42,174 bases of DNA, taken from the NCBI GenBank assembly GCA_003142185.1, contig PLOR01000116.1, positions 1 through 42,174 of the forward strand, written 5' to 3'. Shown here piece after piece: positions 1 through 42,174 of this stretch (position 1 is its first letter; every line of letters starts with the position of its first letter). The notes under the pieces are model-generated. The model was not told the DNA's origin. It ran no database searches and was given only the letters and a program-made list of their open reading frames with translations. The position numbers and the translations under genes are program-made. Origin of the DNA: Bryobacterales bacterium. GTDB lineage: Bacteria; Acidobacteriota; Terriglobia; Bryobacterales; Bryobacteraceae.

Positions 1-219
1 GGCCTTCTCATGGAAGCCACTGGAGATTTTTGTGCCGCCGCAGGGGCTCCTTCGGCACGGCTGAAGCCCTGCCCTGATACAAAGCCTCCTCAAAGATAGA
101 AGCCTTGCGTACGCCTTGCAATGACCTGGTTTAATGTGCACTGAAATGTATGTACAAGAGCCGAGCATACGCAAAGAGTCAAAGGCGCTCCAGCGAATGA
201 AATCCGTGCGCTCAAGGGG

Positions 220-432
220 ATGAAGGACCGGGAAATCGACACCACCGATATTCCGCCGGTGCTCGATTGGAGCAAGGCAGTGGTCGGCAAGTTCTATAGG
301 CCAATCAAGAAACCCCTCACGATCCGGCTGGACGCGGACGTTCTCGCCTGGCTCAAAGGGCAAGGCAGGGGTTATCAGACACGAATCAACTCCCTTTTGC
401 GAAGCTCGATGGAGCGAGACCGGGCGCGATAA
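220..432 (+). CDS. BrnA-like antitoxin (COG3514-type), possibly 5'-truncated
   Basis: This 70-residue protein resembles BrnA-family antitoxins, ribbon-helix-helix-like proteins that bind DNA and neutralise BrnT RNase toxins. The recognisable parts are an acidic segment with EIDTTDIPP near the N-terminus, then FYRPIKKPLTIRLDADVLAWLK, split here as FYRPIKKP and LTIRLDADVLAWLK, and a GYQTRINSLLR ending, all typical of the family. Family-like residues continue upstream of the ATG in the same frame (NEIRALKG just before Met1). That frame reaches a stop at 142-144 without any ATG, GTG or TTG. A short ATG frame starts at 150 in another phase, so the 5' end may be frameshifted. AAGGGG directly abuts the ATG, which is a poor ribosome-site spacing. 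No BrnT-like toxin is visible in the 219 bases upstream, where I see no other gene. The family call is fairly firm; whether the gene is intact is not. Confidence 0.6.
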   Translation: MKDREIDTTDIPPVLDWSKAVVGKFYRPIKKPLTIRLDADVLAWLKGQGRGYQTRINSLLRSSMERDRAR

Positions 433-549
433 GTTAGCGGCCCGGTGACGTGAAATGAGGCGACGGGCACGAAACCGCAAAATAGGTAGATCGGCGAATT
501 TCAGGCTGGCGCCCCCCGAAACGCCGAGGTCAGGTCGGACTCTCAGGGG

Positions 550-1158
550 CTACGTGCTTCGAGCGACAGCCTTGAGCGCAAGCCCCTTATCCGTAAGCTC
601 AAAGTCCCTGAAGACTGACACGGTACCTTCCACGAGGGCATGGAGCAACCCGAGGGCCTTGATGGCGTCTGTGCGCGGGTCTCTGCCCCGCGCATGCGCG
701 TACTTGTTCCTTAATTCACCGAGACCCTGCGCCGCCTTCTGAGCACCATCCCCGAGAAGGTCCGCTTTGTTCAGAAACCGGATAATCCCGCTCGCATCGA
801 CATGCTCAAACTGGTCGAAAGCTTCGTCGGTTGGGCAGATGGTGTTCCCAGCTTTGTAGACGACAACCGAGGCTCGAAGCATGTCCTTCACCAGCCACTC
901 GCCGACTATTCCGCACATGGCGACACAGGGATAGAAGTGGCCCTCAACGTAAAGTTCGCGGGCCTCTACCAGGAGAGCTACATACTCTCCACGGGGCTTT
1001 TGCAAAACCAGCGGAGGAAGGTCCCAAATCCGCTCCACCGCATCCGGCAATCGCTCCTCAAACCTCTGGCGGAGCTCGTTCCCCAAGTCTTCCCTTGTGC
1101 GTTCGGTCTTCGGCCTGTTCGGCGTTAGATCCAGGTATACTTCCTTCAATTCACTCAT
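550..1158 (-). CDS. HEPN-like protein of unknown function
   Basis: The product has 202 residues. The start at 1158 is preferred over an upstream in-frame codon at 1197 because GGAG lies about 8 bases before it. The protein looks mostly helical and has no signal peptide or membrane segment. The C-terminal half carries ELRNKYAH, which fits the Rx4-6H motif of HEPN domains, and the preceding helix (VAMCGIVGEWLVKDML) looks like the corresponding helix of DUF4145-type HEPN proteins. HEPN proteins are often RNases or toxins in defence systems, but some are inert adaptors, so activity here is only inferred. The zinc-ribbon gene at 1240-1608 is upstream on the same strand, about 80 bases away, and the two may be co-transcribed. 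The gene converges on the BrnA-like gene at 220-432. Nothing recognisable lies in the gap between the two stops. Confidence 0.55.
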   Translation of the reverse strand: MSELKEVYLDLTPNRPKTERTREDLGNELRQRFEERLPDAVERIWDLPPLVLQKPRGEYVALLVEARELYVEGHFYPCVAMCGIVGEWLVKDMLRASVVVYKAGNTICPTDEAFDQFEHVDASGIIRFLNKADLLGDGAQKAAQGLGELRNKYAHARGRDPRTDAIKALGLLHALVEGTVSVFRDFELTDKGLALKAVARST

Positions 1159-1239
1159 ACCATGGCTCCAAAATCCCGACCTTCTCCACTGCCCCAAACG
1201 CTCGCTGTCGCCTGGCTGGTGCCCGTTCTACGCCGCTGC

Positions 1240-1608
1240 TCATCGTCGCCGCTTCCCCTTTCCTTCAGCTACCATATGCCCTCCCGGGTCTTTCATCCGA
1301 ACGCCGCGTCGAACTGGGTCGAGGCGCTCAGGATTGCTGCGATGATAGCCTTTTGGCGTTGCTCGAAAGCCAACGTCGAAATTGCTCGGCTGAGTCCATA
1401 CGAGACTACAGTATGGGCATTCGTAAACCGCGTCCACCAGGTGCTCAGGGTGCGCTTCCTTGTAGCGCATGATTTCTTCGAACCATTCCGGCCATTCCGG
1501 CCGAGGTGTTAGTTGAGCTAACGCAGCCAACAGAGATATCGGCCCGTCACGGGCGAACGATCTCGAGCATTGGCTGTTGGGACACCTTGGCTCAGAAACG
1601 AACCTCAT
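1240..1608 (-). CDS. Small four-cysteine (zinc-ribbon-like) protein
   Basis: The product has 122 residues with an ATG start at 1608. Near the N-terminus is a Cx4C pair (CPNSQC) and in the middle a Cx2C pair (ECPYCSLVW). Together they would suit one zinc ribbon with a long insertion. The C-terminus is strongly basic and ends in KGKRRR, which suggests nucleic-acid contact. No known family was recognised. A GGAGG lies about 16 bases before the ATG, further than usual. The gene is upstream of the HEPN-like gene on the same strand, so the pair may form an accessory operon. It could be a spurious frame, but the paired cysteines and the clean boundary with the archaemetzincin stop at 1676 support it. 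Confidence 0.45.
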   Translation of the reverse strand: MRFVSEPRCPNSQCSRSFARDGPISLLAALAQLTPRPEWPEWFEEIMRYKEAHPEHLVDAVYECPYCSLVWTQPSNFDVGFRATPKGYHRSNPERLDPVRRGVRMKDPGGHMVAEGKGKRRR

Positions 1609-1675
1609 AAACGCGAGCCTGACACCTCCTTGCGCAGATTACTACAACACAGCGCCCACCTGCCATTCACTGGCG

Positions 1676-2236
1676 CTACCAAAACCCGCTCTGAAATACC
1701 GGCTTCCTACAGCGTACGCAGAATTCGCTGGTCTTGACGTCCAGGCGCTCTACGGCGTGGCTGGAGGTCATCACGCAGCGCCAGTCTCCGCAATGGCGCA
1801 GGCCGAAGGTGTGGCCTAACTCATGGACAGATTCTTTCAGCAGGCGCTCGCGCAATAAGTCGTCGCGGCGCGGTAGGCCGTAGAAAGGTTCAGCCAGGCG
1901 CGCGGTCGAGACTACCGCGCAGTTACCGTCTAACTGCGCCTCGCCGAAAACGAAGGTGAGTACCGGCACGTATAAGTCGCAGGAAGTGACTCCTAAGACA
2001 CGCGAATCGGAATCGGCAGCGCGGTCTAACTGCTGTAAGATAGCGCTGGAGTAATACTGGCCGCGGCGCCCGTCGAGCGCGAAATCGAGCTCCATGTTGC
2101 GCTGGCTGACGCGGCAGGGCACGCGAAACGCGCGGGCGAGCCCCGCCGCAAGCTGCTCCAGCAGATTGAGCGCCGGCTCCTGTGAGAACCCGTTCCCGCC
2201 CGAACCGGCCAGCGGAACGAGTTGAATGGACTTCAC
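1676..2236 (-). CDS. amzA: Archaemetzincin-type zinc metallopeptidase
   Basis: This 186-residue protein carries the full archaemetzincin signature. HELGHTFGLRH spans residues 138-148, with His138, His142 and His148 as zinc ligands and Glu139 as catalytic base. It is followed by Cys149 and Cys154, then CVM with the Met-turn Met, a conserved Lys, and a closing CVRC pair (Cys173, Cys176) that would bind a structural zinc. The family consists of small cytoplasmic peptidases found in archaea, animals and scattered bacteria; natural substrates are poorly known. There is no signal peptide. The GTG start overlaps the TGA stop of the sigma-54 activator (GTGA), so translation is coupled and the gene is the last of the redox-signalling operon. 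The reason for that association is unknown. The family assignment is very secure. Confidence 0.93.
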   Translation of the reverse strand: MKSIQLVPLAGSGGNGFSQEPALNLLEQLAAGLARAFRVPCRVSQRNMELDFALDGRRGQYYSSAILQQLDRAADSDSRVLGVTSCDLYVPVLTFVFGEAQLDGNCAVVSTARLAEPFYGLPRRDDLLRERLLKESVHELGHTFGLRHCGDWRCVMTSSHAVERLDVKTSEFCVRCRKPVFQSGFW

Positions 2237-3597
2237 CGCAAACCGTAACGCCGCAGCTTGTTGTACAACGTGGTGCGGTCTATATCGAGGATGCGCGCTG
2301 CGCGCGATAGGTTGTGCTGCGTTTCGCGCAGGACGCGCTCAATGTGGGCCCGCCCGATGTCCTCCAGCGTCTGGCCGCCCTTGGGAATCTCGGCCTCGAA
2401 TTGGAACGAAAAATCGGTGGCGCGGATCTCCGGCCCGCGGCATACCACCAGGGCGCGCTCGACGGCGTTTTCGAGCTCGCGCACGTTGCCTGGCCAGTCA
2501 TGGCGCATCAGCAGGTTCAGCGCTTCGCCGCCGATCTGCGGCGCCGGCCGGCTGGTGGCCATGGAGTACTTGTTGAGAAAGTGGTTCACCAGCAGCGGAA
2601 TGTCTTCCTTGCGTTCGCGCAGGCTCGGCAGGTCGATACAAAAGACGTGCAGCCGATAGTAGAGATCGGGGCGGAAAGCGCCGTCCTTGACCAATCCCTC
2701 CAGGTTCTTGTTGGTGGCGGCGATGGCGCGAAAATCCACTTTGATGGTTTGATTGCCGCCCACGCGCGTGATTTCCTTTTCCTGCAGCACGCGCAGCAGG
2801 TCGGTCTGCGTGCGCAGGCTGATGTCGCTGATCTCATCCAGAAACACCGTGCCGCCGTCGGCCACTTCGAACTTGCCCTTCTTGCGATACTGCGCCCCCG
2901 TGAACGAGCCTTTTTCATGACCGAACAGCTCGCTTTCGAGCAGCGTTTCGGTAAGCGCGCCGCAATGAATGGTAACCATCGGCATGTAGCGCCGCGGGCT
3001 GGCTGCGTGAATGGCGCGCGCCACCACTTCCTTGCCAGTGCCGCTTTCGCCGGTGATCAGCACGGTGGCCTCGGTGGGCGCCACCATTTCGATCAGCTCG
3101 ACCACCTTCTTCATGGCGGGGCTCTTGCCGATCAGCTCCATGCCGGGCGAGACTTCCTGCAGGTTCTCGCGAAGCCGCACCACCTCGCGGCGGGTACGCC
3201 TGTGCTCCAGCGCTTTTTCCACCAGGTGAGAAAGCTCGTCGGGATCGACAGGCTTGGTGATGTAATCGTAGGCGCCGTTCTTCAACGCCTGCACGGCGGT
3301 ATCCACCGACGCGTAGCCGGTCATGATGATCACCGAGAGGTCCGGATCGGCTTCGTGCAGGCGGCCCTGCAACTCCATGCCGTCCATACCGGGCATTTTG
3401 ATGTCGAGCAGCGCGATATCGAACTCCGCCTGCTGGATGGTTTCGAGCGCCTCCCGCCCGCTACCCACCGGCCGCGCCGTGTAGCCTTCGCTGGTGAACC
3501 ACTTCCCCAGCGAATCGCGCACCACCAGCTCGTCGTCCACAATCAGGATTCGGCCCTTGGTTTTCACCGACGCTGTGCTCTCCACTGCCGTTGCCAT
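2233..3597 (-). CDS. NtrC-family sigma-54-dependent response regulator
   Basis: The product has 454 residues with three domains. A receiver domain spans about residues 15-130, with acidic residues DD at 21-22, phospho-acceptor Asp65 in LLDIKMPG and Lys115 in the TKP turn. An AAA+ domain spans about 150-380, with Walker A GESGTGKE at 183-190, the sigma-54 contact loop GSFTGA at 230-235 (Ser in place of the usual Ala) and Walker B VFLDEI at 251-256. A C-terminal Fis-type helix-turn-helix follows (NLSRAARILDIDRTTLYNKL). The start at 3597 is preferred because AAGGGGAGGAAGG sits just before it; an upstream in-frame start would overlap the kinase. It follows the haem-motif kinase by 40 bases and is its obvious partner. 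It should activate sigma-54 promoters, and a candidate lies upstream of the H-protein-like gene at 8089. Confidence 0.96.
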   Translation of the reverse strand: MATAVESTASVKTKGRILIVDDELVVRDSLGKWFTSEGYTARPVGSGREALETIQQAEFDIALLDIKMPGMDGMELQGRLHEADPDLSVIIMTGYASVDTAVQALKNGAYDYITKPVDPDELSHLVEKALEHRRTRREVVRLRENLQEVSPGMELIGKSPAMKKVVELIEMVAPTEATVLITGESGTGKEVVARAIHAASPRRYMPMVTIHCGALTETLLESELFGHEKGSFTGAQYRKKGKFEVADGGTVFLDEISDISLRTQTDLLRVLQEKEITRVGGNQTIKVDFRAIAATNKNLEGLVKDGAFRPDLYYRLHVFCIDLPSLRERKEDIPLLVNHFLNKYSMATSRPAPQIGGEALNLLMRHDWPGNVRELENAVERALVVCRGPEIRATDFSFQFEAEIPKGGQTLEDIGRAHIERVLRETQHNLSRAARILDIDRTTLYNKLRRYGLR

Positions 3598-3637
3598 TTC
3601 CTTCCTCCCCTTACCGCTCCCTTTGGTCGCGGCTCCG

Positions 3638-5233
3638 TTACTTGCTTGCCGCCGCAACCGCCGCCGCGCTCAGCGGCAGGGCCACGCGAAATTCCGTTCC
3701 CTGCCCCGGCGTCGAATCCACCTTGATCTCGCCGCCGTGCTGCTCCACGATGCTGTACGCCACGGCCAGGCCCAGGCCGGTGCGGTTCTGATCCTCCTTG
3801 GTGGTGAAGAAGGGATCGAAAATGCGCGGCAACACGTCCTGCGGAATGCCGCATCCGGTGTCCTTCACGCGCAGGGCCGCTTCGCCGGTCGAGCCATCGA
3901 GCTCGGTGATCACCTCCAGGCGGCCGCCCGAAGGCATCGCCTCCGACGCGTTCATCATCAGCACCAGCGCCACCTGCTGGATCTGATTGGCGTCGCAATC
4001 CACCGGCGGCAGGCCTTCGGCGAACCTTTCCACCAGCTCGATGTTCTGCATCTCCAGTTTGTGCTTCACCAGCAGCACGGCGTGGTCGACGATGGTGTTC
4101 AGGTCGTTGGGCTCGCGCTCGCTGGCCTTCTGCCGCGAGAAGGTCAGCAGGTTCTTCACCAGCTCGCCGCAGCGCTTGCTTTCGCGCTCGATGGTTTGCA
4201 ACTGCTCGGCCATCTCGTCGCGGTTCGCCATTTCGCTCTTCAGCACGCCGCGCTCTACCAGCCGCGCGTAGGTCAGGATGCCGAACAACGGGTTGTTGAT
4301 CTCATGCGCCACGGTGGCGGCCAGCTTGCCGATGGAGGCCATCTTTTCCGAGCTGAGCAGCGTGCGGTGGATGCGCTCCAGCTCGGCCGTCTTGCGCCGC
4401 ACCTGCTCCTCAATCTTGGCCTGGACCCCGGCCACTTCCGCGGTCATTTTGTTGAAGCCGGCGGCCAGGTAGCCCAACTCGTCGTCGGAGCGCACCGGCA
4501 GGCGGTAATTCAAATCACCTTCGCGCACCCGGTGCGTGCCATCGATCAGCTCCTTCACCGGCCGATAGACCACCCGCCAAATGAAGGCCACCGCCAGGCC
4601 GGAGCCGAGCACTATCCCGCCCAGCAGAAACCAGCCGAGCGAGGCCTGATTGTGCGCGATCTGCGCGTCCACCGGGGCGAGCGACAACTGCGCGTCCACC
4701 ACCCCCAGCACCCGCTGGCCGGCATCGTGCACGTGGCAAGCCGCGCTCGAGCATTCGGGCGCGTTGGCGATGGGGCGGATTACGGCGATCAGGTGATGGC
4801 CCTGCTTGTCCCAAAACGGACGCGCGCGATCCGGCCGATTGAGTTTGGCGAGTGGCTGCGATTGCGCGTGGCAGCCATAGCAGGCCTCGGCCGACTTATC
4901 CACCGCCGTGTCGATTTCCCGCGCTTCGGTGGAGAATACGATGTGCCCGTCCCGGTTGAAGATGCGGATGCGCTGAATGCCGGGCTCGCTGCCCACCTCT
5001 TGCAGCACGTTGTACAGCGCGTCGCGGTCATGACGCATCATGTCGTAGCGGGTGCTGCGTAAGATGATGTCCGCCACGCGGTCGGCCGATTGCACCATCA
5101 AACCTTCCGACTGGCGGCGCTCCACGCGGAGATTGATGAACCCGAACAGGGTGAAGAACACAGCCGTACTCACGATCACCGAGACCGCCAGTTTAGCGGC
5201 GAGTCCCAACCGGACTGAGCGGAGGAAGGTCAT
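3638..5233 (-). CDS. Membrane histidine kinase with c-type haem motifs in the sensor domain
   Basis: The product has 531 residues. Transmembrane helix 1 is at about 12-34 and helix 2 at about 198-220, enclosing a periplasmic sensor region. That region contains CYGCH at 118-122, a classic CxxCH haem attachment motif, and CSSAACH at 161-167, a Cx4CH variant. A HAMP linker follows (about 221-275), then a coiled segment, a HisKA domain with His310 in HEINNPL, and a HATPase domain with an N-box (MMNASEAM), DTGCGI and GLGLAV. Kinases of this shape are known or proposed to sense redox state or ligands through bound haem. The start ATG overlaps the stop of the NrfD-like gene (ATGA), and the sigma-54 response regulator is downstream. 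Haem attachment is predicted only from the motifs; no cytochrome maturation genes are in the window. Confidence 0.95.
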   Translation of the reverse strand: MTFLRSVRLGLAAKLAVSVIVSTAVFFTLFGFINLRVERRQSEGLMVQSADRVADIILRSTRYDMMRHDRDALYNVLQEVGSEPGIQRIRIFNRDGHIVFSTEAREIDTAVDKSAEACYGCHAQSQPLAKLNRPDRARPFWDKQGHHLIAVIRPIANAPECSSAACHVHDAGQRVLGVVDAQLSLAPVDAQIAHNQASLGWFLLGGIVLGSGLAVAFIWRVVYRPVKELIDGTHRVREGDLNYRLPVRSDDELGYLAAGFNKMTAEVAGVQAKIEEQVRRKTAELERIHRTLLSSEKMASIGKLAATVAHEINNPLFGILTYARLVERGVLKSEMANRDEMAEQLQTIERESKRCGELVKNLLTFSRQKASEREPNDLNTIVDHAVLLVKHKLEMQNIELVERFAEGLPPVDCDANQIQQVALVLMMNASEAMPSGGRLEVITELDGSTGEAALRVKDTGCGIPQDVLPRIFDPFFTTKEDQNRTGLGLAVAYSIVEQHGGEIKVDSTPGQGTEFRVALPLSAAAVAAASK

Positions 5234-6411
5234 CCTACGGCGAGTGGGTCTACCTCCCGTTCTTCCGTTCTCACCAATTCGGGCTGAGCCGAGTGCGCCT
5301 CAAAAACGGGGAAGTGCTCCCCGATCACGCGGAAGATCGCAAAGCCGACGGCCACCAGCGAGAGCGTCACCGCTATCTCGCTCCACTTCGGGATGTAGTG
5401 CGTGCCGCTTCCCGCCTCAAGCCCGGTGATGCCCACGTTAAGCCGATTGGCGATGAAGCTGAACACCACCATCACCGAGCAGAAGTACAGGGCGGCCGGG
5501 TTGCGGCGGATGCGCGACTGGTAGAGCAGCGCGGTGGGAACCAAGGCCAGCGCGATCTCGAGCAGGAAAAGCCATGTCTCGGTCCGGTTTCGCAGCAGCA
5601 GGCCGAAAGCATCGCGGTGCAGCAGGTCGAGGAAGCGGATCCACAGATACACGCTCATCACCACCGCCAGCACGCGCGCGATGCTCGCCAGCAACGGCAG
5701 CTCCAGCGCGCGGCCGAAGGCGCGGCTACTGTGCCACGATTCGAAAATCGTCATCGCCAGGCCCACCCCGATTGCCGAAACAAAAAACAGCAGCGGCAGA
5801 ATCGGCGTGTACCACAGCGGATACAGTTTTTCCGGCACGATCAGAAACAGCGTGCCGAGCGAACTCTGGTGCAGGGTGGAAAGCAGCACGCCCAGAATCA
5901 TCATCGGCACCGAGATGCGGTGAATCCACTCCAGCGGCTTGTGCAGGCCGAAGCGCTCGAAGACGATGGGGAGGAATTCGAGGAACAACACGGTGCTATA
6001 CAGCGTGACGCACCAGGCCACCTCGAACATCACCGAGTGCGGATTCCACATCACCAGCGGATGCCACATCCGGTCGGGACGGCCGACGTCGTAAAGCAGG
6101 CCCAACGTCACCAGCAGATAACCCAGGAAAGCGGTGAGGATGGCGGGGCGCAATACCGGGCGGTATTGTTTGATGTTGAAAATGTGCACCATGGCTACCA
6201 GCGTGAACCCGCCGGCGGCCAAACCCACGCCGCACATCACGTCGAAGCCGATCCAGAGGCCCCACGGGAATTTGTCGCTCAGGTTGGTGGAGCCGCCCAG
6301 GCCGTAAAAAATGCGGAGATAGGTCGCATACGCTCCGCTGAGCAGAATGGCGGCGAAAATCGCCCGCCACACGGTGATTTTGGGGACCACTTTCTGGAAC
6401 CTGGCAGTCAC
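5230..6411 (-). CDS. HybB/NrfD-type polytopic quinone-interacting membrane subunit
   Basis: The product has 393 residues and about ten hydrophobic segments. The N-terminal part (FPWGLWIGFDVMCGVGLAAGG, read as FPWGLWIGFDVMCGV then GLAAGG) is characteristic of the HybB branch of the NrfD/PsrC family. These are integral membrane subunits that exchange electrons between quinones and an iron-sulfur partner. The GTG start overlaps the stop of the iron-sulfur gene (GTGA) and its own stop overlaps the kinase start (ATGA), so the three proteins are made together. The last residues are hydrophilic and acidic. There is no catalytic large subunit (hydrogenase, molybdopterin enzyme or multihaem cytochrome) in the window. 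A hydrogenase role therefore cannot be assumed. An electron relay between the quinone pool and an unlinked enzyme, or a redox input to the neighbouring kinase, is possible. Confidence 0.9.
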   Translation of the reverse strand: MTARFQKVVPKITVWRAIFAAILLSGAYATYLRIFYGLGGSTNLSDKFPWGLWIGFDVMCGVGLAAGGFTLVAMVHIFNIKQYRPVLRPAILTAFLGYLLVTLGLLYDVGRPDRMWHPLVMWNPHSVMFEVAWCVTLYSTVLFLEFLPIVFERFGLHKPLEWIHRISVPMMILGVLLSTLHQSSLGTLFLIVPEKLYPLWYTPILPLLFFVSAIGVGLAMTIFESWHSSRAFGRALELPLLASIARVLAVVMSVYLWIRFLDLLHRDAFGLLLRNRTETWLFLLEIALALVPTALLYQSRIRRNPAALYFCSVMVVFSFIANRLNVGITGLEAGSGTHYIPKWSEIAVTLSLVAVGFAIFRVIGEHFPVFEAHSAQPELVRTEEREVDPLAVG

Positions 6412-7154
6412 TTGCGCGGTCCCTCCTTGCGCGCCACCTCGGCGCGGCGGTTAGTGATCCACCAGATGCCGCCCAACAGAACGGAGCCCGTCGATACCAC
6501 GTCCGGCAGCAGTTCCAACACGCGCCAAGTGAGCATGGGCATCGACTCGCGCGGCAGGTTCATGCGCAGTCCGATCTGTTCGAACGGCACCGCCGAAAGG
6601 AAGAACACCGAGGTGCCACCGACCTCGGAGAGGCCATAGATCTTTTGGTAGTACTGGTCCGGCTTGGCCGCCAGCCGCGTGCGCGCTTCGGCGATCAAAG
6701 CGTCGCGCTCGCCATTGGAGGTGGCGCCTGTCGGGCAGATTTCGGCGCACGCCGTCAACTTCCCCGCACTCTGGCGGACAGAGCACATGTCGCACTTGCG
6801 CATCCGCGGAAGCCGGCTGGACCATTCGTAGGTCGGCACCTGGAACGGGCAAGCCTGCATGCAATACCGGCATCCGATGCACTTGGCGGCGTCATAGGTC
6901 ACGGGACCCAGCGCGGTTTTCTGCAAAGCGCCGACCGGGCAAACCGAAGCGCACGCTGGCTGTAGACAATTCATACATAGACGGCGGCAAAAGTGGTCGC
7001 CGTGCGTCACGATGGTAGTGAGCTTGTGCGCTGAGATCGTTTCCTCGGCAGCGATTTTGTCGTTGTAAGGGAGGCCCCAACGTTCCGCGCAGGCACCCTC
7101 GCAAGCCCTGCACCCTATGCACAGGGTACTGTCGTAGAGGATTGCTTTAGGCAT
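6408..7154 (-). CDS. HybA/DmsB-like four-cluster ferredoxin with C-terminal membrane anchor
   Basis: The product has 248 residues with cysteine groups fit for four [4Fe-4S] clusters: CIGCRACEGAC at the N-terminus, CMNCLQPACASVCP, CIGCRYCMQACP, and a fourth group starting CDMC and ending CAEICP. A hydrophobic stretch near residues 215-235 followed by Arg residues should be a single membrane anchor. There is no Tat or Sec signal before the first cysteine motif, unlike periplasmic HybA. The domain is therefore either cytoplasmic or exported with a partner not seen here. The gene has AGGGG 7 bases before the ATG and overlaps the NrfD-like gene, its probable membrane partner. The 263-base gap upstream, before the H-protein-like gene, suggests it may have a promoter of its own. 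Confidence 0.92.
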   Translation of the reverse strand: MPKAILYDSTLCIGCRACEGACAERWGLPYNDKIAAEETISAHKLTTIVTHGDHFCRRLCMNCLQPACASVCPVGALQKTALGPVTYDAAKCIGCRYCMQACPFQVPTYEWSSRLPRMRKCDMCSVRQSAGKLTACAEICPTGATSNGERDALIAEARTRLAAKPDQYYQKIYGLSEVGGTSVFFLSAVPFEQIGLRMNLPRESMPMLTWRVLELLPDVVSTGSVLLGGIWWITNRRAEVARKEGPRK

Positions 7155-7417
7155 ATCAGACCCCTAACTCTGTTTTAGCAGAAATTGACCTCAATGTGTA
7201 GAAAAAAATGACAGTGGGGGTTATTGAAATTCACCTGGGGCATTGAAATCATGGGGATCAGGGCGGGGGGCCAACTCAAACGTCGATTTTTCCGACCGGT
7301 GTGGGGCGGGTGCCCTCGCCCGCGTCGGCCCCCCGGTCCGACAGCCGAGCCAGGGGGCTTGGCACCGGGCCGGGGATAAATGTTGGCAGGTCGGGGACTG
7401 TCCGGGACCTGCCGCAC
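7155..7417. other. Intergenic gap with direct repeat and hairpin
   Basis: No gene is seen here. On the plus strand ATTGAAAT occurs at 7223-7230 and 7242-7249, each flanked by runs of G (GGGG), about two helix turns apart. They could be operator half-sites for the iron-sulfur gene downstream on the minus strand. An ATTGACCTCAAT near-palindrome lies at 7183-7194. A strong hairpin at 7385-7411, just after the H-protein-like stop, has a 7-base outer stem (GCAGGTC/GACCTGC) and an inner GGAC/GTCC stem. It has no T-run, so an intrinsic terminator is not certain. The stretch between the repeats and the hairpin is G/C-rich and looks like decayed repeat DNA. I found no GG-N10-GC sigma-54 element facing the iron-sulfur gene. 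Confidence 0.4.
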
Positions 7418-8089
7418 CTACGCGGTGAGGAAGAACTCGCCGGTGGTCTGTTTCCAGTTGGAACCGGGGACTTCAGCCAGCAGGTCCTCGGCGGGACGGC
7501 CGCCATCGGCTGCGGCGGCGCCGGCCAGCATCGGTTGATGGCTGTAGAGGCGGTCCACAGCCAGCCGCATCCACTCATGAACCAAGCCCTTTGGTATGAG
7601 GTTGCGAGTGGTGCTTTCCTCATCTGGAACATTAACTGTCACCAACCAGCCTTTGCCGTACGGATCGCTGCGCACCAGCGCCGGGTTGTTGACGACTTCA
7701 AGATTGATAGCCATGACCTCACCCTCGGTGGGTGAAACCATTTCCGTTTTCTCGCCGTTCCGATAGAAGGAGAGGATCTTCTGGCCCTGACGAACCCACT
7801 GGCCGGGCCTGGGAAGTTCGATCTTCTCGATCCGTCCGGCGAGCGCCGCGGCAAACTCATCCGCACCCATACGCACTACACTCTTGCGCTCTTGCACCAG
7901 CCAAGTGTGACCAGGGTGATAGGAGACCTGTCCCGGCGTGTGAAACCCACTGACGTAGTCCCCTCCGACCAAAGCCGGGGCGGTATCGCGCTCCGGTGCA
8001 GTAGCCATACTAAGTGCCTTCTTGCGATTCAAGAGATAATCCAATACGATGAAGGTCAGGAACGTGACCAGAACCAGAATGACTGTCAT
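7418..8089 (-). CDS. Membrane-anchored GcvH-like protein lacking the lipoyl lysine
   Basis: The product has 223 residues. An N-terminal membrane helix (about 2-20) is followed by NRKK, which by the positive-inside rule places the rest in the cytoplasm. Residues of about 58-160 match glycine-cleavage H-protein: YHPGHTWL, VRMGADEFA, a GQ turn, SPTEGEVMAIN, and NPALVRSDPYGKGWL. Aligned by eye with GcvH, the lysine that carries lipoate falls on a Gly (in RNGEK). Lipoylation at the normal site is therefore unlikely, although a Lys two residues later might substitute. A C-terminal tail of about 60 residues has no recognised domain. No glycine cleavage genes are nearby; the neighbours are the iron-sulfur and NrfD-like genes, so a structural role in an electron-transfer complex is more likely. 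AGAAAGGATGGAAG precedes the ATG. Confidence 0.8.
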   Translation of the reverse strand: MTVILVLVTFLTFIVLDYLLNRKKALSMATAPERDTAPALVGGDYVSGFHTPGQVSYHPGHTWLVQERKSVVRMGADEFAAALAGRIEKIELPRPGQWVRQGQKILSFYRNGEKTEMVSPTEGEVMAINLEVVNNPALVRSDPYGKGWLVTVNVPDEESTTRNLIPKGLVHEWMRLAVDRLYSHQPMLAGAAAADGGRPAEDLLAEVPGSNWKQTTGEFFLTA

Positions 8090-8118
8090 AATCTTCCATC
8101 CTTTCTGATTCTATATAG

Positions 8119-8135
8119 GGCACGGCAAGGGCCAA
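8119..8135 (-). promoter_or_regulatory. Candidate sigma-54 (-24/-12) promoter for the GcvH-like gene
   Basis: On the minus strand this reads TTGGCCCTTGCCGTGCC, with GG and GC exactly 10 bases apart as sigma-54 requires. The -24 box (TTGGC) is close to consensus and the -12 box (GTGC) is fair. The -12 GC lies about 31 bases before the ATG at 8089, giving a short leader with a ribosome site. A sigma-54 activator is encoded in the same block. GG-N10-GC can occur by chance in GC-rich DNA, so this is a candidate only. Confidence 0.42.
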
Positions 8136-8230
8136 AAAGCGGTGTTTTTTACCTCTTTATCTGTTGTGGAATCAAGCGGCTGGACTGGCGTGGTATTTAT
8201 CAACAACGGCATATGTAGAAGTATTAGACG

Positions 8231-9568
8231 ATGGAGATGTCGAAAAACGCAATGAACTGCAATAGAATCAATGGGGTCGGGGCCGCGTCGCAAAACACGA
8301 CACCACGGTCGCAAAATCCTACAAAATCGAAAGAGCTCCTGCGTGTGATCATACGATACAGAAGTTCCCTCCTGACTGCTCTCCTGTTCGCCTTTGCCTC
8401 GGTTTCGCCTGGCTGCGGACACTCCGCCCCCCCTGCGGCAGCTTCCGCCGAGAAAAAAGGGCCCGCGCCCACCATGCCAGTACCAGTACCGGAGAACCGG
8501 GATGCGGACGACACCGCCCGCTTCCTGGCTGGAATGCCGGGTAATCCAGGCAGCCCCTTCGCGGATCTGGAGAAGAACGAGGCTTGGACGGACCACCGCG
8601 CCCGCCTGGATTCGGCCTGGCATAACCTCGATGGCACTCTGATCGCCGGCCTCCACGAGTTTGCCAAGGCTGAGTTGTCGGACGCGGCGCTCCGCGACGC
8701 GATTGTCTATTACCCCTTCAGCGGCCCCGACGCACTCTATGCGACGGCCTGCTTTCCGAACAACGCCACCTATGTTCTGGTGGCGCTCGAACCCTCCGGA
8801 ACCTTGCCCAGCCTGAAGCAGCTCAGCCGGAAGCAGGATCTGGCGGCCTACTTGCGGGCTACGCGGGACACCATGGGCTCCGTGCTCGGCCGCAGCTTCT
8901 TTATCACCCGCGAGATGGACCGCCAGTTTCGCGGACAGGTCACCGACGGACTGCTGCTGCCCATCCTGGAGGTGCTGGTGCGCCGTCACAATACGATTCT
9001 GGGCTTCCGCTATACGCGCCTGGACGATGACGGCAGGTTGATCGAGCGCGATCTCAGCTATAAGCCGCGCACGCCATACGGCGACAAGGGGTTGCAAATT
9101 GCGTATCGCAACGACGAAGACCAGTCGGTGCACCAGATGTACTACCTGACCATCAACCTGGACGACGAACACCTCAAGACCAACCCGCAATTCGTCAAGT
9201 ACTCCGCCGGGTTGAAAGGAGCCGTCACGCTGCTCAAGGCCACCTCATATATGACGCACCGCGATGAGTTCTCCGTCATTCGCGGCCTCATCCTGGCCAA
9301 CAGCCAGGCAGTGTTGCAGGACGATTCCGGCATTCCGTTCCACTTCTTCAGCCCGGACGCCTGGAAAGTGCAGCTTTACGGCGAGTACACGCGCCCGTAT
9401 GGGAGTTTCCGCTATCTGATTCAGTCCGATTTGCAGAAGGCCTACCAGGATCCGGCTGCGCGTCCCCTGCCCTTCCGCATCGGCTACGGATACGGCAAAG
9501 TCAATTCCAACCTGCAACTGGCGCGGCGCACGGCGCAGACCGCCGCACAGAGCCGCCCGACGAACTGA
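8231..9568 (+). CDS. Predicted lipoprotein of unknown family
   Basis: From the ATG at 8231 the product is 445 residues, but the signal sequence starts around residue 39 (RVIIRYRSSLLTALLFAFA) and ends in SVSPGC, a lipobox with Cys62. A GTG start at 8345 with GAAAGAG upstream may therefore be the true start. After the lipid-anchored Cys comes a Pro/Ala-rich linker, then a mature domain of about 350 residues with many aromatic and charged residues (for example YYPFSGPDALYATACFP and YYLTINLDDEH). No known domain was recognised. It is transcribed divergently from the redox block, with about 140 bases between them. It ends in front of an R1 repeat and converges on the gene at 9706. A surface or periplasmic role is inferred. 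Confidence 0.72.
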   Translation: MEMSKNAMNCNRINGVGAASQNTTPRSQNPTKSKELLRVIIRYRSSLLTALLFAFASVSPGCGHSAPPAAASAEKKGPAPTMPVPVPENRDADDTARFLAGMPGNPGSPFADLEKNEAWTDHRARLDSAWHNLDGTLIAGLHEFAKAELSDAALRDAIVYYPFSGPDALYATACFPNNATYVLVALEPSGTLPSLKQLSRKQDLAAYLRATRDTMGSVLGRSFFITREMDRQFRGQVTDGLLLPILEVLVRRHNTILGFRYTRLDDDGRLIERDLSYKPRTPYGDKGLQIAYRNDEDQSVHQMYYLTINLDDEHLKTNPQFVKYSAGLKGAVTLLKATSYMTHRDEFSVIRGLILANSQAVLQDDSGIPFHFFSPDAWKVQLYGEYTRPYGSFRYLIQSDLQKAYQDPAARPLPFRIGYGYGKVNSNLQLARRTAQTAAQSRPTN

Positions 9569-9584
9569 GCCGCCAGTTGTGCCC

Positions 9585-9690
9585 GTGGCGCGGGCAGTCT
9601 TGCCTGCAGGGTCGAGATTCGTCTCGACCTTTCTTGGCCGCGGCGGGAGTGGACGTACCAAGCTGCAGCACGCAGGGCTGCCGGCGCCAA
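9585..9690. repeat. R1 palindromic repeat, copy a
   Basis: The left arm starts GTGGCGCGGGCAGTCTTGCC and the right arm ends CAGGGCTGCCGGCGCCAA, which is its approximate inverse. An inner GTCGAG/CTCGAC stem is followed by TTTCTTGG. Related copies are at 29281-29393 and 39611-39751. It fills the junction between convergent genes and could act as a bidirectional terminator. Confidence 0.65.
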
Positions 9691-9705
9691 GCCAGAAGCG
9701 CGGCG

Positions 9706-11289
9706 CTACTTCACCACCGCCTGGACCGGCACGCGCTCTTCGAGTACCTTGCCGGGCTCAATGCGGATCTGTTTGGCTTGGGACAAATACGGCTTGACCG
9801 TCTCCGGATCGGCGTAGGCGATGGTGGGATCGTCGACGGCGAACAGCAGGTAGTCGCCGGCGGGCAGCGCAGGCCAGTCAAAGCTGCCATCGGAGTCGGT
9901 CTGGTAGCCCTGATTGGAGTAGGCGCTGACTGGATCGCGCGGAACAATCACCACGAGCATATTGCCAAGAGGCTGATCATCGCGCGTGGCAAATCCCCTG
10001 AACCGCACGCTCTTGTTGCTGGCCACAATGCTGAGCCGCAATTCTGCGCCGTCTTCAATGTTCACGACGCCTCGCGGCAGCGCGACATCACCCGCACGGA
10101 TAGTCTCCGCATAATAGCCGGCTCCGGAAACGGAGACTAGGTACTTGCCAGGCTCGATGTGCGGAACTGAAAAGCTGCCATCCGCCCCGATGGGCATCGT
10201 TTCCGACCAGTTGTCCAGGTCCCGGAACAGACCTACCAGCAGTCCATTCGGCCAAGCACCGGCATTCTTAAGGGTCACTCTGCCGCTCAACGCGGCTGCA
10301 GGATGCAAACTGAGAGACACCTCAATATCGCCGACACCAACGTCGACCCATCTTTGAGCGGCGCGGGGACCTGCGGCTTCCGTATCAGACAGGCGCAGCA
10401 AGTAGTGCCCCGGCAGAACGCCGTTGACCGTGAATGGACAGATAATGAACGCGGTCTGCGACAGAACTGCCTCACCGCCGATGCTTTGGCCAATCACGCT
10501 CAGCGTCATTGCACCGTTCGGTGCAGCCGGGAGAGCCTCTACGACCGAGGTATTATTGTCGCAGTTCACCGTGACGTTCGCCGCAGCCACTGCGCTGAAT
10601 GCAAAATCCGCGTGCGCTTCCTCGCCAGGATGCACTGTCAAGGGCGCCGCGTGCGTGACATCCGCGGTGCCGGGATAATAGACAGGTCGGTACGCGACTG
10701 GGGCCTGGGGCTTGCCGGGGCCCACAGCCCACGCTTCCGCATACCAGGGTCGCCCTGTTGCGATCAGGTAATAGCTCGCAGCTGGGATTTCCCATATTCG
10801 ATATTCCCCCCGGTCGTTGGTCGAAGCCTCGTTCCGCGGGCCGATCCGGGTACGACCGTCCGCCACTCCGTAATGGAGCAACTTCACGCGTGCGTTTTCA
10901 ACCGGTTCCCCCTGGTCATCCAGCACCCGGCCGGTGATCACAGCGGGTCGAAACCAGCGGAAGACCAGATGCGCAGTATCCTCATCCGGCCCGGTAACCA
11001 CTCCTATTCCCGCATCGGAGAACGGGCTCATCTCGCCGAACACCTGGCTGTGGCCGGCCACAACGGCGCTGAGTCGGAATATTCCGCGTGGCGCGTCGAA
11101 GCTGAAGCGGCCATCCGGCCCGGTGATTACGCCCATGTCACCACGCGATTCTCCGCCAGGCGACAATGCGACAGAAGCATTCGCGACGGGAGAGCCAGTT
11201 TCGGAATCGATGATCACGCCTGCGACCCGGTAGACGTCCGCAGCGGATAACGCCGTGGCCACCGCCAGCAGTAGGAACATGCGTCTCAC
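9706..11289 (-). CDS. Secreted carboxypeptidase-regulatory-like domain protein (downstream paralog)
   Basis: The product has 527 residues. An N-terminal signal peptide (MFLLLAVATALSAA) precedes a carboxypeptidase-regulatory-like beta domain: VAGVIIDSETGSPVANASVAL, read as VAGVIID then SETGSPVANASVAL. Two more domains of the same kind follow (ITGRVLDDQGEPVENARVKL and later LSGRVTLKNAGAWP). The C-terminal part resembles SpaA/Cna-B-type beta modules (SFDWPALPAGDYLLFAVDD). Such proteins are abundant in Solibacter-like genomes and are thought to act at the cell surface; no catalytic residues are seen. The GTG start overlaps the TGA stop of the upstream paralog (GTGA), so the two are translated together. 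An ATG three codons in is an alternative start. Confidence 0.88.
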   Translation of the reverse strand: MRRMFLLLAVATALSAADVYRVAGVIIDSETGSPVANASVALSPGGESRGDMGVITGPDGRFSFDAPRGIFRLSAVVAGHSQVFGEMSPFSDAGIGVVTGPDEDTAHLVFRWFRPAVITGRVLDDQGEPVENARVKLLHYGVADGRTRIGPRNEASTNDRGEYRIWEIPAASYYLIATGRPWYAEAWAVGPGKPQAPVAYRPVYYPGTADVTHAAPLTVHPGEEAHADFAFSAVAAANVTVNCDNNTSVVEALPAAPNGAMTLSVIGQSIGGEAVLSQTAFIICPFTVNGVLPGHYLLRLSDTEAAGPRAAQRWVDVGVGDIEVSLSLHPAAALSGRVTLKNAGAWPNGLLVGLFRDLDNWSETMPIGADGSFSVPHIEPGKYLVSVSGAGYYAETIRAGDVALPRGVVNIEDGAELRLSIVASNKSVRFRGFATRDDQPLGNMLVVIVPRDPVSAYSNQGYQTDSDGSFDWPALPAGDYLLFAVDDPTIAYADPETVKPYLSQAKQIRIEPGKVLEERVPVQAVVK

Positions 11290-12863
11290 TGGGCCAGCCT
11301 CGTGATCGTGACGGCCGCCGTCGCGCCATCTTCAACGTGCACGCTTTCGCCCCCCGTGAGGCCGCGCAGGAACTCCGGGCTGCGGTATTCTAGCTGATCG
11401 GTGGAGAACCCATAGAGGGTGTAGTCACCGGGAGCCAGCGATTCGAAGGAGAACTGGCCGTCGTCGGAAGCCTGCGTGGACTCCGGCGCTCGCGCCGAGA
11501 AACGCGGGACAGCCAGCACGAACATAGTCTTGCCCGTGGGTACTTGACCCAGCTTGATCGCGCCGCTGATTATTCCGCCGCCGTGACGGGCAACAATCTC
11601 GATTGGTGCCTGCGCCAAGCCCGGCGCGACGGTGAACCCTGGATTCGCGAGCAGGTCGGTTGTTCCGAGAGTGGCGGAAATCACGTACGCATTGCCGCAC
11701 GAAACGTCGAACCGGTATCGCCCTGGCGGGGCCTGAATCGCACCGTCACCTGGACCCGGAATGATCGGGTACCCGCCTGAGCTCGGGCGCAGCGCGGGAT
11801 AGCAGAATCCAAGGTTCTGGGGTTCGAGCTGCTGCTGTCCTTCCGGGATCGCTTTCACTGCTGGTTGATCGAGGATGCGGACAATCACTGGGATTTCCGC
11901 CGGACCCGCTAGCGCCATCCGGAGGCCGTTCACATCGCCCCCGTGCACAACGATAGGAAGCTCCGCAAAGACCTCGTGGTTTTGCATGGCGAGCAACGCG
12001 TAGCTGCCGTTCACCACTTCCAACATTTCAAATGCACCACTGGCGCGGCTGAAGTTGACTCGCCCGGTTCCGTATTGTTCGTCGCCGGAGAACAATGCGA
12101 ATGTGACCTCTCCGGTCCCAAGATTCGTAAGCGTGCCGCGAACCTTATAGGCCGGCTGCAGCAGGACGCCGATGTTGGCGCGCGCTTCGGTGCCGGGCTC
12201 GATGACGACGGGTGTTGCCGAATCCGTGGTCGGACCCCCGAAGTACGCGGGCACGAAGCTCAGGAAGCCCCCATTAGAGGGGCCGGCTTCGTCCAGGTAC
12301 GTGAAAGTAGCTCCTGAACCTACAGCTTCAATCACGTAACGGCCCGGAGGGACGTCCCAGACGCGATAGATGCCACGATCGTCGGTCGAAACAAAGCGTT
12401 CGAGCTGAGTTCGACGCCGGCCATCGGCGATGTCGGCATGCATTACGAGTAGGCTGACTCCGGATACCGGCTCGTCACGCTGATCGTCGATTCTACCTTC
12501 GATCGCACCGAACGGCGACAACTCGACGCGCACGTCCTCCCTGCTGGACTTCTTCAGATCGATGGGGGCGCCCGCCTGCGCGGCGTCGAAGTGAGGCTTG
12601 GAGGCCCAGAGGCTGTACGTCCCGGCGGCCAGGCCGGTGAAACGGAATGCGCCGGAAACATCGGTGAGGGCACTGGCGCTAACGGGTTGCATCGCCGCGC
12701 CATTGGTGGATTCTTCGGGCGTTGCCTGCCGCGTAGCCGTCACCAGCGCGCGCTTCACCGGCTCACCGGTTCTCGAGTTGACAACCGAGCCGGCAAGCAC
12801 ATATTCGCCCTGCTGCGCCGAACACCAGCCTGTCAGCAGCAGGAGGAGCCACACGCCCCGCAT
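11286..12863 (-). CDS. Secreted carboxypeptidase-regulatory-like domain protein (upstream paralog)
   Basis: The product has 525 residues from the ATG at 12863, chosen because a clean signal peptide begins there (MRGVWLLLLLTGWCSAQ); a TTG six codons upstream is possible. The first mature domain (LAGSVVNSRTGEPVKRALVTA) is a carboxypeptidase-regulatory-like module, followed by IEGRIDDQRDEPVSGVSLLV and further beta modules ending with SFESLAPGDYTLYGF. Layout and length match the gene at 9706-11289, so the two come from tandem duplication followed by strong divergence. A shared motif is DDRGIYRVWDVPPGRYVIEA here against NDRGEYRIWEIPAASYYLIA in the partner. A structural or ligand-binding surface function is inferred. 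Confidence 0.88.
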   Translation of the reverse strand: MRGVWLLLLLTGWCSAQQGEYVLAGSVVNSRTGEPVKRALVTATRQATPEESTNGAAMQPVSASALTDVSGAFRFTGLAAGTYSLWASKPHFDAAQAGAPIDLKKSSREDVRVELSPFGAIEGRIDDQRDEPVSGVSLLVMHADIADGRRRTQLERFVSTDDRGIYRVWDVPPGRYVIEAVGSGATFTYLDEAGPSNGGFLSFVPAYFGGPTTDSATPVVIEPGTEARANIGVLLQPAYKVRGTLTNLGTGEVTFALFSGDEQYGTGRVNFSRASGAFEMLEVVNGSYALLAMQNHEVFAELPIVVHGGDVNGLRMALAGPAEIPVIVRILDQPAVKAIPEGQQQLEPQNLGFCYPALRPSSGGYPIIPGPGDGAIQAPPGRYRFDVSCGNAYVISATLGTTDLLANPGFTVAPGLAQAPIEIVARHGGGIISGAIKLGQVPTGKTMFVLAVPRFSARAPESTQASDDGQFSFESLAPGDYTLYGFSTDQLEYRSPEFLRGLTGGESVHVEDGATAAVTITRLAQ

Positions 12864-12904
12864 CTGGTCGGAGGATACCAAGGTTCACCCGCTCCGGACA
12901 AGGG

Positions 12905-13341
12905 CTATAGTGAAGAAAAACCGCCGTCACCCGCGACCGTGGTGATCACTCCATTCGAAACCTCGCGGATGCGGCCACTACCGGCGTCGGCGATGTACAG
13001 GTTGCCGGAGGAGTCCACCGCGACGCCCGCCGGGTAGGCTAACTGGGCACTGCTGGCCGGACCGTTGTCGCCGCTGAAGCCGTAGGTTCCGTTCCCCGCG
13101 ACCAGGGTCAGCACTCCCGATGCGGCGCCCAGTCGCAGCACGATGTTGTAGTCCGGCGCCACGATGAAGACATTGCCGCTGGCGTCTACCGCGGTTCCGC
13201 GGAGGTGCGGCCGATACCGGCGGACGTGCCCGGAACGTTCACCGGCAGCCCGCCACCGGCGACCGTATTAATGGTGTAGGTCTGGCTGAATGCGGAACAC
13301 GCGACGGCCAGCATGAGCATCCATCGGCGCAGCGCCTGCAC
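12905..13341 (-). pseudogene. Truncated, frameshifted NHL-repeat secreted protein
   Basis: A GTG start at 13341 is preceded by GGGAGGAATTGAC, an excellent ribosome site, and by a hydrophobic signal (RRWMLMLAVACSAFSQ). The opening YTINTVAGGGLPVNVPGTSAGIG is typical of Solibacter NHL/SMP-30-type beta-propeller proteins. The frame then stops at a TAG near 13186. The continuation TAVDASGNVFIVAPDYNIVLRL lies in a different frame, so there is an indel around 13190-13205. The second part carries one clear NHL repeat (GVAVDSSGNLYIADAGSGRIREV) and begins another (ITTVAGDGGF) before a premature stop at 12905. Intact relatives have many repeats; this holds about two. It is a decayed gene unless the indel is an assembly error. 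Confidence 0.7.
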
Positions 13342-13392
13342 GTCAATTCCTCCCGAAATCACGGCAGGTGTCTGCGCAGTTGTCAACCCACT

Positions 13393-15327
13393 TCATTGGA
13401 ACTGGAACCAGTTCAGATTGCCCGTGCCGCTGGAAGGGCCGTTCTGGAAGACGACGAAGAGATTCTGCACTCCGGCGGCGCCGGAAACGGTGGCGGTGAC
13501 GGTCTGCCACGTTTGCCAGCCGCCGGTGTTGGGAATCGTGGCCTGCGCGAGCAGCGGTCCGGTGGGGCCACCGGAATGGAACTCGAGCGTGCCGGTGCTG
13601 CCGCTGCCATTCGCCACCCGCACCGAGACCGAATGCACGCCCGATCCGAAATCGATATTCCGGTATTCTGCCCAATAGCCAGGGGCGGAATATCCCAGGT
13701 CGAATCCGTTATCTGTGTCGGTACAAGGTTCGGTTTGTAGTTCGCCGGCTGAGTTATAACCGCCGAGTTGGTTGTAACTGGAAGCCTGGATTTGGGCGGT
13801 TGCGGGTATCGCGGGAGTCCAACACTCCGGACGGCAGGAATATTCAAGGTTGGCATCCCATTGAAACGTGGCGCCGGCGTAGGAGGGCAGCGAATACTGG
13901 AACGATGTTCCGTTCGACACAACCTGGAACTTCTGGGTTGCCGCTGAATCGTTGTAGACCACCAGCACGCGCGGCCGGTCGCGAGCCTCGGAGCGATCGG
14001 CGCCGGCAATGCCACTGTGGCGAAGCGGATTGATAAACGCCGCGCTGATGAGTCCAGGCGCGTTGTTCGACCACACGCGCACCGCCCCGGGGAGCACGAA
14101 CTTACTGAAATGCCCCAGGGTGTAATAGTCGATGTTATTAGTGACCGCGCCGGTGCTGGAGTTGACCGTAATCAGGCCGCTGCAATCGTTGCAGCCGCCT
14201 GGGATGAACGGTCCCCGGTTCTGGTCGAGCGCCAGGCTCCATTTGACGTAGGACCGGCTCCAGTTCCGCATCGAATGGATGATCATCTCGAAGTCGGTGC
14301 GCACTTCGTCGGCGATCCACGTTCCGCCCGAGGCTTCGGTGACGTACTGGTTGAACTGCGGGAAGAGGTTGTGCAGGGTGGTCATGGCGCCGGGAGGGCC
14401 GCCGTACCAATGCCAGGCGACGCCGGCAATTTGAGAAGAGGCGGCGAGTGTCGCATCCCCGAAAACCGTTTCCGGGTATGACGGCGTGTCCCAGTTGTGG
14501 TCGTAGACGAGAATCTTGGTATTGATGTTTGCGGTGGCCAGCGCGGGGAGAACGTAGGCCTTCAAAATGTCGAGCTGGTCGGTGGCGGGCATGGATGAGC
14601 CCGGATAGCCGGTTGGAACGTTGAGGGGTTCGTTCTGGATGGTGAGATAGTCGACTGGGACGCCGGCGGCCTGGTAGGCCTGCACGTACTTGACCAGGTA
14701 GTTAGCGAAGGCGGTGTACTGAGCCGGGAGCAACTGGGATGCGGTGGCCGACGTGCCGCCGTACATGGAATCATTCCCTTTCATCCAGGCAGGCGGGCTC
14801 CAGGGAGTGCCGAGCATTTTGATTTGCGGGTTGATGGTCTTGGCCTGGAGAAGCAAGGGGAGAATGTCGGCCGTGTCGTGAGTGACGGAAAAGTTCGGCA
14901 GACTCGCGTTCGTGCTATCCGCGGAGGTGTCGTCGTAGGAATAGACGGGAGGCCGCGCGATGTCGGAGGAGCCCATGGGATTACGAAGGAAGCTGACACC
15001 GATGCCCTGCGAGTGGCTGAAGAGCGACTGCATGACGCCGCCGAGCGCGGCGGGGGGGACCTTCTCGTTCAGCAGGTAAGCCGCCGAATCGGTCATGGAA
15101 GCGCCGAACCCCTCGATGGTTTGTTCGGCTTGGGATTCGGAAATGAATATGGATGGAAGCTGGCTGGAAGCGCCGGGTGTGAACGAAACCGTCGGCCGCG
15201 GCGCCATCAGCGTTTGCTGATCGTCGGTGGTCAGCCAGACGCTGACGACTTGGGCGCTTGCCAGCGCACCGCTCGCGGCCCAGAGGCACAGCGCCGCGAA
15301 AGTTGAAGACACTCTTCCAGACAGCAT
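13393..15327 (-). CDS. GH30-family glycosidase with C-terminal CBM6-like module
   Basis: The product has 644 residues from the ATG at 15327; a TTG four codons upstream is the alternative start. A signal peptide (FAALCLWAASGALASAQ) indicates secretion. The catalytic part shows the GH30 pattern: IEGFGASMTDSAAYLL, GTPWSPPAWMK, the acid/base Glu233 in TIQNEP, a VAWHWYGG strand and the nucleophile Glu331 in VTEASGG. The closest GH30 subfamilies act on beta-1,6-glucans, glucosylceramide-like bonds or xylans; specificity cannot be read here. Residues of about 505-644 form a beta-sandwich of CBM6 type (DNGFDLGYSAPGYWAEY, ending NLNWFQFQ) that would bind glycan. It lies downstream of repeat R3 and is followed by the NHL remnant. 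Confidence 0.92.
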   Translation of the reverse strand: MLSGRVSSTFAALCLWAASGALASAQVVSVWLTTDDQQTLMAPRPTVSFTPGASSQLPSIFISESQAEQTIEGFGASMTDSAAYLLNEKVPPAALGGVMQSLFSHSQGIGVSFLRNPMGSSDIARPPVYSYDDTSADSTNASLPNFSVTHDTADILPLLLQAKTINPQIKMLGTPWSPPAWMKGNDSMYGGTSATASQLLPAQYTAFANYLVKYVQAYQAAGVPVDYLTIQNEPLNVPTGYPGSSMPATDQLDILKAYVLPALATANINTKILVYDHNWDTPSYPETVFGDATLAASSQIAGVAWHWYGGPPGAMTTLHNLFPQFNQYVTEASGGTWIADEVRTDFEMIIHSMRNWSRSYVKWSLALDQNRGPFIPGGCNDCSGLITVNSSTGAVTNNIDYYTLGHFSKFVLPGAVRVWSNNAPGLISAAFINPLRHSGIAGADRSEARDRPRVLVVYNDSAATQKFQVVSNGTSFQYSLPSYAGATFQWDANLEYSCRPECWTPAIPATAQIQASSYNQLGGYNSAGELQTEPCTDTDNGFDLGYSAPGYWAEYRNIDFGSGVHSVSVRVANGSGSTGTLEFHSGGPTGPLLAQATIPNTGGWQTWQTVTATVSGAAGVQNLFVVFQNGPSSGTGNLNWFQFQ

Positions 15328-15359
15328 GGCCAGTCTCAACTTTCATCGTAGCGCATGGA

Positions 15360-15450
15360 GGTAGGACGGACGATCGGGTTTTGTCGTCTGTCAAGGTGTC
15401 GCGCTCTGGCGCCGCGCGACAGACCACAAAAAGCGATGGTCCGTCCTACC
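15360..15450. repeat. R3 palindromic repeat, copy a (91 bp)
   Basis: The element starts GGTAGGACGGACGATCG and ends CGATGGTCCGTCCTACC. The arms of about 33 bases pair with only a few mismatches around a 25-base GC-rich centre. A second copy of exactly the same length is at 42084-42174. By eye about 77 of 91 positions agree, and position 9 and position 83 change together so that the pair is kept. Confidence 0.8.
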
Positions 15451-15485
15451 TGCTCCCGGAGGCGCCCACTCCGGGCAGAGGACGT

Positions 15486-15575
15486 GTTGACAGGCGAAAT
15501 CCGCTTCGGACCCGAAAACCGGGGCGCCTGTCCCACTTTGCCGTGCGGGTGGGGCAGGCGCTTTCGCCTGCCAAC
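15486..15575. repeat. Nested hairpin region after the dehydrogenase gene
   Basis: GTTGACAGGCGAAA at the left pairs with TTTCGCCTGCCAAC at the right. Inside, CGCCTGTCCCAC and GTGGGGCAGGCG are also near-inverse. The compact GGCAGGCG/CGCCTGCC hairpin (15553-15572) sits 9 bases after the dehydrogenase stop. It may end transcription or be another decayed palindromic repeat. Confidence 0.5.
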
Positions 15576-15580
15576 AGGTG

Positions 15581-17152
15581 CTAATCCCGCGTCCGCTCGC
15601 CGTTCACGATGCGCCAGATGCCGGCCGGATTGCCGGCGCGCAGTTCTTCTGGCAGCAGGGATGCGGGTGCGTCCTGGAAACACACGGGCCGCGCGAAGCG
15701 GTCGATGGCGCGGCCGCCCACCGAGGTGCTGCGGCCATCCGCAGTGGCGGGCCACGGGCCCCCGTGGACCATCGCTTGGCACACTTCGACACCGGTGGGA
15801 TAGCCCCCGAAAAGGATGCGGCCGACGCGCGTTTCGAGCGCGGCCACCAGGCGGGCCGCGGCTTCCTCATCTCCCGAGGCCATGTGAATGGTGGCGGTGA
15901 GGTTGCCCTCCATGGCGGCGGCGATTTCGAGCGCCTGATCGAGCGTCCGGTAGCGGACGATCAGCGAAGCCGGCCCAAACACTTCGTCAGCCAGCTCCGG
16001 GCTCTCGAGAAAGGTTTCGGCATCGGTTTCGAAGAGCGCGGCGGCAGCGCCGCCATCTCCTGCAGCTTGCGCCACCCGGCGCACACGCGCGTTACGGCCG
16101 CGATCCTCCACCAGGCGGCAATAATTCTCGAGAATGCCGGAGTTCAGCATCGGCGCCGGCTGGGTGGCCCCGATTTTCGCGCCCAGCGCAGCCACCAGCC
16201 AGTCGCCGTCGCGTCCCTCTTCGAGCAGCACGACACCGGGATTGGTGCAGAACTGCCCCACTCCCAGGGTCACGGACGCGTGCAATCCCTCGGCGATGGG
16301 CTCGCCGCGCTGCACCAGCGCATGGGGCAGCACGAACACCGGGTTCACGCTGCTCATTTCGGCGTAAAAGGGGATGGGCTCCGGGCGCGAGCGCGCGATT
16401 TCAGCCAGCGCCAGGCCGCCCTTGCGCGAGCCGGTGAACGCGGCGGCCTTAATGAGAGGGTGCGCCAGCAGCGCCTGCCCGATGTGATGACTGCGGCTGA
16501 AGAGCAGCGAAAACACGCCATCCGGCATCTGCGTCCGGCGTGCCGCGGCGGCGATAGCGGTGCCGCACATCTCGGCCGTGCCGGGGTGAGAGAAGTGGGC
16601 GTTCACCACCACCAGGTTGCCGGCAGCCAGCGCCGACGCCGTGTCGCCGCCCGCCACGGAGAACGCCAGCGGAAAATTACTGGCGCAGAACACCGCTACC
16701 GCACCCAGCGGGCGCAGCATGGAACGCAGATCGGGCTTGGGCGCCGGCTTCCGTTTGGGGTCGCCCGTATCGATCCGCGCATCCACCCAGGAACCCTCTT
16801 CGATAATGCCGGCAAAGAAGCGGAGCTGGTTGGCGGTGCGGTCAAGCTCGCCGCGGACGCGGGCTTCCGGCAGTGCCGTTTCGAGCATCACGCGCTCAAT
16901 CAGCGCACCGCCAAGCGCCTCCAACTGCGCCGCGATCTCGCGCAGGAATTCGGCCCTGTGGCCGCGCGCCAGCGCGCGATACTCGACGGAAGCCGCCGCT
17001 GCCAGCGCGACCGCTTCATCCAGGTCGCGGTCGCTGGCCGGATGGAAAGGCGGATTCAACCGCTCGCCCGTGCGGGCGTTCGAAGCGAAGAAAGCGACGC
17101 CCGAACCCGTGGTGCGGCGCGTGCCGATGATGGATTGTCCGGTTAACTGCAT
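15581..17152 (-). CDS. Aldehyde dehydrogenase, 2,5-dioxovalerate (ketoglutarate semialdehyde) type
   Basis: The product has 523 residues from the ATG at 17152; the open frame continues upstream but only as a shadow of the next gene. The ALDH fold is clear: Asn159 in SNFP, the Rossmann part, general base Glu265 in AEMSSVNP, and catalytic Cys302 in GQFCTNPG. The SVAGGDTASALAAGNLVVVN and SHPGTAEMCG stretches resemble NADP-dependent 2,5-dioxovalerate dehydrogenases, which oxidise alpha-ketoglutarate semialdehyde to 2-oxoglutarate. That step ends non-phosphorylative pathways for pentoses and sugar acids (arabinose, xylose, glucarate) and hydroxyproline. No other pathway gene is adjacent. The subfamily is probable, the family certain. 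Confidence 0.9.
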   Translation of the reverse strand: MQLTGQSIIGTRRTTGSGVAFFASNARTGERLNPPFHPASDRDLDEAVALAAAASVEYRALARGHRAEFLREIAAQLEALGGALIERVMLETALPEARVRGELDRTANQLRFFAGIIEEGSWVDARIDTGDPKRKPAPKPDLRSMLRPLGAVAVFCASNFPLAFSVAGGDTASALAAGNLVVVNAHFSHPGTAEMCGTAIAAAARRTQMPDGVFSLLFSRSHHIGQALLAHPLIKAAAFTGSRKGGLALAEIARSRPEPIPFYAEMSSVNPVFVLPHALVQRGEPIAEGLHASVTLGVGQFCTNPGVVLLEEGRDGDWLVAALGAKIGATQPAPMLNSGILENYCRLVEDRGRNARVRRVAQAAGDGGAAAALFETDAETFLESPELADEVFGPASLIVRYRTLDQALEIAAAMEGNLTATIHMASGDEEAAARLVAALETRVGRILFGGYPTGVEVCQAMVHGGPWPATADGRSTSVGGRAIDRFARPVCFQDAPASLLPEELRAGNPAGIWRIVNGERTRD

Positions 17153-17187
17153 TTCAGGCTCGAAGAAAGAGTGTAGCGCAGGCTCAT

Positions 17188-18183
17188 TTATTTCAACGCA
17201 ACGACCAGAAACACGATCAGGCCGGCGACGCCCGCGAAAAAGCCTCCCAGGATCACCCAGGAAAGGCGATGGCCGAAGTTGAACGTGTAGCCGAACCCGA
17301 TTCGCTTCTGAACGAAGATGGCCGGGTCGCGGGGATTGTAATAGACGCTGCCCAGGGTCCAACACTCGTCGGGTGTGGTTTCGGTGGTCATAGCGGGGTC
17401 GGTGGCGCATTTGAAAGAATACACCAGCAGCGCGACCACGAAAACCGGCACCAGCGCGACGAAGACCATGGGCGAGATTGTGAGAACCGGCAGCAAGCCG
17501 ATGCCGCTAAACAGAAGGCCGAGAAAATACGTAACGCCGATGAGGATTTTGAGCACAGACAGCATCTGCGGGCTGTGCCGGGAGCCGTAATACATTGCCA
17601 GGCCGAGCAGCAGCATCAGCAGCATCAGACCCGCGGCGAACAACAGCGGGCCGTAAACGCCGCCGGCGGTGCGGTGCGCCCAGCCGTTGGGCTGGCCGCT
17701 CGCGCCCCAATGAATGGGGAAGCGGTCGGGAATCTGGTCCCAGTGCGCGTGCAAGTACAAAGCGGTTGCGAGGGGAAAAGCGAATGGCGGCAGCGCCCAA
17801 CCCAGCCACGGTGGAAAGTGGCGTGCGTTGCCCAATGGCAATGGCGTGACCGACGGCGCGGCTTGGACCGCGGCGTGGAGGTTGCTGCGCTCGCGGAAGA
17901 ACGCGACCATCCCGGCCAGCAGGGGCGCCAGCGGTGCGATGGCACCCGCCAGAGCCGGCGACCGTGGCGCCAGGTAGATCACGGCCAGCGCGGCTAGGCC
18001 GATCGACAAGGCCACGTGCCAGTGATAGCGGCGAAGCGCGGCGCGCGCGGCATCCGTCGCGCGGAATTCCGGCGGAACGGTGATGCCGAAGCAGTATCCT
18101 CGCGGCGAGAAATGCGGCAGCAGGAGCATAACAGCTCCCATCACTACCAACTCCAAGAGCAATGGGAAAGCCACGTCGTCCAT
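17188..18183 (-). CDS. DUF1648/DUF5808 polytopic membrane protein
   Basis: The product has 331 residues and about eight hydrophobic segments. The start at 18183 is chosen because the membrane part begins there (DDVAFPLLLELVVMGAVMLLL); the upstream open frame is mostly repeat DNA. The middle carries FPIHWGASGQPNGW, the hallmark of DUF1648, also present in SdpI-type immunity proteins. The C-terminal part has CWTLGSVYYNPRDPAIFV and GYTFNFGH, the DUF5808 motif. Members often accompany GntR- or ArsR-type regulators, but none is next to this one. The function is unknown; SdpI-like proteins give immunity to membrane-active toxins, and this should not be assumed here. A hairpin-rich repeat separates it from the TolC-like pseudogene. 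Confidence 0.8.
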   Translation of the reverse strand: MDDVAFPLLLELVVMGAVMLLLPHFSPRGYCFGITVPPEFRATDAARAALRRYHWHVALSIGLAALAVIYLAPRSPALAGAIAPLAPLLAGMVAFFRERSNLHAAVQAAPSVTPLPLGNARHFPPWLGWALPPFAFPLATALYLHAHWDQIPDRFPIHWGASGQPNGWAHRTAGGVYGPLLFAAGLMLLMLLLGLAMYYGSRHSPQMLSVLKILIGVTYFLGLLFSGIGLLPVLTISPMVFVALVPVFVVALLVYSFKCATDPAMTTETTPDECWTLGSVYYNPRDPAIFVQKRIGFGYTFNFGHRLSWVILGGFFAGVAGLIVFLVVALK

Positions 18184-18198
18184 ATCCTTCACCAGCCT

Positions 18199-18276
18199 AG
18201 CGCGCGCAGGAGGCGCGCTGCCGTGCCCTCCGCTTGTCGAGAGGACACCGGCGGCAAAGACCGCCGGCGCTACGGC
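18199..18276. repeat. Hairpin plus R2 palindromic repeat, copy b
   Basis: Two hairpins follow each other. AGCGCGC/GCGCGCT spans 18199-18219, and CCGGCGG/CCGCCGG with a 6-base loop lies at 18249-18268. The second unit, ACACCGGCGGCA at 18245 through GCTACGGC, recurs almost unchanged at 36537-36567. The stop codon of the TolC-like gene (TAG, 18270-18272) lies inside this unit. Confidence 0.6.
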
Positions 18277-19554
18277 AGCTTGGCTGCCGAATCGAGCAGG
18301 CCGCCGTCCAAGCGGAGCACGTTCCAGCGGGCCTTTTCGAGTGCATACTGAGCGTCGTAGAAGGCGATCCACCGGTCGTTCTCCGCGAGGCGCGCCTCGT
18401 CCACCTGGCGCATGGTCTGGCGGCCTTCCTGAAACTGCGCCAGGTCTACGGAGAGCTGCTCGCGCGTAACTTCGAGGTCGAGCCGCACCACGTCGGCGGC
18501 GGTTTGCGCGCGTCGGGCGGAGCGCAGCGATTCGGCTAGCTCGGAAACGATGCGGTTGCGCGCGTTGGCCAGCTCGATCTTCAAGCGGCTCAGATCGGCC
18601 TCGCCTTGAGCGGTGGCCGATCTCACGCCTGGCACAAAAATCGGCACCTGAAACGACACTCCGATTTCCCCGTTATTGCGCTGGAAGTGGCTGAAATACT
18701 CCGTGTAGTTGTTGAACTTGGCGAGCATGGCATACTGTGCCACCAGATCGGCGCGGGGGAGGCGGGCGGCCGCGGCGCCGCGCAGCTCGAGTTGCTTGGC
18801 GGCGATCTGCGATTCCAGCCGGCGCAGCTCGCTGTTGGAAGCCAGGGCGGCTTCGGCGGCCTGCTGTTCGGAAGCCGGCAGGGGCGGAGCGGGCCGCTCC
18901 TGAGCCACCGCGCGCGCGATCTTCGGCGGGAAAGCCGAGCGCCAGGGCCAGGTCGGTCTCGGCAGCGGCTTGCTCATCGTCCACACTCTCTGCGGCCTGA
19001 CGGTCGCGGGCCAGCGCCAGCTCGGCCTGTTTCTGGGCGATAGGCAGGGCGCGGCCCTCGGCGACTTGGGCGCGGATGGAATCGAGCACGGCCTGCTGGC
19101 GTTCGATGGCGGTGTGTGCCAGCGCGCCGACGCGCGCGGCGCGCTCGGCATCCAGATAAAGAGCGGCGGCGCGATAGACCACTTCGTCGCGTTTGCCGAC
19201 GACGGCGATGGCGGCGCCACGGGCGTTCTCTTTCGCGCGGGCCACCTCCAGAGTCTGCGGCCGATTGAAGAGGAACTGCTGCGCGACGGCCTGCACGATG
19301 CTGGGCGCCGAGCCTTCGATGCTTGACGGGAAGCCGTCGGTGTATGCCAAGCCGCTGCCAGCCGTCACGCGCGGCATGAATGGGTCGCGCGCGGCGCGAA
19401 CCGCGGCCCGCGCTTTCTGCTCGTCCAACCGCACCATCGCCACGTCCGGATTCTGCTGGACTGCGAGTTCGATGGCCTGGCGCAGCGTGAGCGAATGAAC
19501 CTCGGCGCGCGCCAAGGCCGCCAGCGCAAGAAAAGAAACCGTGAGCTTCGACAT
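18270..19554 (-). pseudogene. TolC-family outer membrane efflux gene, frameshifted
   Basis: Together the two frames encode about 428 residues, a normal TolC/CusC length. The first part starts at 19554 with a signal peptide (KLTVSFLALAALARA), then LTLRQAIELAVQQNPDVAM and the long helices of the first repeat. Near 18921-18930 the reading frame must change: LALALGFP is in one frame, and KIARAVAQERPAP with the second repeat (SELRRLESQIAAKQLELR onward) is in the next. One extra G would explain it. The remainder is intact and ends at a TAG inside a repeat. No periplasmic adaptor or inner-membrane pump gene is adjacent. This is either a recent inactivation or a sequencing error, since the rest is well conserved. 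Confidence 0.82.
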
Positions 19555-19653
19555 GCACTTATTGTAGTGAGTTGGCGCGCCAGGTTGCCGCGCTCAGGCA
19601 GCCTGCACCGTAACCGTAAGAGGCAGGGTACCGTAAGCTCTATCACCGCCGGC

Positions 19654-22600
19654 TTACTTGGCCTTGCTCAATTTGCGGAAGTAGTCCGCCACGGCATCCT
19701 GATAGCCTTGCGGGACGCGCTCGCCGGCGGGGCTGCGGACGCTGCCGCCGCCGTCGAGGGCGTCCACCTTACGGCGCAGCTCCATCTCCACCTGCTCGGC
19801 GCCGGCGAGCGCGGCTTGAATGCGCTGGCTCAGCAGCGGATCGTCGGCGAAATGGCGCGGGTCGAAACTGCGCAGGTCGCGCATCAGACTCTGGATATCG
19901 CGCGCGGTCGCGGGGTCATCGCGTAGCTGCGGCTCGAGACGGCCCAGACTCTCGAAGGCATCGCGAGAGCTGCTCTCTATATCTTCCGGCCGCACAGGGG
20001 CCTCCTTGCCGCCACCTTGCCGGGGCGCATTCGGATCGCGGTTGCCGCCAGCGCCGTCTGCGTACCGGTCGCCATTTGATCGGCTACCACTCGCATCGCC
20101 CGGCGCACCTTGCGATGAGCCTCCTTGTTGCCCTGGCTGGCTCTGCTGCCCAGGCTGGCCTTGGGTTCCCTGTCGTCCGCTCGATTGACTTCCCGATTGC
20201 TGCTGACCGCGGTTGGCTAGTTGGGATTGCAGTTGCTCCATCTGGCGGCGGAGCTGTTCCACCTGGTCCAGCGCCTGCGAGACCTCTTCACCATTCTGGC
20301 CCGGGCCCGCCTGGTTGCTTTTGCCGAGCGCCTGCTCGACCTGGTGCAATTGGTCGCGAAGTTGATTCAATCCGGCGGTGGCCTGCGCCTCGGACAGAGC
20401 GGCGGATTCACCCTGGCCGCGGCGGATCCATCCCGCGTTGCGCTCCATCTCGCGCGCCACTTCCTGCTGCTCCACTTCACTCAGCGCCTCGCGCAGCTTG
20501 GTAGCGGCCTGGCGCTGGGTGCTCATCAGGTCGCGCGTGCCGTTCTGCATCTGTTGCTCCAGGCGCTTGAGATCGGCGAGTTCACTTTCCTTCTGCTGCG
20601 CCATCTGTTCGGCTTGGCCGCGGTCCAGGCCCGCGCCCTGCGGACCGAAAGCGCGCCGCATCTGGCCTTCGAATTCCTGCTGCCGGCGAGCCAGATCGTC
20701 CGCTTGGCGCCCCATGGCGCTAACCTGGCCGGAGGATTGGGCATCGCGCAAGCCGGCCATCGACTGCTGGGCTTCGCGCAGGCGGTCGGCGGCGCGTCGC
20801 GCCTCGGCCTCACCCTGCGCGGTGCCAGCCTGCTGCGAGGACGCCGCCTGGCGCATATCCTGAAGCGCCTGCTGTAGACGGTCGATGGTCTGGCGCAACT
20901 GTTGTGCATCGGCGTTGCGCAGGCGCTGGTTGGCTTGTCCCTGCGCAACCTGTCCCTGACTGTTGCGCCCTTGTTGCGTCTGCTGGCCGGATGAATCCGC
21001 CTGGCCGGACGCACTTGCCTGCCCCGATTGTCCCTGCTGGCCCGGTTGACCGTCGCGGCTCAAAGGCGCGTTCTGCGCGAGCTGCTGCATCTGCTGCTGG
21101 AGCTGTTCGGCTTCGCGGCGCAGCAGTTCCTGCTCCCAGCGCTGTTGCGGGGTTGGCGTGGCGCGGCGTTGTTGCTCGGCCAATTCCTGCTGGCGTTTTG
21201 CGAGCTGCTCCAGTTTTTGCAGGGCCTCCGTCATCTGGCGCTGGCGCGCATCGGCCGATTGACTCTGCCGCACGCCTTCGTACTGGTTCTTCTCGGTGTC
21301 GAGTTCCAGGTCGAAGATGCCCTGCATATCGCGCGTAGCCCCACTGATACCGCCACCACCGCCGCCGCCGGATTGGCCGAAGGCCACTTGGATGTCGCGG
21401 AAAACGGATTCCGCGCGCAGCAGATACTGCAGCGCCTTCTGTTCCGGCGCCAGCGCGTCCTGCCACTTCGAGATCCGCAGCTTGCCGGCGGCGGGACCCA
21501 TGGCGCCGGCGGCCTGCTCCATGTCGGTGACGAAGCTCTTAAATGACTCGCCGGATTCTTCCATCTGCCGCGCCTTCATTCGTTCGGCCATCGAATTCGC
21601 CTGGTCGCGCAACTTGGATTCCGTCGCAGCCAGGAACGCCGCGTTCTCCGCGTCCGAGGCTTTGGCGCCGTTGCCCTTGATCTGATTCCAAGTAGCGGTG
21701 ATGATTTCTTTCTGCCGCTCGGAGAGCTGGCTTTGGTCGCCCTGCTCACCGGGAATACCGCCACCGATCGCCTGCGCCTGCGTGTAGTTTCTCTCGAAGG
21801 GCTGGGCTTCGATGAAGAACATGTCGGTGTTGGTGGTCTGGCGGGCGTCCCGCGCGGATGCATACAGGCTCACGATGTCGCCGGGTTCCACTTTGAAATC
21901 TTCTAGTGCGATCACGGTGGACCCATTGGCGGTTTTGGCGCCCTTGGGGTCGAGCAGGCTCACGGTCTTCTCCGCGCCGCCGTTCACAGAATAATGCAGG
22001 TCGACGCCGCGAAGGCCGAAATCGTCGCTTGCGTTCACTTCCACCGCGACTTCCTCGATCGGGCTGGCCTTGAAATCGTGGCCCGGCCGCGTGATGGTGA
22101 TTTGCGGCGGATTGTCTTTCTGCGCCTCGATGAAATAATCTTCGCTGAGCCGCACGTCCTCGCCGCTTTCGATGGCGGCGATGTGATACATGCCGTCCTT
22201 CTGAATGGGCACGCCGGCAATCAGCGTGTTATTGCCGCCGTCGCGCAATAAGACTTTGCCGCCATCATCCAGCAGCAATGCGCCATTCGCGAGCGGCCGG
22301 TCCAAGTGGATGGCCACTTCGGCGACGGTTCCCTCCACCGCGCGCAGATCGCCACCCGGGTCTTCCACGAGATCCTTCATGCCGGTCCACGCGGGGTAAT
22401 GGTAGGTGACGGTGATGTTTTTGATGGAAGGCAGATCGACCACGTTGAGATGGTAGGTGGCCGAGCGGACGCCGCCCGCTTCCACATAGTATTCGAGCGG
22501 TTCCGGCACGCCGGCGATCAGAAACTGGTACCGAGAGCCACCCGCCTCAGTGCGCATTTCGGCCTGTTCCCATTGGAGCGCGCTCGAATACTTCGCGAAG

Positions 22601-23259
22601 AAGCGGACCTTGGGCGCCGTAAAGCCGCGCAAAGTAGCTTGGACACCCACGTCCGCCCGTTTGCGAATGGTGCGGTTGCCCGGTTCTACCCCGATCGAAT
22701 AGAATGCCGGCATTTGGCCCCTGGGCGGCCCGGCCCAAAGCAGCGCAGTGCCGTAGCCGAGAAAGCCCGGCCCCGCCACACCGAGCCAGATCAGAAGCAG
22801 CGCGGAAGCCGCCGCGGCCGAGGCGAAGCCGGCAATCCACGTGGTCTTCGCGACCGTGGCAGGCTTGGCCCGCTCGGCCACTTGCAGCGTGTCGGCTGCC
22901 AGCAACTGCAGGAAGGGGTCGGCGTCGGCCGCGCCGGCACGTTCGCTCAGGGTGAGCAGGCGCTGTTCAAACTCAGGATGCTTCTGTTCGGCGGCACGTG
23001 CGGCATGGCGGCGATTGAAGCGCACCAACGGGACGATCAGCGCTGCGGCGATGGCGCCAGCCAAACCGAGAAACAGCGCGAGCCGCGCGACCAAAACCGC
23101 AGTATTCGAGAAGGCGAAAGCGTTGGCCCACAGCACGGCGGCTACCGTGAGAACCAGCGCCGCGATGCCCGTAACCGCGCTGCCGCGCGAAAGGGTCAGC
23201 AGGCGCACGCGGCGTTCCATGGCGCTCAAATAGCGCGCGAGAAGGTCCAAGGGATTCAT
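19654..23259 (-). CDS. DUF4175-type giant membrane protein with Gln-rich coiled coil
   Basis: The product has 1201 residues. Two membrane helices lie near 25-80 and a third near 143-170. A long predicted periplasmic part follows, with beta-rich segments (VTYHYPAWTGMKDL; YHYPAWTG is typical of DUF4175-like proteins) up to about residue 500. Residues of about 640-1100 are dominated by Gln, Ala, Arg and Gly with heptad-like stretches (QQLQQQMQQLAQNAP, QQSGSQSSGRQGTQGQ), predicted coiled coil then disordered linker. A small helical C-terminal domain closes the protein. It is the last gene of the MoxR cluster, and its ATG overlaps the stop of the BatA-like gene (ATGA). A scaffold that spans the periplasm and is acted on by the MoxR/VWA partners is a reasonable inference. 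Confidence 0.87.
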   Translation of the reverse strand: MNPLDLLARYLSAMERRVRLLTLSRGSAVTGIAALVLTVAAVLWANAFAFSNTAVLVARLALFLGLAGAIAAALIVPLVRFNRRHAARAAEQKHPEFEQRLLTLSERAGAADADPFLQLLAADTLQVAERAKPATVAKTTWIAGFASAAAASALLLIWLGVAGPGFLGYGTALLWAGPPRGQMPAFYSIGVEPGNRTIRKRADVGVQATLRGFTAPKVRFFAKYSSALQWEQAEMRTEAGGSRYQFLIAGVPEPLEYYVEAGGVRSATYHLNVVDLPSIKNITVTYHYPAWTGMKDLVEDPGGDLRAVEGTVAEVAIHLDRPLANGALLLDDGGKVLLRDGGNNTLIAGVPIQKDGMYHIAAIESGEDVRLSEDYFIEAQKDNPPQITITRPGHDFKASPIEEVAVEVNASDDFGLRGVDLHYSVNGGAEKTVSLLDPKGAKTANGSTVIALEDFKVEPGDIVSLYASARDARQTTNTDMFFIEAQPFERNYTQAQAIGGGIPGEQGDQSQLSERQKEIITATWNQIKGNGAKASDAENAAFLAATESKLRDQANSMAERMKARQMEESGESFKSFVTDMEQAAGAMGPAAGKLRISKWQDALAPEQKALQYLLRAESVFRDIQVAFGQSGGGGGGGISGATRDMQGIFDLELDTEKNQYEGVRQSQSADARQRQMTEALQKLEQLAKRQQELAEQQRRATPTPQQRWEQELLRREAEQLQQQMQQLAQNAPLSRDGQPGQQGQSGQASASGQADSSGQQTQQGRNSQGQVAQGQANQRLRNADAQQLRQTIDRLQQALQDMRQAASSQQAGTAQGEAEARRAADRLREAQQSMAGLRDAQSSGQVSAMGRQADDLARRQQEFEGQMRRAFGPQGAGLDRGQAEQMAQQKESELADLKRLEQQMQNGTRDLMSTQRQAATKLREALSEVEQQEVAREMERNAGWIRRGQGESAALSEAQATAGLNQLRDQLHQVEQALGKSNQAGPGQNGEEVSQALDQVEQLRRQMEQLQSQLANRGQQQSGSQSSGRQGTQGQPGQQSQPGQQGGSSQGAPGDASGSRSNGDRYADGAGGNRDPNAPRQGGGKEAPVRPEDIESSSRDAFESLGRLEPQLRDDPATARDIQSLMRDLRSFDPRHFADDPLLSQRIQAALAGAEQVEMELRRKVDALDGGGSVRSPAGERVPQGYQDAVADYFRKLSKAK

Positions 23260-25259
23260 GGCGCCTCCTTATCCACGGAAAGATGACGGTTCCCCAGCCA
23301 GGATTCAGCGAGAGCGCACACCAGCACAGCCAGCATCACATACCACCACAACGACAGGCGACTTCGCTCGCCGCCCGCCTGCCCGCTCACCGCGGAACCG
23401 CTGGCTGTATTCTGCCACAAGCGGAGGGTTTCCGGCGTGGCGGGCGTCAGGTCGGATTCGCGGCGGTCTGCATTCACGGCCACCAGTTCATTGCGGCCGT
23501 TGGGACGGCGAATGTCATAGAAGCCGTCCATGGTGAACTGGATGTTCTGTGCGGTGGCCGCTTCGGCCAGCGAAAACACGCGCTCGCCCTTGGGATCGAG
23601 CACATCCACGGCCGCGGCTTTCTGCCCGGCGTCGCGCAGTTCTTCAAAGCTGCCCACGGTGACGGCGGACGGTCCGGCATCCAGGCGCCCCAGGTAGTTG
23701 GCGGTCTGCCCGATGAAGGGCACGAACGACGAATGCACCGGAAAATCGTTGGCGACGTTGTCCAGGGTGGACGCGAAAACTAAAATGTGGCCCGCGCCCA
23801 ACTGTTCATCCATCAGGAGAGGAGTTTCGTCCGTGAGACGCGCCACGGTGCGCGCGGAGCCGGGATCGACGCGGATCGCCTGGTAGAACTTCACGCCCTC
23901 CCAGCGGTTGTTCTGCCGAATGGACGGGTGCGACGGGTCGAGCGTAGCCGCGCTTTGAAACAGGTCGCCCTCGCGGCCGGCGTAGCGGGTGCCCTGAATA
24001 GCAAAGTCGGCTACCGGAACTTTGGCGCGACCCATCGAGGAGTGGCCGAGCGCGATCAACACGGCGCCGCCGTCGCGTACGTACTCCCGCAGGCTCTTTT
24101 CGAATGACACCGGCAGTGAGCCGACGTCCGAAATCACCACGAAGGCGTACTGGGAAAGCGCCACATTGGCAGTTTGATCGGCCACGGCGGGGTCGATGGC
24201 GAACGCCGACTGGCCGGAGGCTTCGAGGGCTGTTTTGAAGTAGAGCAGGTCGCGCGTGTTGCTCGCGTCGTGAATGAACAGGGCGTGGCGCGGGTCGGCG
24301 CGCTCGACGGAAAAGTAGAACGTGTCGTCGGCGGGCAGGGCGTCGGCGGAATCGATCTTCACCGCTCCTTGATTGCGGCCATAGGGCACTTCGAGTGAAT
24401 TGAATTCGACCGCGGCACGGCCGCTTTCCGGAACCGTAACGGACTTCGATTGGATGACGCGGCCGTTCAGCACGAGCGAAGCGTTGCGCACGGCCTTGGC
24501 GGTACCGAAACCAGCGATGGTGGCCAGCACGCGCGTCTTCGCGCCGCTGTAAACGCGGCGCGGCGCGACCACGTTTTCGACGGCAAAATTGGGCGTTTGC
24601 TGCGAGACCAGCGGATCGGGCTCCAGACGGATATCGCCGTTCAGGCGGAGGTCGTTGAAATTGGCGGGCATGCCGGTCTGCTGCATGTCCGAATAGAGGA
24701 GCACGCGCAGCGGCAGGTGCAGCGATTGCGCGATCGAACCCAGCGAGCGGGAAAGCTCGGCGAACGAGGTGCGGCCGTCGGAGGGTTCGAGTGCATCAAT
24801 CGCGGCATCGAGCGCGGTGCGGTCGCCGGTAACCTCGCTCAGAACCTCAACCCGCGAAGCGAAGGCCAGCACCTGCGCACGCTGCCCGGGGTGCAGACCT
24901 GCAACCTCGCTTTTCGCCAGCGTCTTCGCCTTTTCGAGAAGGGCGGCGGCTCGCATGCTCAGCGAGTTGTCGATGGCAAGGATGGTGACCTCGCCAGAGC
25001 GTGACACAGCCAGCAGCGTGCGCGGCAGATACGGATGCGCGAACGCCACCGCCAGCAGCGCGAACAGCAGCGCGCGCAGCGCGAACAGAATCAGATAGCG
25101 CAGGCGGCGATGCTTGATGGAGCTTTGCGTGCGCCGCTCGAAAAACATCAGCGAGCTGAAGGGCACCGGCGTGGCCTTGTGTTTGCGCAACAAATGCAGC
25201 CAGACGGGCAGGCCCACGGCGGCAAGACCGGCCAGGAACCAGGGAGCGAGAAAGCCCAT
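23256..25259 (-). CDS. BatA-like membrane protein with VWA domain
   Basis: The product has 667 residues. The N-terminus is the Aerotolerance-regulator/BatA region: an opening helix (FLAPWFLAGLAAVGLPVWLHLLR), FSSLMFFERR and a second helix at about 55-75. A von Willebrand A domain follows with a MIDAS DNSLS (Asp97, Ser99, Ser101), a Thr in GRTSF and an Asp in LLYSDMQ. The middle and C-terminal parts hold a GATase1-like fold (YAFVVISDVGSLPVSFEKSLREYV, read as YAFVVISDVG then LREYV) and finish with a membrane helix near residue 645. DUF58 ends with TAA immediately before this ATG. With MoxR and DUF58 it matches the arrangement of Bat/Yea operons, linked to envelope stress and metal-ion protein folding. 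Confidence 0.92.
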   Translation of the reverse strand: MGFLAPWFLAGLAAVGLPVWLHLLRKHKATPVPFSSLMFFERRTQSSIKHRRLRYLILFALRALLFALLAVAFAHPYLPRTLLAVSRSGEVTILAIDNSLSMRAAALLEKAKTLAKSEVAGLHPGQRAQVLAFASRVEVLSEVTGDRTALDAAIDALEPSDGRTSFAELSRSLGSIAQSLHLPLRVLLYSDMQQTGMPANFNDLRLNGDIRLEPDPLVSQQTPNFAVENVVAPRRVYSGAKTRVLATIAGFGTAKAVRNASLVLNGRVIQSKSVTVPESGRAAVEFNSLEVPYGRNQGAVKIDSADALPADDTFYFSVERADPRHALFIHDASNTRDLLYFKTALEASGQSAFAIDPAVADQTANVALSQYAFVVISDVGSLPVSFEKSLREYVRDGGAVLIALGHSSMGRAKVPVADFAIQGTRYAGREGDLFQSAATLDPSHPSIRQNNRWEGVKFYQAIRVDPGSARTVARLTDETPLLMDEQLGAGHILVFASTLDNVANDFPVHSSFVPFIGQTANYLGRLDAGPSAVTVGSFEELRDAGQKAAAVDVLDPKGERVFSLAEAATAQNIQFTMDGFYDIRRPNGRNELVAVNADRRESDLTPATPETLRLWQNTASGSAVSGQAGGERSRLSLWWYVMLAVLVCALAESWLGNRHLSVDKEAP

Positions 25260-26150
25260 TTAGAGCATCCCCCGGCGCACGCTCAAATACTCGCGCAGGC
25301 CTTCATCGAGTGGCCGGCCGGTATCCACCAGAAAATAATCCATCCCCGCGCCGCGCGCCTGGGAGCGCAGCGCTTCAATGTGCGCGTCGATCTTGGTCCG
25401 GTATTCGTGGCGCGCGTATTCCGGAGAGACCTCTATCGCCGAGCCAGAGTTCTCCATATCGACCAGCAGCACGGGCTCGCGGAAATTGGGCGCGATTTCC
25501 TGCGGATCCAGCAGATGAAACAGGATCACCTCATTGCCGCGGAAGCGCAGCGGCTCAACCGTTTTGACGATGACGGCCGGATCTTCGTAAAAGTCCGAGA
25601 TCACCACCACCATGCCGCGGCGGTGCAGGAAATTCTGGAAGTGCACAAATGGCTTAGTGAAATCGGTGCGCGTGCCGGTGTGCGCCTGTTCGATGGCGTG
25701 CAGCAAGCGGAACAACTGACCCTGCCGCGTGGAGGGCGCCACGTAGTTGGTGACGTCTTCGTCGAAGACGATCAGGCCGGCCGCGTCGCGCTGCACATTG
25801 GCCAGGTAACAGAGCGAGGCGGCCAGAAAGCGCGCGTAGTCGAGCTTGTTGACGGCGTGGGATCCATAGCCCATGGAAGCCGACGTATCGAGCAGCACCA
25901 ACAGTCGCGTGTTGGTCTCGCCGCGGTAGCGCTTGAGATAGCAGCGGCCGGTGCGCGCGAAAACGTTCCAGTCCACGTGGCGCAAGTCATCGCCCTGCGC
26001 GTAGGCGCGGTATTCGGCGAACTCCTGCGAGAAGCCGAAATCCGGTGACCGGTGCAACCCGGCGACGAACCCATCGACCACCGTTTTGGCGATCAGGTCC
26101 AAACCGGAAATCGAGTTGAGCGTAGCCGGATCGAGAAAGCGTTGCAGCAT
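25260..26150 (-). CDS. DUF58 protein with VWA fold
   Basis: The product has 296 residues and is cytoplasmic, with no membrane segment. DUF58 is recognised by YAQGDDLRHVDWNVFARTG at about residues 50-67 and by a VWA-like MIDAS, LLDTSASM (Asp88, Ser90, Ser92), followed by LIVFDEDV and VVVISDFYEDP. DUF58 proteins nearly always sit next to MoxR ATPases and BatA-type proteins and are thought to be MoxR adaptors or clients. The start at 26150 is one base past the MoxR stop, and the stop abuts the BatA ATG, so it is in the middle of the operon. The C-terminus ends LREYLSVRRGML. The full set of family motifs is present. Confidence 0.95.
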   Translation of the reverse strand: MLQRFLDPATLNSISGLDLIAKTVVDGFVAGLHRSPDFGFSQEFAEYRAYAQGDDLRHVDWNVFARTGRCYLKRYRGETNTRLLVLLDTSASMGYGSHAVNKLDYARFLAASLCYLANVQRDAAGLIVFDEDVTNYVAPSTRQGQLFRLLHAIEQAHTGTRTDFTKPFVHFQNFLHRRGMVVVISDFYEDPAVIVKTVEPLRFRGNEVILFHLLDPQEIAPNFREPVLLVDMENSGSAIEVSPEYARHEYRTKIDAHIEALRSQARGAGMDYFLVDTGRPLDEGLREYLSVRRGML

Positions 26151-26151
26151 T

Positions 26152-27171
26152 TTACTCTCGCGGCGCTCCTTTCCAATCGAGCAGGCGCTTCAAAATGTCG
26201 TCCTGCCTCAGGCGGTCGGATTCGGCGTGGAAGTTGAGCAGGATGCGATGGCGCAGCACCGGAATGTATAGCGCGCGGATATCTTCGTAAGTCACGTGGT
26301 AGCGCCCCTTCATCAACGCGCGGGCTTTGGCGGCCAGCACCAGGAACTGCGCGGCGCGCACGCTGGCGCCGTAGTTCACATACTTTTGGACGAAGTCCGG
26401 CGCCGATTCGTCACGGTTGCGGCTCGCGCGCACCATTTCCACCGCATAGCGCGCCACGCTCTCGCCGATCGGCACCATGCGCACGAGCTGCTGGAAATCG
26501 AGAATCTCTTCGGCGTTGGTTACCGTTTCGGCTTGCGGGATGGTGGTGACGGTGGTCAGGTCCACCACTTGCAGCTCCTCGGCGGCGTCGAGGTAGTCGA
26601 GCACGGTATTGAACAGGAAGCGGTCGAGCTGCGCTTCCGGCAGCGGGTATGTGCCTTCCAGTTCGATCGGGTTCTGCGTAGCCAGCACGAAGAACGGGTT
26701 CGGCAGGGCGTAGCTGTTGCCGCGCACCGTGCAGGCGCGCTCCTGCATGGCTTCGAGCAGGGCGCTTTGCGTCTTCGGCGGCGTGCGGTTAATTTCGTCG
26801 GCCAGCAGAATGTTGCCGAAAATGGGTCCGGGCACGAAGGTCCAGGTGCGGCGGCCGGTGCCGGGGTCCTCTTCGATGATGTCGGTGCCGGTGATGTCGC
26901 TAGGCATCAGGTCGGGCGTGAACTGAATGCGCTTGAAGACCAGTCCGAGCGTTTGCGCCATGGTGCGCACCAGCAGCGTTTTGGCGGTGCCCGGCAGTCC
27001 TGTGATCAGGCAATGGCCGCCCACGAATAGCGCGATCATCACCTGCTCCAGAACCTCCTGCTGTCCCACGATCACGCGGTGCACCTCGGTTACGATGTCC
27101 GCCTGCACCTGGCGGAAACGTGCGATGCGCGCTTTCAAAACGTCGGGTTCCATCTGTGCGGATGTTGACAT
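26152..27171 (-). CDS. MoxR-family AAA+ ATPase
   Basis: The product has 339 residues. The start at 27171 lies 13 bases after the TPR-peptidase stop; an in-frame ATG at 27210 would overlap that gene. Walker A is GLPGTAKT (58-65), the usual MoxR variant with Ala before Lys. Walker B is ILLADEINR (121-129), followed by KTQSALLEAMQE and sensor 1 ATQNPIELEGTYPLPEAQLDRF, read as ATQNP then EGTYPLPEAQLDRF. MoxR ATPases act as chaperones that mature or load metal cofactors, working with VWA and DUF58 proteins, both encoded directly downstream. AGGA lies about 12 bases before the ATG. All hallmarks are present. Confidence 0.96.
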   Translation of the reverse strand: MSTSAQMEPDVLKARIARFRQVQADIVTEVHRVIVGQQEVLEQVMIALFVGGHCLITGLPGTAKTLLVRTMAQTLGLVFKRIQFTPDLMPSDITGTDIIEEDPGTGRRTWTFVPGPIFGNILLADEINRTPPKTQSALLEAMQERACTVRGNSYALPNPFFVLATQNPIELEGTYPLPEAQLDRFLFNTVLDYLDAAEELQVVDLTTVTTIPQAETVTNAEEILDFQQLVRMVPIGESVARYAVEMVRASRNRDESAPDFVQKYVNYGASVRAAQFLVLAAKARALMKGRYHVTYEDIRALYIPVLRHRILLNFHAESDRLRQDDILKRLLDWKGAPRE

Positions 27172-27184
27172 GTTTTTTTCAATC

Positions 27185-29413
27185 CTATTTCTTCGTTGCG
27201 CCTGGTTCATCGGGCTCCGAGCCGCTCAACTGCAGCAACATCTTTTGCGCCGGCCGGAATCCGGGGGCGATTTCCATCGCGTCGATCAGCTCGTTCCGGG
27301 CGTCCTCGGGTTGATGATTCAGGTTGAAAGCGCGCGCCAGATCATAGTGGGCGCCGGCCATATCGATGGGCTTGGCCGCCAGCAGCGCCTGGAACTCGCG
27401 GATGGCGCCGGCGACACTATCCTGATCCAGCCACAGTTCGCCCAGCAACCGGTGCTGCTCGGCAAGCATCGGATAGATGTAGTTCAGACGATCGAGAATC
27501 GTGGCGGCTTCTTTGGGATTGCCAGCGGCGGTCAGCTCCTTAGCCAGCAGCATGAGGGTGTCCGGATCGCGTCCGCCGGCGTGGACGTACCCCTCCAATT
27601 GATCGACGGCAGCGGCTTTGTCGCCTTTCGCTAGGTAGGCCTTTGCCAGCGACTCGTAGATGCTGTGATGCTCGACGTAGTCCGGGTAAAGATCGCGGGC
27701 GTCGCTGCCCAGCCGAATCACGTCGTCGTAGTTTCGGCTGGCGGACGCAGCGTCGATGCGCTTGATAGCCTCTTTCCAGCGGTCGAAATTTTCGACTGTC
27801 CGTTTCGTGTCGGCTTCCAATGCCGCGATAAACTGGCGGTCGAAATCGGCCGGCTCCATCTTCAGCTCTTTGCGGATCACGGTAGCGGTGTCGTCGCTCG
27901 CGCCGAAATCGCGCAACATGGCGAGCACCGTATCCCAGCCCCATTTCTGCGTGATGTAATCGCAAATCCTGCCCGCTTCGAAATAGCTGACCACCACCTG
28001 TTGCGGAGTCACCGGGTGCACGAAGCCGCGATCCAACTCGGCAACCGGCAAAAGCCGATGGTTCTTGATGGCGGCGATTTCATCCGGTCCCAGGCGATCT
28101 CCCCACTCCGGCGAAGCGGCCGTTTCTTCCTGCACCGCGATGCCCTCAGTGAACCAGCGCGGCACGTGCGAGTTGGTCATCGACAAAGTGAAAACGTGGC
28201 TCATCTCATGCCACATCACGCTCGCCCAATGAAAGCTGCCCGGCGCACGCCCGGATGGACTGTCCATGGCAATCACGTTGCCGAAGGTCACGCCCAGCGC
28301 TCCCAGGCCCGGCATGCCGAGCGTGCGCACGGCGAAATCTTCGTGATCGGGATAAACTTCCACCCGCACCGGCTGGGTGAGTTTCCAGCGGTACTTTTTC
28401 TCGTACACCGCGACGGCGCGCCGCATCTCGGCTTCGAAGTACGGGCGCAGCAGGTCCGCTTCCTTCTTATTCAGCTTGAGAATCGTGCGATCGGTCCGGA
28501 ACGTCACGAAATTCTTTTCGCTGTCCATCAGGGTCAGCGAGTTCTTGGTAGCCGAATCCTGAAATCCGTTGTTCCAGCAGGTTTTGAACTGCTCGAAAGC
28601 CTCTTCGTCGCGGCCCAGCCGCATCAGGTTTACGCCAAGCTGCGAGCGCGCGGAGTCAAGCTGCGGATCGAGGGCAATGGCTTTGCGGTAGAACGCAACC
28701 GATCCCTCATAACGCCGATTCAGCATGAAGAAATGGCCGGCGGTGTCATAGCCTTTGGCCGCGTGTGGGTCCCAGGGGCTCTCCTTTTTATCCTCCAGCC
28801 AATCCAGCGTGGCTAGGATGGCTTTCGCCTGAACGGAATTCGAGTCGAGCGCCAGCGCCCGCTTGGCCTCGGCTTCGGCCTTCGCTTTGTTGTCATCTTC
28901 CAAAGCCAGCCGCGCCAACAGCTCCTGGGCTTCCACCAGTTTCGGATCGCTCCGCAACGCCCGCTCCGCAAATTCGGCCGCGCTGCCGGCGTAAATCTCC
29001 GCCGCCACCAGCGCCTTGCCCAACAGTGCGCCCGCGTCGGCGGGATTCAATTCGAGCGCCTCGGTGAAGAGACGATCGGCCTCGTCCGCCTGCCAGTGTT
29101 CCAGAAACATGCGGCCCCAGCGGACGCGGATCACCGGGTTGCGAGGCTCGCGCGCCACTAGTTCGCGAAACATCGCATTTGCATCCTGGTAGCGCCGCGT
29201 TTTCCAGAGGGCCTCCGCCTGTTGCAGGATCTGCGCCGGAAGCAAGGATGCGGCTAAAGACAGCGCAAGAATAAGATGACGTGGCGCACGCACTCGTGCG
29301 TGCCGCGTCGGCACTCGTGCCGACGCATGGCGACTCAAGCCAAAGAAAAGCCGAGACGACGCTCCGCTCAGCAGGCTGGACAACCCACGCCACGGGGCCT
29401 CAGTGCGGGCCAT
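27185..29413 (-). CDS. TPR protein with gluzincin (peptidase-MA-like) domain
   Basis: The product has 742 residues. Tetratricopeptide repeats lie at about 62-290 and again at the C-terminus (from about 560). Between them is a zinc peptidase domain with HEMSH at 402-406 and the third ligand Glu423 in FTEGIAVQEE, the HExxH...E arrangement of MA-clan peptidases. A signal peptide core (HLILALSLAASLLPAQ) is at residues 45-61. The ATG at 29413 has an ideal GGAGG six bases upstream inside the preceding gene, so it is the likely start. Residues of about 8-44 are then encoded by repeat R1 copy b and form an Arg-rich n-region. GTG codons at 29314 and 29293 are alternative starts. It is an unusual member for a MoxR cluster and may process or hold the VWA proteins. 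Confidence 0.85.
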   Translation of the reverse strand: MARTEAPWRGLSSLLSGASSRLFFGLSRHASARVPTRHARVRAPRHLILALSLAASLLPAQILQQAEALWKTRRYQDANAMFRELVAREPRNPVIRVRWGRMFLEHWQADEADRLFTEALELNPADAGALLGKALVAAEIYAGSAAEFAERALRSDPKLVEAQELLARLALEDDNKAKAEAEAKRALALDSNSVQAKAILATLDWLEDKKESPWDPHAAKGYDTAGHFFMLNRRYEGSVAFYRKAIALDPQLDSARSQLGVNLMRLGRDEEAFEQFKTCWNNGFQDSATKNSLTLMDSEKNFVTFRTDRTILKLNKKEADLLRPYFEAEMRRAVAVYEKKYRWKLTQPVRVEVYPDHEDFAVRTLGMPGLGALGVTFGNVIAMDSPSGRAPGSFHWASVMWHEMSHVFTLSMTNSHVPRWFTEGIAVQEETAASPEWGDRLGPDEIAAIKNHRLLPVAELDRGFVHPVTPQQVVVSYFEAGRICDYITQKWGWDTVLAMLRDFGASDDTATVIRKELKMEPADFDRQFIAALEADTKRTVENFDRWKEAIKRIDAASASRNYDDVIRLGSDARDLYPDYVEHHSIYESLAKAYLAKGDKAAAVDQLEGYVHAGGRDPDTLMLLAKELTAAGNPKEAATILDRLNYIYPMLAEQHRLLGELWLDQDSVAGAIREFQALLAAKPIDMAGAHYDLARAFNLNHQPEDARNELIDAMEIAPGFRPAQKMLLQLSGSEPDEPGATKK
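29281..29393. repeat. R1 palindromic repeat, copy b, inside a coding start
   Basis: It runs from GTGGCGCACGCAC to the inverse CAACCCACGCCAC. Inner hairpins are GCACGCACTCGTGCGTGC-like and CGTCGGCACTCGTGCCGACG. It holds the same CCAAAGAAA core as the other copies in reverse. It sits between the start codon and the signal peptide of the TPR peptidase. Confidence 0.65.
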
Positions 29414-30320
29414 CGAGCGCCTCCTGTGTCTTCGCCAGTTCGAGCAGCAACAGCGTCAACTGTTTGCGGTAATCGGCGGTGTCCATTCCGGCCTTTTCGT
29501 ATTTCAGTTGGTCGATGGCCTGCTCCAGCTCCTCTTTCTTCGCGAGCAGCGCGCGTTTGGCGGGATCGCGAGCGGCACCCGCGTTGGCGCCCAATCTCAC
29601 CAGCGTGAATGTCGCGGCCAGTTTTCCTTCGCCATTCTCGGGCGATGGATTCCGCTCTCCGTCGCCCTTGCCGGTGTCTTCGAGCAGTGAATGCTCGGTG
29701 GCCAGGCGTTTGGCGGAATCGAAAGACTCGGTCACCTTGCGCTGCGCGTAACGAAAAGCTTCCAGCACGGAGACCGCTTCGTTCTTGTCCGTATCCGCCG
29801 CCGGCTCGCGCAGGGCTTCGGCCCAATAGCGCGCGAATACGGTGGCGATCTTTTCCGTGCCGGTTTTGGTAGCGGTGATCACGACGCGGTTGGAGCGCCG
29901 CAGAAGCGCGATCGAGCCGCCGCTCGAGCTGGTCATGATCGCCACGCATTGGCGCGCGGCGGGAACGCGGTCGAGCAGCGCGGCCAGTTCCGCGGCAGTT
30001 ATATCGGGGCCGGGAATGTTGAACTTGTAATCCACGCCGTCATCGGTGCCGTGGCCGATCAGCATCACCACCAGAGCGTCATCCGGCTTCGCCGTCCGCG
30101 CAAGTTCCTGGAACCGCGCGCGGATCTGCTCGCGATTCGGCGCAATCAGCGTAGTGACGTTGCCGTCGCCTGCCTTCTTCAGGCTCGAATCGATGTCGAG
30201 CGCCCACATCTTGAATCGCTGGTCGTAGTCAGGCTCGCCGCCGAGGCCGGAGATCGTCAGAAAGTAAGTGGCCGCAGGCGATGCCAGGGCAGTAGCCAGC
30301 AGCAGTGCGCAGATTCTCAT
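29400..30320 (-). CDS. Secreted caspase-fold (C13/C14-like) protein with Ser at the catalytic Cys position
   Basis: The product has 306 residues from the ATG at 30320, which gives a clear signal peptide (MRICALLLATALASPAA). The core strands match clan CD peptidases: LVVMLIGHGTDDG carries the catalytic His90. The next strand ends VAIMTSSSGGS, where active relatives have C-x-S-G or A-C-x-G. By eye Ser131 takes the place of the Cys, so ordinary cysteine peptidase activity is not expected. The C-terminal third is a charged helical region with a coiled coil (KKEELEQAIDQLKYEK). The ATG overlaps the TGA of the upstream VWA gene (ATGA), and the stop overlaps the start of the TPR peptidase. A scaffold or binding role, or a Ser-dependent activity, are both possible. 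Confidence 0.75.
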   Translation of the reverse strand: MRICALLLATALASPAATYFLTISGLGGEPDYDQRFKMWALDIDSSLKKAGDGNVTTLIAPNREQIRARFQELARTAKPDDALVVMLIGHGTDDGVDYKFNIPGPDITAAELAALLDRVPAARQCVAIMTSSSGGSIALLRRSNRVVITATKTGTEKIATVFARYWAEALREPAADTDKNEAVSVLEAFRYAQRKVTESFDSAKRLATEHSLLEDTGKGDGERNPSPENGEGKLAATFTLVRLGANAGAARDPAKRALLAKKEELEQAIDQLKYEKAGMDTADYRKQLTLLLLELAKTQEALDGPH

Positions 30321-32581
30321 ACCACGCCCCACTTGCGGCGCAGCAGCCACTCGGATGCGCGCAGGCCGAGCGCCAACAGGAAAATGGCCGGCATATCCCA
30401 AAGGTCGCGCGCTTCGCGCGCCGTGATGCCGGCTTCGGAATACGAGATTTCGCTCGCCAGCCTGGACGCCTGATCCGGCTTGTAATAGCGACCGCCGGTT
30501 TGCTCGGCGAGTTTCTCCAGCAGCTCCCGGTTCTGCGATGTGCCGAAGTTCTCCGCGACGCCATCCTCGCGGCGAAAGGCCAGCACATCGCGGCCCAACT
30601 CCTCCTGCTCGCGTCCCGCGATGATCTCCGCCACATAAGAGCCGGGCGCATCGGCGGAAAATTCGCCCGCGTAGATGCCCTCTTCGAGCGGCTGTGGCGC
30701 CAGCTCCATGGTTAGGCTGGTTCCGTCGGGCTGCAAGAATCGCGCCTGCACGTTGGCGTCGGTAACCGGCTTGTATTCCCTATCCCGCACTTCCACGCGC
30801 AGCGGCACGCGCGTCTCGTCGGAGAGCACCTGCCTGGGCGTGGTCACCGTCACCGGTCCGGGCGTGTCGGTCACCAGGTAACGCAGCAGTTGCTGCCAGA
30901 ACGTCTCCTGTGCGCGATCCTCGTGCGGTAGCCACATTCTCCAGCGCCAGCTTCCGCCGGTGGCAAATAAAACGGTACGCCCGCGGCCGTAGTTTTCCGT
31001 CACCAGGAGCGGCAGCTTGCGCTTACCAGACGGCGTGGAAACCAGCAGCACCGTAGCGCCGGGCTTCTCCTCGCCAGCCTCCTGATAACTGGCCATCATC
31101 GGCATCTTCTTCCAGCGTTCCGCGTTGCGCGCCGCGTCGTCATCCAACCGACAGATGCTGCTCTGCACCCCTGCCGAAGTCAATTCCTGGCCGGTGAAAT
31201 CTCGGTGAAACGTGCCTTTGGTTTCCGGCAGGCTGGTGGGAATCAGACCGGCCAGCGGTCCGCTGGCCCAGCCGCCGTCGGAAAGCGCGGCGCGCCCGCC
31301 CAGCAGCAGCAACCCACCGCCGCGGCGATCCACAAAGTCATGGATGAGTTGTTGCTGGCCGGGCGTGAAGTAATTCAGCTCCACGCTGCCGATGATCAGG
31401 CCCTGATACGCGAACAGTTCCTCGGCTTTGGCGGGGAATCCGTCTTCCAGTTCCTTGGCACTGGTGGTGCCCTGCCGGTAAACCTTATTCTGCGTGGTGC
31501 GCAGCATGCTGGCGATCTCCTGCTCGGGGTGATCGTCATTGGGAAGGAAAGGCAGCGCGCGGCGGATGAATTTGTAGTCCCAGCGCGGCTCGCCTTCCAC
31601 GTAGAGGATGCGCGGCTTGCGCGCCTCCACGTTGACCAGGCGGGTGACCGCGTTGTTGCGCGTGTTCTCCTCGCCGGGCAGCGGGTCGATGCCGATCGAG
31701 AAAGTCTTCGGTCCCGCGTCGCCACAATTGAACACCAGCGATTCGGTCCGCAGCCGGCCGTCGGAAGCGAGCGTCACGTCCCGGCTGGCCAGTACTTTCC
31801 CGTTATCGCGCACGCTGAGCCTGGCGCGGCTGCCGGAGAATCCATAACTGGAGAATGTGACGGTCGCGGTTAACCGTGATTGCGGCAGCGCCCGCGCTGG
31901 CAGCACGGCGTCGGTGATTTCCACGTCGCGGTCCGGATGCTCGCGGCCCAAGCCGATGGTGTGAACCGGGATGCGCTGCTTGCGGAGGGCGGCCAGCGTA
32001 TCCGGACCGATGCCGCCCGCATTGTCCGCTCCGTCGCTCAGCAGCACGATGGCGCCCAGCGGCAGCGACGACGATTCCGCCATCACCCGCTCCAGCGTAT
32101 CGCCAATGCGCGTTGCCGGTTCGGAAGCGTCGAGCGCGTCCGTCTTCTCGACCCGCTGCGGCTCTTTGCCGAACTTGTACAGCCGCACCTGGAAGTGTGA
32201 GCCGAGCGATTTGAGCAGCCCGCCGTCCAGCGCGCGCCTGGCCGCCGCCTCGCGCGTGCCGCCCGCATCGGCGATGCCCATGCTGCGGGAATCATCCACC
32301 AGCACGGCCACCACGTTCTGCTGCGGCCGCAGCGTTGCCACGCTCAGCGCGGGGTGCCACAGCAGAAACAGAATCAGTGCCAGCATGGCAGATTCGAGCA
32401 GCCAGATGGCCAGCGGGCGCGCGCCGCTCAACATGCCGTGGTTGCGTCTGATGTGCCAGTACAGCAGACCAGTTCCGCACACCACCGCCGCCGCCAGCAG
32501 CCACAGCGGCCACGGCGTCAGCAATACAAATTGGCCCTTATGAAAAATGCCGGCCGGGTATTTGAAGAAAATCTCGAACAT
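30317..32581 (-). CDS. Membrane VWA/GATase-like protein, first gene of the MoxR cluster
   Basis: The product has 754 residues. Two N-terminal membrane helices (about 24-43 and 58-78) are followed by a VWA domain whose MIDAS is DDSRS (Asp96, Ser98, Ser100) with LLSDGADNAGG further on. A beta domain and then a glutamine-amidotransferase-like fold follow (ILYVEGEPRWDYKFIRRAL, later LIIGSVELNYF and GGGLLLLGG); no catalytic Cys is evident. A final membrane helix near residue 735 ends in RRKWGVV. Its architecture mirrors the BatA-like protein at 23256, suggesting both came from a common ancestor. It opens the operon; 219 bases with an inverted repeat separate it from the divergent uvrA. Confidence 0.88.
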   Translation of the reverse strand: MFEIFFKYPAGIFHKGQFVLLTPWPLWLLAAAVVCGTGLLYWHIRRNHGMLSGARPLAIWLLESAMLALILFLLWHPALSVATLRPQQNVVAVLVDDSRSMGIADAGGTREAAARRALDGGLLKSLGSHFQVRLYKFGKEPQRVEKTDALDASEPATRIGDTLERVMAESSSLPLGAIVLLSDGADNAGGIGPDTLAALRKQRIPVHTIGLGREHPDRDVEITDAVLPARALPQSRLTATVTFSSYGFSGSRARLSVRDNGKVLASRDVTLASDGRLRTESLVFNCGDAGPKTFSIGIDPLPGEENTRNNAVTRLVNVEARKPRILYVEGEPRWDYKFIRRALPFLPNDDHPEQEIASMLRTTQNKVYRQGTTSAKELEDGFPAKAEELFAYQGLIIGSVELNYFTPGQQQLIHDFVDRRGGGLLLLGGRAALSDGGWASGPLAGLIPTSLPETKGTFHRDFTGQELTSAGVQSSICRLDDDAARNAERWKKMPMMASYQEAGEEKPGATVLLVSTPSGKRKLPLLVTENYGRGRTVLFATGGSWRWRMWLPHEDRAQETFWQQLLRYLVTDTPGPVTVTTPRQVLSDETRVPLRVEVRDREYKPVTDANVQARFLQPDGTSLTMELAPQPLEEGIYAGEFSADAPGSYVAEIIAGREQEELGRDVLAFRREDGVAENFGTSQNRELLEKLAEQTGGRYYKPDQASRLASEISYSEAGITAREARDLWDMPAIFLLALGLRASEWLLRRKWGVV

Positions 32582-32691
32582 GAAATTCTCACCGGCGAGC
32601 CGTGGCCGTTATCTGACGATAGACGTTGTGCCGGCGGGTATGAGTTACAGGCAATCCCCGCTCTTTGTGAGTCAGGATAGCATGGGCCGTT

Positions 32692-32762
32692 GGTAGGGCA
32701 TGCTTTAGCTTGCCGGTTTTGCTTCTCCCACCCAAGACTGGCAAGCTGAGGCGTGCCGTACC
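32692..32762. repeat. Inverted repeat in the divergent gap before uvrA
   Basis: Two 26-base arms (32692-32717 and 32737-32762) are inverse copies with about 5 mismatches. The outer part of one is GGTAGGGCATGC and of the other GCGTGCCGTACC, with AGCTTGCC/GGCAAGCT inside. The loop is 19 bases. It could fold into a long hairpin in transcripts or bind a regulator. Confidence 0.6.
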
Positions 32763-32800
32763 TGGGCACGGGCTATACTTAAGAAATACCCGTCACTCCC

Positions 32801-35602
32801 GTGCAAGACTACATCCGGATTCGCGGCGCGCGAACCCATAATCTGAAGAACATTTCGGTTTCGATTCCCCACAACCAGTTGACCGTGGTGACCGGCGTCT
32901 CGGGCTCGGGCAAGTCTTCGCTGGCATTCGACACCATCTATGCGGAAGGCCAGCGGCGTTATGTGGAATCGATGTCGGCCTACGCCCGCCAGTTTTTGGA
33001 GCGCATGGAAAAGCCGGCGGTAGACGACATCGATGGCATCGCGCCCGCGGTGGCCATCCGGCAAAAGAACTCGAGCCGCAACCCGCGTTCCACCGTCGCC
33101 ACCGCGACCGAGTGCTACGACTTTCTGCGCTTGCTCTACGCTCGAGTGGGCCAGACCTTCTGCCCAACGTGCGGGACAGTAGTGAAGAAGGATACGGTAG
33201 ATGAGGTGGCCGCGCGCCTGCTCGCACTGCCCGAGGGCTCGCGCTGGTATGCCTTGTTCGCTTGCGGCGATCACGCCGGCGCCGCTTCGTTGCGCGACCA
33301 CCTCTTCGAGTTGCGCAAGAAAGGCTTCACACGGCTGTTTCAGACGGGCCGGATTTTCGAGTTTTCGACGCCCGAGTCGCTGCTCGATATCGATTTCAGC
33401 CAGCCGGTCTTGGTGCTGGTGGATCGCATCGCGATCGGCCCCGGCCTGCATCAGCGCCTGGTCGATACGGTCGAAATCTGTTATCGCGAGGCTGGTGAAG
33501 TAATCTTCGAAAGCGCCGCCCCGCCTGCCCGGACGCTGCGATTCAACGAGAAGTTCCAGTGCAAGACGTGCGGCATGGAATTCGCAGTCGCGGAGCCCAT
33601 TCTGTTCAGCTTCAACTCGCCAGTCGGCGCCTGCCCGCGCTGCCAGGGCTTCGGCAACACCATCGATTTCGACCTGGACCGGGTGATTCCCGACAAATCG
33701 CTTTCGCTCGATGATGGCGCGGTCGATCCATGGACGAAGCCCAAGTTTCGCTCGTGGCTCGGCAATTTTCGCAAGTCCGCCCGCGGCAAGGTGCGCTTTC
33801 GCGCGGCCTTCGCCGACCTGACCGGCGAAGAGCGCGAGCTGGTGTACGATTTCGTCCGCCGCTTCTTCGCTCACCTGGAAACCAAGAAATACAAGCTGCA
33901 CGTGCGCGTCTTCCTCAGCCGTTACCGCGGCTACGCGTTGTGCCCGGAGTGCAAGGGCGCCCGCTTGCGCAAAGAGGCGATGTACGTGCGCGTAGGCGGC
34001 CGCAACCTGGCCGAGGTGGTGCGCCTCAATATCGCCGAGGCCGCGCAGTTCTTCGACACGCTGGCGCTCAAGCCGGAAGAAGCCGCCATCGCCGAGAAGA
34101 TCCTGGTGGAGATCCGCCAGCGGCTGAAGTTCCTGAACGACGTGGGTCTCGAGTACCTGACGCTGGACCGGCTGTCCTCCACGCTTTCCGGCGGCGAAGC
34201 CCAGCGCATCCAGCTCGCCACTTGCCTGGGTTCGCGTTTGGTGGGCGCATGCTACGTGCTCGATGAGCCATCCATCGGCCTGCATAGCCGCGACACAGGG
34301 CGGCTGATCCGCATCCTCGAAGAATTGCGCGAGCTGGGCAATACCATCGTAGTGGTGGAGCACGATCCCGAGGTGATGCGCGCCGCCGATCACCTGCTGG
34401 ATTTGGGACCGGGCGCGGGCGAGCACGGCGGCAACGTCGTATACGAGGGCACTTTCGATCGGCTGCTCGCCGATGGCAATAGCTCGCTCACGGCGCGCTA
34501 TCTGCGCGGCGACCTGCGCGTGGCGGCGCCGCGCGCGCGCCGGCTGGTGGATCCCAAACGCCTGCTGCGCATCATCGGTGCCCGCGTCCATAATTTGAAG
34601 AACATCGACGTCGAGATTCCGCTGGGCATGATGGTGGCCATCACCGGCGTTTCCGGCTCCGGCAAGTCCACGCTGGTTCACGATGTGCTGTTCCGCTCGA
34701 TCGAGGCGCTGCACAAGGCGCGCGACTCGGGCGAAGCAGCGGCACTCGAAGACGCCGCCGGCAACCTGGACGCGGGGCCGCGTATTTCCTGCCGCAAGCT
34801 GGAAGGCGCCGAGCGCATTTTGAGCACGGTGATGATCGATCAATCGCCGATCGGCCGCACACCGCGCTCGAATCCGGTCACCTATATCAAAGCGTTCGAC
34901 CTGATTCGCGCGCTTTTCGCTAATACCCGCGATGCGCAAAAGCAAGGCTACACACCCGGCCATTTTTCCTTCAACATTCCCGGCGGCCGCTGCGAGACCT
35001 GCCAGGGCGATGGCACGGTGACGGTGGAGATGCAGTTCCTGGCCGACGTGGAACTGATTTGCGAGGAGTGCAAGGGCACGCGCTACAAGAGCGCCATTCT
35101 GGAGATTCGCTACAACGGGCTCAACATCCACGAAGTGCTGCAGCTCACGGTCAGCGCGGCCATCGAGTTCTTCAACGGCGTGCCGCGGCTGGTGGAGCGC
35201 CTGCGCGTGCTGGACGACGTCGGCCTGGGTTACCTGCGGCTGGGCCAATCCGCCACCACTCTTTCCGGCGGCGAGGCGCAGCGCGTCAAACTGGCCGCTC
35301 ACCTGGCGGCGGCAAGCTGCCGCGGCACCCTGTTCATCTTCGACGAGCCCACCACCGGCCTGCACTTCGACGATATCGCCAAGCTGCTGGCCGCTTTCGG
35401 GCGGCTGATCGAAAACGGCGGCAGCCTGATCGTGATCGAACACAACCTCGACGTCATCCGCGCCGCCGATTGGGTCATCGACCTCGGCCCGGAGGGCGGC
35501 GCAGGCGGCGGCGAAGTGGTGGTGGCCGGAACCCCGGAAACCGTGGCCCGCGCAGCCCGCTCCTACACCGGACGGTATCTCGCCGCCTTGCTGGGGAAGT
35601 AG
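32801..35602 (+). CDS. uvrA: Excinuclease ABC subunit A (UvrA)
   Basis: The product has 933 residues, close to the usual 940. Two ABC modules are present. The first has Walker [10 protein letters not shown] (32-40), and its signature [12 protein letters not shown] with LDEPSIGLH comes after the inserted zinc region. The second has [21 protein letters not shown] and FDEPTTGLH. Zinc-binding cysteines are visible in CPTC, CKTC/CPRC and CETC/CEEC pairs. UvrA scans DNA for bulky damage and loads UvrB in nucleotide excision repair. The start is GTG with no clear ribosome site; a TATACT at 32774-32779 could be a -10 box, without a matching -35. The secreted-protein gene follows 20 bases after the stop and may be co-transcribed. 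Confidence 0.98.
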
Positions 35603-35622
35603 AATCGTACTGGGAGGTCCGA

Positions 35623-36453
35623 ATGCGGCTCTTGCTGCTCGTTTCGCTCGCTGGCCCGCTGGCTTTCGCCGCCACCGAACCGCTGGCCATTGTCCAACCC
35701 GTCATCAGCCAGATGGAAGAAGGCGCGGCCTCGCCCGCGGGGTTCTATTACACGCCCGGCGAGGTCCTGTTCTTCAGTTGCCGCGTGGCGCATTACGCCA
35801 AGACCGCGGATCTGAAGGTGAGCATCGCCTACTCAGTCGAGGCTTTCGATCCCAAGGGCGTGGAGCTTACCGAGCCCTACAAGAACCAAATCAACGACGA
35901 AATAGCCCTCGAGGACAAAGACTGGATGCCCAAGATCCAAACGCAGGTGATGATACCGCCGCTGGCGGGTTCCGGCAATTACAAAATTGTGGTGAAGGCC
36001 GAAGACCTGCTCGCCAAGACCACGGTGCAGATCGAGGTGCCGTTTGAAATCCGCGGCCGCGTCGTCGAGCCGAGCGACAAGGTCACCGTGCGCAACTTTC
36101 ATTTCTACCACGATGAAGAGGGCAAGCAGCCCGCCGAGAAGGCCGTCTACCACGCCGGCCAAACCATGTGGACACGGTTCGACGTCACGGGATACCAATA
36201 CGGCACCGGCAACAAAATCGACGTCAGTTGGGTGGCTTCCATCATGCTGCCCGACGGCAAGGTGCTATGGACCAAGCCGGAGCCGGCTACCGAAGCCAGC
36301 CAGTCGTTCTATCCCAAGCGATACATTTCCGGCGAATTCAGCATCAATCTGCAAGCCGGCGTCAAACCAGGCTCGTATATCGTCGCCGTGCAGGTGAAAG
36401 ACGCCGTGGGCAATCAGACCTACGAAAGCCGCCAGCCGTTCACGGTGGAGTAA
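35623..36453 (+). CDS. Small secreted beta-rich protein of unknown function
   Basis: The product has 276 residues. The start at 35623 has GGGAGG about 6 bases upstream and opens a signal peptide (MRLLLLVSLAGPLAFAA). The same frame is open further upstream only as a shadow of uvrA. The mature part looks like two or three beta-sandwich modules (VLFFSCRVAHYAKTADLKV, YKIVVKAEDLLAKTTVQIEV, GSYIVAVQVKDAVGNQTYE), reminiscent of Ig-like or DUF3823-type folds, but no family was recognised. There is no catalytic motif and no membrane anchor beyond the signal. It sits downstream of uvrA and converges on the fucosidase gene, with an R2 repeat between them. Confidence 0.75.
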   Translation: MRLLLLVSLAGPLAFAATEPLAIVQPVISQMEEGAASPAGFYYTPGEVLFFSCRVAHYAKTADLKVSIAYSVEAFDPKGVELTEPYKNQINDEIALEDKDWMPKIQTQVMIPPLAGSGNYKIVVKAEDLLAKTTVQIEVPFEIRGRVVEPSDKVTVRNFHFYHDEEGKQPAEKAVYHAGQTMWTRFDVTGYQYGTGNKIDVSWVASIMLPDGKVLWTKPEPATEASQSFYPKRYISGEFSINLQAGVKPGSYIVAVQVKDAVGNQTYESRQPFTVE

Positions 36454-36567
36454 GTAGGAGCGGTGGTGGCGTCGGCGGTCTTGCCGCCGGTGTCTCGCAC
36501 CGCCGCTATCTTTGTCGCAGGATCTCCGGGCAAAGAACACCGGCGGCACAGACCGCCGGCGCTACGG
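36454..36567. repeat. R2 palindromic repeat, copy a (two hairpins)
   Basis: A hairpin CGGCGGTCTTGCCGCCG lies at about 36473-36489 and a second, CCGGCGGCACAGACCGCCGG, at about 36540-36559. The two halves are inverse copies of each other (GCCGCCGGTGTC against AACACCGGCGGC). The right half matches 18245-18276 almost base for base. It occupies the junction of two convergent genes, where it could end transcription from both sides. Confidence 0.65.
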
Positions 36568-36575
36568 CCTATGCC

Positions 36576-38060
36576 CTACGCGACGCCCTCCAGCTTCAGC
36601 ACGTACGCTTGCGAGTAAGGCAGGTTCTCCGGCAAGTGAATTGTCAGACTGAAGCCATTCTGGAAGCACACCAGCGGTGCATTGCTTCCCAGCAGCGTGA
36701 CACGTGGGAGCGAGAAGGGGCTTATGCCACTGAGCGTTACGTGTCCTTCCGGCCGGTGCGGCAAAATCGCGTAAACCGCGCCCGCCTTCGCGGTAAAGAA
36801 TGCCTCGACGCGCGCCATGCCGGCGGGCGGCGTATCCACCAGGCTCGAGATCGGGTATGCCGACATGAATTCACTCTCCTCGAGTTTTGGCTCCGCTCCG
36901 CTCGACCACTGCCGCGCGCGGCGCCACGCGCGCGTGCCATAGATGGCTTCCCCGTTTAACCGCAGCCAGTCGCCAAGCTGGAGCAGCCGCTCTTCCATGA
37001 TCACCGGAATGCGCCCATCGGCGGTGGGACCGATATCGAGCAGCAGGTTGCCGCCGCGGCTCACCAGGTCGATCAGCATCAGCAGCAGCTCGCGGTCGCT
37101 GTGATAATCGGCCAGCGTCTCGGCGCGGTTGTACCCGTAGGAGAAGCCCATGCCGCGGCTTTCCTCCCACGCGTGCTCGCTCTGTCCCATGCCGGACGTG
37201 TACTCGGTGGTGTAGTAACCGCCGTGCTTGTGTCTGGTGTCTTTGCCCCACCGGTCGTCGACGACCACCTGCTCGCGCACCGGCGATTCGTTGTACAGCC
37301 ACGCCAGCAGCTCGGGCGAGTGCCATTCCTGGCTCGTCAATTCCCATTCGCCGTCGGAGAAAACGATCTCCGGCTCCACGTGATTCACCACGTCCTGAAA
37401 CTGCGGAAACAAGTGCTCGCGCACGTAGCGCGGCTTGTCGGAAAGCCACAGCGGGTTGTACCACTCGTAAAGCGAATAGTAAATGCCCATGTGCAGCCCG
37501 CGCTTGCGCCCTGCCTTGGCGAGATCGCCGAGCAAGTCGCGCCGCGGGCCGATGTCCACCGCGTTCCAGGGTCGTCCCCAGGCGCGATTAGCCTCCTCGC
37601 TGCGCCACAACGCGAAGCCCTCGTGGTGTTTCGAAGTGGGCGCTACGTAACGGGCGCCGGAGCGGGCGAACACGTCCGCCCAGTGGTCCGGGTCGAACAT
37701 CTCGGCGCGAAATTGCGGCGCGAAATCGGAGTACGGAAAATCGGCCCCGTATACGCGCTGGTGAAACCGCCGGGTCTGGTAGCCATCTTGACCCGGCGCC
37801 GTAGCCTTCTTACCCTCCGTGAGCGAGTGCCAGTACCACTCCGCGTACGGCGTCTCGCCCTTGGTGCGTGGCGGCGCAAATGATGGCACCGAGTAAAGCC
37901 CCCAATGGATGAAGATGCCGAACTTGGCGTCCAGGTACCACTTGGGGATGGGCCGGCTATCGATCGATTCCCAGTTAGCTTCATAGCGCGTTGCGCCAGC
38001 GCTCTGCCGCAAAGCCAGCGGCGCCGCGGCCATGGTGCGGAGAAAACCTCGGCGTTGCAT
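36576..38060 (-). CDS. GH29 alpha-L-fucosidase
   Basis: The product has 494 residues. The N-terminus MQRRGFLRTMAAAPLAL looks like a Tat-type signal (RRGFLR) and predicts export. GH29 motifs follow: WYLDAKFGIFIHWGLYSVPS, TSKHHEGFALW at about 142-152, GIYYSLYEWYNP, and EIVFSDGEWE with the nucleophile Asp236. The LLMLIDLVSRGGNLLLDIGP stretch is also typical. A C-terminal beta domain from about residue 385 completes the protein. GH29 enzymes remove terminal alpha-L-fucose from plant xyloglucan, host glycans or fucoidan. Only 44 bases separate its ATG from the divergent ammonia-lyase gene. No fucose transport or breakdown genes are in view. Confidence 0.95.
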   Translation of the reverse strand: MQRRGFLRTMAAAPLALRQSAGATRYEANWESIDSRPIPKWYLDAKFGIFIHWGLYSVPSFAPPRTKGETPYAEWYWHSLTEGKKATAPGQDGYQTRRFHQRVYGADFPYSDFAPQFRAEMFDPDHWADVFARSGARYVAPTSKHHEGFALWRSEEANRAWGRPWNAVDIGPRRDLLGDLAKAGRKRGLHMGIYYSLYEWYNPLWLSDKPRYVREHLFPQFQDVVNHVEPEIVFSDGEWELTSQEWHSPELLAWLYNESPVREQVVVDDRWGKDTRHKHGGYYTTEYTSGMGQSEHAWEESRGMGFSYGYNRAETLADYHSDRELLLMLIDLVSRGGNLLLDIGPTADGRIPVIMEERLLQLGDWLRLNGEAIYGTRAWRRARQWSSGAEPKLEESEFMSAYPISSLVDTPPAGMARVEAFFTAKAGAVYAILPHRPEGHVTLSGISPFSLPRVTLLGSNAPLVCFQNGFSLTIHLPENLPYSQAYVLKLEGVA

Positions 38061-38104
38061 ACGGGGCTATGTTATCAGGATTAGCGGCTGCTACCCTACC
38101 TAAC

Positions 38105-39601
38105 ATGGCAGAGACATTCGAAGTTGGCACGGCCCGCTTGACCATCGAAGACACCGTGCGCGTGGCGCGGGAAGGCGCTGAGGTGAAAATCGCGGCGCCG
38201 GCGCTCGGTCGCATCGCCCAGGGTCGCCTCCGCCTGGATGAGTTGATGGCGCGCGGCGAGCGCATCTACGGCGTCAACACCGGTGTCGGCGGCAACGTGG
38301 GCATTTCGCTGCCAGCCGAAAAAATGGAGCTGCTGCAGCACAACCTGGTGCGCCATCTGGGCTGCGCCACCGGGCAGCCGCTCCCGAACGACGTCGTGCG
38401 CGCCGCTATTCTGCTGCGCCTGGCCACCTTCTCGACCGGCGCTTCCGCGGTTCGCCCGGAGCTGGCCGAGGCGCTGGCTGCGCTCCTGAATCGCCATATC
38501 ACACCCGTGGTGCCGCGCTACGGATCGGTCGGCGCCTCTGGCGACCTGATGCCTTCCGCCTACATCGCGCGCGTGTTGATCGGCGCGGGCGAAGCAGAAT
38601 TTGACGGGCGCCGGATGCCGGCCGCCGAGGCGCTCGAAGCCGCCGGTTTGAAGCCGATCCCCTTCGCGCCCAAGGAAGCTCTGGCGCTCATCAATGGCAC
38701 CACCGTGATGACTGCGTGCGCCGCGCTCCTGTGGATGGACGGCCGCCGCGTGCTCGAAGCGCTGCTCTCCGCCGCGGCCTTGGCCGTGGAGGCTATGGAG
38801 GCTCCGGCGCAGCCCTTCGATGCCTGGGTGCAGGAGCAGAAGGGGCATCCCGGCCAGATCGCCGTGGCTGCATTCCTGCGCGACATGCTGGCCGGCTCCG
38901 GTTACACCCGCGCGTCGAGCGGCCAAAGCTGCTATTCCCTGCGCTGCATCCCGCAAGGCCTTGGGCAAGTCTGGGAAGGCAACCAGGATGGCCGCGCCGT
39001 GGTCGAGCGGGAGATCAATTCCGCCAACGATAATCCGCTGATCGATCCGGAAACCGGCGCCCTGCACAAGGCCGGCAATTTCTACGGCGGCCACATCGCC
39101 CGCCTGCTGGACACCTGGAAGATCGATTTCGCCTCCATGGCCAATTGGGGCAATGCGCTGATCGCGCTGCTGGTGGACGACCGCTTCAACCACGGCTTGC
39201 CCGCCAACCTCACGCCCGAGCCCGGCGTCAATTCCGGCTTCAAGGGGATGCAGTTGAGCATCACCAGCCTGGCCTGCGCCGTGCGGCAAATGGCCGGGCC
39301 CAGCTCCATCCATTCGCTGCCGACCGAGCAATATAACCAGGACGTGGTGAGCCTGGGTATGCACGCCGCGGTCACCGCCATGGACGCGCTGGAATGTTTG
39401 CGCAACGAAACCGCGATGCTGCTGTTGGCCGTTACCCAGGCCGTCGACCTGCGCGGCGGGGAAGCCAAGCTGGGCCAGGGTTCACGGCGCGTCTACCAGA
39501 GTGTGCGCCGCCTGGCCGCGTTCCAATCCGCCGACCGTCCCATGGAATACGAAGTCGCCGCCGTCGCGGCGCTGATTGTCTCCGGCGGTCTGGCCAACTG
39601 A
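38105..39601 (+). CDS. Aromatic amino acid ammonia-lyase/aminomutase family (tyrosine-type pocket)
   Basis: The product has 498 residues. The MIO cofactor triad Ala144-Ser145-Gly146 is in GSVGASGDLMP, the catalytic Tyr55 in YGVNTGVG, and further motifs are QSCYSLRCIPQ, NSANDNPLID and NFYGGH. The family is histidine/phenylalanine/tyrosine ammonia-lyases and related aminomutases. In the substrate pocket this protein has NLVRHLG, with His84-Leu85 where histidine lyases have Ser-His. The Rhodobacter tyrosine lyase has HL at this point. It also has NQDVVSLG rather than the histidine-lyase NQEDHVS. Tyrosine ammonia-lyase (making coumarate) or an aminomutase is therefore more likely than histidine utilisation. 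No hut genes are nearby. Confidence 0.88.
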   Translation: MAETFEVGTARLTIEDTVRVAREGAEVKIAAPALGRIAQGRLRLDELMARGERIYGVNTGVGGNVGISLPAEKMELLQHNLVRHLGCATGQPLPNDVVRAAILLRLATFSTGASAVRPELAEALAALLNRHITPVVPRYGSVGASGDLMPSAYIARVLIGAGEAEFDGRRMPAAEALEAAGLKPIPFAPKEALALINGTTVMTACAALLWMDGRRVLEALLSAAALAVEAMEAPAQPFDAWVQEQKGHPGQIAVAAFLRDMLAGSGYTRASSGQSCYSLRCIPQGLGQVWEGNQDGRAVVEREINSANDNPLIDPETGALHKAGNFYGGHIARLLDTWKIDFASMANWGNALIALLVDDRFNHGLPANLTPEPGVNSGFKGMQLSITSLACAVRQMAGPSSIHSLPTEQYNQDVVSLGMHAAVTAMDALECLRNETAMLLLAVTQAVDLRGGEAKLGQGSRRVYQSVRRLAAFQSADRPMEYEVAAVAALIVSGGLAN

Positions 39602-39610
39602 AAACAGCCC

Positions 39611-39751
39611 GTGGCGCGCGCAGTCCACCAGGCCGTGGCGCGGGCAGTCCTGCCTGCTGTGTCGGCAGTCGTGCCGACATTTCTTGGAGTCGACGAAGCG
39701 AAGAAAGGTCGAGACGACTCTCGACCCCGCACGCAAGCCTGCGCACGCCAC
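39611..39751. repeat. R1 palindromic repeat, copy c, with extra left unit
   Basis: Left units start GTGGCGCGCGCAGTCC (39611) and GTGGCGCGGGCAGTCC (39635); the right end is GCCTGCGCACGCCAC. Inner stems include GTCGGCAGTCGTGCCGAC and GTCGAGACGACTCTCGAC, joined by TTTCTTGG and its inverse CGAAGAAAGG. It lies between convergent genes, as does copy a. Confidence 0.7.
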
Positions 39752-39761
39752 GGAGCAGGCG

Positions 39762-42041
39762 CTACTTGGTCGCCTGCTTCAGCGCGTCCGCCGCTCCTTC
39801 AATCGCTGCGCCGGCATCTTCGAGCACCTTGCCCACGCGCACAATCTGTTCGTCCGCCAGCTTCCACTGCTTCTGCTCGATGCTCTCGCGCACCGCCGGC
39901 AGCGTCTTCACGCCATAGCCGGTGTAAAACCCCGGAGCATAGATCTGGTGCTGAAACCACGGCCGGTTGGGCAAGCCCTCGCTCGAAAGAAAGGCGCGTT
40001 CCACCACCACCAGCCTGTCGTTCACGTCCTTCAACTCCGCGTGCGCCAGCGCCGATCCGCCGTTGGCGGCAGCGTGCGCCGCGGCCTGATCGAAGTCGTG
40101 GGCCGTCCGCTCCAACTCCGCCAGGCCGTTTTCGAGCGGCGCGCAATTCAGAAACGGCGGCACCGTTTCCTTTGGCGGCGGCACCGTTTTGAGACGTGGG
40201 TCCTCCAGCGCGGTGAAGACTCCGTCGTCGATCTGCCGGTTGCGTTCCACCACTTCCTCGCGCTTTTCGCGCGCCAGCTTCTTCACTTCGTCCACATACC
40301 GGTGCACGGTGTCGGCCAGCCCATGAAACTCGAACGGTAGCAGGTCCGCCCCGGCCAGCCGCATCACCGCAGTCCCCGCCGTTTGCGCCAGCGCGCGGCC
40401 GTACACAAAGGTGGTGTCGGAGAAATGCGTGAACCAATAAAAATCGTCGTAGATGGAATGATAAATGCCGCCGCCGTCTTCGCCGCCGAACCCGAGGTCT
40501 AACGACGCGACGCCCACATGGTCCAGAAACGCCGTGTAATCCGAGCCCGAACCTAGCGCGCCGATGCGCAAGTCCGGCCGCGTCCGCGCCTCCTCGCGGT
40601 CCGCCTGCGGCGTCATCCTCCGGCCCTCTCCGGCGATGCGCTGCGACTGCGCCCGCTTCCACACCGTGACATTGCTCTCCGGATCCTGTATGTCCCGCGC
40701 CACGGCATTAATGAAATGCTCGAGCGAATGCGATCCCTCCACGCCCAGAAAGCCGCGGCCGTTACTGTCCGAGTTGATGTACACGGCTGCCTTGCGCCCC
40801 AATTCCTCGGCGTGCTCTTCGGCCCATTCGGTCGAGCCCAGTAGCCCCGGCTCCTCGCCGTCCCATATACAGAAAATGATCGTGCGCTTGGGCTTCCAAC
40901 CCTGCTTCAGCAGCGTTGCCATGGCGCGCGCCTCCTCGAGCTCCGCAATCGTGCCCGAGATCGGATCCTCCGCGCCGTTCACCCACGCGTCATGATGGTT
41001 GCCGCGGATGATCCATTCATCGGGATACACCGCGCCCGGAATGCGCGCAATCACATCGTAGAGCTTCTTCTGGTCCCAATTGAATTTCAGCTTCAGATGC
41101 ACTTTGGCGGGGCCTGGCCCGATGCGGTACGTAATCGGCAGCCCACCGCGCCACTGTACCGGCGCCACCCGCCCCTCCAGCGCCGCCAGCAGCGGCTGCG
41201 CATCCGCATAAGAAATTGGCATCACCGGTATCTTGGTCAGCGTCACCGCCTGGTCGAGCGGCAGCCGCTTGGCTTCCGGCGTCGCGCCCACGCCCGGCGT
41301 CAGCGGATCGCCCGGATATACCGGCATGTCCATCACGCTGCCGCGCTGCACGCCGTCTTTGGGGCGATACGGCCCGGCCGGAAAAGTTTGTCCCGGCGCG
41401 TAGCCGTCGTCGCGTGGATCGGAGTAGATCAGGCACCCGATGGCGCCGTGCTCGGCCGCCACCTTGGGCTTGATGCCGCGCCAACTGCCTCCGTAGCGCG
41501 CGATCACAATCGCGCCTTTTACCGACACGCCCTGCCGGTCCAACGTTTCGTAATCCTCCGGCACGCCGTAGTTGACGTACACCAGCGGCCCGGTCACGTC
41601 GCCATCGATCGAGTACGCGTTGTAAGTCGGGAGCTGTTCATCATGCTGCCCGGAAGTAGGATCCACAGCCACGGTCGGCTCCTCGATCTTGGCCACGAAG
41701 TGCTCCGGCGCGACCATTTCCAGCAGCCGCTCCTTCGGCGTGGGAAAGAGCACGTCGAAGTTCTCGATGTGCGCATCGAGGCCCCACTCGCGGAGTTTGG
41801 CGAGCAGCCACTCGGCGTTGTCGCGGTCGTAAGCCGACCCCACATGGTGCGGGCGCGCCGAGAGGCGCTCCATGTAAGCGCGCATCAGCGCCGTATCCGG
41901 AATCGCGCGGAACTTGGCTTCCCAATCGCGCTCCGCCCGCGCCGAATCCGCCGTGAATCCCGCCAGCGGCACCGGCTCCTGAGGAATCGCCATCGGCGAC
42001 GCAAGACACAAACCAAGCAATGCAGCCAGACCTGTTTTCAT
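39762..42041 (-). CDS. M28-family metallopeptidase, glutamate carboxypeptidase II-like
   Basis: The product has 759 residues. A signal peptide (LAALLGLCLASPMA) indicates export. A protease-associated domain spans about 115-310 (VKGAIVIARYGGSWRGIKPKVAAEHGAIGCL, read as KGAIVIARYG then KVAAEHGAIGCLIYSDP). The M28 core holds two-zinc ligands: His349 in GNHHDAW, Asp359 in AEDPISGT, Glu396-Glu397 in WDGEEPGLLGS, Asp425 in NSDSNG, and a His in GGGIYHSIYDD. The C-terminal helical part is of transferrin-receptor dimerisation type. Length and layout match eukaryotic PSMA/NAALADase and bacterial homologues, which remove C-terminal acidic residues from peptides. Its ATG precedes R3 copy b at the window edge, and it converges on the ammonia-lyase gene. 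Confidence 0.95.
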   Translation of the reverse strand: MKTGLAALLGLCLASPMAIPQEPVPLAGFTADSARAERDWEAKFRAIPDTALMRAYMERLSARPHHVGSAYDRDNAEWLLAKLREWGLDAHIENFDVLFPTPKERLLEMVAPEHFVAKIEEPTVAVDPTSGQHDEQLPTYNAYSIDGDVTGPLVYVNYGVPEDYETLDRQGVSVKGAIVIARYGGSWRGIKPKVAAEHGAIGCLIYSDPRDDGYAPGQTFPAGPYRPKDGVQRGSVMDMPVYPGDPLTPGVGATPEAKRLPLDQAVTLTKIPVMPISYADAQPLLAALEGRVAPVQWRGGLPITYRIGPGPAKVHLKLKFNWDQKKLYDVIARIPGAVYPDEWIIRGNHHDAWVNGAEDPISGTIAELEEARAMATLLKQGWKPKRTIIFCIWDGEEPGLLGSTEWAEEHAEELGRKAAVYINSDSNGRGFLGVEGSHSLEHFINAVARDIQDPESNVTVWKRAQSQRIAGEGRRMTPQADREEARTRPDLRIGALGSGSDYTAFLDHVGVASLDLGFGGEDGGGIYHSIYDDFYWFTHFSDTTFVYGRALAQTAGTAVMRLAGADLLPFEFHGLADTVHRYVDEVKKLAREKREEVVERNRQIDDGVFTALEDPRLKTVPPPKETVPPFLNCAPLENGLAELERTAHDFDQAAAHAAANGGSALAHAELKDVNDRLVVVERAFLSSEGLPNRPWFQHQIYAPGFYTGYGVKTLPAVRESIEQKQWKLADEQIVRVGKVLEDAGAAIEGAADALKQATK

Positions 42042-42083
42042 AAGACAGCTATTGTATAGCGCTGAAGCCCGCTGCGCCAGCGT

Positions 42084-42174
42084 GGTAGGACAGACGATCG
42101 GCTTTTGTCGTCTGTCAAAGGCTCGCGCTTTGGCGAAGAATGACAGACCACGAAAGGCGATGGTCTGTCCTACC
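42084..42174. repeat. R3 palindromic repeat, copy b (91 bp, at window edge)
   Basis: It starts GGTAGGACAGACGATCGGC and ends GCGATGGTCTGTCCTACC, the inverse, at the last base of the window. Length equals copy a at 15360-15450. Relative to copy a, the left stem base 9 is A instead of G and its partner 83 is T instead of C. It lies upstream of the M28 peptidase gene. Confidence 0.75.

Follow-up and report, generated by a model that had tools for sequence, protein, structure and literature searches.

Results

The window, that is, the whole 42,174-nucleotide stretch of Bryobacterales DNA analysed here, contains a six-gene cluster on the minus strand that is led by a gene for a GcvH-like protein, which we call GcvHL (7418..8089). 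Behind it on the same strand lie genes for a 4Fe-4S protein of HmcB/HybA-like type without a Tat signal (6408..7154; Pfam Fer4_11; 242.4 bits to HmcB, cut-off 420), an NrfD family membrane subunit of HmcC/HybB-like type (5230..6411; Pfam NrfD, E 9.6e-22; 322.8 bits to HmcC, cut-off 550), a sensor histidine kinase whose sensor part bears a CxxCH and a CxxxxCH motif (3638..5233; Pfam HisKA, HATPase_c and HAMP), a sigma-54 response regulator (2233..3657; REC, AAA+ and Fis-type HTH by Pfam) and an archaemetzincin-family metalloprotease (1676..2236; NCBIfam archmetzin, 160.7 bits, cut-off 145). By their Pfam domains, the HisKA and HATPase_c kinase and the adjoining REC regulator constitute a two-component pair. 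The six genes may be read as a single transcript. A gap of 263 bp (window 7155-7417) separates the GcvH-like gene from the Fe-S gene and exceeds that in a number of relatives. The complete set of six genes is present in 22 of 33 loci, and in one locus (L062) the GcvH-like gene has the opposite orientation. Elsewhere in the window, positions 13393-15339 encode a GH30-type glycosidase with a CBM6, for which the best NCBIfam match, endo-1,6-beta-glucanase, is below its cut-off. A similar kinase-regulator pair is found on contig C66 of the same genome, with a kinase that is 39% identical to that of the cassette and has no CxxCH; in the 18 kb examined there, no GcvH-like gene was found near the pair.

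GcvHL is a protein of 223 residues that starts at an ATG codon. Its residues 57-166 match Pfam GCV_H with 68.0 bits (E 9.1e-19, cut-off 22.2), a model that is matched by all 34 rows of alignment A1, the window included. The A1 profile matches solved H-proteins, the best being 3ift (E 5.8e-26), and the NCBIfam gcvH equivalog TIGR00527 is not reached (65.4 bits, cut-off 115.85). The AF2 model made from the A1 alignment (34 rows; mean pLDDT 85.5) superposes on the pea H-protein 1htp with a Z score of 18.3 and an rmsd of 1.7 over 131 aligned residues at 24% identity. Foldseek returned 22 matches to the model at E <=0.001, all with titles of H-proteins, a GcvH-like protein, or lipoyl synthase (LIAS) complexes or entries that hold an H-protein; 8ugo_E, among these matches, is named H-protein. 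Across A1, where identity reaches down to 24%, 21 columns are invariant in the 34 rows, among them the DGG motif, which sits in the C-terminal part of GcvHL past the GcvH-aligned range. The homology to GcvH and the well-kept fold motifs proposed in an earlier, sequence-only reading of this DNA are thus borne out by the GCV_H match, the profile alignment and the comparison of the model with 1htp, and we regard the GcvH fold of GcvHL together with the loss of its lipoyl lysine as well supported.

The lipoyl hairpin of GcvHL aligns to GcvH without a gap in the profile alignments, and the lysine column falls on Gly112 (codon 7754..7756, minus strand). In the AF2 model this residue lies at the tip of the hairpin, where the chain turns from strand 104-110 into strand 113-118. 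The change goes beyond the lysine alone, given that in A1 the ESVKA-type hairpin is replaced as a whole, typically by R-(N/D/G)-G. A shift of the lipoyl lysine to Lys114 was rejected, because only 22 of 34 A1 rows have Lys at this position, and the closest relative (L037) has Arg. The claim of the sequence-only reading that glycine takes the place of the lipoyl lysine therefore agrees with both the ungapped alignment and the hairpin-tip placement, and it stands against the objection that a neighbouring Lys might occupy the site.

The same substitution was sought in homologues and is found there. A profile search over the open reading frames of the loci gave 111 distinct rows, of which 6 have lipoyl-type motifs (ESVKA, EAVKA, ESGKW and the like). 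The 105 rows outside these motifs have Gly at the site in 62 cases, Lys in 4 (none in a lipoyl motif) and a gap in 2. Gly at the lysine site is family-wide, and a point loss in a single genome was rejected. In a tree of 109 rows, retained from 130 after thinning of close relatives, the lipoate-less rows split from 8 canonical-like ones (SH-aLRT 81, not starred), and a single loss of the lipoyl lysine is likely, if not firmly shown. Among the rows without the lipoyl lysine on this tree, 24 coded families of the window's phylum are represented, alongside named contigs of Acidobacteriota and the phylum to which L068 belongs (Gemmatimonadetes). At E 1e-25 or better, 9 of 121 Gemmatimonadetes genomes have a match, which in L103 carries a lipoyl-type motif; at E 1e-6 there are matches in 259 of 297 genomes, a number in which canonical GcvH is mixed in and which is not a family count. 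A GcvH-like gene pair in genome G297 (L110:7738-8868) has its lysine in ESGKW/ESAKW, unlike both the GcvHL family and canonical GcvH. The window's own genome has a separate canonical GcvH on contig C51, with the hairpin ESVKA, and one LplA/LipB-type domain as lipoate-attachment machinery; no lipoate ligase was found among the 11 window open reading frames scanned with Pfam and NCBIfam.

At its N terminus GcvHL has a predicted transmembrane anchor at approximately residues 3-19 (8033..8083, minus strand), followed by NRKK, based on hydropathy and charge counts and on a helix over residues 2-25 of the AF2 model. A hydrophobic N-terminal segment is present in 34/34 A1 rows, with no K or R ahead of it and one to five in the 15 residues behind it. 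By the positive-inside rule, the flank rich in K and R is on the cytoplasmic side, and receiver domains act in the cytoplasm. Because K and R follow the anchor, and because relatives carry a receiver between the anchor and the GcvH-like domain, this domain probably faces the cytoplasm. The membrane anchor and its cytoplasmic side, both part of the sequence-only reading, are in line with the charge pattern in all 34 rows and with the placement of the receiver in relatives.

Upstream of the gene, 29 bp before the ATG, lies a sigma-54 type -24/-12 site, TGGCCCTTGCCGTGCC (8119..8134, minus strand), a putative promoter that matches the generally known sigma-54 consensus used for the scan at 8 of 11 positions. 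In the window this is a fair match that alone is not striking, given that 9.5% of shuffles reach its score. The scan was extended from the window to 31 relatives, giving 32 upstream regions that represent 32 of the 34 A1 genes. Within the stretch from -110 to -20, a score of at least 7 of 11 is reached in all 32 regions and of at least 8 in 26, compared with 1, 0 and 1 of 32 at a score of at least 8 in three control stretches farther upstream. Over the 32 regions the site lies 28-87 bases from the GcvH-like gene. The site is also present in L055 and L057, where the contig, covered for 2.7 and 5.4 kb downstream, respectively, shows no cassette; in L056 and L059 the downstream stretch does not extend far enough to judge whether a cassette is present.

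The sensor part of the kinase contains a haem c type motif, CYGCH (residues 118-122; 4868..4882, minus strand), that is at least 90% conserved in alignment A2, and a second haem-type motif, CSSAACH (residues 161-167; 4733..4753, minus strand), in which C161, C166 and H167 are invariant in 25 A2 rows. Across 55 kinases, CxxCH and CxxxxCH occur together in 47, CxxCH alone in 2, CxxxxCH alone in 3 and neither in 3. The sensor has a weak Pfam Mcp40H match below the cut-off and a profile match to 3b42 (E 0.0012). In Foldseek, a WalK-YYCH model and WalK sensor domains lead, and GSU0582 (3b47) ranks tenth (E 4.9e-4); 3b42 and 3b47, the PDB relatives of the sensor, presumably bind haem c. The sensor model is weak (pLDDT 74) and suggests a PAS-like periplasmic fold at most, and the two motifs suggest that the sensor would be loaded with haem.

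The Fe-S protein of the window has no N-terminal extension in frame and no Tat signal, yet it has a HybA-like tail helix. Tat-like signals are present in 12 of 61 Fe-S proteins, and 10 of these 12 have a protein with at least three CxxCH motifs within 9 kb, compared with 5 of the 49 Tat-less ones (Fisher p 1.8e-6, with related rows, and with L106 counted among the 49 despite a signal-like N terminus missed by the pattern). No window open reading frame of at least 60 residues has two or more CxxCH motifs, and the window belongs to the Tat-less architecture without multihaem proteins. In NrfD, a crude hydropathy split places 15 K or R in 90 residues inside and 11 in 133 outside, a weak hint at the usual N-in topology. 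In the same genome, contig C65 (L070:9741-16000) holds a second NrfD cluster, which includes a Tat-bearing molybdopterin-type protein, a protein with five CxxCH motifs and a pair of GcvH-like proteins lacking the lipoyl lysine; a TatA-type protein lies farther off. Two Gemmatimonadetes clusters of GcvH-like and NrfD genes lie beside proteins with 9 to 21 CxxCH motifs (L105:1-16200) and beside a protein with 13 (L107:9566-16744), suggesting outward electron transfer chains.

For a broader view we surveyed 75 loci of at least 5 kb, which were selected and not drawn at random, and from which the window is excluded; two of them, L069 and L130, are apparently one contig. They comprise the 33 loci of a first set minus L056, plus stretches chosen from profile match lists, with L110 and L127 excluded for having no lipoate-less member and L084, L093 and L124 for being too short. 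The Fe-S and NrfD genes, noted as neighbours in the sequence-only reading, each occur in 60 of the 75 loci, the kinase in 57, the sigma-54 regulator in 46, the archaemetzincin in 39 and a receiver-GcvH fusion in 11. All seven fusion proteins scanned with Pfam have receiver and GcvH domains in a single frame. In the anchored fusion type the A1 profile matches in two pieces around the receiver, the first of them weak (0.9-16.8 bits). Inspection by eye shows that the phospho-acceptor Asp, the KPF lysine and the acidic pair are all retained in nine fused receivers, and a comparison of fused receivers with those of cassette regulators covered 53 receivers, all from the same locus set. On the tree, the receiver fusion requires two gains.

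Fusion and separate regulator do not occur together in this survey: the sigma-54 regulator was not found in any of the 11 fusion-locus stretches. Among the 57 loci with a kinase, the regulator is present in 0/10 fusion loci and 44/47 others (Fisher p 6.6e-9), and the archaemetzincin in 0/10 and 39/47 (p 1.0e-6), p-values that are overstated because the rows are related and not independent. Four of the 75 loci (L087, L117, L118 and L128, two of them stretches of less than 12 kb) have the kinase, the regulator and the GcvH-like protein, with NrfD not found, and in seven NrfD is present and the kinase was not found. In 10 loci the survey found no NrfD, no kinase and no sigma-54 regulator as a gene of its own. 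Three of these (L059, L067 and L109) end close to the GcvH-like gene; five (L074, L076, L080, L083 and L129) extend over at least 14 kb and are not short, and therefore the GcvH-like gene can stand apart from the cassette. In two loci of the window's phylum (L117:3289-5358 and L118:3614-5659, from G022 and G035), a histidine kinase has as neighbours an archaemetzincin, a Cys-rich GcvH-like protein and a sigma-54 regulator. The L117 kinase is fused to what Pfam identifies as an iron-only hydrogenase large-subunit domain, and L118 is similar in size and order; a kinase of this type could be a hydrogen or redox sensor. Three paralogues (L106:12245-13099, L072:13234-14088 and L086:12220-13326) have an N-terminal C-x5-C-x2-C, with no hydrophobic anchor counted.

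Discussion

We read GcvHL as a cofactor-free connector between a redox two-component system and an NrfD/Fe-S complex, and give this a probability of about 0.5. The protein would be a GcvH fold without lipoate, held by one helix at the cytoplasmic face of the inner membrane, that works as a protein-protein adaptor within a sigma-54-controlled redox module. A periplasmic haem-type sensor kinase would report the redox state and pass phosphate to a receiver, which in the window type would act through sigma-54 promoters and in the fused type would be the one built into the GcvH-like protein itself. The GcvH-like domain would serve the quinone-linked Fe-S/NrfD membrane complex as a subunit for regulation or assembly, docking on it and coupling it to the kinase system, with the signal presumably travelling in this order. 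The receiver fusions, the kinase loci without NrfD, the sigma-54-type site and the content of the cluster argue for such a connector. Against it stand the 10 of 75 loci without NrfD, kinase or sigma-54 regulator and the 7 of 75 with NrfD and without a kinase, the Tat-less Fe-S protein with its HybA-like tail helix, which leaves the side ambiguous, the 6 of 55 kinases without CxxCH together with the weak sensor model, and a sigma-54-type site that in the window is no better than fair. The structural or electron-transfer role proposed in the sequence-only reading is kept in its structural part. Electron transfer by GcvHL itself finds no support, because there is no Cys in any invariant or nearly invariant A1 column.

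The main rival, which we consider doubtful, would give GcvHL no more than a structural or assembly role as a subunit in a quinone oxidoreductase of Hmc/HybAB-like type, with the two-component system controlling transcription only and the receiver fusions being a lineage-specific shortcut. Such a subunit would be expected where it is found, beside Fe-S and NrfD genes (60/75 loci for each); several relatives have two or three GcvH-like paralogues round Fe-S/NrfD, some with multihaem-type cytochrome genes, and a second NrfD cluster in the window's own genome has two GcvH-like paralogues, with no kinase found in a 16.9-kb stretch. However, there are four loci with kinase and regulator in which NrfD was not found, the receiver fusion was gained twice on the tree, and the sigma-54 regulator was not found where the fusion occurs. 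A purely structural role in the NrfD complex is not the only tie of GcvHL; kinase and receiver are linked to it too.

Two further explanations start from the ancestry of the protein. GcvHL could still be an acyl or lipoyl carrier that is modified elsewhere, for example at Lys114, or a carrier of another group. The well-kept GcvH core, a lysine two residues off the lost site and the lipoate-attachment domain in the genome point in this direction, but position 114 is Lys in just 22/34 rows, with Arg in its place in the closest relative, nothing is left of the ESVKA motif, the scan of 11 window open reading frames found no ligase, and the genome has a separate canonical GcvH with ESVKA, which makes a carrier improbable. 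Least credible of all is a relic of a duplicated gcvH that has no present role and is carried along in the operon: even though none of its residues can be singled out as catalytic or as a cofactor site, 21 columns including DGG are invariant over 34 A1 rows at identities down to 24%, the gene stands first behind a positionally conserved sigma-54-type site, and the family occurs in two phyla.

The connector could also be taken a step further. Tentatively, and with the odds rather against it, the haem-sensing two-component system might directly switch the Fe-S/NrfD quinone oxidoreductase through a cofactor-free GcvH-fold effector, with the receiver placed in the linker of anchored GcvH-like proteins in certain lineages and replaced in others by a sigma-54 regulator encoded separately. 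If true, a receiver-GcvH output domain would control a membrane redox complex at the post-translational level. If GcvHL is a connector, annotations such as 'glycine cleavage system protein H' misname an entire protein family of Acidobacteriota and Gemmatimonadota, and what textbooks present as a swinging-arm carrier would have been converted for signalling or docking in redox complexes. The fusions of receiver and GcvH domains would then provide a concrete example, open to testing, of a two-component system that acts on a redox complex in the membrane without going through transcription.

Our search of an open-access library found no paper describing the GcvHL family. Already known are the GcvH fold, partners of Hmc/HybAB type, and LbpA as a precedent for a GcvH-like protein recruited to a redox system; the kinase, the regulator, the archaemetzincin, the sigma-54-type site, the signalling link and the receiver fusions are added here to what the sequence-only reading contained. 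The closest likeness in fold is GcvH itself (PF01597, TIGR00527), with which GcvHL shares its motifs and whose Pfam cut-off it passes; GcvHL differs in the missing lipoyl lysine, the N-terminal membrane anchor and the C-terminal part with DGG. GcvH-fold side families are more distant: Streptococcus GcvH-L (5a35) compares with a Z score of 11.8, weaker than canonical GcvH, and GcvHL reaches 44.9 bits with TIGR03077 not_gcvH (cut-off 144.05) and 37.1 bits with NF045810 (cut-off 150), a GcvH-related protein whose kinship is by name.

The partner proteins resemble the Hmc and Hyb complexes, the layout of which is generally known, and their best NCBIfam matches are HmcB and HmcC, followed by HybA and the Ni/Fe-hydrogenase cytochrome b subunit. 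Compared with Hmc/HybAB, the window Fe-S and NrfD proteins fall below the equivalog cut-offs (242.4 of 420 and 322.8 of 550 bits), the multihaem reading frame and the Fe-S Tat signal are missing, and a GcvH-like protein and an archaemetzincin are added. LbpA, of the Hdr-like sulfur oxidation pathway, is likewise a GcvH-like protein that was recruited to a redox system. Among the 11 window open reading frames scanned with Pfam and NCBIfam, no hdr-like genes were found. The 95 LbpA aligned in PMC6067878 are reported to have a strictly conserved lysine in common; LbpA thus keeps the lipoyl lysine, whereas the GcvHL family is without it.
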